Source of the DNA: a virus
Reading direction: 5' to 3' (one strand)
Length of the DNA: 29,349 nt
IMG/VR virus record: IMGVR_UViG_3300037427_001973
Location: 1 to 29,349 of that record
Part shown: piece by piece, positions 1-29,349 of the stretch
Position numbering within the stretch: the first letter of the stretch is position 1
Layout of the letters: each line of letters begins with the position of its first letter
The notes under the pieces: generated by a model
The model's input: only the letters and a program-made list of their open reading frames with translations
What the model was told of the DNA's origin: nothing
Database searches by the model: none
Made by a program: the position numbers and the translations under genes

Positions 1-1799
1 ATATCAAAATTAAGATTTCCACCCTTTGAATCCTTTTCAAGAATTTCATCAATTTGGTTTTGTACTAATGGGTCCATTTCATCATACAACTCTTCAACAA
101 AATCTGAATAGTCTAAAGTGGTAAAGAACTCCGAACTATTTATACAAGTCATGATTAAATCATCATTACCTAATTGACCTGCATATGATCCATTTGGTAG
201 CTTACCAAAGGTTGAAGATTCTTTTACTGTATCCTTATCATAAATTCTTATTTTGTTTTGAGTAATATATTTTTTGAAGTTTTGACAAAAAATAGGTTTA
301 TTATCTTTCTTTACTTTTAAACCAAATTGTTTAGTTCTAGCATCTACTCTGTGTTTAAACTTAACTACACTTTCTTCATCAAAATTATTTCTTTGAGGAA
401 ATACAGTTTCCATTCTTTTTATAAGTTCTCCACCAAACATATTCCATTCAATAATAAGTTTAACATTTTCAGAGTAAAATAAATCAAATCCTAAAATATA
501 AAGTGTTTTAGCAAATTCTTCAATAGTATGTGAATTACTTCTAAACCTTCCTATTTGTCTAATACCAAAAAAATCTACAAAACTCCCAGGTGTTGTTACA
601 CCCTTCCAATCTTCTTTATCTAGCATTTTTATTTGAAAGATATTAATTACAGAATAATCACCACCTGTACCTTCTGCTATATCTACAGAAAATACCCAAT
701 AATTATAATCTTCTTCTATTTCATCAAGATTAAAATTAGGATGCCATAATAAACCAGAATAATCAATTTCTGCTTCATCAAAATCAGGAATTTCTTTATG
801 AACAAATTCTACTTGACCGCTTACTAGTTTCTTTAAATTTGCGGCACTTAATAATAATGAAGAATTAGCAATAAATTGATTTCCATATTGTCTATTAAAT
901 GCTTCATCACTTCCTAAGTTGGCAACTTCTTGTTTCATCCATGCATCATCTCTCCCAGGTACATCCCACCAATCTACTCGGAATGGTGTATATTCACTTA
1001 ATCCTTTATCAGCAGCTGTATAGATGTCATAGAACTTATTAAATCCATTTGGTGTACTAGTTATAATTACTTTTGAATTTGCTGATGCGGATACGGTAGG
1101 ATATACGTTTTCATAAAAAGTATTTACAAAGTTTGCAGGTATATGTGCAAACTCATCCATAAATAATAAATGAATAGTAAAACCAATTGCTGCTTTCTTT
1201 GTGGTTGTCTGACCTATGATTCTACAACCATTATCAAATTTAGAATTAAACACATCCCATTTAAGAGTACCAGGCTTGATAAAGAAAGGTAAGTGTTCTA
1301 ATATAGTTTTACCTTTATCAATAATTTCTCTTGTTGTAGCACCCTTATTTGAAAGTATTAGCGAATTTTTATCAAAATTAAATACAGAATACCATGCAAT
1401 AAAAATAGATGAACATATTGTTTTACCAACTTGTCTACTTGCTAAACATATATTAAATCTTTCAGCTTGAAATTGCCTTAACATTTCTTCTTGATAAGGT
1501 CTTAATTTAATTGTCTGTAAACCTTCATCAGTCATTACAGTACAGTAGGTATTTGCAAAGTATACAATATCAGTTGCACACTTTTTAATTTCCTTTAATT
1601 CTTCAGGAGTATAATTAAATACAATATTACCTTTTCTTAAATTAGGATTCCCTTCATAGAAAGGTGTAGACTTTGGTTTATAACCTTCGTCTAATGCTAA
1701 CATTAATTGTTCAACCTTTTCTGAAGTCCATGCAAAAGACTCAGCACCTTTAGATACTTTAAATTCAAATCCTGCTGATTCTGCTTGTGGTCTAGGCAT
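1..1799 (-). CDS. 17: Terminase large subunit, gp17-like (3' end outside window)
   Basis: This is the ATP-driven motor and headful nuclease that packages phage DNA through the portal. About 599 codons are visible from ATG 1799, and the frame stays open to the window edge; T4 gp17 has 610 residues, so little is missing. The ATPase domain shows Walker A SRQVGKT (residues 121-127), Walker B LLFMDEF (211-217) and coupling motif TSTPNG (247-252). The RNase H-fold nuclease domain shows the acidic residues expected of the family: D373 in FSVDIAEG, E451 in IIEWN and D546/D547 in GNDDL. The start overlaps the stop of the upstream GroES-like gene by 8 nt (ATGCCTAG), so translational coupling is likely. 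The order gp16, GroES-like, gp17 differs from T4 only by the inserted gene. The identification is firm. Confidence 0.96.
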   Translation of the reverse strand, partial: MPRPQAESAGFEFKVSKGAESFAWTSEKVEQLMLALDEGYKPKSTPFYEGNPNLRKGNIVFNYTPEELKEIKKCATDIVYFANTYCTVMTDEGLQTIKLRPYQEEMLRQFQAERFNICLASRQVGKTICSSIFIAWYSVFNFDKNSLILSNKGATTREIIDKGKTILEHLPFFIKPGTLKWDVFNSKFDNGCRIIGQTTTKKAAIGFTIHLLFMDEFAHIPANFVNTFYENVYPTVSASANSKVIITSTPNGFNKFYDIYTAADKGLSEYTPFRVDWWDVPGRDDAWMKQEVANLGSDEAFNRQYGNQFIANSSLLLSAANLKKLVSGQVEFVHKEIPDFDEAEIDYSGLLWHPNFNLDEIEEDYNYWVFSVDIAEGTGGDYSVINIFQIKMLDKEDWKGVTTPGSFVDFFGIRQIGRFRSNSHTIEEFAKTLYILGFDLFYSENVKLIIEWNMFGGELIKRMETVFPQRNNFDEESVVKFKHRVDARTKQFGLKVKKDNKPIFCQNFKKYITQNKIRIYDKDTVKESSTFGKLPNGSYAGQLGNDDLIMTCINSSEFFTTLDYSDFVEELYDEMDPLVQNQIDEILEKDSKGGNLNFD

Positions 1800-2040
1800 C
1801 TTCTTCTATAATAGCAAATACGTGGTTTTTATGAATAGCTTCAAATTCTACATCATTTAAAGTTACCATTGTACCTTTGCCCATATTTTTTAATATTACA
1901 GCACCTGTTTTGATTTCATCACAACCACTTTCAATAACCTTAGCTACACGATTATGTTTAGGTGGAGGAATAATTAATCCACTTGGTGTTGTAGTTTCTT
2001 TTTGTTTAATTTCTTGAATTAACAAGTAATTATTCTTCAT
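1792..2040 (-). CDS. GroES/Cpn10-like co-chaperonin
   Basis: An 82-residue protein with the layout of GroES. A short N-terminal strand (NYLLIQEI) is followed by a glycine/threonine-rich segment ending in SGLIIPP, which matches the GroES mobile loop whose hydrophobic tripeptide (IVL in E. coli) docks on GroEL. A barrel segment with a GTMVTLND turn follows, then a C-terminal strand FAIIEE equivalent to GroES LAIVE. In T4, gp31 plays this role for folding gp23, so a similar role is inferred. I chose ATG 2040 because it places the first strand as in GroES. ATG codons at 2046 and 2058 are in frame and would add 2 or 6 residues. It overlaps gp16 by 11 nt and gp17 by 8 nt. Its position between the terminase genes is unusual. 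Confidence 0.78.
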   Translation of the reverse strand: MKNNYLLIQEIKQKETTTPSGLIIPPPKHNRVAKVIESGCDEIKTGAVILKNMGKGTMVTLNDVEFEAIHKNHVFAIIEEDA

Positions 2041-2638
2041 TTTCATTGCTATCGACATCTTCTATATCTTCTTCTTTAATTGTATCTTGTAAAGCTCTCA
2101 TTAAATCTTTCGTTCCTCTTGACTTAATACCACTTTGTTTATTGGATCTTGAATTTTCTGTAGTATGATAAACATCAACATCACGAGATATCTTTTTAGC
2201 ATTTTCTTCAATAGCTACCATATACATTGTTTGACTTTTAATAATATCTAAAAGAGTTCTTTGTAAATCACTAAGTACTTCAAACATTCTTGGTGATACA
2301 TCACCTTCATGAATTGTTTCCATTAATAAGGTAATAGCGGTTTCACTATTTTGCATTTGTCTTATTAACATAGATAATGCAGATTCATCTAATGCAGCTT
2401 TTGCTCTAATGTATTCATGTTCTGCAATAATATCTTCACTTAAATAAAAAGTTAATAAACTATTCATTACAGATTCAGCTTTTTGTTTAGCTTTAACTAA
2501 AGCAGCACTCTGTCCACTATCTACTCTCAAAGGTTGTAATTCTTCAGAATTATTTTCTAAACCTTCTACTTCATCAGGTAGATCATTTAAGAGATCTCCT
2601 AAACTATCACGAAATTTATCTTTCGATTCTTCTTTCAT
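2030..2638 (-). CDS. 16: Terminase small subunit, gp16-like
   Basis: A 202-residue acidic, helix-rich protein. The central part (about residues 55-150) is predicted coiled-coil. A segment starting SPRMFEVLSDLQ lines up with the T4 gp16 segment SPRHMEVFATLM and the helix after it, at a similar position. gp16 forms a ring that recognises DNA and stimulates the gp17 ATPase. The N-terminus is strongly acidic, and the C-terminus ends in a Glu/Asp-rich tail as in many small terminases. T4 gp16 is 164 residues, so this version is somewhat longer. Location just upstream of gp17, with only a GroES-like gene between, supports the call. A promoter-like element lies 11 nt upstream of the start codon. Confidence 0.8.
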   Translation of the reverse strand: MKEESKDKFRDSLGDLLNDLPDEVEGLENNSEELQPLRVDSGQSAALVKAKQKAESVMNSLLTFYLSEDIIAEHEYIRAKAALDESALSMLIRQMQNSETAITLLMETIHEGDVSPRMFEVLSDLQRTLLDIIKSQTMYMVAIEENAKKISRDVDVYHTTENSRSNKQSGIKSRGTKDLMRALQDTIKEEDIEDVDSNENEE

Positions 2639-2649
2639 ATAATTACTAA

Positions 2650-2663
2650 ATTTATATTATATA
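2650..2663 (-). promoter_or_regulatory. Late-promoter-like element before gp16
   Basis: On the minus strand this reads TATATAATATAAAT, in the short gap between the 668-residue structural gene and gp16, 11 nt before the ATG. It resembles the TATATAAA-type elements before other head genes here and, loosely, the T4 late promoter TATAAATA. In such AT-rich DNA chance matches are common, so the repeated position carries the argument. Confidence 0.4.
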
Positions 2664-2671
2664 TTCCAAGT

Positions 2672-4678
2672 TTATCTAGGATTAGTAGCAGTTGGTAACA
2701 TTAATTCTGGAGAGGCATTATCTAACAATAATGCTAAGTGAGAATCTTTTACTACATATTGGCTTAGGATTAATTCTTGTAATTCTTCTTCAATTGGTTG
2801 ACTCCAAATTCTTATATTAGTTAAATCTGTTTCACATCCTAATAATTTCCATGCATAACCTTCAACCATACCAGTTGCAGGTATCGTTAATGTTTTAATG
2901 TATACAGATTTCAAATCAGATGTTCTATCAGGATTTATTGCCTGTGCATCCTCAACAGTATTATATAAGAATAATGAAAGTTGCTTAGACAAATTATTTA
3001 AATTAATTACTGCTGCATACCATTCATCTTTTGATAGAGATACATTTCCAAGATCATATTTATAGTATGTATTAACTCCTGAATCCTTTAAACTAATAAT
3101 AAACCAATTAGTGGTATAAGTAAAACTTGCTAATATCTCTTCAGGGTTTTGATCAGTATCATATTGTAAAAAAGTATTACTTACTTCTTTTGCAAATTTT
3201 GCAGTAGGTGTAATTGTACTATCTATGTATGGAGTATCTAAAGTTACATCATTACCTGTAACTGATTTAACCTTTTGTATACCATTATAAGAATTCGTTC
3301 CTTTTATAGCTAACCAATCACCTTCTTTTATTACATCTGTTGTTGGTGCGGTTGGTAATCCTGATGTTGCCAATTGAGGAAAACCATTGTTATCTGTAAT
3401 TGAAGTTACTAAAATATTTTTTTGAATAGGTGTTTTGTATTTAGGCCTAAACCAAAATGTAAATGCTCTATTCTCTTCACTAGTCCAACCACCTTTATAT
3501 CTATATTTAACTGCAAGTGATCTATCTGTTAAAGTACCTAATGCATAATGATATTTAGAAATGATAGTCCAATTATTATAAAGATTTTCTTCTGTAATAG
3601 ACATCTTTTTATTTAGAGCTCTTCTTACATAATCATTGGCTTGACTACCTATAGTATTATACTCATTAGGTTTTCTTACATCTTTAAATTCATTCTCTCT
3701 TTCTACCCTAAACTTATCTTCTACATTTGAAGTTAGTGCATCTGTTTCTACTTTAATGGCTTCACTTATAGCTTGTTGATCTGCTGTAGCATTTTCACCA
3801 CCATCATATAATACATTTGTTCTTTTTTGGAATTGAACAAGGCTTACTCTCCAATAAGATCCCGTATACATAAAGTCATCAGCTTCAGCCATTGCATCCA
3901 CCTCATACATTCTATTTAAAAATTGTTCAAAATATAAATAGTCTCTCATTTGAGGTTTTGACCCAACCCCAAAGACAGCTTCAAATGCAGATTTTACAAT
4001 ATGAATTTCAAATTGAACTGGAAAATCCATCATAAGTGGATTAAATGCAATATCCCTTGTAGGTAATTCGTTATCAGGAATCATTATCTTTATATCACCT
4101 GAGGCTATAACATCAAATAATGAATATTCTTTTAAAATAACATCTTTACTTCTTTGGTCAGCTTTAGTTTTATAATACTTAACACAGAATCCAAATAAAT
4201 TACTAGCCATTGCAGACAACTGTGTATACATTTGACCAGCTCTAGATATATCATAAGGATTCCATCCACTCCCACAACAGTCAAATGCTAAATTTAACGC
4301 CCCAGAACAACCATCAGCGCCTTCACAACTAATTTGAGGAACTTTACATATTATTCCACCATCAGTTACAACCTCTAAAGCAATAGAATTAAATGTTAAT
4401 TCACAATCACCTACTTGTGTATAACGGTATTGAATCCAAAATTTATTTTTAGGATTTAATGATAATGCTTCTAGATTAGCATCTGTTAAAGTTACCCAAT
4501 CAGAATATGTTACACCATCAATACCCCATCTAAAATCTTTAAGATAGTAACATGATGTACTTTCTCCTGTAATAGAATCAGTAAAACTTAATACTTCTAC
4601 TACATTTTCATAAGGTGATTGAATACTAACTAATAATTGATCTCCGTTAGCATCTGTTGATGATCCATTTACCGCCAT
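2672..4678 (-). CDS. Large virion structural protein with C-terminal concanavalin/LamG-like region
   Basis: A 668-residue protein not matched to a named T4 gene. The N-terminal third is rich in cysteines (including CEGADGC and FDCCGSG near residues 118-135). The middle part is mixed alpha/beta, with aromatic segments such as DYLYFEQFLNRMYEVD. The last third (from about residue 395) alternates beta strands with WFRPKY, DEWYAAVINL, LSLFLYN and LTNIRIWSQPIEEEL. That resembles the jelly-roll of laminin-G/concanavalin-like carbohydrate-binding domains. There is no signal peptide or membrane segment. In T4 the genes before 16 encode neck and tail-completion proteins, so a neck, tail or fibre structural role is inferred from size and place. 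It starts 1 nt after the stop of the holin-like gene, so the two are probably co-transcribed. Confidence 0.6.
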   Translation of the reverse strand: MAVNGSSTDANGDQLLVSIQSPYENVVEVLSFTDSITGESTSCYYLKDFRWGIDGVTYSDWVTLTDANLEALSLNPKNKFWIQYRYTQVGDCELTFNSIALEVVTDGGIICKVPQISCEGADGCSGALNLAFDCCGSGWNPYDISRAGQMYTQLSAMASNLFGFCVKYYKTKADQRSKDVILKEYSLFDVIASGDIKIMIPDNELPTRDIAFNPLMMDFPVQFEIHIVKSAFEAVFGVGSKPQMRDYLYFEQFLNRMYEVDAMAEADDFMYTGSYWRVSLVQFQKRTNVLYDGGENATADQQAISEAIKVETDALTSNVEDKFRVERENEFKDVRKPNEYNTIGSQANDYVRRALNKKMSITEENLYNNWTIISKYHYALGTLTDRSLAVKYRYKGGWTSEENRAFTFWFRPKYKTPIQKNILVTSITDNNGFPQLATSGLPTAPTTDVIKEGDWLAIKGTNSYNGIQKVKSVTGNDVTLDTPYIDSTITPTAKFAKEVSNTFLQYDTDQNPEEILASFTYTTNWFIISLKDSGVNTYYKYDLGNVSLSKDEWYAAVINLNNLSKQLSLFLYNTVEDAQAINPDRTSDLKSVYIKTLTIPATGMVEGYAWKLLGCETDLTNIRIWSQPIEEELQELILSQYVVKDSHLALLLDNASPELMLPTATNPR

Positions 4679-4679
4679 G

Positions 4680-4940
4680 TTATGAATTTATTTGTTGGTC
4701 TTCTCCGCCTTCTTTTTTCTTTGCCCATATTTTATCAGCTGATGCTAATCCTAAACCTCCAATGCATATAGCAGCTACGGCATTTACGATTGCATCTGAT
4801 ACAGGTTGTTCGGTATATAAATTAATAAATAATGCTGCACATAATGATAAGCCTGCAGTAATACCAATAAATCTTTTTGAGGAAGGTGTACCCTTTTCGT
4901 CTCTTAAAAGTCCACTAATCCAATTGATAATCTTTTTCAT
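4680..4940 (-). CDS. Small membrane protein, holin-like
   Basis: An 86-residue protein with an amphipathic N-terminus (KIINWISGLLRD) and a GTPSSKRFIG turn. Two hydrophobic segments, about residues 28-43 (ITAGLSLCAALFINLY) and 50-66 (AIVNAVAAICIGGLGLA), are separated by a short polar loop. The tail is charged and Lys/Glu-rich (KKKEGGED). Size, two transmembrane segments and charged tail fit class II/III holins that trigger lysis, but no lysin gene is adjacent in this window. It could instead be another small phage membrane protein. A clear TATATAAA element lies upstream, and the gene is followed after 1 nt by the 668-residue structural gene. Confidence 0.5.
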   Translation of the reverse strand: MKKIINWISGLLRDEKGTPSSKRFIGITAGLSLCAALFINLYTEQPVSDAIVNAVAAICIGGLGLASADKIWAKKKEGGEDQQINS

Positions 4941-4952
4941 ATAGAAACAATA

Positions 4953-4965
4953 ATTTGTTTATATA
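4953..4965 (-). promoter_or_regulatory. Late-promoter-like element before holin-like gene
   Basis: The minus strand reads TATATAAACAAAT, 12 nt upstream of the ATG at 4940, in a 32-nt gap. It is nearly identical to the elements upstream of the protease-scaffold gene and the 627-residue gene (TATATAAAACAAAT). Confidence 0.5.
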
Positions 4966-4972
4966 TTCACTA

Positions 4973-5641
4973 TCAATAAGGAGTATAATCAGTCTTAACT
5001 AATAATATAGGATCGTCTTCTTCTATCTTAGGATCTACTGCTGTGATTACATCAAAGACTTCTAATATTTGAGCCTCATCTAAATCTGAAAGAATATCAA
5101 ATAACACTGTGGCTTTTATATAAAAATAAGCAGATCTTTCCAGGTATTTATTTTTCATAATACCTACATCCATAAATCTTTTGTTGAAATTATCTAATTG
5201 TTCTCTATCTAATAATTTAGTTAAATCAAAAGTACCTTCAATTATATTAAAATGAAAACTTACAATTTCTCTATTACCATCAACTTTTACTAACCTAGAA
5301 AATATTTTATCATTTGATATTTTAAATGTAATTTTAGTAAGATTAGGCAATCTATTAATTATAGATTGTAAAAAGAATATAGAATTAGGTTTAAAATTAG
5401 GATTAGGTAATAATTCTTGGTTTAAAGTTTTAGACAACTCGGCTCTTAAAAATGCTGAGGTTCTCATTGCTCCAAGGAATCTTTCTAAAGAAAGAGTAAA
5501 CTCATTTTTATTATTACTTTCATTTTTACATTCATGTTTTACGCGAGAGATAATTAATCCATCTATGTAATCATTACTGTAAAGAGTAAAAGAAATATGA
5601 GTTGGTATTTCTAATTCAAATTTATTATCAATCAACATCAT
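4973..5641 (-). CDS. Unknown protein (222 aa) following gp62
   Basis: I do not recognise this 222-residue protein. It is soluble, with no signal or membrane segments. The N-terminal half looks mixed alpha/beta (FELEIPTHISFTLYSND). The C-terminal half has a helical region (DREQLDNFNKRFMDVGIMKN, then YFYIKATVLFDILSDLDEAQ) and an acidic tail. It occupies the place of regA, the gene after 62 in T4, but it is much longer than RegA (122 residues) and shows no resemblance to it. The start overlaps the gp62 stop by 14 nt; a second ATG follows immediately at 5638. The tight overlap suggests translational coupling to gp62. Confidence 0.75.
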   Translation of the reverse strand: MMLIDNKFELEIPTHISFTLYSNDYIDGLIISRVKHECKNESNNKNEFTLSLERFLGAMRTSAFLRAELSKTLNQELLPNPNFKPNSIFFLQSIINRLPNLTKITFKISNDKIFSRLVKVDGNREIVSFHFNIIEGTFDLTKLLDREQLDNFNKRFMDVGIMKNKYLERSAYFYIKATVLFDILSDLDEAQILEVFDVITAVDPKIEEDDPILLVKTDYTPY

Positions 5642-6038
5642 TACTCATCTGTTTTTCTAAAGAACTAATCGCTTTTTTAATTTCAGATGGCATATGTTTC
5701 ATGGCTTCTTTAAAATCTCTTTCACCAATTTCATTTAATTTAAGATACATTTCTAAAGCCTTTGGGTCTGGTTCCCATTTCTTTACTTTTTTAGAAGCTT
5801 TGGTTTTTGTATAAATAAAACCTGGCACTCGGTTAAATTTAGATGCTACCATTCTCCATGCTTCTGCCTGCCCTATTGCATCAATTTTTAATGCATTAAA
5901 CAAATTTGCTTGAACGGGAAATTTGATAGACATAAACCTATTTGTCATAAATGAATTTTTAGATTTATCATATCCTTTTAATTTCTCCCATTGTGTATCT
6001 TTACCAAAAAGAACTTTAATATAATCGAATAGTTTCAT
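5628..6038 (-). CDS. 62: Sliding-clamp loader small subunit, gp62-like
   Basis: A 136-residue protein. With gp44, gp62 makes the clamp loader that places the gp45 clamp on primer ends. The call rests on recalled similarity to the short gp62 proteins of cyanophages: KNSFMTNRFMSI near residues 27-38 (family pattern NSFMxNRxxS), followed by a hydrophobic helix. A Lys-rich stretch ending KKVKKW, then an acidic/aromatic helix and a MPSEIKKAISSLEKQ C-terminus, parallel their RFSKWAK and LTPEQIETIKEKL segments. T4 gp62 is longer (187 residues). Unlike T4, this gene is not adjacent to gp44 but 2.4 kb downstream. A CATATAAA-type element precedes it, as for gp44 and gp41. Confidence 0.68.
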   Translation of the reverse strand: MKLFDYIKVLFGKDTQWEKLKGYDKSKNSFMTNRFMSIKFPVQANLFNALKIDAIGQAEAWRMVASKFNRVPGFIYTKTKASKKVKKWEPDPKALEMYLKLNEIGERDFKEAMKHMPSEIKKAISSLEKQMSNDVD

Positions 6039-6044
6039 TACCTT

Positions 6045-6058
6045 TTATTATTTATATG
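6045..6058 (-). promoter_or_regulatory. CATATAAA-type element before gp62
   Basis: The minus strand reads CATATAAATAATAA, with its CATATAAA core ending 12 nt before the gp62 ATG. The same core lies 11-12 nt before the gp44 and gp41 starts. It may be an early/middle promoter element, or an A-rich translation leader overlapping one. Confidence 0.4.
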
Positions 6059-6084
6059 ACTAACTAGTTTATTTGTTTATCTAG

Positions 6085-7008
6085 TTATTGTAATTTTTCC
6101 CAAGTACGTGAATTAATTTTAGTAGAAGGATTTTCTGCCATTTCTTTATAAAGATTCATTTGATATAAATAGCCTTGTGGAAAAGCATTAGGATTTTTCT
6201 CTACTTCTTCTTGCTTTCTTTTAAATGTTTCTATTCCCATTCTCTGTCCCCATGACCATTCACCAATATGTTCAATATAATTTTGTTTATCTTTACTATA
6301 AAAAGAAATACACCAATCATTACTATAACCAGTACCACCAGTAACAAAACTTTTATAAGCACCCATTACTTTAAATAGACCACCTTCACATAATATATGA
6401 TCATCTAATTCAATCATCACACCTTTTAATTGTGGTAGTTCATTATTTCTCCATAACCTTAATGCATTTAATAAAGGTTTTGCTTTAGTTAATGAAAATG
6501 AAGTATCAAATGTACCGTTCCCAAAATGATCAGAACTTACAGTATGAAAATCATTCCATTCAATCAGTGGTAATTGGTGTATGTATTGTCCTTCAGGGTG
6601 ATCTGGCCAATACCAATTAAATTGATACGGCAGTGCTACTTGAAAACATCCATCATTTTCGTTTAGGTAATTAATTAGATCATCAATTTTAATATGATCC
6701 TTGATTATTAAATCATCTTCTTGGTGCCATATAAAATCATATTCTTTTTCTAAATTTTCTAGAATTTCATATGATGCCTTCCATGAATTTGTTAAGCCTA
6801 AGTTCTTTTCATGGAGTCTTACATAATTATAACCATGAGTTTCGGCTAAAAATTTAAAAGTTTCATCATCTCTATCAGTAGGCATATCATCAATAAATAT
6901 ACCATCAACTTCGTGATTACCCCAATCTATAAATTCTTTTGATGTTTCTAATGTAGGTATTAAAAATTCTAATCGATTTGTAGACCAAATGATTTTACAT
7001 ATTTTCAT
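6085..7008 (-). CDS. Glycosyltransferase, GT-A/family 2-like
   Basis: A 307-residue enzyme with an N-terminal strand IIWSTNR (6-12), as in GT-A folds where the first strand leads into sugar-nucleotide binding. It then has NLGLTNSW (69-76), comparable to the NxGxxxAxN motif of family 2 enzymes. An acidic motif WHQEDDL (94-100) sits where the metal-binding DxD lies. A later GEWSWGQR segment falls in the acceptor-side half. No membrane segment is visible. It is sandwiched between RNase H (3 nt gap) and gp62, among DNA replication genes. The target could be phage DNA, virion proteins or a host glycan; the sequence does not decide. Other sugar-related enzymes lie at 9465-11715. Confidence 0.75.
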   Translation of the reverse strand: MKICKIIWSTNRLEFLIPTLETSKEFIDWGNHEVDGIFIDDMPTDRDDETFKFLAETHGYNYVRLHEKNLGLTNSWKASYEILENLEKEYDFIWHQEDDLIIKDHIKIDDLINYLNENDGCFQVALPYQFNWYWPDHPEGQYIHQLPLIEWNDFHTVSSDHFGNGTFDTSFSLTKAKPLLNALRLWRNNELPQLKGVMIELDDHILCEGGLFKVMGAYKSFVTGGTGYSNDWCISFYSKDKQNYIEHIGEWSWGQRMGIETFKRKQEEVEKNPNAFPQGYLYQMNLYKEMAENPSTKINSRTWEKLQ

Positions 7009-7011
7009 TTA

Positions 7012-8247
7012 CTAAAATATTTTTCCTTTACTCTTCTTATTTGTAATAAATGAAAAATCATTGCTATCATCATCTTTATCTCCTTTAAATATAGCTGATT
7101 TGATTGCTGAATTATCATCTCCTTGATATTTAGTATTTTCTAATAAGGATTTCATTGTTGAAACTGAAGGTAGCTTTAATTCATTAACATTCATTTTTGA
7201 CTCAACAGATTTAAACATCTCATCTAATATTCCTTCTGGTATAGTATGAGAACTTAGTACCATTAATTGAACATTAGATTTAATATTAGAAATAATTTGT
7301 TCTCTGCTCATATGTTTAGCTTTCATATGACGAATAAGAATATTAGCAAGGTCAGTAATATAACCTTCTTCATATAAATACATATGAGATAGGCTTCCGT
7401 GTTTTTGTTTAAATTCATCTATGATTAAAGTAGCTTTACCTTCACTTACACCATATCTTCTAGTTTTACCATTCTTTGTAAGAGTATACCAATATGCTGG
7501 AGGAACATTATCTCCTGAATCACCAGTAAGAACTTTTCTAAATCGGAATTCTTCTGGATCAACCTCTATAACATTAACTTTCTTTTTAGATAATACACCT
7601 TTAAGTAATTTTTTAGATTGTGCTTCTGGTGTAGATGATGTTTTCATCACATCAAATATATCAACACTCTCTGTATTCTCTTCACTATTTAACCATTCAG
7701 AAAATCCTTGATAAGTATATAATTTTTTATGAGCTGGAGAAAATAAGATAGTATGAGTACCGTTATTATTATTCTTATTTACTAATTGAACTAAGTCTCT
7801 ATCACCAGTAAACATAATAACAGATTTTCCATTAGCCAAAGATTCTGTATTCCAAGCATACATTAAATCATCACCTTCTGCACCATCAGTTTTAGAAACG
7901 ATTACACCTTGTTTTGCTAAGAGCTTAATAAATTCTTCTGTTGTTTTTGAAAAGTTTGCCCAATTAATATTACTGTCTTGTTTACGATTTCCTTTATATT
8001 CAGCCTCAGGGAAAAAGTCTTTTCTCCATGATCTTGAATCTATAGTCCAAACAACCTTATCTATAAGACCTTCGAATAAACGAATCTGGTATGCAAAATC
8101 AGTTGCTAATTTTCTCATAAAAGTTTGAACATCTTCATCAGTATCTAATAGACCTGCTTTTTTAGATCTTTTAGGTAAAACGTATAATGTTCTAAAAAGA
8201 AAATAATTACCGTCAATTACAAAAGTATGCCTTCCTGTTTTTCTCAT
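7012..8247 (-). CDS. rnh: RNase H / 5'-3' exonuclease, T4 Rnh-like
   Basis: A 411-residue flap-nuclease family enzyme that removes RNA primers and 5' flaps from lagging-strand fragments. Metal-binding residues of the PIN/FEN fold are in order: D12 in VIDGNYFLFR, D70 in WTIDSRSWR, E124/D126/D127 in GAEGDDLMYA, D149/D151 in TGDRDLVQL, and GDSGDNVPP (242-250) at the helix-hairpin-helix region. The arch-region basic motif AEYKGNRK (82-89) is present. It is longer than T4 Rnh (305 residues), mainly through an insertion around 155-235 and a C-terminal extension ending in KKSKGKIF. The last part could bind the clamp or single-strand-binding protein, but that is inference. Confidence 0.9.
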   Translation of the reverse strand: MRKTGRHTFVIDGNYFLFRTLYVLPKRSKKAGLLDTDEDVQTFMRKLATDFAYQIRLFEGLIDKVVWTIDSRSWRKDFFPEAEYKGNRKQDSNINWANFSKTTEEFIKLLAKQGVIVSKTDGAEGDDLMYAWNTESLANGKSVIMFTGDRDLVQLVNKNNNNGTHTILFSPAHKKLYTYQGFSEWLNSEENTESVDIFDVMKTSSTPEAQSKKLLKGVLSKKKVNVIEVDPEEFRFRKVLTGDSGDNVPPAYWYTLTKNGKTRRYGVSEGKATLIIDEFKQKHGSLSHMYLYEEGYITDLANILIRHMKAKHMSREQIISNIKSNVQLMVLSSHTIPEGILDEMFKSVESKMNVNELKLPSVSTMKSLLENTKYQGDDNSAIKSAIFKGDKDDDSNDFSFITNKKSKGKIF

Positions 8248-8278
8248 AATAATCTATTTAATATAATTATAACAAATT

Positions 8279-8434
8279 TTAATTAAAACTGAAAGTTTCT
8301 TTTAAGACAGTTTCTTCACATTCTTCTTTTGTCATTTTATTCTGTCTTAACATATAATATCTTCTAACTGCTTGCCCTAATTGATAATCATTAGGATACT
8401 TATTTGCTAATTTTTTTAAGAATTGTGCTCTCAT
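8279..8434 (-). CDS. Small basic protein (51 aa), unknown
   Basis: This 51-residue gene fills the space between gp44 and RNase H. Its ATG overlaps the gp44 stop in an ATGA junction, the classic arrangement for coupled translation. Its stop lies 31 nt before the RNase H start. The product is basic and probably helical: it begins MRAQFLKKLANKYPNDY, has a RRYYMLRQNKMTKEE middle and ends ETFSFN. I do not recognise it. The junction and lack of other use of this stretch argue that it is real. Confidence 0.68.
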   Translation of the reverse strand: MRAQFLKKLANKYPNDYQLGQAVRRYYMLRQNKMTKEECEETVLKETFSFN

Positions 8435-9393
8435 ACACCATTTAATATTGATTGCAGTTCATAAATACAAGCAAGCATAGATACTGCAGGATCTATTACC
8501 TGTTGTCTTTGTGATTGATATTTTGCTACAGTTACCACAACCTGAGGTATGAATTGTATATAGGATTGCCTTTCTTGTTGAATAAATTCAATAAATTCTG
8601 CACCTAAAGAAGATAATACATCATCAGTTCTATTTGCATAATTTGATAACATATATTGATAATTCTTTACAGGATCTGTTCCATCTATAACTAAATCATA
8701 AATATCTTTATATACAGAACTAAATTGTTTAATATCTTCAACTGTTATTGTATCTTTTCCTTGAGATTGAAACCCTTGTAATTGATTTAACATATTTCTT
8801 AAATCTGGAAATTTTCTTTTCACTAATTCAACAGCTGCATGTTTATCAATATCAATACCTTCATCTTTACATATTTTAAGAATCCTCATAATGTAACTTT
8901 TCATTATTTCAGTTTCTTCTTCCTTTGAAAAATCAAAATCAATCATTTCAAATCTAGATTGAATTGGATCTGGTACTTTATTAATATAATTACATGTTGC
9001 AATAAACCTTGCATTTACTGCAAATTGATCCATAGTAGCTCTTAATGCTTTAAAGAATTGGTCAGATACTCCATCAATCTCATCAAGAATAATAACTTTC
9101 ATTTTTCCTGGTTCATCCATTATTGAACGATTAGCACAAAAGTCAGTAATTCTATTTCTTACAATATCTACCGAAGTATCGGTTGATGCATTGATGTATA
9201 AATAAGGATGTTTAAAATGTTTCACTAATACTTTAGCGGCAGACGTTTTTCCTGTACCTGGGCTGCCATGTAATAGTAAATGTTGATAAACTCCTTTGCT
9301 TAATTTTTCTCCTACTCTTTTAGGAGTTATTAAATCTTCTAATACCTTTGGTCGGTATTTTTCTGTTAATAAAATATTCTGTATGTTCCGCAT
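8431..9393 (-). CDS. 44: Sliding-clamp loader ATPase subunit, gp44
   Basis: A 320-residue AAA+ ATPase (T4 gp44 has 319) that with gp62 opens the gp45 clamp and loads it on primer-template DNA. Motifs are in the family order: KYRPKVLEDLI (12-22), Walker A GSPGTGKT (43-50), Walker B IILDEID (101-107), sensor 1 around TCNYINKV (133-140), and the arginine-finger SRF (146-148) of clamp loaders. The rest is the helical collar domain. The start at 9393 is supported by a CATATAAAAATAAA element just upstream. The gene begins a minus-strand group facing away from the plus-strand gene at 9465. Confidence 0.95.
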   Translation of the reverse strand: MRNIQNILLTEKYRPKVLEDLITPKRVGEKLSKGVYQHLLLHGSPGTGKTSAAKVLVKHFKHPYLYINASTDTSVDIVRNRITDFCANRSIMDEPGKMKVIILDEIDGVSDQFFKALRATMDQFAVNARFIATCNYINKVPDPIQSRFEMIDFDFSKEEETEIMKSYIMRILKICKDEGIDIDKHAAVELVKRKFPDLRNMLNQLQGFQSQGKDTITVEDIKQFSSVYKDIYDLVIDGTDPVKNYQYMLSNYANRTDDVLSSLGAEFIEFIQQERQSYIQFIPQVVVTVAKYQSQRQQVIDPAVSMLACIYELQSILNGV

Positions 9394-9399
9394 AATTAA

Positions 9400-9413
9400 T
9401 TTATTTTTATATG
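9400..9413 (-). promoter_or_regulatory. CATATAAA-type element before gp44
   Basis: The minus strand reads CATATAAAAATAAA, ending 6 nt before the gp44 ATG. The identical 14-mer occurs at nearly the same distance before gp41 (28150-28163), and a close variant precedes gp62. The region is a divergent promoter area, since the plus-strand gene at 9465 starts 71 nt away. Confidence 0.5.
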
Positions 9414-9447
9414 CAAAATAAAGAAATTGTTTTAGGAATAAATAAAC

Positions 9448-9455
9448 TATAAATT
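9448..9455 (+). promoter_or_regulatory. TATAAATT element before the plus-strand gene
   Basis: TATAAATT lies 9 nt upstream of the ATG at 9465. It differs at one base from the T4 late promoter TATAAATA. Because the only plus-strand gene begins here, some promoter must lie in this 71-nt divergent gap; this is the best match seen. Confidence 0.4.
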
Positions 9456-9464
9456 AACTTTAAG

Positions 9465-10265
9465 ATGCAAAGAAGACGACATATTAAAAAGGTTTTAACA
9501 ACCGCCGATATTAAAACAGCTGAGAATGTTCATAATAAAAATATTGTAAGAAGAGTTGTTAATAAACCTTTCAACGGTACACCTAATTTACCTCCTAACC
9601 AATATCCTAAAGTACCTGTATCAAACGCAGCACCACCCCAACGAAATAATTTTAATTTCTCTTTTGTTGGTAATATATGGGAAGGTGAAACTGTGTATAT
9701 CTTAGGAGGAGGGCCATCTTTAAAAAATTTTAATTTTAAAGGATTACGTGGATCTAAAGTAATTGCTATTAATAAAGCTATGTATGCTTGGCCAAAATCT
9801 CAAGTATTATTTTGGACTGATAGTAGATTTTATACTTGGTATAAAAATGACGTAGATAGATTAAAGTGTTTAAAGTATACTCTTACTCCAGGATCACTAT
9901 ATACGGGAGATATAAATATTTTAAGAAAGGGAGCAGCCCATGGATTAGAAGAACCAAAAGATTCTTTAGCTCATGGTAATAATAGTGGTTATGCTGCTAT
10001 AAACTTAGCTTATCACTTAGGAGCTAAAAGAATTATATTATTAGGCTTTGATATGAGAAATGAAGGGGATGAAACTCATTTTCATGATGGCTATCCTACA
10101 AGAAGTACTTCTGATAGAATGTATGTAGATAAATTTTTACCTGGATTCAGATCATTAGCTGCATCATTAAAAGATAAAGGTGTAACTGTTCTTAATGCAT
10201 CTACTTATAGTAGGTTAGATGTTTTTACCAAAATTTCTTTAGAGGCTGCCTTATCTTTTAGATGA
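9465..10265 (+). CDS. DUF115/MptE-like protein, glycan-associated
   Basis: A 266-residue protein and the only plus-strand gene. After a basic, Pro/Asn-rich N-terminal region (1-65), the fold begins with VYILGGGPSL (77-86), a nucleotide-binding-like glycine loop. AINKAM (101-106) and FWTDSRFY (116-123) follow, then GNNSGYAAINLAYHLGAK (171-188) leading into IILLGFDM (190-197), and HFHDGYP. This order is typical of the DUF115/6-hydroxymethylpterin pyrophosphokinase MptE-like superfamily. Members occur near surface-glycan genes and in phages; their reaction there is mostly undefined. The last 15 nt overlap the 3' end of the convergent gene at 10251. Inverted orientation amid collinear genes suggests separate acquisition. 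Confidence 0.72.
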   Translation: MQRRRHIKKVLTTADIKTAENVHNKNIVRRVVNKPFNGTPNLPPNQYPKVPVSNAAPPQRNNFNFSFVGNIWEGETVYILGGGPSLKNFNFKGLRGSKVIAINKAMYAWPKSQVLFWTDSRFYTWYKNDVDRLKCLKYTLTPGSLYTGDINILRKGAAHGLEEPKDSLAHGNNSGYAAINLAYHLGAKRIILLGFDMRNEGDETHFHDGYPTRSTSDRMYVDKFLPGFRSLAASLKDKGVTVLNASTYSRLDVFTKISLEAALSFR

Positions 10266-10742
10266 TCTTTTCGCATAAGACATGAACTCTCTTTGTTCCT
10301 TTTTTAAGAGGTGTTTACAGTGTCTAGTAAATTTAATTGATGTATCTATAATTCTACCATCTACACTTTTATTCCGTGAGTTATGGGCCTTAGAACATTT
10401 ATTACAAACAAAATTTTCTACTTTCTTTGAATCCATTCTAGATTTAATAGGAACTTTACATATACCACAATTCCAATCAATAAGATCAGCATCTTTTTCT
10501 AATTCTTTAAGAGTAGTAAAAGTTTCTCTAAAAGGATTCCATATAACTTTGTTAACATTTTTTTCATGACCATTCATATCCTCTACTTTGAATATAATTT
10601 CAAATGCTTGTGTATCAGAATTTAACCATTTCATATGACGGTTATTTAAAAGCAATTTTTGTTTTAAAGGTGGTAAATTTTCTAGAAGAATTCCATATCG
10701 CCTTTTATACCATCCAAAATTTATTTTTCTAACTTTATACAT
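10251..10742 (-). CDS. Zinc-ribbon-containing protein, unknown function
   Basis: A 163-residue basic protein. I chose the internal ATG at 10742, which overlaps the preceding fucosyltransferase-like stop by 8 nt (ATGTATAA), the same geometry as at gp17. The longer in-frame start at 10823 would lie deep inside that gene and adds an unlikely N-terminus. The C-terminal half has two CxxC knuckles: CGIC and, 17 residues later, CNKC. A Lys/Arg-rich tail with RHCKHLLKKEQ follows. This suggests a structural zinc site and possibly nucleic-acid binding. The N-terminal part has WYKRRYGILLENLPPLKQ and does not resemble a family I can name; an HNH-type nuclease is possible but no clear catalytic His-Asn-His is visible. 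Confidence 0.7.
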   Translation of the reverse strand: MYKVRKINFGWYKRRYGILLENLPPLKQKLLLNNRHMKWLNSDTQAFEIIFKVEDMNGHEKNVNKVIWNPFRETFTTLKELEKDADLIDWNCGICKVPIKSRMDSKKVENFVCNKCSKAHNSRNKSVDGRIIDTSIKFTRHCKHLLKKEQREFMSYAKRSSKR

Positions 10743-11715
10743 TATCTTCAGCAAGTTTTCTAATAGGATGTCTATGTTTATCTTTTGGCCATTCCACCAC
10801 CTCATCATTAAAATAATAAACATGAGATCTATTTTCAGGTAAAACTAAATTTTCAGCTTGATGTAACCATAAATGATAATACTTTTTATAATTACTCAAA
10901 TGACAAATTTGACTAAACCAATTAACACTACTCAGCCTACCTAAAAGATATTTAGATTTCATAAGTATAAGTAAATCTAAAACTGCATCTTGATAAAATA
11001 ATGGATCTCTATAAGCAGCGTTTAGACTTTCTTTACCACCACCTCTAAATTCTTTTCGAGAAGTATCATTAGATAATTCATTTAAATATTTACTATCTCG
11101 CCACACAAGTTTTTGATTTTCATTAGAAAATTCTTTTTGTAATGATAATGCATCTTCTCTATTATCTGTGGCTACATAAATATATTCAATCTCAGAATTT
11201 TCAGAAAGGGCAACTTTAATAAGTTCTTTATATTTTTTAAAAACTTCTCTATTATAATCTTTTAATGAATTATTCTTTTTTATTCTAGTTACTTTATTAA
11301 CATCAGTCATTCTTAAATGTATTCCTAGAACATTATTAGAATTATTAAAATGAGTCTTATAAAATAAATTTGACTTTTCAATAAGCTCAGGTTTAAATTT
11401 TATTTGTTTAGAAGTTTCACGAGCATTTTTCATGTAAGTAGCCACATCTTCATAATACATAGCATGCATATTTGTAGGTGGTCCTTGATAATCTTTTTGA
11501 TCTTCAAAAAGAATAGGCTCTTGGTCAAGTATATCATCAAAAAAGTTATGGTGTGATGGTGCCATAAATGAAATAGCATTATCATTATCATTAAGGGGCC
11601 TAATAGAAAAATAAGGGTTGTTTACTGAGCCTATTTTCATTAGGTATTCCAGTAATATCATAAAGTGAGAAAATATACCACCTCCACCAGTTCTAATAAT
11701 AGTCTTCTGATTCAA
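10735..11715 (-). CDS. Fucosyltransferase-like glycosyltransferase (GT-B)
   Basis: A 326-residue protein with features of alpha-1,2/alpha-1,6-fucosyltransferases (GT11, GT23 and NodZ-like). A glycine-rich N-terminal loop TGGGGIFSHF (9-18) is comparable to GGLGNQMFQ of GT11. GIHLRMTDV (131-139) matches the HxRxxD GDP-fucose-binding motif. IYVATDN (179-185) follows. A C-terminal segment FYQDAVLDLLILMKSKYLLG, then RLSSVNWF, is like the DhxLMsxc and SSFSWW patterns of these enzymes. No membrane segment is visible. It would transfer fucose or a related sugar from a nucleotide donor; the acceptor is unknown. It lies 11 nt after the Cys-rich mini-gene and overlaps the zinc-ribbon gene. Confidence 0.7.
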   Translation of the reverse strand: MNQKTIIRTGGGGIFSHFMILLEYLMKIGSVNNPYFSIRPLNDNDNAISFMAPSHHNFFDDILDQEPILFEDQKDYQGPPTNMHAMYYEDVATYMKNARETSKQIKFKPELIEKSNLFYKTHFNNSNNVLGIHLRMTDVNKVTRIKKNNSLKDYNREVFKKYKELIKVALSENSEIEYIYVATDNREDALSLQKEFSNENQKLVWRDSKYLNELSNDTSRKEFRGGGKESLNAAYRDPLFYQDAVLDLLILMKSKYLLGRLSSVNWFSQICHLSNYKKYYHLWLHQAENLVLPENRSHVYYFNDEVVEWPKDKHRHPIRKLAEDNV

Positions 11716-11726
11716 TTCTTTTTAAT

Positions 11727-11792
11727 TTAGCAGTTACAACAAGTACAATCACATGATTTACCACAGCCGCATTTAGTACATTCACATTTCAT
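11727..11792 (-). CDS. Cys-rich 21-residue mini-protein, metallothionein-like
   Basis: This very short gene (21 codons plus TAA) is below normal gene-calling limits. Nine of its 21 residues are cysteine (positions 3, 5, 8, 10, 14, 16, 18, 19, 21), giving C-x-C, C-x-x-C and C-C spacing; the rest are mainly Lys, Gly, Thr, Asp, Glu and Asn. There is no signal peptide. It sits exactly in the space between the Lys-rich head-protein stop (14 nt upstream) and the fucosyltransferase-like start (11 nt downstream), as expected for a real gene in this tightly packed genome. Cysteine spacing resembles metallothionein domains, so binding of Zn, Cu or Cd, or an iron-sulphur-type cluster, is plausible. No homologue is known to me and the function is open. 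Confidence 0.66.
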   Translation of the reverse strand: MKCECTKCGCGKSCDCTCCNC

Positions 11793-11806
11793 AGTTAATA
11801 ATTATT

Positions 11807-12844
11807 TTACAGGTTTGGTCTTAATCTAGCAAATTTTTCAGAAACAGATTCAACTAAAGGAGTAAATGATTCTTTAGCAGCAGCTTTAGCTTTACGCTCA
11901 TCTTCAGCTTGTTTAGCTAATGCCTTTTTAGCATCTGCTTCTTTCTTTTTAAGTTCAGCAATATCTTCTTTGCTATCCTCTATTCTTTTTTCTATCTTTT
12001 GAACTTCTTCATCAGATACTCTACCTAACTTTTGATCTCTTTTAGCTTGTTCTAATTCTTTTTCTTTTTTATTAAGTTCGGTTCTTTCAGCTTCTATATT
12101 ATCATTGAATGCTTTAATATCCACTTCATAATTAATTTCTTCAGGATCTTTTTCATTTGGGCTAACATAATCCATTCTCCCAAACATACCATCATCATCT
12201 TTTTTCTTGTCATCCTTTTTTCCACCTTTATCTTCTTTGCCCTTTGCAGCAGCGGCATCAGCATCCTTTTTAAGTTCAGCTGTGGTTTTTCTTTCACCAT
12301 CATCGGTAGTTTTGCCAGTATCAGTTTTTGTATCTGTTGCTTTAGTTGTCTTTTTATCTTTTGCAGCTGCAACTTGATCAGGCGTTGCTTCATAATCAGC
12401 TAATGCTGTTTTTTGTTTAGTAGCTTTAGCTTCAAGTTCTTTTTCTTTAACTTTTAAAGTTTTCTTAATTTCTCCGGAAGCAGATTTTAATACTACTTTA
12501 TTAGCAGCAATTTTAGATTTAGTTTTTCCTAAAGAAACAACTTTCTTTAAACCATCAGTAGTTGCCAAATCATCCATTCTTTGTATAGTAAGATCTACGG
12601 TTTGGTCTATTGCTTTATTTTTAGCATCTTTGGCAAGTTCTAATTTCTTTCTTTGGTCTGGTGTTAATTCTCCTTTTGCTTTTTCTTTTTTCTTCGCATA
12701 GTCAACATCATTTAATGCTTGTGTTACCAATCCTTTTTGATACTTCTTCATATTGTTCTTAATCTTAGTATACTTAATAGGACTCTTAATTGCATCAATG
12801 ATTGCTTCATTGACAAATTCTTTATATGTTTTTAACTTTGCCAT
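11807..12844 (-). CDS. Lys/Glu-rich internal head protein with capsid-targeting sequence
   Basis: A 345-residue, highly charged, low-complexity protein. I chose ATG 12844: it follows a TATATAAA element, and the upstream in-frame extension would run through the gp23 terminator. The N-terminus contains KTYKEFVNEA (5-14), nearly the same as KTYQEFIAEA, the capsid-targeting sequence of T4 internal proteins IPI and IPIII, which gp21 cleaves after the Glu. Cleavage here would fall between E13 and A14. The body has long Lys/Ala/Asp/Glu tracts, a disordered middle (about 180-250) and a coiled coil (about 275-325). A role as a packaged core protein, binding DNA or ejected with it, is inferred. It lies directly downstream of gp23 and its terminator. 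Confidence 0.78.
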   Translation of the reverse strand: MAKLKTYKEFVNEAIIDAIKSPIKYTKIKNNMKKYQKGLVTQALNDVDYAKKKEKAKGELTPDQRKKLELAKDAKNKAIDQTVDLTIQRMDDLATTDGLKKVVSLGKTKSKIAANKVVLKSASGEIKKTLKVKEKELEAKATKQKTALADYEATPDQVAAAKDKKTTKATDTKTDTGKTTDDGERKTTAELKKDADAAAAKGKEDKGGKKDDKKKDDDGMFGRMDYVSPNEKDPEEINYEVDIKAFNDNIEAERTELNKKEKELEQAKRDQKLGRVSDEEVQKIEKRIEDSKEDIAELKKKEADAKKALAKQAEDERKAKAAAKESFTPLVESVSEKFARLRPNL

Positions 12845-12855
12845 GTTGTTATTTA

Positions 12856-12868
12856 ATTTTTTTATATA
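12856..12868 (-). promoter_or_regulatory. Late-promoter-like element before the internal head protein gene
   Basis: The minus strand reads TATATAAAAAAAT, 11 nt before the ATG at 12844 and just after the gp23 terminator. A promoter is needed here if the terminator works, which strengthens this call over an AT-rich chance match. Confidence 0.5.
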
Positions 12869-12884
12869 TTTGAGCCATAAGAAC

Positions 12885-12911
12885 AAAAAAGCCACTCCGA
12901 AGAGTGGCTTT
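12885..12911 (-). terminator. Intrinsic terminator after gp23
   Basis: The minus strand carries AAAGCCACTC, a TTCG loop, GAGTGGCTTT and then more T (six T in total at 12885-12890). The ten-base-pair stem is perfect, capped by a stable UUCG tetraloop. It begins 26 nt after the gp23 stop, and would end the very abundant capsid mRNA before the next gene. Confidence 0.93.
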
Positions 12912-12936
12912 CTATATAAAGTATTATTGTTACTTA

Positions 12937-14820
12937 TTAGATAAGTGAACAACCAGTGAACGTAAAGTTCATTGTGTAATACATTAATTCAGGATTGAAT
13001 CCAGCATCTACTAAAGCGAATCTAGATTTAACCGCAATTTTAGGAGCCATAGTTCCTTCTGCGATTGTCTCAACAGATTCAGCCATTAAGTAAGGCATGA
13101 ATACTAAACCAGGAGAGTTACCATCACCTTTTCTTCCTACACAGATTGTATAGTCATTAAAAGCTCTGTTTGGATCAACATAAACAGTTACCCCAGCGAT
13201 CGCACCGATTGGATATAAAGATCCACCAGCTTGATTAACTGTATTTGATAACGGATATGCAACGAATCCAGCAACTGATTGAAGAGCAGTAGCCATTTCT
13301 CCACCTGTTACAGCGAAGGTAGCTGGTCCTCTTCTACCTCTAGTAGCAATTAAGTTACTTGCAGCAAGAATCTTAGTGTAGACTCTTCTCTGTAAAGTAC
13401 CTTGAGTATTACCACCACCTAGTACGTTAGTCTGTACTGGGAATGCAGCCAAGAATGCACCTGTCGTTAAAATACCATTACCAGTGTTATTCGCACCTAA
13501 TGTAATAGCAGCACCGGCCTGTGCAGCCTGTCCGTTGAATTGCTCAGATAATGAAGTACCGTTTACGTTACCAATATTGATAGTGTTAGTTACACCATTT
13601 CTGAAAATTCTATCCAAGATATACTTGTTGATAGATTGAGTTAACTCATTAACTAATACAGCCTCAACTTGAGCAACAGCATCAATTCCGAATTGCTTCA
13701 GATCTTGAACTTGTTCTCTAGTTACAGCAGCAGCAACTTGGAAAGTTTCAGCAGCTACAGACTTGTTGAATAAGCTAAGTCCCATAATGTTATCAACAGT
13801 TGATTCACCTACACCTCTTTGGTAAGGATCTAAACCGTTAGCATTCTGGTTAGCGAATTGTGGTCCGCCAGTAGCAGGATCATTCGCTGGTTGGAAAGCA
13901 TTACCAGAGAAACCAGTAATATGGTCTTCTAGAGCTTTTACTAAACCTAAGTTAGGAGTAGCACCTACAGTTGCAACAATGTTACCTGCAACTATTACAG
14001 CAGCTAATGCTGGTCTAACACCACCTACTCTTGCAAGTCCGTGAAGTCTTGCACCAGCAGTAATAGAGTTATAAATAGTTGAAGCAGCAGTTTCAGCACC
14101 TTGTGCATAGTTAAATCCACTGTTTACAGTAGAACCAGCAACAGGAGCAGCACCAGGAGCAACAATAGTTGCAGTAGTGTTACCTCTTACTCTGAATATT
14201 GGTAAACCGTCAATTCTTGAAGTTCCAACAAAAGTTAATTCGTAAGAAGCAGCAACAGTGTTACCAGCAACCGGAGTTACAGCAGCAGCAGATGAGTTAA
14301 ATTGATCTGCATAGTAAAGGTCATTTACTGCAAAAGCAGAAGCATCATCGTTAGTTGCTGAAAACTTGATCATTAATGGAGCAGCAGTAGTATCAAGGTT
14401 ACCATTTACAGGTGCACCTGATCCTCTACCTCCACCGTATACAAAGTCTAGGTAAGTTAAAACTCCCATAGGGCCTTGCATTGGTACTACAGGAACTAAG
14501 TCTAAACCTACAGTCTGTGCAGCTACTTGCATTGCAAGTGGTAGCAAAGAAAAAGGTCTGTCTCCAGATCCAGCAGCTTGTGCTGGGAAAGCATTCATTG
14601 ATCCAGGGTTTCCTGGCAATGTAACGTTACCCATACTTTGAACATTCATGTTCGGGTTAAGGTGTACAGTATTGTAAACACTCTCATTAAGGTTGTGGTA
14701 GTGACAGTACTTAGACATCCAAGCTAACTTAGATTTTTCAGTTATGCCAGTACTTTCCTCAATAACAGGTCCCCAAGTCTTTTGAACCTCAGCCTCGTTG
14801 ATTAATTGATTTGCGTACAT
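12937..14820 (-). CDS. 23: Major capsid protein, gp23-like
   Basis: A 627-residue HK97-fold capsid protein. The N-terminal half has the gp23 features KTWGPVIEE (14-22), SKLAWMSKYC, and LLPLAMQVAAQTVGLDLVPV leading to VPMQGPMGVLTYLDFVYG. This corresponds to T4 VGVQPMNGPTGQVFALRAVY. The C-terminal half has the usual LKQFGIDAVAQVEAVLVNEL, LATRGRRGPATF and GDGNSPGLVFMPYL segments. T4 gp23 has 521 residues; the extra length looks like Ala/Gly/Thr-rich sequence around 150-330, probably a surface insertion domain. LINEA at 7-11 could be the gp21 cleavage site, leaving a very short propeptide compared with 65 residues in T4. Codons look less AT-rich than in neighbours, as expected for high expression. 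A strong terminator follows. Confidence 0.95.
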   Translation of the reverse strand: MYANQLINEAEVQKTWGPVIEESTGITEKSKLAWMSKYCHYHNLNESVYNTVHLNPNMNVQSMGNVTLPGNPGSMNAFPAQAAGSGDRPFSLLPLAMQVAAQTVGLDLVPVVPMQGPMGVLTYLDFVYGGGRGSGAPVNGNLDTTAAPLMIKFSATNDDASAFAVNDLYYADQFNSSAAAVTPVAGNTVAASYELTFVGTSRIDGLPIFRVRGNTTATIVAPGAAPVAGSTVNSGFNYAQGAETAASTIYNSITAGARLHGLARVGGVRPALAAVIVAGNIVATVGATPNLGLVKALEDHITGFSGNAFQPANDPATGGPQFANQNANGLDPYQRGVGESTVDNIMGLSLFNKSVAAETFQVAAAVTREQVQDLKQFGIDAVAQVEAVLVNELTQSINKYILDRIFRNGVTNTINIGNVNGTSLSEQFNGQAAQAGAAITLGANNTGNGILTTGAFLAAFPVQTNVLGGGNTQGTLQRRVYTKILAASNLIATRGRRGPATFAVTGGEMATALQSVAGFVAYPLSNTVNQAGGSLYPIGAIAGVTVYVDPNRAFNDYTICVGRKGDGNSPGLVFMPYLMAESVETIAEGTMAPKIAVKSRFALVDAGFNPELMYYTMNFTFTGCSLI

Positions 14821-14924
14821 TTTAAAAAAATTATTTTTCGCATTTTTGTGGAATTATAAAATTCCGTTTCTAATCGCCTGAGCCCTTTTCTTCTTAGCTA
14901 TTCGATTAATTCTTATAGATTAGA
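14821..14924 (-). promoter_or_regulatory. gp23 leader with palindrome
   Basis: This 104-nt gap between the protease-scaffold stop and the gp23 start is the longest non-coding stretch. It holds a perfect inverted repeat GGAATT-TTAT-AATTCC at 14850-14865, whose centre gives TTTATAAT, and an A-rich run (AAAAATAATTTTTTTAAA) just before the ATG. No TATATAAA element like those of other late genes is seen. A promoter and/or mRNA-stabilising 5' hairpin for capsid overproduction is plausible. Confidence 0.45.
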
Positions 14925-16793
14925 TTATCTACCTAATCTGTGTTTCATTTTTTCGACTAAATCATTTTTAAAAGATTCATTTAATAATGGCTCTTTTTTC
15001 ACAGCAGCCTCAGCAGCTGTTTTACTTTCATTAATCGCTTGTAAATTCATTTGAGTATCTCTCATATCTCTTGTTTGCCAGAAATTATTAATGGCATAAG
15101 GAGTATTTAGAGAATGGAATTTAGATTCAGCAATAATTTGTTCCTTTCTGTTTTCTGAAAGAGTTTCCCATTTAGAAACATATTTTTCTGGCATATCATT
15201 AATAAAGTTAATTGCCTTTCTTTCAGTTATAAAACATGAGTCCCAAACATTTTCTGCTTGTACAGTTGACATAATAGAATCTTTATTCATTGATTCAACT
15301 ATTAAAGTTTTCTTGCTTTCATCTAGAGAATCAAATTGATTCTTTTTAGATTCAGATAAGAAATTCATAAAGTGCATTTCATTAACAGACTTAGCTTCTG
15401 CTTTAGAAATTAAATCATTTAATTTTTCACTTATAGATTCTTTGTAAGATTTCATTTCTTTCATACATGCTTCGCAGTATTCTTTTATCTTACCTTTATC
15501 AGCATCAGGATATTTTTCACAAATTGCTTCATACTTCATACCTTCATCCATACACTTTTTAACTTCTTCCATTGTTGGAGTGTATCCTTCGCTCATTTTC
15601 TTTGCAACAGCATCGGCAGCCATTGCACGACCAACAGCAGCAACTGCTGGAGCAACTTCAGAGATCTCTTTACTTTCATTAATAGATTCTCCTTTAGTAG
15701 CTAATACATTTTCTGCAATGTATTCAGAATACTTAATGCTATTATTTAAATTTTCTGCTACATATTCTGAATAAGCAATATTTTGATCTACCTTTTCAGC
15801 AACATATTCAGAATATTTAATTCCTTTATCTAAGCTTTCTCCTAAGTAATTAGAATATTCAATTCCTTTGTCTGCTTGTTCAGCAACATGCTCAGTATAT
15901 TGAATGGAGTTATCTAATTCTTCACCTAAGTAAGAAGCATAATTTTTAATTTTATCTATATTCTCTGCTAAGTAGTCAGAGTGAGATATACTCTTGTCAA
16001 GATTTTCAGATAAGTATTCAGTATAATCAGTAACTTGATTTACTTTTTCTGCAATATGCTCAGTATATTTAACTAGCTTTTCAATTAACTCATCGTTATT
16101 AGAATTTGCAGATTCCTTAACACTATCCAATGTATTCTTTACATATTCAGTGTACTTATTAAAATCTTCAACAGTTACAAATTTGTCTGATGTATTTTCC
16201 ATTGTTAGATCTGTTTTATTTGTTTTATTTATTTCTTCTTCAGAGTTACCCATTTCATAAATGTATAAACCTTCAGTATTTTCAAAACCAAATGATTCAT
16301 TAACTCTAGCTAATTCTGCATTTTCAAATCCAGGATCAGCAACTAAATCGTATGTAAAGAATTTTTTAATTTTTACCTTTCCTGCTTCATCAACAGTTCC
16401 AGCTGCTCTACTTGAAATATGTAATGGAATACCATCCTCTATTAATGCTTGAGCTTCTTTACCTTTTGAAGTATTTAATAACCTAATTCTTCCTAGTACT
16501 TGTTTCTTATTGCTATCATAATCTAAATCTTCAATAACATGAGAAACATTTGATAGACTAATATCAAAATCTTTTGGGTGGTCAAGTTCACCTAATAGTT
16601 TATTAGTTTTTACCTTTTCCTTTAATTCGTTAATATGAGGAAGTACTTCGGCTTCTTCATAAATTCTGTTGTTTTTATTCTTTACTCCAATCTCTGTAAA
16701 TACACCTTCAAGTACGACAGAGCCATCGGCATCTTTGGTCATACTTAAATTTGACTTAGATCTTTCTAGAATTAAAAGTTTCTTATTAGACAT
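14925..16793 (-). CDS. 21: Prohead protease gp21 fused to a scaffold (gp22-like) domain
   Basis: A 622-residue fusion. Residues 1-170 are the T4 gp21-type serine protease: GVFTEIGVKNKNNRIYEE, LLGELDHP with the presumed catalytic H72, SNVSHVIEDL, then IPLHISSRAAG with the presumed nucleophile S127 or S128, and FFTYDLVADPGF. T4 gp21 alone is 212 residues. From about 200 to 365 there is a long helical part with exact 14-residue repeats, then an acidic/Lys helical region to the C-terminus KMKHRLGR, resembling a prohead core scaffold. In T4 gp21 and gp22 are separate adjacent genes before 23; here both roles appear in one chain. Several V/I/L-N-E-S sites (164-167, 371-374, 587-590, 604-607) could be self-cleavage points that release protease and degrade scaffold. 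Confidence 0.88.
   Translation of the reverse strand: MSNKKLLILERSKSNLSMTKDADGSVVLEGVFTEIGVKNKNNRIYEEAEVLPHINELKEKVKTNKLLGELDHPKDFDISLSNVSHVIEDLDYDSNKKQVLGRIRLLNTSKGKEAQALIEDGIPLHISSRAAGTVDEAGKVKIKKFFTYDLVADPGFENAELARVNESFGFENTEGLYIYEMGNSEEEINKTNKTDLTMENTSDKFVTVEDFNKYTEYVKNTLDSVKESANSNNDELIEKLVKYTEHIAEKVNQVTDYTEYLSENLDKSISHSDYLAENIDKIKNYASYLGEELDNSIQYTEHVAEQADKGIEYSNYLGESLDKGIKYSEYVAEKVDQNIAYSEYVAENLNNSIKYSEYIAENVLATKGESINESKEISEVAPAVAAVGRAMAADAVAKKMSEGYTPTMEEVKKCMDEGMKYEAICEKYPDADKGKIKEYCEACMKEMKSYKESISEKLNDLISKAEAKSVNEMHFMNFLSESKKNQFDSLDESKKTLIVESMNKDSIMSTVQAENVWDSCFITERKAINFINDMPEKYVSKWETLSENRKEQIIAESKFHSLNTPYAINNFWQTRDMRDTQMNLQAINESKTAAEAAVKKEPLLNESFKNDLVEKMKHRLGR
15708..16067 (-). repeat. 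Tandem 14-residue (42-nt) repeats in the scaffold domain
   Basis: Eight complete 14-residue units and a partial ninth start at residues 243, 257, 271, 285, 299, 313, 327, 341 and 355 of the fusion protein. The consensus is Y-S/T-E-Y-V/L-A-E-x-L/V-D-x-S/G-I-x. The first residue is Tyr in all but one unit (His at 271). The spacing has no insertions, so this is a regular helical rod built by duplication. DNA copies have diverged but remain visible as attTCWGMATA-like blocks. Confidence 0.9.
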
Positions 16794-16805
16794 CTTTCTA
16801 GTATT

Positions 16806-16819
16806 ATTTGTTTTATATA
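16806..16819 (-). promoter_or_regulatory. Late-promoter-like element before protease-scaffold gene
   Basis: The minus strand reads TATATAAAACAAAT, 12 nt before the ATG at 16793, in a 45-nt gap after the portal gene. The same 14-mer occurs at 21923-21936, and the extended block TATAATATATAAAACAAAT is shared by both. Confidence 0.58.
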
Positions 16820-16838
16820 TTATAACTCTTATTAGTTT

Positions 16839-18485
16839 TTAGATATCAGCTAATGGGTCTTCATCCATTCCATCAGATTTTTCTTCAGGCTTAAAATCAT
16901 CTTTATTAGCCCCTAAAAGAATCTTTTCAATATCTTCTTCTCTATAACCTGCTTTTTGCAGTTCTTCACGCTCTTTTGCACGAGCATTAGCTTTTATATC
17001 ATCACGGGTAAATCCACCATATCTCTTAATTAAGAATCCTAAATCAAAATATGGTATTTCTTCCATATCAGGTCCCATTGTGCTTAATTGTGTTTTTAGA
17101 TTACCTATAAAATCAACACGTTTAGTTTGAAGTTCCATCTCTTTCATTTCTTCAAATACATTATCCTTAATAAAATCTAAACCTAAACCTGCCTTAAATG
17201 CAACATCATTTTTTAACTCTGGGTGGTTAAGACACATTTGAAGATATACAGGTTTAACTAATACTTCTTGCCATATTGATCTTAATCTTGCAATAAATCT
17301 ACCAAATTTAATTTCATCTCTTAACATACCACTTGCCTCCATATCATATGTATTACCACCTTCTCTATCAAATCGTGAAAATGGAATTTTAGAAGCTAAT
17401 TGTAATTTATCAGAAAAATACTTTAAAGATTCAGTATCACCTAAATCAGGACCGTCACCACCAATAGTTGTAATTTCAGGAGTTTCACCATCTTTAGATG
17501 GTAACCAGTATTCCTTGTTAAACGGCATCATTGGCTTTCCATTGGTTTGAATCTCACCACTCTCAAAATTAAAGTCTACAACCTCACGATATGAGTTCAT
17601 TAAAGTAGCTAAAGATTGTTTTGCTCTGGTTTTTGATTTACCACCAACTGGTATTGTAAACTGAGTTTTAAATGAAGCATTTGATACAGCCCAGATAATT
17701 CTACTATGTTCCATAATTCTTAAAAGATTAAAAGATCTTATTAATCTTTCTACATAAGATATTCTCATTGGTGAATTAACAGAAGAATAAGAAATATAAA
17801 TTATTTGAGAATCCCATAGCTTTCTTTCTTTTGCACCTTCTCCTTTATACTGTATCCAAACTTTTTTACCATCATCGGTATCAATACCTGGCATTAATGA
17901 AATAGGATCTAATTCTTTAAAACCAATAATTTCAGTTTGCTTATCATTATAAACAATCTCAAAGGCAAGAAAACCATCAATTAACCATTTTCTAAAATAA
18001 TTCCAAGGAGCTACAGCATCATTAAAACCAAAGTAGTTATAGATATTATTATAAACATCTGCAATTTCTTCTTCAATTGATTCACCAATATGACCATTAA
18101 ATTCTGCATATGCCATATAATTGGATTCATCATATACAATAGCTTCATCTGTTAATACATCTAAAATATCTTCTATTTCATCTTGAACTGCAAAGGTTCT
18201 TAATTGGTCACGCTTTCTTGTATAATCTTGATCGAAAAACGCAATGTTTTTCTTCATGTTAGTATCAGTTAATGATAATGCTGCAAATGCACCATACATA
18301 TCATCACTGTCTGAGCCCATAGGATTAAAAGTATAACCCATCTGGTTTTCAGTATAACCAACAGCTCTAGAATTACGAATGATCATATCATCGTATGCCA
18401 TTCCTAAATTAGAAAGATCTTTAAGAATTTTTCTAACGGGATTTCCTGTACTTAAAGGTCCTCTTCTATCTGTAAAACCTGCCAT
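16839..18485 (-). CDS. 20: Portal protein, gp20-like
   Basis: A 548-residue portal (T4 gp20 has 524). Twelve copies form the vertex through which DNA enters and leaves, and it nucleates prohead assembly. Family features are RTFAVQDEIEDILDVLTDEAIV (about 96-117), the wing domain with KELDPISLMPG, an ARG-free VNSPMRISYVERLIRSFN segment followed by RIMEHSRIIWAVSNA, and then LATLMNSYREVVDFN. EYWLPSKDG, ITTIGGDGPDLGDTESLKYF and SKIPFSRFDRE follow, as in T4-like portals. The C-terminus is acidic and disordered. It begins 19 nt after the preceding gene and lies directly before the protease-scaffold gene, as in T4 (20, 21, 22, 23). Confidence 0.95.
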   Translation of the reverse strand: MAGFTDRRGPLSTGNPVRKILKDLSNLGMAYDDMIIRNSRAVGYTENQMGYTFNPMGSDSDDMYGAFAALSLTDTNMKKNIAFFDQDYTRKRDQLRTFAVQDEIEDILDVLTDEAIVYDESNYMAYAEFNGHIGESIEEEIADVYNNIYNYFGFNDAVAPWNYFRKWLIDGFLAFEIVYNDKQTEIIGFKELDPISLMPGIDTDDGKKVWIQYKGEGAKERKLWDSQIIYISYSSVNSPMRISYVERLIRSFNLLRIMEHSRIIWAVSNASFKTQFTIPVGGKSKTRAKQSLATLMNSYREVVDFNFESGEIQTNGKPMMPFNKEYWLPSKDGETPEITTIGGDGPDLGDTESLKYFSDKLQLASKIPFSRFDREGGNTYDMEASGMLRDEIKFGRFIARLRSIWQEVLVKPVYLQMCLNHPELKNDVAFKAGLGLDFIKDNVFEEMKEMELQTKRVDFIGNLKTQLSTMGPDMEEIPYFDLGFLIKRYGGFTRDDIKANARAKEREELQKAGYREEDIEKILLGANKDDFKPEEKSDGMDEDPLADI

Positions 18486-18498
18486 ATTTTTATTTTTT

Positions 18499-18511
18499 AT
18501 TAGTTTATATA
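18499..18511 (-). promoter_or_regulatory. Late-promoter-like element before portal gene
   Basis: The minus strand reads TATATAAACTAAT, 13 nt before the portal ATG. It overlaps the stop codon of the preceding gene. The core and spacing match the elements before the protease-scaffold, 627-residue and holin-like genes. Confidence 0.45.
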
Positions 18512-19077
18512 TTCTTGTAGTATAATGATTGTGCTTGGTTTATATTTCCTCCATAAAAATTATCTTCATTATTCACAGTACCCATATAATAATCTTCATA
18601 ACCAATCACTATAGGATTCTTCATTTTACTCATTATGTATTGTCGTGTACAATAAGTTAAGTTATATTTTTTACCTAATGCTCTTTTTAAAAATTCCCAT
18701 TTAAACGTGGTGATAGGAGCCTGATTGAGTGTATCTATTTCAACAGCATTTTTAAAATCAGGAAACCTCATAAAGTTTTTAGCTATTTCTTTCATAAAAG
18801 GAACTCTAGCTTCATAAGGCATATAGTGTAAATTTATACCTAGTTGGTGTTCATTATCAGATTCACCTAATCCTAACACTAAAGGTTTAGTATCATAAAA
18901 AGCCTCATCTTTAGTATAATATTCAAAAGAATACATTTTTCCAGGTTCTAATTCACCTTTACTACGTGCACCTACTATAGGAATATCTATTTCTGATTGT
19001 TTAGATGCAATCGTCCTACTTCTATATTCAGCTAAGTATAATTTAAGATCTTCATTATATTCTCCAATAAAAGCCAT
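18505..19077 (-). CDS. Unknown T4-like accessory protein (190 aa) between gp4 and gp20
   Basis: A 190-residue soluble protein. The centre has GKMYSFEYYTKDEAFYDTKP, then LVLGLGESDNEHQ and LGINLHYMPYEAR (about 77-90). This pattern of a beta-rich domain ending in L-G-I/L-N-L-H-Y-L/M is one I associate with uncharacterised T4-like phage proteins, but I cannot attach a name or function. The C-terminus is Asn/Tyr-rich and probably disordered. The ATG overlaps the gp4 stop by 1 nt (TAATG), so it is likely translated together with gp4. Position between head completion nuclease and portal suggests a head or tail assembly role (T4 has 53 next to 4), which is inference. Confidence 0.75.
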   Translation of the reverse strand: MAFIGEYNEDLKLYLAEYRSRTIASKQSEIDIPIVGARSKGELEPGKMYSFEYYTKDEAFYDTKPLVLGLGESDNEHQLGINLHYMPYEARVPFMKEIAKNFMRFPDFKNAVEIDTLNQAPITTFKWEFLKRALGKKYNLTYCTRQYIMSKMKNPIVIGYEDYYMGTVNNEDNFYGGNINQAQSLYYKNI

Positions 19078-19553
19078 TAAAATAGTTTTGAGTCTTCAGT
19101 TAATAACATTACTTTACAATTTCTTTCTTTTGCCATTTTATTAAGAGCATTAGTTTTACATAAATTTCTTACATAAGATTCATATGCATGTTTAAAGTTT
19201 TTTAATGCTTTAGCTGTTTTTCTTTTTGGTTCTTTTGGTTTTTGTAATTGAGCCTTAGGTTTTATTTCTACTACATATTCTACAAACTCTTCTCCTTTTT
19301 TCATTTTTATAAAAAAATCTGGATAATATTTATGAAACTTATTATCCAAAAGATTAAAATAAGGTATTGAGAAAGGTTCTGATATCCAGTAAACCACATC
19401 TTCATTATGATCACACCAATGACAAAATTTTCTTTCCCAGCTACTTCTGTATATAATAGGACCTTCTCCTCTATATTTTTGAGGAAATTTTGGTTTATAA
19501 TAACCTTGCTTAAATCCTGATTTTACAGTAGGCTTTACCTTCTTTATACTCAT
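19077..19553 (-). CDS. 4: Head completion nuclease, gp4-like
   Basis: A 158-residue basic protein equal in length to T4 gp4 (150). The N-terminus has KPKFPQKYRGEGPIIYRSSW followed by ERKFCHWCD (about 20-48), matching T4 gp4 KYKPKHPEKYKGN and the YRSxWERKF motif. A PD-(D/E)xK-like core follows: YPDFFIKMK with the Asp, then VVEIKPKAQ with the E-x-K pair (about 84-105). The Lys-rich middle would contact DNA. gp4 acts after packaging to finish heads before tail joining. It lies 8 nt downstream of gp55 and overlaps the next gene by 1 nt. Confidence 0.9.
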   Translation of the reverse strand: MSIKKVKPTVKSGFKQGYYKPKFPQKYRGEGPIIYRSSWERKFCHWCDHNEDVVYWISEPFSIPYFNLLDNKFHKYYPDFFIKMKKGEEFVEYVVEIKPKAQLQKPKEPKRKTAKALKNFKHAYESYVRNLCKTNALNKMAKERNCKVMLLTEDSKLF

Positions 19554-19561
19554 TTAACATT

Positions 19562-19927
19562 TTATATTGTATAGATGCCTTCACTATCAGCACTTCCATT
19601 AATTGAAACTGTGCCATGATATTTCTTAGGATGTAATTTATTCCATCCTTTTGCAAATCCTCTTTTTGCTATTTCAGTAAAATAAGCAAATGCATTAGTA
19701 CTTTTTTCTGGATTAAAATTTCTCCAATATCTATAAAGATCCATATAAGCATAAGCAATACAATCTTGCCTATCTTCTGGATTTCTGTATGTTAATTTTC
19801 TAGAACACTTATCAGCCAACAACATTAAAAATTCTAACGCTTTAGGTGTTAATTCACCTGCTTCTTTTGAAATAATGATCTGCTCTAACAAATCTCTATT
19901 ATTTAAGTAATTTCTTTTTCTTGCCAT
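19562..19927 (-). CDS. 55: Late-transcription sigma factor, gp55-like
   Basis: A 121-residue protein from ATG 19927; an earlier in-frame ATG at 19957 would begin inside the terminator, so I reject it. T4 gp55 (185 residues) is the minimal sigma that directs RNA polymerase to TATAAATA promoters with gp33 and gp45. The N-terminus KRNYLNNRDLLEQIIISKE parallels T4 gp55 KYNYVNNKELLQAIIDWK. The region 2-like middle RQDCIAYAYMDLYRYWRNFN then NAFAYFTEIAKRGF parallels T4 ADGIEASIKGLHNFD and NPHAYITQACFNAF. It is shorter at the C-terminus, where T4 gp55 carries its clamp-binding end, so clamp-dependent activation may differ. It opens the head gene group and precedes gp4. Confidence 0.83.
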   Translation of the reverse strand: MARKRNYLNNRDLLEQIIISKEAGELTPKALEFLMLLADKCSRKLTYRNPEDRQDCIAYAYMDLYRYWRNFNPEKSTNAFAYFTEIAKRGFAKGWNKLHPKKYHGTVSINGSADSEGIYTI

Positions 19928-19939
19928 CAGCTTTGATTT

Positions 19940-19954
19940 ATTTATTATTATATA
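19940..19954 (-). promoter_or_regulatory. TATATAAT element before gp55
   Basis: The minus strand reads TATATAATAATAAAT between the terminator of the 627-residue gene and the gp55 ATG, ending 12 nt from the start. A promoter is expected right here because transcription from upstream should stop. Confidence 0.45.
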
Positions 19955-19955
19955 C

Positions 19956-19991
19956 AAAAAAGGACCGATTGTTTAATATTCAACCGGTCCT
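19956..19991 (-). terminator. Intrinsic terminator after the 627-residue gene
   Basis: The minus strand has AGGACCGGTTG, a nine-base loop AATATTAAA, CAATCGGTCCT and a T run. The stem pairs over 11 positions with one G-U. It lies 34 nt after the stop at 20026 and directly before the gp55 promoter-like element. Confidence 0.9.
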
Positions 19992-20025
19992 CTAATTATA
20001 TTAAATTAGAATGTAATATGGATTT

Positions 20026-21909
20026 TTAGATCTTAACTTCTAAATCTTCTTTAGGAAGTACAATACTCTTTCCATTTTTAGGAACTATAATTGTTAATAA
20101 ATCATCATCACCTAGAGAAGCGTATTCTTCAGCATTAACTAATACTTCTTGTCTCTTTTTTAAACCTTGACCGTTCTTTTTAACAGATGCTTCTACAAAA
20201 CCATCATTTAAATAGTCGTCTTTAGTTTTTTTTTCAGAAATATATGAATCAGCTAATTCTTTTTCTTTTCCTTTTAACTCAGCTTCTAATAAATTTAGAG
20301 CTTCAGTTAATTCTTCAGTTTCGCCAATTTTATTAATAGTTGCTTTAACTTCTGCTTTCTTTTCTTCTAAAAATGAGATAGCATCAGAAATATCTTTTCT
20401 TTTATTTTCCTCAATTGCTTTTTCATTATCTTCAGCAATTAATCTTTCAGATAATAAAGAAGAAAGATCAAAGTTAACAAATTCTTTTACGATATCTACA
20501 GTTTCAGTAGCAGTATCATATTTCTTCATTTCATTTATTCCCATTCCTGGATTTACAGTGTTAACATAAATACCTTCGTCTAATGCAATTACACTTACAA
20601 ATACATCTTTATGTGCTTGTGATTGAATAGTTGTAAAGTTATCCATTTCAGCAAGTAAATCAACTGATTCAAAGAATTTGCAAATTTTATCATTTTGCCA
20701 CTGATTTCTATAACCTGAAAAATTAGTTGCTAATAAAGCTTCTTTTAATTCAATGATACTGTAATTAGTCATATCAACTTTACCCATTGATAATGTACCT
20801 TCAGCAATGTTATATTCTAAAGATTTACCATTTTCTCCATGTAAAGAAAGAATGTTTTCATTTCTTGAAAACATATCTATACCTTCACTTACATCAAAGA
20901 ATCTTGGATCAGTTACATTAGCTTCAGTAATATCAGCTCCATTAAAATTATAATTCTTTCCATGTAATCTAAATGTTAATCCATTTTCAGATTCTAAAAC
21001 TGGAGAAAGAACAGAAACAACTTTTCCGTTTGCAGTAGAAGCTACGTTTGTATCTTCAGCATTCATTTCATTTACTATTGCTTTACAATCCATTGACCAT
21101 GGGTTCTTAGCAGCAACAGCAGCAAATTTAGATTTTACATCTGATTCATTTAATAAAGATGTTAAATCATTTGTTAATGATTCCATTAGTTTTCCTTTCT
21201 GATAAGATACTCTATCAATAGATTCACTAATTCTATAACTCCATTTTGCTGAGTTATATGATTCCATAATATATTCTCTTAATTCAGAAACTGGCTGTAA
21301 CCAAGTATTAGCTCCTAATTTACTATATAAATTTCTAGCTATTTGGAATTTAAGATTAGGATTAGTTGCATTTTCTATTTCTTCACTAATTTGTGAAAGG
21401 TCAGCATTTTTTAATTTCATAGGGAATGCATTTATAGCCTCCTCTAAAATAGTTAAAGATTCCTTAACAGAATATGAAACTCTGGAACTATCATTGTCCA
21501 TAGCCTTTAAGCCGTTAATACTCTCCATAACGTTTTCATACAGATCTGTTAATGTAAAGTTCATTTTGTTATGATTTTTTTGATTATTATTTTCAGTGTA
21601 TATATCGGATTTGTCTTTGTGGTTTTCTAAATACTTAGCTATACCGACTTGAGCCATTGTTTGAGGAATACCCATCCCTACTAAAATAGTAAGTACTTGT
21701 TCTTTACTTATTGATCCACTATGGTCAATTTTAAAGTCATTGTCAATATCTGACATTCTACCGCTTTGGCTGAACAATACATGGATTATATCCATTAATT
21801 GTTGTGGAGGATTTTGTAAGTATTCTTGGTCCTGGTTTACACCAGCTTGGGATTCTACCCTACCATCAGCATATACTTGTGTTTGTCCTTCGTTCATTGT
21901 GTTTTCCAT
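20026..21909 (-). CDS. Large unknown protein, probable head/virion-associated
   Basis: A 627-residue protein I do not recognise. The Gln/Asn-rich N-terminus (1-115) includes DNDFKIDHSGSISKEQ (57-72), which resembles a degenerate EF-hand loop. An alternative in-frame ATG at residue 116 (MNFTLTDLYENVMESINGL) starts the compact part. The middle is helical then beta-rich (about 270-440). A coiled coil follows (about 490-560, EEKKAEVKATINKIGETEEL), and a Lys-rich C-terminal domain ends PKEDLEVKI. There are no membrane segments. It has a strong TATATAAAACAAAT element upstream and its own terminator, so it is a separate, probably late, transcript. LLNES at 252-256 resembles the putative gp21 cleavage motif in neighbouring head proteins. 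A core or structural role is inferred only. Confidence 0.7.
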   Translation of the reverse strand: MENTMNEGQTQVYADGRVESQAGVNQDQEYLQNPPQQLMDIIHVLFSQSGRMSDIDNDFKIDHSGSISKEQVLTILVGMGIPQTMAQVGIAKYLENHKDKSDIYTENNNQKNHNKMNFTLTDLYENVMESINGLKAMDNDSSRVSYSVKESLTILEEAINAFPMKLKNADLSQISEEIENATNPNLKFQIARNLYSKLGANTWLQPVSELREYIMESYNSAKWSYRISESIDRVSYQKGKLMESLTNDLTSLLNESDVKSKFAAVAAKNPWSMDCKAIVNEMNAEDTNVASTANGKVVSVLSPVLESENGLTFRLHGKNYNFNGADITEANVTDPRFFDVSEGIDMFSRNENILSLHGENGKSLEYNIAEGTLSMGKVDMTNYSIIELKEALLATNFSGYRNQWQNDKICKFFESVDLLAEMDNFTTIQSQAHKDVFVSVIALDEGIYVNTVNPGMGINEMKKYDTATETVDIVKEFVNFDLSSLLSERLIAEDNEKAIEENKRKDISDAISFLEEKKAEVKATINKIGETEELTEALNLLEAELKGKEKELADSYISEKKTKDDYLNDGFVEASVKKNGQGLKKRQEVLVNAEEYASLGDDDLLTIIVPKNGKSIVLPKEDLEVKI

Positions 21910-21922
21910 ATTACACTATTTG

Positions 21923-21936
21923 ATTTGTTTTATATA
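21923..21936 (-). promoter_or_regulatory. Late-promoter-like element before the 627-residue gene
   Basis: The minus strand reads TATATAAAACAAAT, 13 nt before the ATG at 21909, in the 43-nt gap after gp15. It is identical to the element before the protease-scaffold gene, including five further bases upstream. Confidence 0.58.
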
Positions 21937-21952
21937 TTATAAGTCTCTTGGA

Positions 21953-22942
21953 TTAATTATCTACACTCCCTAAACCAGAGTCTTCTTTTTTAGGTTCAGC
22001 ATCTGCATTACGATATTGCCTACCTTCTAGAGATTCTGGCGGTATTGGTGCAGATGATATTTGAGATTCTACATAAGGCCCTCCTGTTAAGATTGCATCT
22101 GGATTAATATATCCCTTATTACTAAATGTTCCACTCGGTTGTACCTTTAATATACTCTGTTGAGACATATCAAATTTTTGGAATATTCCACCGAAATAAA
22201 TTCCTAATTCATTATCTTTACCAGATCTTAACATACCAACACCTGCAGCCTTAGGATTAGCTATAATAGCTTCTTTAGTCATAAAGTCAATTTCAGGAAT
22301 AAGAATACCGCCTTCAAAGACAGGCATAAAGGTCTTAACCTCTATATCAAAGGTCACCTCAAATAACTTTTTATCATTTAACTGAAATTCAAATAACCTA
22401 TCCTGGCTATAGTCTTCTGGTACCTGGCAACTTGCCTGTACTCTAAACATCCCTAAATCTACTTGAAATAGAGTATTCTTATAAAGCTTACTCATTAGAG
22501 ATTCGGTAACTTTTAACATTTCTAAATTATCCGAGCATACAACCGTAGTACTAAAAGTCATATTCATTGGTAAGAAATTAGTTTCTAATGAAAATGTTTT
22601 TAAAACACCTTCCCATTCTCTTACAAATTCGGACCTTACAAATTTATTTGTTTGATTACCAGAATCTATAGATATTCCTGTTAATTGTAATATACCTCTA
22701 GGGACTACTTCATAATCACCAATAGCTTTACCTGATTCTTCTGCATCAAATAAAAAGTTATCCATTAAAAACCTACCATCTCCTGTTATAGAATAAAAGA
22801 AAGGGACTGGTATTTTCTTTAATGTATCGGCATCAATTTGATTATAATAATACACCTTGTTTCTTAATTCCGCTAAGAGTGCTACAATAACATATCTTAT
22901 GATTGTATTATCATAATTAAATTCTTGATTATATGCTGACAT
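21953..22942 (-). CDS. 15: Tail sheath stabiliser and completion protein, gp15-like
   Basis: A 329-residue protein that I align with T4 gp15 (272), the terminator ring capping tube and sheath and joining the head. N-terminal YNQEFNYDNTIIRYVIVALL parallels T4 FYNSSFRRYATLMGDLF. PRGILQLTGISID parallels PRINLHLVDFSYN. NFLPMNMTFSTTVVCSDNLE then MLKVTESLMSKLY parallels SPIKMIYELSIFTRYEDDMF and its helix. KKLFEVTFDIEVKTFMPVFE parallels RRIEWSLTFEVNGWMYPPV. The C-terminus is longer and disordered. The similarity is by pattern, not by high identity. It lies between gp46 and the 627-residue gene, apart from gp16/17, unlike the T4 order. Confidence 0.68.
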   Translation of the reverse strand: MSAYNQEFNYDNTIIRYVIVALLAELRNKVYYYNQIDADTLKKIPVPFFYSITGDGRFLMDNFLFDAEESGKAIGDYEVVPRGILQLTGISIDSGNQTNKFVRSEFVREWEGVLKTFSLETNFLPMNMTFSTTVVCSDNLEMLKVTESLMSKLYKNTLFQVDLGMFRVQASCQVPEDYSQDRLFEFQLNDKKLFEVTFDIEVKTFMPVFEGGILIPEIDFMTKEAIIANPKAAGVGMLRSGKDNELGIYFGGIFQKFDMSQQSILKVQPSGTFSNKGYINPDAILTGGPYVESQISSAPIPPESLEGRQYRNADAEPKKEDSGLGSVDN

Positions 22943-22972
22943 CTATTAAGTTAATTTTTTCTTGTATTATAT

Positions 22973-24643
22973 TTATCCAATAGTTTCAATTGTAAATTCA
23001 CTAAAGCCTGCATCTTTAGTTATTTCTAACTTTTTATCAAAATATTCACTTGGTAGTACTGTATGATTAATTACAAATGTATTAAGGCCTATATCTTGTA
23101 TTGTATCATGAAGTATATTAATTATATGATATACACCATCAGAGTCAATAGAAGAGAAGATTTCATCTAAAAATAAAATATTTAAAGAAGGGAACCTAAC
23201 TTTAATCATTTTCATTAATGCCATAATAATTACAAAATCTACTTTTTTCTTTTCACCTGTACTTAATGTCTTTGGGCTAATCATTGTACCGAGGTGGTGT
23301 AATGTACAATTAAATTTATCATCAAACCTAATAGCAAAAGGAATTCCCATTTCCCTTCCCATTAAAAGTATATGATTATTAAATGAAGGAAGAATAGATC
23401 TTACTGCTAAATTTTTAATGCCACCTTCACCCATTAAGTTTTCTAAAATAGTTAAATAAAAATCTTCACCTTCACTTTTTAGTTTACCATCAGTTTTTGT
23501 TTTCTTACGAGATTTAAAATCTTTTACTAATTGCTTAAGATTAGATGAAGAATCTGATTCATCCTTTTCGGCTATTTCAATTAATTTAGATTTTAAGTTT
23601 TCCATTTCAACTTCTAACTGACCAGTTCTTACATGAATTTCTCTACCTTTTAATCTTAAATCATTTAACTTTTTTACAGAGTCTTCATAACTAGTTTTAA
23701 CAGATTCAAACTTTTCTTCTAAAGTTATTAATGATTCTTCTTTTTCCTTTTTAATATCTAAATGAAAATCAGAAGTAAGTGGTGCTGTACATGTAGGGCA
23801 AGTGGAATTTTCAAATAACTTTAAATCATTTTTAATATTTGCTATCTTATGTTTTATAGTAGAATGATCAGATGCTTTGGTCCTAGAATCTAAATCTGTC
23901 TTTTCTAATTTTTCTTTAAGGGACTTTGTAAATTCTTTTAGAGTTTTTCTTTTTGTATTTAATGAAACTAAATCCTCTTTTAATTTTTTAACTTTTGATT
24001 TATCTTTCTCTGCTGATAAAATTTCTATCTGTTCTATTTTATCATAAACCGAATCTATAGATTCATTTAAAGTTCTTATCTCATCTTCATAAGTTTTTAT
24101 TTCATCTATAATACTTCTTCTCTTTTCTTTTACAGCTTCTGCCATTTCATTAATTATAGAAAAGCCAAATATTTTATCAATAATTCTTTTCTTATCATAA
24201 GGAGACATTGTTATAAAAGATTTAAAATCATTTACTGATAAAATAATTACATTCTTAAAAACATGATAAGGTATTTCATAAATTTCTGTTTCTAAAAAAT
24301 CTTGAAGATTTACTTTTCCTGCTACATCATATTCAGATCCATTTAATTTAACATTAAATATTCCTGGATTAATACCTCTTTCAATTTCTATAGAGTTACC
24401 TTTGGATTCCATCCAAATTTTACCCCATAGTGCACCATTAACTCTGTTAGGTAAATCTCTCAAGGTTGCACCTTCTACTTTACCATAACATAAGTAGGTA
24501 ATAACTTTAGCCAAAGTACTTTTACCTGCACCATTTCCACCTAAGACTAAATATAAATCACTTTTGTCTTTTCCAAACTCTATAACTTGAGTTCGGTTTC
24601 CATAACTGGCAAAATTTTTAAATTCTACTTTTTTAATCTTCAT
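22973..24643 (-). CDS. 46: Recombination/repair exonuclease ATPase, gp46 (Rad50-like)
   Basis: A 556-residue SMC-family protein (T4 gp46 has 560). With gp47 it resects DNA ends to start recombination-dependent replication. The head domain has Walker A GGNGAGKS (35-42). Two long coiled-coil arms (about 165-280 and 290-370) flank a zinc-hook motif CPTC (282-285). The ABC signature is LSTGEKKKVD (460-469), and Walker B ILFLDE (489-494) precedes IFSSID. The start overlaps the gp47 stop by 11 nt, so the two subunits are probably made in balance. Confidence 0.95.
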   Translation of the reverse strand: MKIKKVEFKNFASYGNRTQVIEFGKDKSDLYLVLGGNGAGKSTLAKVITYLCYGKVEGATLRDLPNRVNGALWGKIWMESKGNSIEIERGINPGIFNVKLNGSEYDVAGKVNLQDFLETEIYEIPYHVFKNVIILSVNDFKSFITMSPYDKKRIIDKIFGFSIINEMAEAVKEKRRSIIDEIKTYEDEIRTLNESIDSVYDKIEQIEILSAEKDKSKVKKLKEDLVSLNTKRKTLKEFTKSLKEKLEKTDLDSRTKASDHSTIKHKIANIKNDLKLFENSTCPTCTAPLTSDFHLDIKKEKEESLITLEEKFESVKTSYEDSVKKLNDLRLKGREIHVRTGQLEVEMENLKSKLIEIAEKDESDSSSNLKQLVKDFKSRKKTKTDGKLKSEGEDFYLTILENLMGEGGIKNLAVRSILPSFNNHILLMGREMGIPFAIRFDDKFNCTLHHLGTMISPKTLSTGEKKKVDFVIIMALMKMIKVRFPSLNILFLDEIFSSIDSDGVYHIINILHDTIQDIGLNTFVINHTVLPSEYFDKKLEITKDAGFSEFTIETIG

Positions 24644-25721
24644 AATTAGGTGATAGTGTTCTTTTATACAATTCTTGTACTGATACTTTTAATCTTTCTT
24701 TTAAATCATCATCATATTCTAATGAATTAATATATTCTGCTGCAATGTTCATTAAATTTAATTCTCCATTAAAATCAGATAATTCCCCATCTTCAATATC
24801 ATAAGGATTTTCTTCATCATAAATTCTCGGTTCTAATTTTCTGGCTACACCATCTAAATAATCCATAAATTTATTAATGTTGTATTTTCCTAATACATTA
24901 GAAGGAATAAAAACATCTACAAAATTATCTCTTATTTCCTTTTCTATATCCTCCATACGCATCTCCAAAATATTATTAATATAATACCTAATAAATTGAG
25001 GACTTACGTTATTTTCATAAAAAGTATGCTCACCTGATTTAAGATCCAAAAGATATATCCCTTTTTGATTTCCTCTATCAGAACGAGTCATCTGATAAGG
25101 ATTACCTACTAAAATAAAATTACCTTTTTCTTGTCTATAATGAATATGACCAGAATAAACTCTTTTAAATCTTTTAAAGGTACTTACTGTATTACCTCCA
25201 TCATGTAAATGTTTTGTGCTAGGACTTATCTGAACTCCTTGTGTTTCAGTATGACAAAACATGTAATCAATATTTTGTTTAATACTATCTAAAGTTTCTT
25301 TTTCATGATCACTGTTTCTTCTCCACGGCATAAGTAAACATGTAGCATCTTCATATTCCAATATTTTAGGTTCTTTTAATACTGTAACATTAGGTATATA
25401 CTTTAGGCAATCAACAGAAGAAATTTCATTGGAATTTTTTCTCATTATGTCGTGATTACCAACTATGATATGAATATCTGGAAATATTTTACCTAATTCT
25501 TCAAATACTCTAATAGCCAAATCTTGTGCTGCTAAATTAACACTTTGCCTATTATCAAATACATCTCCTAAATGATAAAGAACATCACCCTTTTTATATT
25601 CTTTCTTTACTAAAGGTATAAAGAAATTAAAAAAATAATCTTCAATAATTTTTAACCATAAGACTGAATTTGATCTGCACCCTAAATGCGAATCACTTAC
25701 CATCCAAATTCTTTTTGTCAT
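24633..25721 (-). CDS. 47: Recombination/repair endonuclease, gp47 (Mre11-like)
   Basis: A 362-residue metallophosphoesterase (T4 gp47 has 339) and the nuclease partner of gp46. The five phosphoesterase motifs are in order: D10/H12 in VSDSHLG, D53 in HLGDVFDNRQ, N89/H90/D91 in VGNHDIM, H157 in FCHTET, and H192/H194 in SGHIHYR. The C-terminal part would bind the gp46 coiled-coil base. It overlaps gp46 by 11 nt and begins 1 nt after the preceding unknown gene. Confidence 0.95.
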   Translation of the reverse strand: MTKRIWMVSDSHLGCRSNSVLWLKIIEDYFFNFFIPLVKKEYKKGDVLYHLGDVFDNRQSVNLAAQDLAIRVFEELGKIFPDIHIIVGNHDIMRKNSNEISSVDCLKYIPNVTVLKEPKILEYEDATCLLMPWRRNSDHEKETLDSIKQNIDYMFCHTETQGVQISPSTKHLHDGGNTVSTFKRFKRVYSGHIHYRQEKGNFILVGNPYQMTRSDRGNQKGIYLLDLKSGEHTFYENNVSPQFIRYYINNILEMRMEDIEKEIRDNFVDVFIPSNVLGKYNINKFMDYLDGVARKLEPRIYDEENPYDIEDGELSDFNGELNLMNIAAEYINSLEYDDDLKERLKVSVQELYKRTLSPNYED

Positions 25722-25722
25722 A

Positions 25723-26217
25723 TTAAAAAAGTTTTCTGATTTTTCTTTTTTCTAAGATATTATACTTATCATCTAATTCTTTTATTAATTCATCCTTAAA
25801 TTTATTAGAGAGTGAATTATAAAATTTATTTGGAAAAACATCAAAGTAGTCAGAAAGAACTCCGAATAAATCTATTCGTGAATAATCATTTCCAGTTTTT
25901 TCAATAATGTAAAAGAATACTTTATTGATTTGTACTTTATTTAATTTTTTAATAACACCATCAGGAGTAGCTTCATTTAAATGCTCAAATTCGCTACCTT
26001 TAATTAATCCATCAATAACTTCAAATAACGCATCATAATGCATTTTATCATCAGAATCCATATCTGAACCATAACCTGGTGCTAAAGTGAAACTTATTTT
26101 TTGTCCACCTAGATCTTGTTCTCCATAAGAATTGTTAAAGATTTTATCTTTTTCTTCATATTTAGATTTTTTATCGTCCTCGCTTTTACTTAGGACCTTT
26201 TTCTTTTTACCCCACAT
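25723..26217 (-). CDS. Unknown charged protein (164 aa) upstream of gp47
   Basis: I do not recognise this 164-residue protein. The first 40 residues are Lys/Asp/Glu-rich and probably disordered. A Gly/Asp-rich linker (LAPGYGSDMDSDD) and a helical C-terminal domain follow (about 60-164, with KLNKVQINKVFFYIIEKTG and LFGVLSDYFDVFPNKFYN), ending in a basic tail KRKIRKLF. There is no membrane segment. It is preceded by an A-rich leader and followed after 1 nt by gp47, so it is part of the recombination transcript and may be an accessory of replication or repair. Confidence 0.72.
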   Translation of the reverse strand: MWGKKKKVLSKSEDDKKSKYEEKDKIFNNSYGEQDLGGQKISFTLAPGYGSDMDSDDKMHYDALFEVIDGLIKGSEFEHLNEATPDGVIKKLNKVQINKVFFYIIEKTGNDYSRIDLFGVLSDYFDVFPNKFYNSLSNKFKDELIKELDDKYNILEKRKIRKLF

Positions 26218-26226
26218 AATTTATTT

Positions 26227-26874
26227 TTATTTTTCAAACATTATATTATACTGATTAGGATATTCTTGATCTCTTGCAACTATTTTGAATCCATAAGATT
26301 CTAAAAATGAAATAATTTCTTTATCCATTTTTTGATCTTCCCAGTGTTGAATATTTTCTACTTCAATTAATATTAATTTTGTATTTTTAAGAATCTCTTT
26401 TGATCCTTCTAATACTTGTAAACCACAACCTTCTACATCTATCCATAATACATATGACTTTTCTTTATCTTTAGAATGAAGGCTATCTAATGTAAAAGAA
26501 TCTACTTCAGTTAATTCATATTCTAAATTAGAATAAGTTTCAGTATTTCTTTTTAATAAAGAATTAGCACCAGACTTAACATAATCTTTCATTATGTAAA
26601 AATTAACCTTTCCTATTGTATTAGATATTGCAAGGTTTTTATAATTAACATTCTTTAAGCCTTTATCATTACGATACATTTCATAAATATACTTATTTGC
26701 TTCATATGCAAAAATACTTATATTTTCAATATCAGATAATTCTTTAGAAGCAGATGCTTCATATGCACCTATTTCACAAAATATATCTGGTTTAATTTCT
26801 TTAGCCTTTTTATAAAATAAAGAAACTAATTGTTTATTTGTTAATATGTCCATATCTTTAGTGAGTAATTTCAT
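26227..26874 (-). CDS. FkbM-family SAM-dependent methyltransferase
   Basis: A 215-residue methyltransferase. Motif I is FCEIGAYEASAS (32-43), followed by the acidic AYEAN (56-60) that binds SAM ribose. NLAISNTIGKVNFYI (80-94), SGANSLL (101-107), VDSFTLDSL (124-132), WIDVEGCGLQVLEGS (144-158) and ILIEVE follow, which is the FkbM order. These enzymes typically O-methylate sugars or other small or glycan acceptors. The first ATG overlaps the gp41 stop by 17 nt; ATG 26853 (residue 8), 4 nt past that stop, is an equally possible start. It lies between gp41 and the gp47 group. With the glycosyltransferase-like genes here it suggests glycan decoration. Confidence 0.85.
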   Translation of the reverse strand: MKLLTKDMDILTNKQLVSLFYKKAKEIKPDIFCEIGAYEASASKELSDIENISIFAYEANKYIYEMYRNDKGLKNVNYKNLAISNTIGKVNFYIMKDYVKSGANSLLKRNTETYSNLEYELTEVDSFTLDSLHSKDKEKSYVLWIDVEGCGLQVLEGSKEILKNTKLILIEVENIQHWEDQKMDKEIISFLESYGFKIVARDQEYPNQYNIMFEK

Positions 26875-28144
26875 CAGTTTCAGTTAACCTCATATGTTCA
26901 TAATCAATATTAAATTTACATCTTGATCCTTTTCCTTGACCATCCCTAATTTTTAAAACTTTTAACCAATACTCTCTTTCAGAATGCATTATAGAATCTT
27001 GAATCAATGCATACATAACATCCGCTGTATGTGCAAGACCTGCCGATTCTGCAATATTTTCCATTCTTACTTCAGTAGCATCCCACGCACCACGATTAAT
27101 TTGTGTTGCTGATATAACTAACATATCTCTTTTAACTGCCAATGCTCGAAGATCTTCAGCAATTTGTTTAATCTTCATATAAGTATTTTCAGTATTAGGA
27201 TTTCTATAATTAGCTAAGATATTAATATAATCAACGACTAATACATTTACTTTATGATCTGTTGATTCTTCTAAATCTTTTAAGTAAGCTTCAATATCAG
27301 GAATAGTTCCTTGTGAAGTTGGATATTCTTTCACAAATAATTTTCCTGGTGGTAACAATCCTCGTGATACTCTTTCTAATCTTCTTTTCATATAATCACG
27401 ATTACCTGAATGCTTATCATAATCCATCATAGGAACGTTTAATAAATTTGCTCCTATTCTTTTTAATACTTTTTGAGCCGACATTTCTGCTGTAATGAAA
27501 ACTACATTATGACCCATCTTTACAAAATTAGCTGCATCGTTGGCTAACCATATAGATTTACCGATGTTTTGTTCTCCGGCATAAACTATTAAAGATTTGG
27601 TATCATACCCACCACCGGATACCCTATCTACAAAAGACCATCCTGTTTCTATTTTCTTTGTTGTTCTTTGCACATGTGATTCAGGATTAAAAAAATCTAA
27701 ACCCGTATCGGTATCAAAATTAATTGAACCATCAGTTGAAATCATTCCTATTGCACGCTGAACTACATCTTCAACATTTTCTGGTGATACATCTTGAGTT
27801 TTAACATATTCAATTGTTCTTACTAATTGTTTATCAAAATGTTTCCACTTAACCCACGCCTCTCCAGTTCTTTTTAACCAATCTTGATCATATTCATTAA
27901 TATTAATATCATAAATAGATTTTACAATATCAGGAGATATTTCATTAGGATCATCTTTAACTAAAGCTGACATCTGTTGTTTAGACGGGCTCTCGCCAAA
28001 CTTTAAATAAAAATCTTTTGATAGTTTTGCTATTTGATCTAAATCCCTATTTGCAAAAAAACCTTTTCCTGTACCTTTTAAATAATGTGGCTTTGTTAAA
28101 AAGTAATTAAAAAAGATTTTTTCGTGATCTATACTTGATTTCAT
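26858..28144 (-). CDS. 41: Replicative DNA helicase, gp41 (DnaB-like)
   Basis: A 428-residue ring helicase (T4 gp41 has 475) that unwinds the fork on the lagging strand and works with the primase. An N-terminal helical domain (to about 165) leads into the RecA-like core: Walker A GEQNIGKS (190-197), VVFITAEMS (214-222), Walker B VLVVDYINIL (301-310), a sensor loop SATQINRG (345-352), and a helix ending AESAGLAHTADVMYAL (365-380). The A-rich leader and CATATAAAAATAAA element mark the start at 28144. The order uvsX, small gene, 41 matches T4 uvsX, 40, 41. No gp61 primase gene is seen in the window. Confidence 0.95.
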   Translation of the reverse strand: MKSSIDHEKIFFNYFLTKPHYLKGTGKGFFANRDLDQIAKLSKDFYLKFGESPSKQQMSALVKDDPNEISPDIVKSIYDININEYDQDWLKRTGEAWVKWKHFDKQLVRTIEYVKTQDVSPENVEDVVQRAIGMISTDGSINFDTDTGLDFFNPESHVQRTTKKIETGWSFVDRVSGGGYDTKSLIVYAGEQNIGKSIWLANDAANFVKMGHNVVFITAEMSAQKVLKRIGANLLNVPMMDYDKHSGNRDYMKRRLERVSRGLLPPGKLFVKEYPTSQGTIPDIEAYLKDLEESTDHKVNVLVVDYINILANYRNPNTENTYMKIKQIAEDLRALAVKRDMLVISATQINRGAWDATEVRMENIAESAGLAHTADVMYALIQDSIMHSEREYWLKVLKIRDGQGKGSRCKFNIDYEHMRLTETDEITH

Positions 28145-28149
28145 GTAGT

Positions 28150-28163
28150 TTTATTTTTATATG
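28150..28163 (-). promoter_or_regulatory. CATATAAA-type element before gp41
   Basis: The minus strand reads CATATAAAAATAAA, the same 14-mer as before gp44, ending 5 nt before the gp41 ATG within a 37-nt gap. It may be an early/middle promoter core fused to an A-rich leader. Confidence 0.5.
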
Positions 28164-28181
28164 CTAAAAAACATATTTAGT

Positions 28182-28481
28182 TTATTCATAAGGATTTTGT
28201 ATAACCTCATAAGTAGTATACGCTGAATTTGAAAAATCAACTTTAATACAATTAATTTTTAAAAGCTTATTTAAAATGATATCACACTGCTCATCAGTTA
28301 GGTTCCATCTTTTAGCCATAGAAACATTTGTAAATTTTATTTCTTTAGCAACCTTTCCGCAATAATCTCGGATTAATTCAAAAAGTACATCTTCGGCATC
28401 AGGATAACCTGGTTGTGTTGTGTGATTGCCTAGTACATACTTAACTTTAAGTTTAGCAGTATTAAGCAGTTTCGGCAACAT
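28182..28481 (-). CDS. Small winged-helix-like protein (99 aa)
   Basis: A 99-residue protein between uvsX and gp41. The middle (about residues 29-75) reads as three helices: DVLFELIRDYCGKVAKE, SMAKRWNLTDEQCDIILNKL and then LKINCIKV. A short hairpin of strands follows (VDFSNSAYTTYEVI), the layout of a winged-helix DNA-binding domain. It holds the place of T4 gene 40, but I see no similarity to gp40. It could regulate this operon or serve as a replication accessory. It overlaps the uvsX stop by 20 nt. Confidence 0.7.
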   Translation of the reverse strand: MLPKLLNTAKLKVKYVLGNHTTQPGYPDAEDVLFELIRDYCGKVAKEIKFTNVSMAKRWNLTDEQCDIILNKLLKINCIKVDFSNSAYTTYEVIQNPYE

Positions 28482-29349
28482 CGTCAGTAGAAATTATTTC
28501 AGTTAAGTCTTCAGCTTTCATTTCATCAACACCATAAGTAAACTTTTCATTTACGATAGGTTCAATCAGCTTAAGAACATCTTCGGTTAAAACTTCAGGT
28601 GTGTATAATTTATTTAGATCCACTGAATCATTTAAATGCTTAACACAAATTTTACGAGCGGTTGCTGCAGGTTGGAAATAAACCGTAACATCTTTTTTAT
28701 CTTTCTTAAAAGAATGTTTTCTACATTCAGCTTTACCTATATCTGTTAATTTATTAAATTGGCCTTCAGTAATAAATCTTCCTCTTTCAATACCACATGT
28801 ATCCCAGCTGATATATTCTTCTAAACCTACATAGGCATTCATACCTTTATTAAAAGAAATATGAAATTTAATATTAGTTGGTTTTGCAAATCTATTTTTA
28901 TTTGGTTTTGCTGTTACAATAATTCCAGTTTGTTCTACACCTTCTTTTAGTTTAGCTTTACCTAAAAATAGAATAATAGAAGCTGCATATTCTGGCCCTG
29001 TACCTCCACCACCAACTTGTCTTGAGAAAAGATCTTGTGTTTGATAAGTATGATTTGAGAATAAGAAAGGAATTTTACAAATACCAAACTGCGTCATAAT
29101 AATTCTAAAAGTTGATTTAAGTAATTTAGCTCTTGTCATATCAGCTTTACTACTTCCACTTTTTGCATCATCGATTTCTTTTTGTGTTGCAAGATTACCA
29201 GCAGAATCTAGGACTACCATTATTTTAGGTAATTCAACTCCCTTTTTCCTTTGTTCAATTAATACATCAGTAATAGCAGTTACTGAACTTCTAAATTCTT
29301 GAACTGTATTACATGGTTCATATCTAAATTTTGTTGGATCAATTCCAAA
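28462..29349 (-). CDS. uvsX: RecA-like recombinase UvsX (5' end outside window)
   Basis: The C-terminal 295 residues are visible. The frame is open to the window edge, so the start and Walker A lie outside. UvsX forms filaments on single-stranded DNA and catalyses strand exchange for recombination-dependent replication. Walker B KIMVVLDSAGNLATQKE (42-58 of the fragment) matches T4 VVFIDSIQNLASKKE. KADMTRAKLLKSTFRIIM matches VADMTRSKTIRSLFRIV. SNHTYQTQDLFSRQ and GGGGTGPEYAASIILFLGK match NHTIETIEMFSKT and TGGTGVMYSADTVFIIGK. The C-terminus is acidic, as in T4. It is followed by the winged-helix-like gene and gp41. Confidence 0.95.
   Translation of the reverse strand, partial: FGIDPTKFRYEPCNTVQEFRSSVTAITDVLIEQRKKGVELPKIMVVLDSAGNLATQKEIDDAKSGSSKADMTRAKLLKSTFRIIMTQFGICKIPFLFSNHTYQTQDLFSRQVGGGGTGPEYAASIILFLGKAKLKEGVEQTGIIVTAKPNKNRFAKPTNIKFHISFNKGMNAYVGLEEYISWDTCGIERGRFITEGQFNKLTDIGKAECRKHSFKKDKKDVTVYFQPAATARKICVKHLNDSVDLNKLYTPEVLTEDVLKLIEPIVNEKFTYGVDEMKAEDLTEIISTDDVAETA

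Follow-up and report, generated by a model that had tools for sequence, protein, structure and literature searches.

The described systems closest to the gene reported here are small, cysteine-rich peptides of several kinds. Bacterial metallothioneins of the SmtA type exceed 50 residues, use His ligands and adopt a zinc-finger-like fold, and the copper metallothioneins of fungi are peptides of ~25 residues with C-x-C motifs in which seven Cys form one cluster. Attenuators built on cysteine runs are known in mycobacteria. Among metallothionein clusters, Zn3Cys9 and M3Cys9 are established (PMC10612145). Here we describe a 21-residue peptide with nine Cys that is encoded by several lineages of phages and by the chromosomes of one genus of Flavobacteriaceae.

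A nine-cysteine peptide gene in a T4-like phage

The window, by which we mean the whole 29,349-nucleotide stretch of DNA analyzed, is part of a T4-like phage with gp23 capsid, portal, and prohead protease genes. The peptide gene occupies its minus strand from 11792 to 11727, running ATG-AAA-TGT...TGC-TAA, and its 22 codons (MKCECTKCGCGKSCDCTCCNC followed by TAA) place Cys at residues 3, 5, 8, 10, 14, 16, 18, 19, and 21. A preliminary description had reported a frame of this kind at 11727-11792, and reading of the ORFs, the cysteine pattern, and conservation in relatives confirm it and assign it to the minus strand; the plus strand at these positions is interrupted by a stop. An in-frame stop 5 codons 5' of the ATG rules out that the frame is the end of a longer one. 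The nine-Cys codon pattern matches once in the window and never in 100 dinucleotide shuffles of it, ~9e-5 nine-Cys 20-codon stretches are expected from the base composition of the window, and the Cys share of the window's own genes is only 0.7%.

The close neighbors of the peptide gene all point in the same direction, in the order capsid, 345-residue Lys/Ala/Glu-rich protein, peptide, fucosyltransferase-like gene, 163-residue protein. The major capsid gene (12937..14820, minus strand) belongs to the gp23 family (PF07068, E 1.9e-30). Downstream of it, a late gene (11807..12844, minus strand) encodes the 345-residue product, which represents a conserved neighbor cluster (cluster 1) and matches no Pfam family. 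Its N-terminus, MAKLKTYKEFVNEA, resembles the T4-type capsid targeting sequence, and on that basis we regard the product as internal head protein-like. The concept of a capsid targeting sequence derives from T4 internal head proteins (PMC9026906).

The peptide gene is separated from its upstream neighbor by 14 nt and from the fucosyltransferase-like gene, which starts with TTG, by 11 nt, as the preliminary description had stated. The 14-nt spacer (11793..11806, minus strand) is AT-rich and without Shine-Dalgarno-like sequence, with AATAATTATTAACT preceding the ATG; most related loci keep it as (A)AATAATTATTAAT/ACT, and it belongs to the cassette that empty sites lack. The O-fucosyltransferase-like gene (10735..11715, minus strand) matches PF10250 at E 3.4e-6 with 27.3 bits, below the curated 31.5. 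It is itself an accessory insert between the peptide gene and the gene for the 163-residue protein, found in the window and in four relatives (L028, L029, L032, and L039) and missing from most others (cluster 23). The 163-residue protein (10251..10742, minus strand; cluster 2) bears two CxxC knuckles; its gene forms the right edge of the insertion site and lies directly 3' of the peptide gene in most relatives. Beyond it, an MptE-like gene (9465-10265, plus strand; cluster 5) is oriented opposite to all its neighbors in 46 related loci, with a Pfam match to PF01973 for a relative. A frame read from its sequence as a GroES-like co-chaperonin occupies 1792-2058, in the phage structural region.

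The window's capsid protein is nearest to those of an uncultured 462-kb phage and of Bacteroidota phages, and the terminase of Flavobacterium phage immuto shares 58% identity with the terminase of a different group of peptide carriers. Since the nearest relatives of both proteins point there, the hosts of the peptide-bearing phages are likely Bacteroidota.

Selection, gain and loss, and spread among phages

We gathered relatives of the window by the capsid gene alone, to keep the sampling independent of cysteines, and scored the 49 loci with enough downstream sequence; some of the loci counted are near-duplicates, with 34 distinct capsids among 50, and all peptide-carrying phage loci are metagenomic. 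An intact 21-residue counterpart is present in ~23 of the 49 loci, directly 3' of the internal-head-like gene or its neighbor, and the other 26 are without one. No decayed copies were found in these loci, even at a generous threshold. Across 14 distinct phage versions, dN/dS is 0.18 in the peptide frame, whereas the two remaining forward frames give 1.21 and 0.93. Synonymous changes between TGT and TGC occur freely while Cys is kept, and the Cys and their spacing are constant while the spacer residues vary, both here and in the Cys-selected set introduced below. The single ligand change in the capsid-selected set is Cys16 to His in one phage version, and His is itself a metal ligand. Conserved ATG, frame, and cysteines, which the preliminary description had named as features to seek in related phages, are thus all present, with low dN/dS in the frame. 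The peptide frame is a genuine protein-coding gene under selection, not a chance occurrence.

Presence and absence, placed on the capsid tree, imply at least 5-6 changes, and a clean ~80-bp insertion is what distinguishes occupied from empty sites (L024 versus L028 and L038). The phage gene is an accessory cassette under purifying selection.

A DNA pattern of Cys alone also matched TGC repeats, and viral and genome matches were therefore filtered; the strict pattern comprised nine Cys plus the stop. It matched at least 120 viral contigs, and filtering of all loci left at least 93 distinct phage peptides of 20-23 residues that end at the ninth Cys and come from several phage lineages. Because the search itself demanded the nine Cys, this set is informative only in its spacers, lengths, and contexts. 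Each of 11 carrier phage records (65-210 kb) holds exactly one copy. The peptide is absent from the whole records of six isolate or reference phages: Flavobacterium phages immuto and MaF61, Microcystis phage Mel-JY01, Tenacibaculum phage PTm1, Chryseobacterium phage MA9V-2, and LR756500. A tblastn search of annotated phages with the 21-residue peptide returned no match, a result that probably reflects low-complexity filtering of the peptide rather than its absence.

Genomic context differs between phage groups. In the window's group the peptide gene is 3' of the internal-head-like gene; elsewhere it precedes a FAD oxidoreductase locus, sits between internal-head-like genes and a primase-like gene, adjoins tail sheath genes, or lies near the portal gene of another phage type. 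The common theme is mostly one of late structural or internal-head-protein clusters. By a loose pattern, capsid-targeting-like N-termini occur in 53% of the immediate upstream genes versus 19% of background frames. A large and diverse set of neighbors (clusters 0, 1, 13, 22, 24-26, 30, 31, and 33) has such starts, with motifs including FDLRKYLAEGKL, MKLSxIILE, and KTYxEFVNEA, and to judge from these motifs the set likely includes many injected internal head proteins.

The FAD/NAD-dependent oxidoreductase (cluster 3; for example, a 437-aa protein, L321 D1) fills 50 neighbor positions in peptide-bearing phages and shares 24-30% identity with genes from Campylobacter phages and from phage contigs of the gut. 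Up to 60 nt after the peptide stop, 37 loci carry a small RNA hairpin (for example, at about 3300-3400 of L187) that has no Rfam match. Its loop, ATTCATAGC, is invariant, and its 5-bp stem covaries and is 100% paired over 10 distinct versions, with 17 two-sided changes. This hairpin, then a terminator-like hairpin and T-run, lie upstream of the phage FAD oxidoreductase gene. As a regulator of the peptide the small hairpin was considered and rejected, since it stays with the oxidoreductase locus when other genes intervene.

Host copies on flavobacterial chromosomes

The strict pattern also matched one of 400 Flavobacteriaceae genomes, on a contig with glutamine synthetase and Ca/Na-type antiporter genes. 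Within the genus of that genome, 18 of 25 streamlined genomes (0.8-1.3 Mb) have the peptide gene, one chromosomal copy lying on a 1.11-Mb contig. No other match was found in samples, partly overlapping, of 396 Bacteroidota, 198 Flavobacteriales, and 95 further relatives. Named from sequence, the neighbors are prfA-like, purM-like, glnA, antiporter, peptide, and pirin-like; their identity in all 17 genomes examined indicates that the host copies are chromosomal and vertically kept. Among chromosomal copies dN/dS is 0.08. The gene called next after the peptide is on the opposite strand in several host genomes, and a msrA-like gene is found some genes away. No metal transporter or regulator was recognized beside the gene other than the host Ca/Na-type antiporter, which is possibly unrelated. 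In the syntenic genomes (L461-L477), a conserved, DnaA-box-like AAAGTTATTAACAA element follows the host peptide stop by ~35-60 nt.

The peptide of the window and that of the host are identical at 15 of 21 residues, and the GC content of the host loci (0.29-0.31) matches that of the window (0.297). Spacer agreement between phage and host is 2.8 of 10 versus 1.34 by chance (0 of 500 permutations); agreement so far beyond chance makes common descent of the two likely. These findings lend strong support to the preliminary description's view of a metallothionein-like peptide that is real and conserved, and the chromosomal copies show that the gene is not confined to phages. The description had also proposed inhibition of a host metalloprotein, a role that is now less likely because bacteria themselves keep the gene.

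A candidate minimal metallothionein

The pattern shared by these peptides is C-x-C-x2-C-x-C-x3-C-x-C-x-C-C-x-C. All nine Cys columns are invariant in a sample of 15, and likewise in the capsid-selected set save the one change to His. Cys makes up 42.7% of phage peptides (20-23 residues) and 43.1% of host peptides (21 residues), and the commonest other residues are N, K, T, S, D, G, and E. Among the matches listed, Phe, Trp, and Tyr occur in none of 93 phage peptides and His in two of them; one of 17 host peptides has a single Tyr. Of the features by which metallothioneins are defined functionally, those that a sequence can show are seen here: low molecular weight, very high Cys content, C-x-C, C-x-x-C, and C-C arrangements, and few aromatics or His. 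To our knowledge, no metallothionein is as short as 21 residues.

Searches of Pfam, NCBIfam, and PDB linked the peptide significantly to none of the known metallothionein families. At E 10, neither Metallothio_Pro (SmtA) nor any NCBIfam model matched, and three members had no match in PHROGs v4 at the same threshold. The best near-matches, both non-significant, were to Metallothio_2 (PF01439; one phage member, E 2.4, 9.6 bits versus a cut-off of 23) and, in PDB, to wheat Ec (2kak, E 7.4). We found no description of a phage or viral metallothionein in the open-access literature, and the earlier statement that no phage gene of this type had been described agrees with this and with the empty Pfam, NCBIfam, and PHROGs scans. 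By its likely mechanism we place the peptide with the metallothioneins, as a new and very short form and as a member of no existing family.

What else might such a gene be? A frame this short could be a DNA or RNA signal, or a chance product, that reads as Cys-rich, and we assign this reading a negligible probability: TGT and TGC interchange under retention of Cys, dN/dS is low in the peptide frame only among the forward frames, and the 21-codon length is kept in phage and chromosomal settings alike. Short length, Cys density, and, in the phage group of the window, a distance of 11-14 nt to the next gene would also suit a regulatory leader, at whose Cys codons ribosomes would stall under Cys scarcity to control the downstream gene, leaving the peptide itself jobless. 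We consider this quite improbable. The downstream genes vary by lineage and are mostly not recognizable as cysteine genes, which, together with the stand-alone gene of the hosts, disfavors a leader role; where the next host gene is called on the opposite strand, there is nothing to lead. In addition, a terminator-like hairpin lies 3' of the peptide in one group, the longest Cys run is two, and codon stalling leaves the single-Cys spacing, the Cys-to-His change, and the conserved spacers unexplained.

A thiol or redox function, in which the peptide would serve as a glutathione-like reservoir or scavenger and exchange disulfides rather than bind metal, would leave a pattern similar to that of a metallothionein. 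Many phage copies adjoin the FAD-dependent oxidoreductase gene, at the 50 neighbor positions noted above, and the host copies have their msrA-like gene some genes away. However, a conserved gap containing a terminator-like hairpin separates the oxidoreductase from the peptide, no oxidoreductase is found beside the peptide in the window's group, and fixed C-x-C spacing and the Cys-to-His variant suit metal ligands better; on balance we judge this function unlikely. Slightly more doubtful still is a metal-binding adaptor, a zinc-folded peptide akin to a free-standing zinc knuckle that would dock on one specific host enzyme or phage head protein and alter its activity or assembly. Most phage copies have internal head, capsid, portal, or tail genes around them, which would fit such a partner, as would the excess of capsid-targeting-like starts among neighbors, but the spacers are variable, mostly small and hydrophilic, and present no conserved docking surface, and the chromosomal copies occur without a phage head context.

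The reading we prefer, and consider probable, is that the peptide is a minimal, one-domain metallothionein that phages carry as a host-type auxiliary gene, with metal binding as its predicted activity. Composition and pattern, including the free spacers and the Cys-to-His change that keeps a ligand, are of the metallothionein type. The non-significant profile and structure matches, a length below that of any metallothionein known to us, and the failure to recognize a metal gene next door, the host antiporter aside, weigh against this reading. The nine conserved thiol ligands, borne on a short, hydrophilic, aromatic-free chain, would wrap a single metal-thiolate cluster, probably with about three Zn(II), by analogy with M3Cys9, or several Cu(I). 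Some streamlined flavobacteria have the peptide as a stand-alone chromosomal gene, and there it would act as a constitutive or stress-linked buffer of Zn or Cu. Phages may have taken up or exchanged this host-type gene and would express it together with head and tail genes late in infection; there the peptide might buffer Zn or Cu released by the turnover of host metalloproteins and maintain a reduced reserve of metal and thiols during virion production. Metal identity, late timing, and physiological role are, like metal binding, what we infer from these arguments. With confidence a little better than even, we propose an undescribed metallothionein family, the smallest genetically encoded, that resides on the chromosomes of one flavobacterial genus and is auxiliary in several lineages of large phages, to which it brings a late metal buffer.

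If so, metal buffering would join the jobs that phages take over, and one could test whether virion production is limited by the release or the supply of metal. The peptide would offer a minimal natural metal-thiolate system that is easy to synthesize and test, and genes below standard annotation length would prove able to be widespread and strongly selected.

Among known systems, the first comparison is with metallothioneins as a class. Like the animal beta domain (M3Cys9) and wheat Ec, it has nine Cys per cluster, C-x-C and C-C motifs, virtually no aromatics, and small polar spacers; it differs as a single 21-residue domain of presumed metal binding, lacking significant homology to the class. 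Bacterial SmtA/PmtA (Metallothio_Pro) is likewise a small Cys-rich bacterial peptide with presumed Zn handling. The second half of the peptide is similar to the C-x-C-G-x-x-C-x-C-x-x-C-x-C pattern in the C-terminal domain of plant type 2 metallothioneins (PF01439), a likeness that is probably convergent. Closest in size are the fungal copper metallothioneins of the Neurospora and Agaricus type, which have seven Cys, other spacing, and no C-C pair. The polycysteine leader peptides of mycobacteria are likewise very short Cys-rich frames ahead of genes, whereas the peptide described here is without their run of adjacent Cys codons and their regulatory position, and its host copies stand alone.

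Follow-up and report, generated by a model that had tools for sequence, protein, structure and literature searches.

A T4-type capsid-targeting-like leader on a putative prohead-core protein encoded after gp23 in a T4-like phage

The tagged protein and its head-gene neighbourhood

The protein encoded directly after the major capsid gene in this viral DNA begins with a leader that is strongly supported by comparative sequence as a T4-type capsid-targeting sequence. We favour, with reasonable confidence, the reading that the protein is a constitutive prohead-core or internal protein trimmed at Glu13 by a gp21-like protease. In T4 IPIII, residues 4 and 7 are needed for targeting and residues 8 and 10 for processing, and T4 gp21 cuts after L/I-X-E (PMC9026906). 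The targeting reading draws on the invariant Tyr, Phe and Glu at the corresponding T4 positions, the N-terminal enrichment of the motif in relatives and an array of repeats in the scaffold. The initial annotation had proposed a capsid-targeted, packaged protein; its targeting part is what the comparative evidence sustains, while we infer packaging and cleavage from T4.

The window (the whole stretch of 29,349 nucleotides analysed here) holds one tagged protein only. Its open reading frame (11807-12844, minus strand) has an ATG start and encodes 345 aa, beginning MAKLKTYKEFVNEAIIDAIKSPIKYTKIKNN; the capsid-targeting-like leader, MAKLKTYKEFVNE, occupies residues 1-13 (12806..12844, minus strand), and its stretch MAKLKTYKEFVNEA includes Y7, F10 and E13. 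Residues 5-14, KTYKEFVNEA, had already been likened to the T4 decamer KTYQEFIAEA, and they indeed rank first against it among the 8,623 decamers of the window proteins (7/10 identities; runner-up 5/10), with two scaffold repeats among the next-best matches. The chance expectation of a 7/10 match is ~9e-5, calculated by composition for the first 12 start positions of 28 proteins. The T4 decamer had been attributed to IPI and IPIII, which is correct for IPIII, but IPI starts MKTFKEFTSTTTPVSTITE|A; in NC_000866, the decamer belongs to IPII and IPIII.

The putative removal point lies after Glu13 (VNE|A, the bar marking cleavage), giving the leader form MAKLKTYKEFVNE|A, as judged from the alignment and from T4 mutational data. 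The site form V/I-N-E|A/G/S/N is one residue off the strict T4 L/I-X-E, P3 here being Val, and a gp21-type protease gene is present in the window. A candidate second cleavage point is placed near the C-terminus at the Glu332-Ser333 codons (PLVE|S; 11846..11851, minus strand), within the conserved tail ESFTPLVE|SVSEKFARL.

The protein contains 20.9% Lys, 10.1% Glu and 10.1% Asp, in agreement with its first description as Lys/Glu-rich, and the mature form has a pI of ~9.2 and a net charge of +15 over residues 14-162. The AlphaFold2 model (overall pLDDT 69, pTM 0.40) predicts a helix at residues 7-20, a helical domain at ~22-152 (pLDDT mostly 80-92), a disordered linker at ~164-236, a helical hairpin at 239-325 and a short helix at 334-341. 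The body had been called disordered, which agrees with the prediction for residues 164-236 but not with the confidently predicted helical domain at 22-152. The protein had no significant match in Pfam, among solved structures or in a viral fold library, and its body had none in PHROG or Pfam and did not match the mature parts of T4 internal proteins. A relationship of the tail to the gp21-gp22 C-terminus was considered and dropped, as the profile scan was unsupportive.

The protein resembles T4 IPI, IPII and IPIII in its short N-terminal leader of the form aromatic-x-x-Phe-aliphatic-x-Glu|Ala, its head-gene context with a gp21-type protease, its basic pI and the occurrence of unrelated bodies behind one leader. 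Unlike the T4 proteins, which have about 100-190 aa, it has 345 aa with a coiled coil and a disordered linker; its gene lies directly after gp23, and its leader of 13 residues has 3 extra residues before the motif.

The window carries a T4-like head cluster with genes for a gp55-like sigma factor, a head-closure protein, a gp2-like DNA end protector, the portal, a gp21-gp22 fusion and gp23. The gp23-like major capsid protein (627 aa; 12937..14820, minus strand) is encoded immediately upstream of the tagged gene, which confirms the initial placement of the gene directly after gp23; within the 92-bp gap, a terminator-like hairpin was assigned by consensus match only (12886..12913, minus strand). 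Next come the fused gp21-like head maturation protease and gp22-like scaffold (622 aa; 14925..16793, minus strand; phrog_207, 5.1e-36), the gp20-like portal protein 45 bp before it (16839..18485, minus strand) and a gp55-like late sigma factor assigned by family match (19562..19957, minus strand). Because only 45 bp separate the portal and gp21-gp22 genes, the window has no gp67/gp68-like gene there. The window gp23 shares 52.6% identity with its counterpart in megaphage LR756500 (462 kb) and roughly one third with its counterparts in Lak phages and Tenacibaculum phage PTm1, and the source is thus probably a jumbo-type T4-like phage of Bacteroidota.

Several further features lie in the window. 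The gp2-like DNA end protector (18505-19077, minus strand) starts ..EDLKLYLAEYRS, a tag-like N-terminus with similar forms in G001 and G004. The gp21-gp22 fusion has MSNKKLLILE|R at its start and LLNE|SFKNDLVEKMKHRLGR at its end; the two termini are largely conserved, are of the protease-site type and resemble suspected autocleavage sites of T4 gp21. A 627-aa protein encoded between the late sigma factor and tail-sheath-stabiliser genes (20026-21909, minus strand) has an internal MNFTLTDLYENVMES and no PHROG match, and a GroES-like 88-aa protein (gp31-type; 1792-2058, minus strand) was recognised by inspection only.

Conservation of the leader, the body and the gene order

A scan of viral contigs recovered 36 loci related to the tagged gene. 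In an alignment of 19 full-length members, with homologs 46-58% identical to the window protein, the body is conserved and large parts of the linker are variable, and no residue ahead of position 22 is invariant except Y7, F10 and E13, which by spacing correspond to T4 positions 4 and 7 (targeting) and 10 (cleavage). The leader as a whole keeps the T4-type pattern of Y7, F10, V/I11 and E13 (aromatic 4, Phe 7, aliphatic 8 and Glu 10 in T4 numbering). Across 36 distinct DNA sequences of the leader, the Tyr, Phe and Glu codons show synonymous variation, suggesting selection at the protein level. Thirty-two of the 37 distinct leaders joined to a conserved body fit [YF]xx[FY][ILVM]xE, and the remaining 5 depart from the canonical spacing. 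Additionally, the mature start NIGAALGS is preceded by two different leaders, MRKVKSYDEFVNE and MKLLSFEGYKMLNESSKAFEADLDKTLNE, exactly at NE|, which puts the module boundary at the putative scissile Glu.

Wherever a contig of the 36-locus set covers the region, the gene order is gp23, tagged gene and clamp loader. In a gp23-anchored search, 70 neighbourhoods were checked, of which 65 were testable in that the contig did not end too soon; the canonical tagged ORF adjoins gp23 in 49 of the 65, and several of the other 16 encode the body of the tagged protein either with a variant leader or beyond inserted genes. The homologs in G006 and G007 occupy the equivalent slot after one inserted gene, have neither the canonical leader nor the tail, and are similar mainly in the coiled coil (69% identity over ~60 residues). 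The tagged protein evolves fast, with 43-54% identity where the portal has 86-98%. A tblastn search against named phages with the low-complexity filter on gave no match, and a family profile found no homolog in ten named relatives, LR756500 and Lak among them. In the 5,209-bp contig L004, gp23 is followed by the tagged gene twice in tandem, with one copy shortened, which may be an assembly artefact.

The tag on other proteins of related phages

The tag is borne by many proteins in relatives of the window phage. The initial annotation had suggested looking for proteins that start with the same decamer in other distant T4-like phages, and versions of the tag were found at the N-termini of many proteins. 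It had also regarded the short signal as conserved despite the divergence of gp21 and gp23; the similarity of the decamer holds, but as one instance of a clade-wide tag and not as an isolated survival. Related contigs and megaphages carry the tag on 5-22 mostly unrelated proteins each, with p down to 1e-32. Observed versus expected counts of [YF]xx[FY][ILVM]xE at residues 3-9 were 20 versus 0.23 in G021, 22 versus 1.2 in LR756500, 22 versus 1.9 in LR756502 and 12 versus 0.4 in G006; in the window-clade contigs G023 and G024, they were 5 versus 0.48 and 6 versus 0.50 (reading-frame test). A fixed-motif count showed no enrichment of other tagged genes in G001, G003 and G004, and the N-terminal motif was not enriched in PTm1. 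The controls, cyanophage P-SSM2 and Pelagibacter phage HTVC008M, had no tag cluster, although P-SSM2 nonetheless has 3 N-terminal matches versus 0.39 expected.

Clustering of N-termini without any T4 motif, with another stretch of the same proteins as the control, gave 31 similar pairs versus 1 in G006, 66 versus 2 in PAU, 340 versus 20 in LR756500 and 1130 versus 21 in LR756502, and in T4 it returned one cluster with IPII, IPIII and 61.1. In the T4 positive control, MKT[YF].EF selects ipI, ipII, ipIII and 61.1 only; gene 61.1 (18966-19130) encodes a 54-aa hypothetical protein with the tag-like start MKTFKEFIKE. The bodies behind the tags are mostly unrelated by blastp (19 families among 19 in PAU, 8 among 9 in G006, and 17 among 24, including an eight-member family, in LR756500), and unrelated mature parts behind a shared leader are also seen in the window-clade G023 and G024. 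In 65 pooled tags, Asn fills the free position ahead of Glu 38 times, and Ala is the commonest residue following it. The degenerate DNA pattern K.KTY.[EQ]F[VI]NE, searched free of position, matched 53 stretches in 2.9 million viral contigs, and the instances that were recovered lie at or adjoining an ORF start on several different bodies; four entries have no in-frame Met just upstream as parsed, the match starting <=5 residues from a stop codon. A broad DNA pattern did no better than its reversed control in 11 window-clade contigs, for which the reading-frame test alone was informative.

Some relatives use their own leader dialects. In LR756502 (642 kb), the leader MKHLKTYKIFES or MKHLKKYNES is common to >80 mostly small proteins, a dialect unlike that of T4, and many of these proteins have a recurring ..DILLELxDDGF segment; the pattern behind this list was loose, and some members are false (e.g., a tRNA synthetase). 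In Sphingomonas phage PAU (NC_019521), MKTLxxLYEAKLNEA-type leaders stand on 19 unrelated proteins at 9-201 kb, most around head genes. Two of these, gp142 and gp154, are annotated as internal capsid protein on an unstated basis. They are like the window protein in having a short leader common to unrelated proteins around head genes, and unlike it in their dialect, MKTLTQLYEAKLNEA, and their unrelated bodies. PAU and most of LR756502 misfit the strict motif and cluster only by their own dialects, and we take them as supporting and not primary evidence. N-termini that direct proteins into the capsid or are removed by the prohead protease include the packaging signal of P1 DarB and the propeptides of phiKZ/SPN3US ejection proteins (PMC9024508, PMC5694885); unlike the present leader, these are longer, from 20-30 to >100 residues, and the likeness is drawn at the level of description.

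Among tagged cargo, the Pfam families whose matches pass the curated cut-off include Acb1 (G021, LR756502), LRR (LR756500), DUF5824 (G021, G024), YheC/D-type ATP-grasp (G024, G026) and DUF5856 (G024). The tagged Acb1-like 2H phosphoesterases (L253:2454-3020, plus strand, in G021; L168:13773-14312, minus strand, in LR756502) are possible pre-packaged anti-CBASS enzymes. LR756500 has at least five tagged leucine-rich-repeat proteins, e.g., L077:13446-14282 (plus strand) and L086:18758-19531 (minus strand). One G006 tagged protein was read as ADP-ribosyltransferase-like, but this match (KptA family, E 0.023) fell below the cut-off and the reading was rejected. The slot of gp67/gp68, between the portal and gp21 genes, also contains tagged small proteins (L058 of G006, 15668-15928, minus strand; L181:1465-1809, minus strand), and the L181 protein and a G006 neighbour have a common body behind different leader dialects.

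Scaffold repeats, alternative roles and implications

The leader may imitate one repeat of the scaffold and thereby join the core, as we propose from the gp21-gp22 sequence. Nine 14-residue repeats, Y[ST]E[YH][VIL][AS]E.. (15705..16067, minus strand), lie in tandem in the scaffold half of the fusion, with heptad starts running from residue 243 to residue 355; units such as YTEYLSENLDKSIS and YSEYVAEKVDQNIA share the leader's spacing of aromatic-x-x-aromatic-aliphatic-x-Glu. With His allowed as an aromatic, the heptad motif occurs 10 times in gp21-gp22 versus 4 times in the window's other 7,987 residues, the leader being one of the 4, and nearly every one of 20 gp21-gp22 homologs has an identical count. 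The scaffolds of G006 and LR756502 have 10 and 12 copies, compared with 2 in the runner-up protein. Scoring with a repeat PSSM places the leader heptad 9th of 7,831, which is suggestive only, and the structure model of gp21-gp22 is of low confidence (pLDDT 52). Unlike the present scaffold, T4 gp22 contains no such repeats by motif count, and thus the docking proposal is not transferable from T4.

Other roles for the protein were weighed against that of a constitutive core or internal protein. It is unlikely to be an ejected effector, packaged by the tag and acting in the new host like T4 IPI or Alt. T4 internal proteins with such a tag are injected (PMC9026906, PMC12373910), other tagged proteins in relatives are effector-like (the Acb1-like proteins of G021 and LR756502), and the protein's fast evolution would suit this role. 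However, the gene keeps a constant gp23-to-clamp-loader slot across the clade, unlike the scattered and variable tagged genes, and its coiled-coil, low-complexity product matches no enzyme or inhibitor family in family and fold searches. This near-constancy within the head cluster weakens the effector role raised in the initial annotation. Homolog charges likewise count against the other function suggested there, a histone-like, DNA-binding condenser packaged with the genome: the G006/G007 sister clade keeps the coiled-coil body at a net charge of -28 (pI 4.7), and close homologs range from +16 to +2, several being near neutral. A condenser is improbable on these grounds, despite the pI of 9.2, the +15 in residues 14-162 and the 21% Lys of the window protein and the DNA contacts made by Lys of T4 internal proteins (PMC3012670).

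There is also a slim chance that the protein is a transient scaffold component of the gp67/gp68/gp22 type, degraded in maturation. Like those T4 prohead-core proteins, it is encoded in the head cluster, is helical and highly charged, and would be part of the core in the proposed model; the window has no gp67/gp68-like gene between portal and gp21, a slot occupied by tagged small proteins in G006 and L181, and the coiled coil also fits. Unlike them, it has no sequence match in the family libraries, its gene follows gp23 whereas theirs precede it in T4, and it has few internal cleavage motifs. The [LIV]xE context is found at 5 of the 35 Glu residues in its 345 aa (13, 134, 297, 332 and 336) versus 26 of 55 in the 433-aa scaffold part, and end trimming thus fits better than degradation. 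That packaging is argued from T4, and that the main LR756502 dialect MKHLKTYKIFES differs from T4's, would leave a little room for another localisation or regulatory signal common to many proteins of these phages. We consider such a signal very improbable given the exact match to T4 targeting and processing positions, the T4 control, the scaffold repeats, and the clustering of PAU tagged genes around head genes, two of them annotated as internal capsid protein.

For the core or internal protein that we favour, Tyr7 and Phe10 would dock the leader onto the assembling core, with the like-spaced 14-residue repeats arrayed in the gp22-like half as the putative partner. After shell closure, the gp21-like protease would cut behind Glu13, and perhaps Glu332 also, freeing a basic, largely helical mature protein that may be retained in the head. 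In related phages, the same tag would recruit variable cargo.

The packaging of varied proteins by T4-like phages via capsid-targeting sequences, and the use of the signal to find ip genes, are already published (PMC9026906, PMC12373910); the reach of the tag into this phage group and its link to the scaffold were not found in the papers searched, all of them open-licence in PubMed Central. Tentatively, and with rather less assurance than even odds would give, we propose that in Bacteroidota-type T4-like jumbo phages and megaphages the tag is a one-unit mimic of the 14-residue scaffold repeat, and that clade-specific dialects load tens of different proteins into each head for delivery with the DNA, among them anti-defence enzymes of the Acb1-like phosphoesterase kind. 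Imitation of a scaffold repeat is a concrete, checkable idea for how capsid-targeting sequences bind the core. If true, the delivery of an anti-CBASS enzyme at infection would be a new timing for counter-defence. Searching for the tag gives a way of listing the proteins that these viruses are likely to bring into the cell; as a short, sequence-readable signal with a role proven in T4, the tag would yield, from the mostly unannotated genes of huge phages, a testable set of proteins carried in the virion.

Follow-up and report, generated by a model that had tools for sequence, protein, structure and literature searches.

A tandem array of units resembling T4 capsid-targeting and cleavage motifs in a megaphage-type protease–scaffold gene

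Results

A fused protease–scaffold gene between the portal and capsid genes

The stretch of viral DNA analyzed here (the window; 29,349 nucleotides of the IMG/VR record IMGVR_UViG_3300037427_001973) carries on its minus strand, with a gp20-type portal gene on one side and a gp23-type major capsid gene on the other, a single ORF that joins a prohead protease to a scaffold (Table 1). The 622-residue product belongs to the Peptidase_S77 family (53.4 bits; curated cut-off, 27), and the PHROG 207 head maturation protease family covers its residues 7–591 (E = 5e-36). Its domain order is protease, array of short units, variable linker and conserved helical C-terminal part, the last being recognizable by eye even in Lak and Tenacibaculum phages. 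Upstream of this region lie gp55-, gp2- and gp15-like genes, assigned by family matches, together with gp4-, gp41- and gp46/47-like genes read from their translations by eye.

Table 1 Features of the window, their positions and the observations on which they rest
Feature	Position	Strand	Basis
Fused prohead protease and scaffold gene, 622 aa	14925..16793	-	ORF; Peptidase_S77; PHROG 207
gp21-type protease domain, about aa 5–170	16284..16781	-	Conserved residues and 5jbl matches
Putative release site VNE/S, aa 164–167, protease/scaffold junction	16293..16304	-	Motif conservation
Met198, where a scaffold-only product may start internally	16200..16202	-	Conserved Met, codon constraint
Array of nine 14-residue units, aa 243–368	15690..16067	-	Targeting-like Y1/[YH]4, cleavage-like [ILV]5-x-E7
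C-terminal helical domain, about aa 448–580	15054..15452	-	Alignment, model
Major capsid protein, gp23 family	12937..14820	-	Gp23, 107 bits (cut-off 24.4)
Putative maturation site LNE/S, capsid protein N-arm	14680..14691	-	Conserved motif
Portal protein, gp20 family	16839..18485	-	244 bits (cut-off 22.9)
345-aa ORF immediately after the capsid gene, putative tagged cargo	11807..12844	-	Start MAKLKT[YKEFVNE]A
Capsid-targeting-like tag YKEFVNE of the 345-aa ORF	12806..12826	-	Sequence match
[ILV]xE-rich ORF of 627 aa, candidate for a second core or internal head protein	20026..21909	-	Motif excess

Foldseek matched the protease domain to the gp21 fold (5jbl; E = 7e-9, TM on target 0.70), and the domain also matched 5jbl in sequence (E = 4e-4). 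His72, His85, Ser127 and Ser128 are unchanged across 47 aligned relatives; we take His72, Ser127 and Ser128 to be the catalytic residues. His72 pairs with Ala in the 5jbl chain, and the T4 gene has His at this position. At the junction with the scaffold, 196 of 198 relatives have [VIL]NE[SA] behind the PGF motif, with Asn165 and Glu166 of the putative release site unchanged in 47/47. Searches of Pfam and PHROGs at E = 0.001 gave no gp22 family for the scaffold part. Its likeness to gp22 lies in its position between the protease and the capsid gene and in its richness in L/I-x-E sites. The initial annotation had suggested a protein of the phage head or its core, and both the gp21-type protease domain and the location between the portal and major capsid genes bear this out.

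Nine units at an exact 14-residue spacing

Units of the form [YH]xx[YH][ILV][AGS]E begin at residues 243, 257, 271, 285, 299, 313, 327, 341 and 355 without a single indel, and the array that they make up runs from YTEHIAEKVNQVTD to YSEYIAENVLATKG. None of 2000 shuffles of the 622-residue protein gave even two units 14 residues apart, and the best self-match at lag 14 scored 277, whereas 100 shuffles reached no more than 48. The exact spacing with Tyr at position 1, as well as the pattern Tyr-x-x-Tyr/His-x-Ala/Gly/Ser-Glu-x-x-Asp/Asn, had been noted in the initial annotation, and the ORF translation confirmed both. The same array had been described there as eight full repeats and one partial; its low end at 15708 truncates a ninth unit whose last residues are degenerate. 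That description gave no strand (the array is encoded on the minus strand) and overlooked the T4-type cleavage and targeting motif within each unit.

Conservation of the units among relatives

The nearest matches to the fusion protein in the annotated collections come from uncultured phages with genomes of 462 to 735 kb. A query restricted to the array region retrieved only these megaphage records, six in all (two of them both 735,411 bases long), and one match at E = 1. Of 230 IMG/VR relatives of the window protein we took the best 80, together with 118 further loci found with three megaphage queries, one of which contributed the best 80 of 103; clade counts are therefore weighted toward close relatives. 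A total of 203 extracted proteins and that of the window were sorted into clades A (window type), B (634–642 kb), C (735 kb) and D (462 kb), with fragments and Lak records kept apart.

Within the unit, [ILV]-x-Glu (positions 5–7) varies least, being present in 995/995 units of clades A and B: 370/370 in 41 distinct clade A arrays (sampled from the best 80 of 230) and 625/625 in 52 distinct clade B arrays among the relatives taken. Tyr1 is less constant than Glu7 (96% in clade A, 92% in clade B). Glu7 drops to 108/113 units in clade C and to just 61/86 in clade D, where Tyr and the hydrophobic positions are retained. At the codon level, Glu7 alternates between GAA and GAG in 8/9 clade A and 12/12 clade B units with zero replacements. 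The same unit in different clade A genomes is 0.76–0.92 alike, as against 0.45–0.68 for different units within one genome; the inner units of clade B are homogenized, being about 0.8 alike within as well as between genomes.

Full-length clade A loci (best 80 of 230) have 9 copies in 80/81 cases and 10 in 1/81. Among the relatives taken, those of clade B have 12 (72 loci), 13 (5) or 11 (5), those of clade C 13 (5) or 12 (4), and those of clade D 9 (9), 8 (6), 12 (2) or 5 (1), all counts being uncertain by about one because the end units are weak. The expectation that copy number could vary between relatives thus holds for clade B (11–13), while clade A is almost fixed. The sole 10-unit member of clade A (L061, 806–2737) appears to have duplicated unit 7 and carries an extra insert in the linker. 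The two Lak phage records (541 and 550 kb) have no units, with an acidic stretch instead, and retain the protease and C-terminal parts. Two further loci stood out: a 62-residue ORF with YNDYIAERTKDIS and YADYIAERIMGIS, apparently 13-residue versions of the unit (L215, 424–612), and a 1207-residue protease fusion of Chryseobacterium phage MA9V-2 (L213, 2902–6525), which is far longer than the others and has many INES/LNES motifs. No description of a tandem array of such units appeared in the titles and abstract openings of the open-access literature.

The unit resembles the T4 capsid-targeting sequence

T4 IPII and IPIII open with MKTYQEFIAEA. Suppressor genetics assigned residues 4 and 7 of this tag mainly to targeting and residues 8 and 10 to processing, and Asp at position 10 blocked processing but not targeting (PMC9026906). 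Tyr4, Phe7, Ile8 and Glu10 of the tag coincide in register with positions 1, 4, 5 and 7 of the unit. Independently of this comparison by eye, a profile built from the array units alone put YQEFIAE (12.6 bits; runner-up, 6.4) at the top of the 12,650 7-mers found in the open frames of 26.5 kb of T4 sequence.

We then scanned the six megaphage records at the DNA level for YxE[FY]-[aliphatic or F]-x-E. This pattern matched at 103 places, of which 43 lie inside arrays by our own count and 60 outside, compared with 9 in all for the same pattern read backwards. Of the 60 extra-array matches, 36 are N-terminal (35 among 58 read together and one read separately), with Tyr typically three to seven residues from Met, and 24 are not. 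Such a share would be very unlikely at a chance rate of 10–20%, though many of the matches are paralogues; since paralogues and orthologues are included, the 36 are not independent events. All 37 extra-array matches in clade A loci (relatives from the best 80 of 230) are N-terminal, and in the eight clade A contigs read in detail the tag belongs to the ORF that follows the capsid gene. Scanned in the same way, the short loci of clades B, C and D gave 2, 0 and 0 matches, one of them N-terminal. The two Lak records showed no excess of the motif (4 and 1 matches; controls, 2 and 2), and T4 gave 6 matches, two of which are its known tags.

Tags mostly read YxEFxNE or YxEFxxE and array units YxEYxAE. 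Some megaphage ORFs contain several units, among them a short protein with four (LR745206) and a 210-residue frame with three near its end (LR756501). In LR756500, N-terminal positions account for 13 of 15 extra-array matches, many of them reading MKYIxE[YxEFxxE], and a cluster of tags near 313.5–316.7 kb may represent a family of imported head proteins. Short N-terminal YxxF-[IL]xE sequences of the T4 kind are therefore present in these phages as judged by sequence and placement, and the likeness of the array unit to the T4 capsid-targeting tag is, at this level, strong.

Cleavage-type motifs in the array, the scaffold and the capsid protein

T4 gp21 cleaves C-terminal to L/I-X-E, and gp22 as well as the small core proteins end up in several pieces (PMC9026906). 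Each array unit holds a motif of this type at positions 5–7. The capsid N-arm has [ILM][NYH]E[NS] in 114/114 anchored relatives of 191 tried, anchoring on GMG having dropped 77/191, including most of clade A; the site in the window was read directly from its own capsid ORF translation.

In whole-protein counts compared with shuffles, [ILV]xE occurs 37 times in the fusion protein (15.2 expected; z = 7.1) and 31 times in the 627-residue ORF on the minus strand (13.4; z = 5.6), for which no Pfam or PHROG family was matched. The capsid protein has a smaller excess (9 versus 4.2; z = 2.6). Among 24 other ORFs of the window there was one with an excess (9 versus 3.5; z = 3.2), a UvsX-like fragment as read by eye. 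An excess was also found in T4 gp22 (20 versus 10.1), in T4 gp21 and in the scaffolds of PTm1 (34 versus 14.3), pT24 (33 versus 16.4) and Lak phage (22 versus 12.1). T4 gp67 (3 versus 2.8) had none, nor was a significant one seen in the portal proteins tested. A 617-residue ORF at a like position in LR756500 (L002, 1129–2979) also has more of these motifs than expected (25 versus 13.6).

Within the array the reversed motif Ex[ILV] is equally enriched because the helix repeats, and enrichment there was accordingly dropped as evidence. With the array removed, the window protein has 19 forward motifs (6.9 expected) and 14 reversed ones (7.1 expected), and two relatives treated in the same way (L005 and L006) show no directional excess. 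A stricter motif, [ILV][NASGT]E[SANG], was not relied on, having been picked after the sites were seen. We predict with moderate confidence that cleavage occurs after Glu7 of the units.

Helix, phase and array length

AlphaFold2 models built with 35 close and 47 diverse relatives reached mean pLDDT values of 48 and 59.8, respectively, with improvement in the protease and C-terminal parts and none in the array. Both models draw one helix at residues 272–362/363, with a pLDDT of about 35. The helical rod envisaged in the initial annotation is thus drawn, at low confidence. The accompanying idea that 14 residues equal two heptads, as in a classic coiled coil, did not hold up: the a/d pattern is absent, hydrophobicity is highest at positions 1, 4, 5, 9 and 13 with positions 8 and 11 polar, and its power is divided between periods of 3.5 and 4.67.

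An extra upstream unit stands in phase in 69/69 clade B loci where one was found (17 of the 86 clade B loci have none) and in 8/10 clade C loci; this in-phase continuation across interruptions favors a continuous helix. Repeat number had also been proposed as a ruler for head size. Strict in-phase counts are 4 (462 kb), 13 (634.8 kb), 12 (636 kb), 12 (642 kb) and 13 (735 kb, omitting one out-of-phase match), and with genome length standing in for head size they follow no trend; clade B ranges from 11 to 13 and Lak phages have none. This comparison of five long records and two Lak records is of low power and makes a weak test of a ruler, since linear size goes with about the cube root of genome length and a change of only 1–2 units would be expected. 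The data give a ruler by copy number little encouragement; given this weak test and the near-fixed count in clade A, array length may have some role.

A possible internal start for the scaffold

From a fusion gene, protease and scaffold come in equal numbers; T4, by contrast, makes gp22 in excess. Nested protease–scaffold genes are a known arrangement, as in C/Nu3 of phage lambda. Met198 is unchanged in 47 relatives of 35–92% identity, and some Met occurs in the linker of 198/198. Codon diversity reaches its minimum for the gene at codons 181–210 (permutation p = 0.00125 for codons 184–204, with seven usable codons only). The T4 stoichiometry is about 55 gp21 to 580 gp22 (PMC9958956), and the herpesvirus UL26/UL26.5 genes form a nested pair with a release site (PMC2949831). 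These observations hint that an internal start at Met198 might give the scaffold alone. A TATAAATA-like late promoter upstream of Met198 (7/8 bases at -31) was discarded, as 161 places in the window match equally well. An AT-rich AATAAATAAAACAAATAAAAC precedes Met198 (16202 region, minus strand) and resembles stretches ahead of real gene starts in the window.

Discussion

We consider it probable that the array, as part of a scaffold for a T4-like megaphage head, consists of tandem capsid-targeting and maturation-cleavage units, and propose a plausible course of events. The gene would give rise to the protease–scaffold fusion and probably, from the internal Met, to the scaffold alone. The units would make up a long amphipathic helix, with a Tyr/hydrophobic face that binds the prohead core together, and other phage proteins with one to four units, mostly N-terminal, would be drawn into the core, as suggested by T4. 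Once the shell is complete, the protease would cut after Glu7 of every unit, behind its own domain and at the N-arm of the capsid protein. The core would then break into peptides of about 14 residues that are gone before DNA entry, and the cargo would be freed from its tag. Several observations speak against this targeting and cleavage scheme: the spacing is more exact than a supply of cut sites requires, clade D units keep Tyr and the hydrophobic residues while losing Glu, the reversed motif is as enriched inside the array, L005 and L006 have no directional excess once the array is removed, tags and units differ in their usual form, and 24 of the 60 extra-array matches are not N-terminal.

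One rival is structural: a rod or ruler in which every unit adds a fixed length (about 2.1 nm for a helical unit), the number of copies sets core or head size and Glu7 serves packing or salt bridges. The exact spacing, copy number changing only by whole units, its near fixation at nine in clade A (80/81 loci, best 80 of 230), the in-phase upstream units of clades B (69/69) and C (8/10) and the helix in both AlphaFold2 models fit this picture. We nevertheless judge it unlikely, given that copies are unrelated to genome size across 462–735 kb, that Lak phages have no array and that close relatives differ by 1–2 units; salt bridges, moreover, would not predict an unchanging Glu7 beside a variable position 11, and the N-terminal copies of the 7-mer in other proteins would be left unexplained.

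If the units only supplied cleavage sites in a helical scaffold and had no part in targeting, their likeness to the T4 tag would simply follow from a protease specificity common to both. Scaffolds without an array (T4 gp22, pT24 and Lak) are likewise enriched in [ILV]xE, as this would predict. Positions 1 and 4 (Tyr and Tyr/His/Phe) are not demanded by the cleavage motif, yet they are kept in units and tags alike, correspond to the T4 targeting positions and persist in clade D where Glu7 is lost, all of which makes this reading quite improbable. That the repeats spread by slippage, as neutral tandem duplications with nothing special about them, is barely credible: the homogenized inner units of clade B (about 0.8 alike within and between genomes) and the apparent duplication of unit 7 in L061 are of the kind expected, but clade A units are closer to their counterparts (0.76–0.92) than to units of their own genome (0.45–0.68), Glu7 has no replacements in clades A and B, and such strong codon-level constraint already renders neutral duplication unlikely.

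The targeting and cleavage reading would mean that one code may serve to build the scaffold, to mark where it is destroyed and to sort the cargo. Possibly, and here we are more tentative, the tag and the scaffold lattice of the largest phages are one homotypic code. Cargo would then dock in place of one unit, the length of the array would determine core geometry or cargo capacity, and a single cut in every 14 residues would take core and tags apart together. Should the scaffold unit indeed be the import tag, direct testing with 14-residue peptides would be possible. The tag would also make it possible to list, from sequence alone, candidate proteins for carriage in megaphage heads and for injection, and such lists are otherwise unattainable for uncultured phages.

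The closest parallels are found in T4. As in the IPII/IPIII tag MKTYQEFIAE, a YxE[FY][IL]xE core lies in register at the N-terminus of dozens of megaphage proteins, and also of the ORF following the capsid gene of the window; unlike T4, whose gp22 is without an array, the scaffold here also has the core as 9–13 tandem copies. With gp21/gp22 the locus shares the protease family and fold, the portal–capsid gene order and a scaffold with many L/I-x-E sites, but it has protease and scaffold in one gene. In this respect it is reminiscent of UL26/UL26.5 and of lambda C/Nu3, which combine a protease–scaffold fusion, a release site and an in-frame internal start, the last being a possible feature of the window. 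In contrast, the internal start in the window is a prediction, and the UL26/UL26.5 literature consulted describes no tandem cleavage units. The ‘prohead core scaffolding protein and protease’ of Tenacibaculum phage PTm1 is likewise a fused gene with repeats in the same region, although the genome is 225 kb and the 16-residue unit is of unrelated sequence. Its array (L091, 6073–7767) has a period of 16 with two alternating unit types and [LI]xE in 7/7 units, which indicates that the common feature is a cut site per repeat, rather than the 14-residue spacing.
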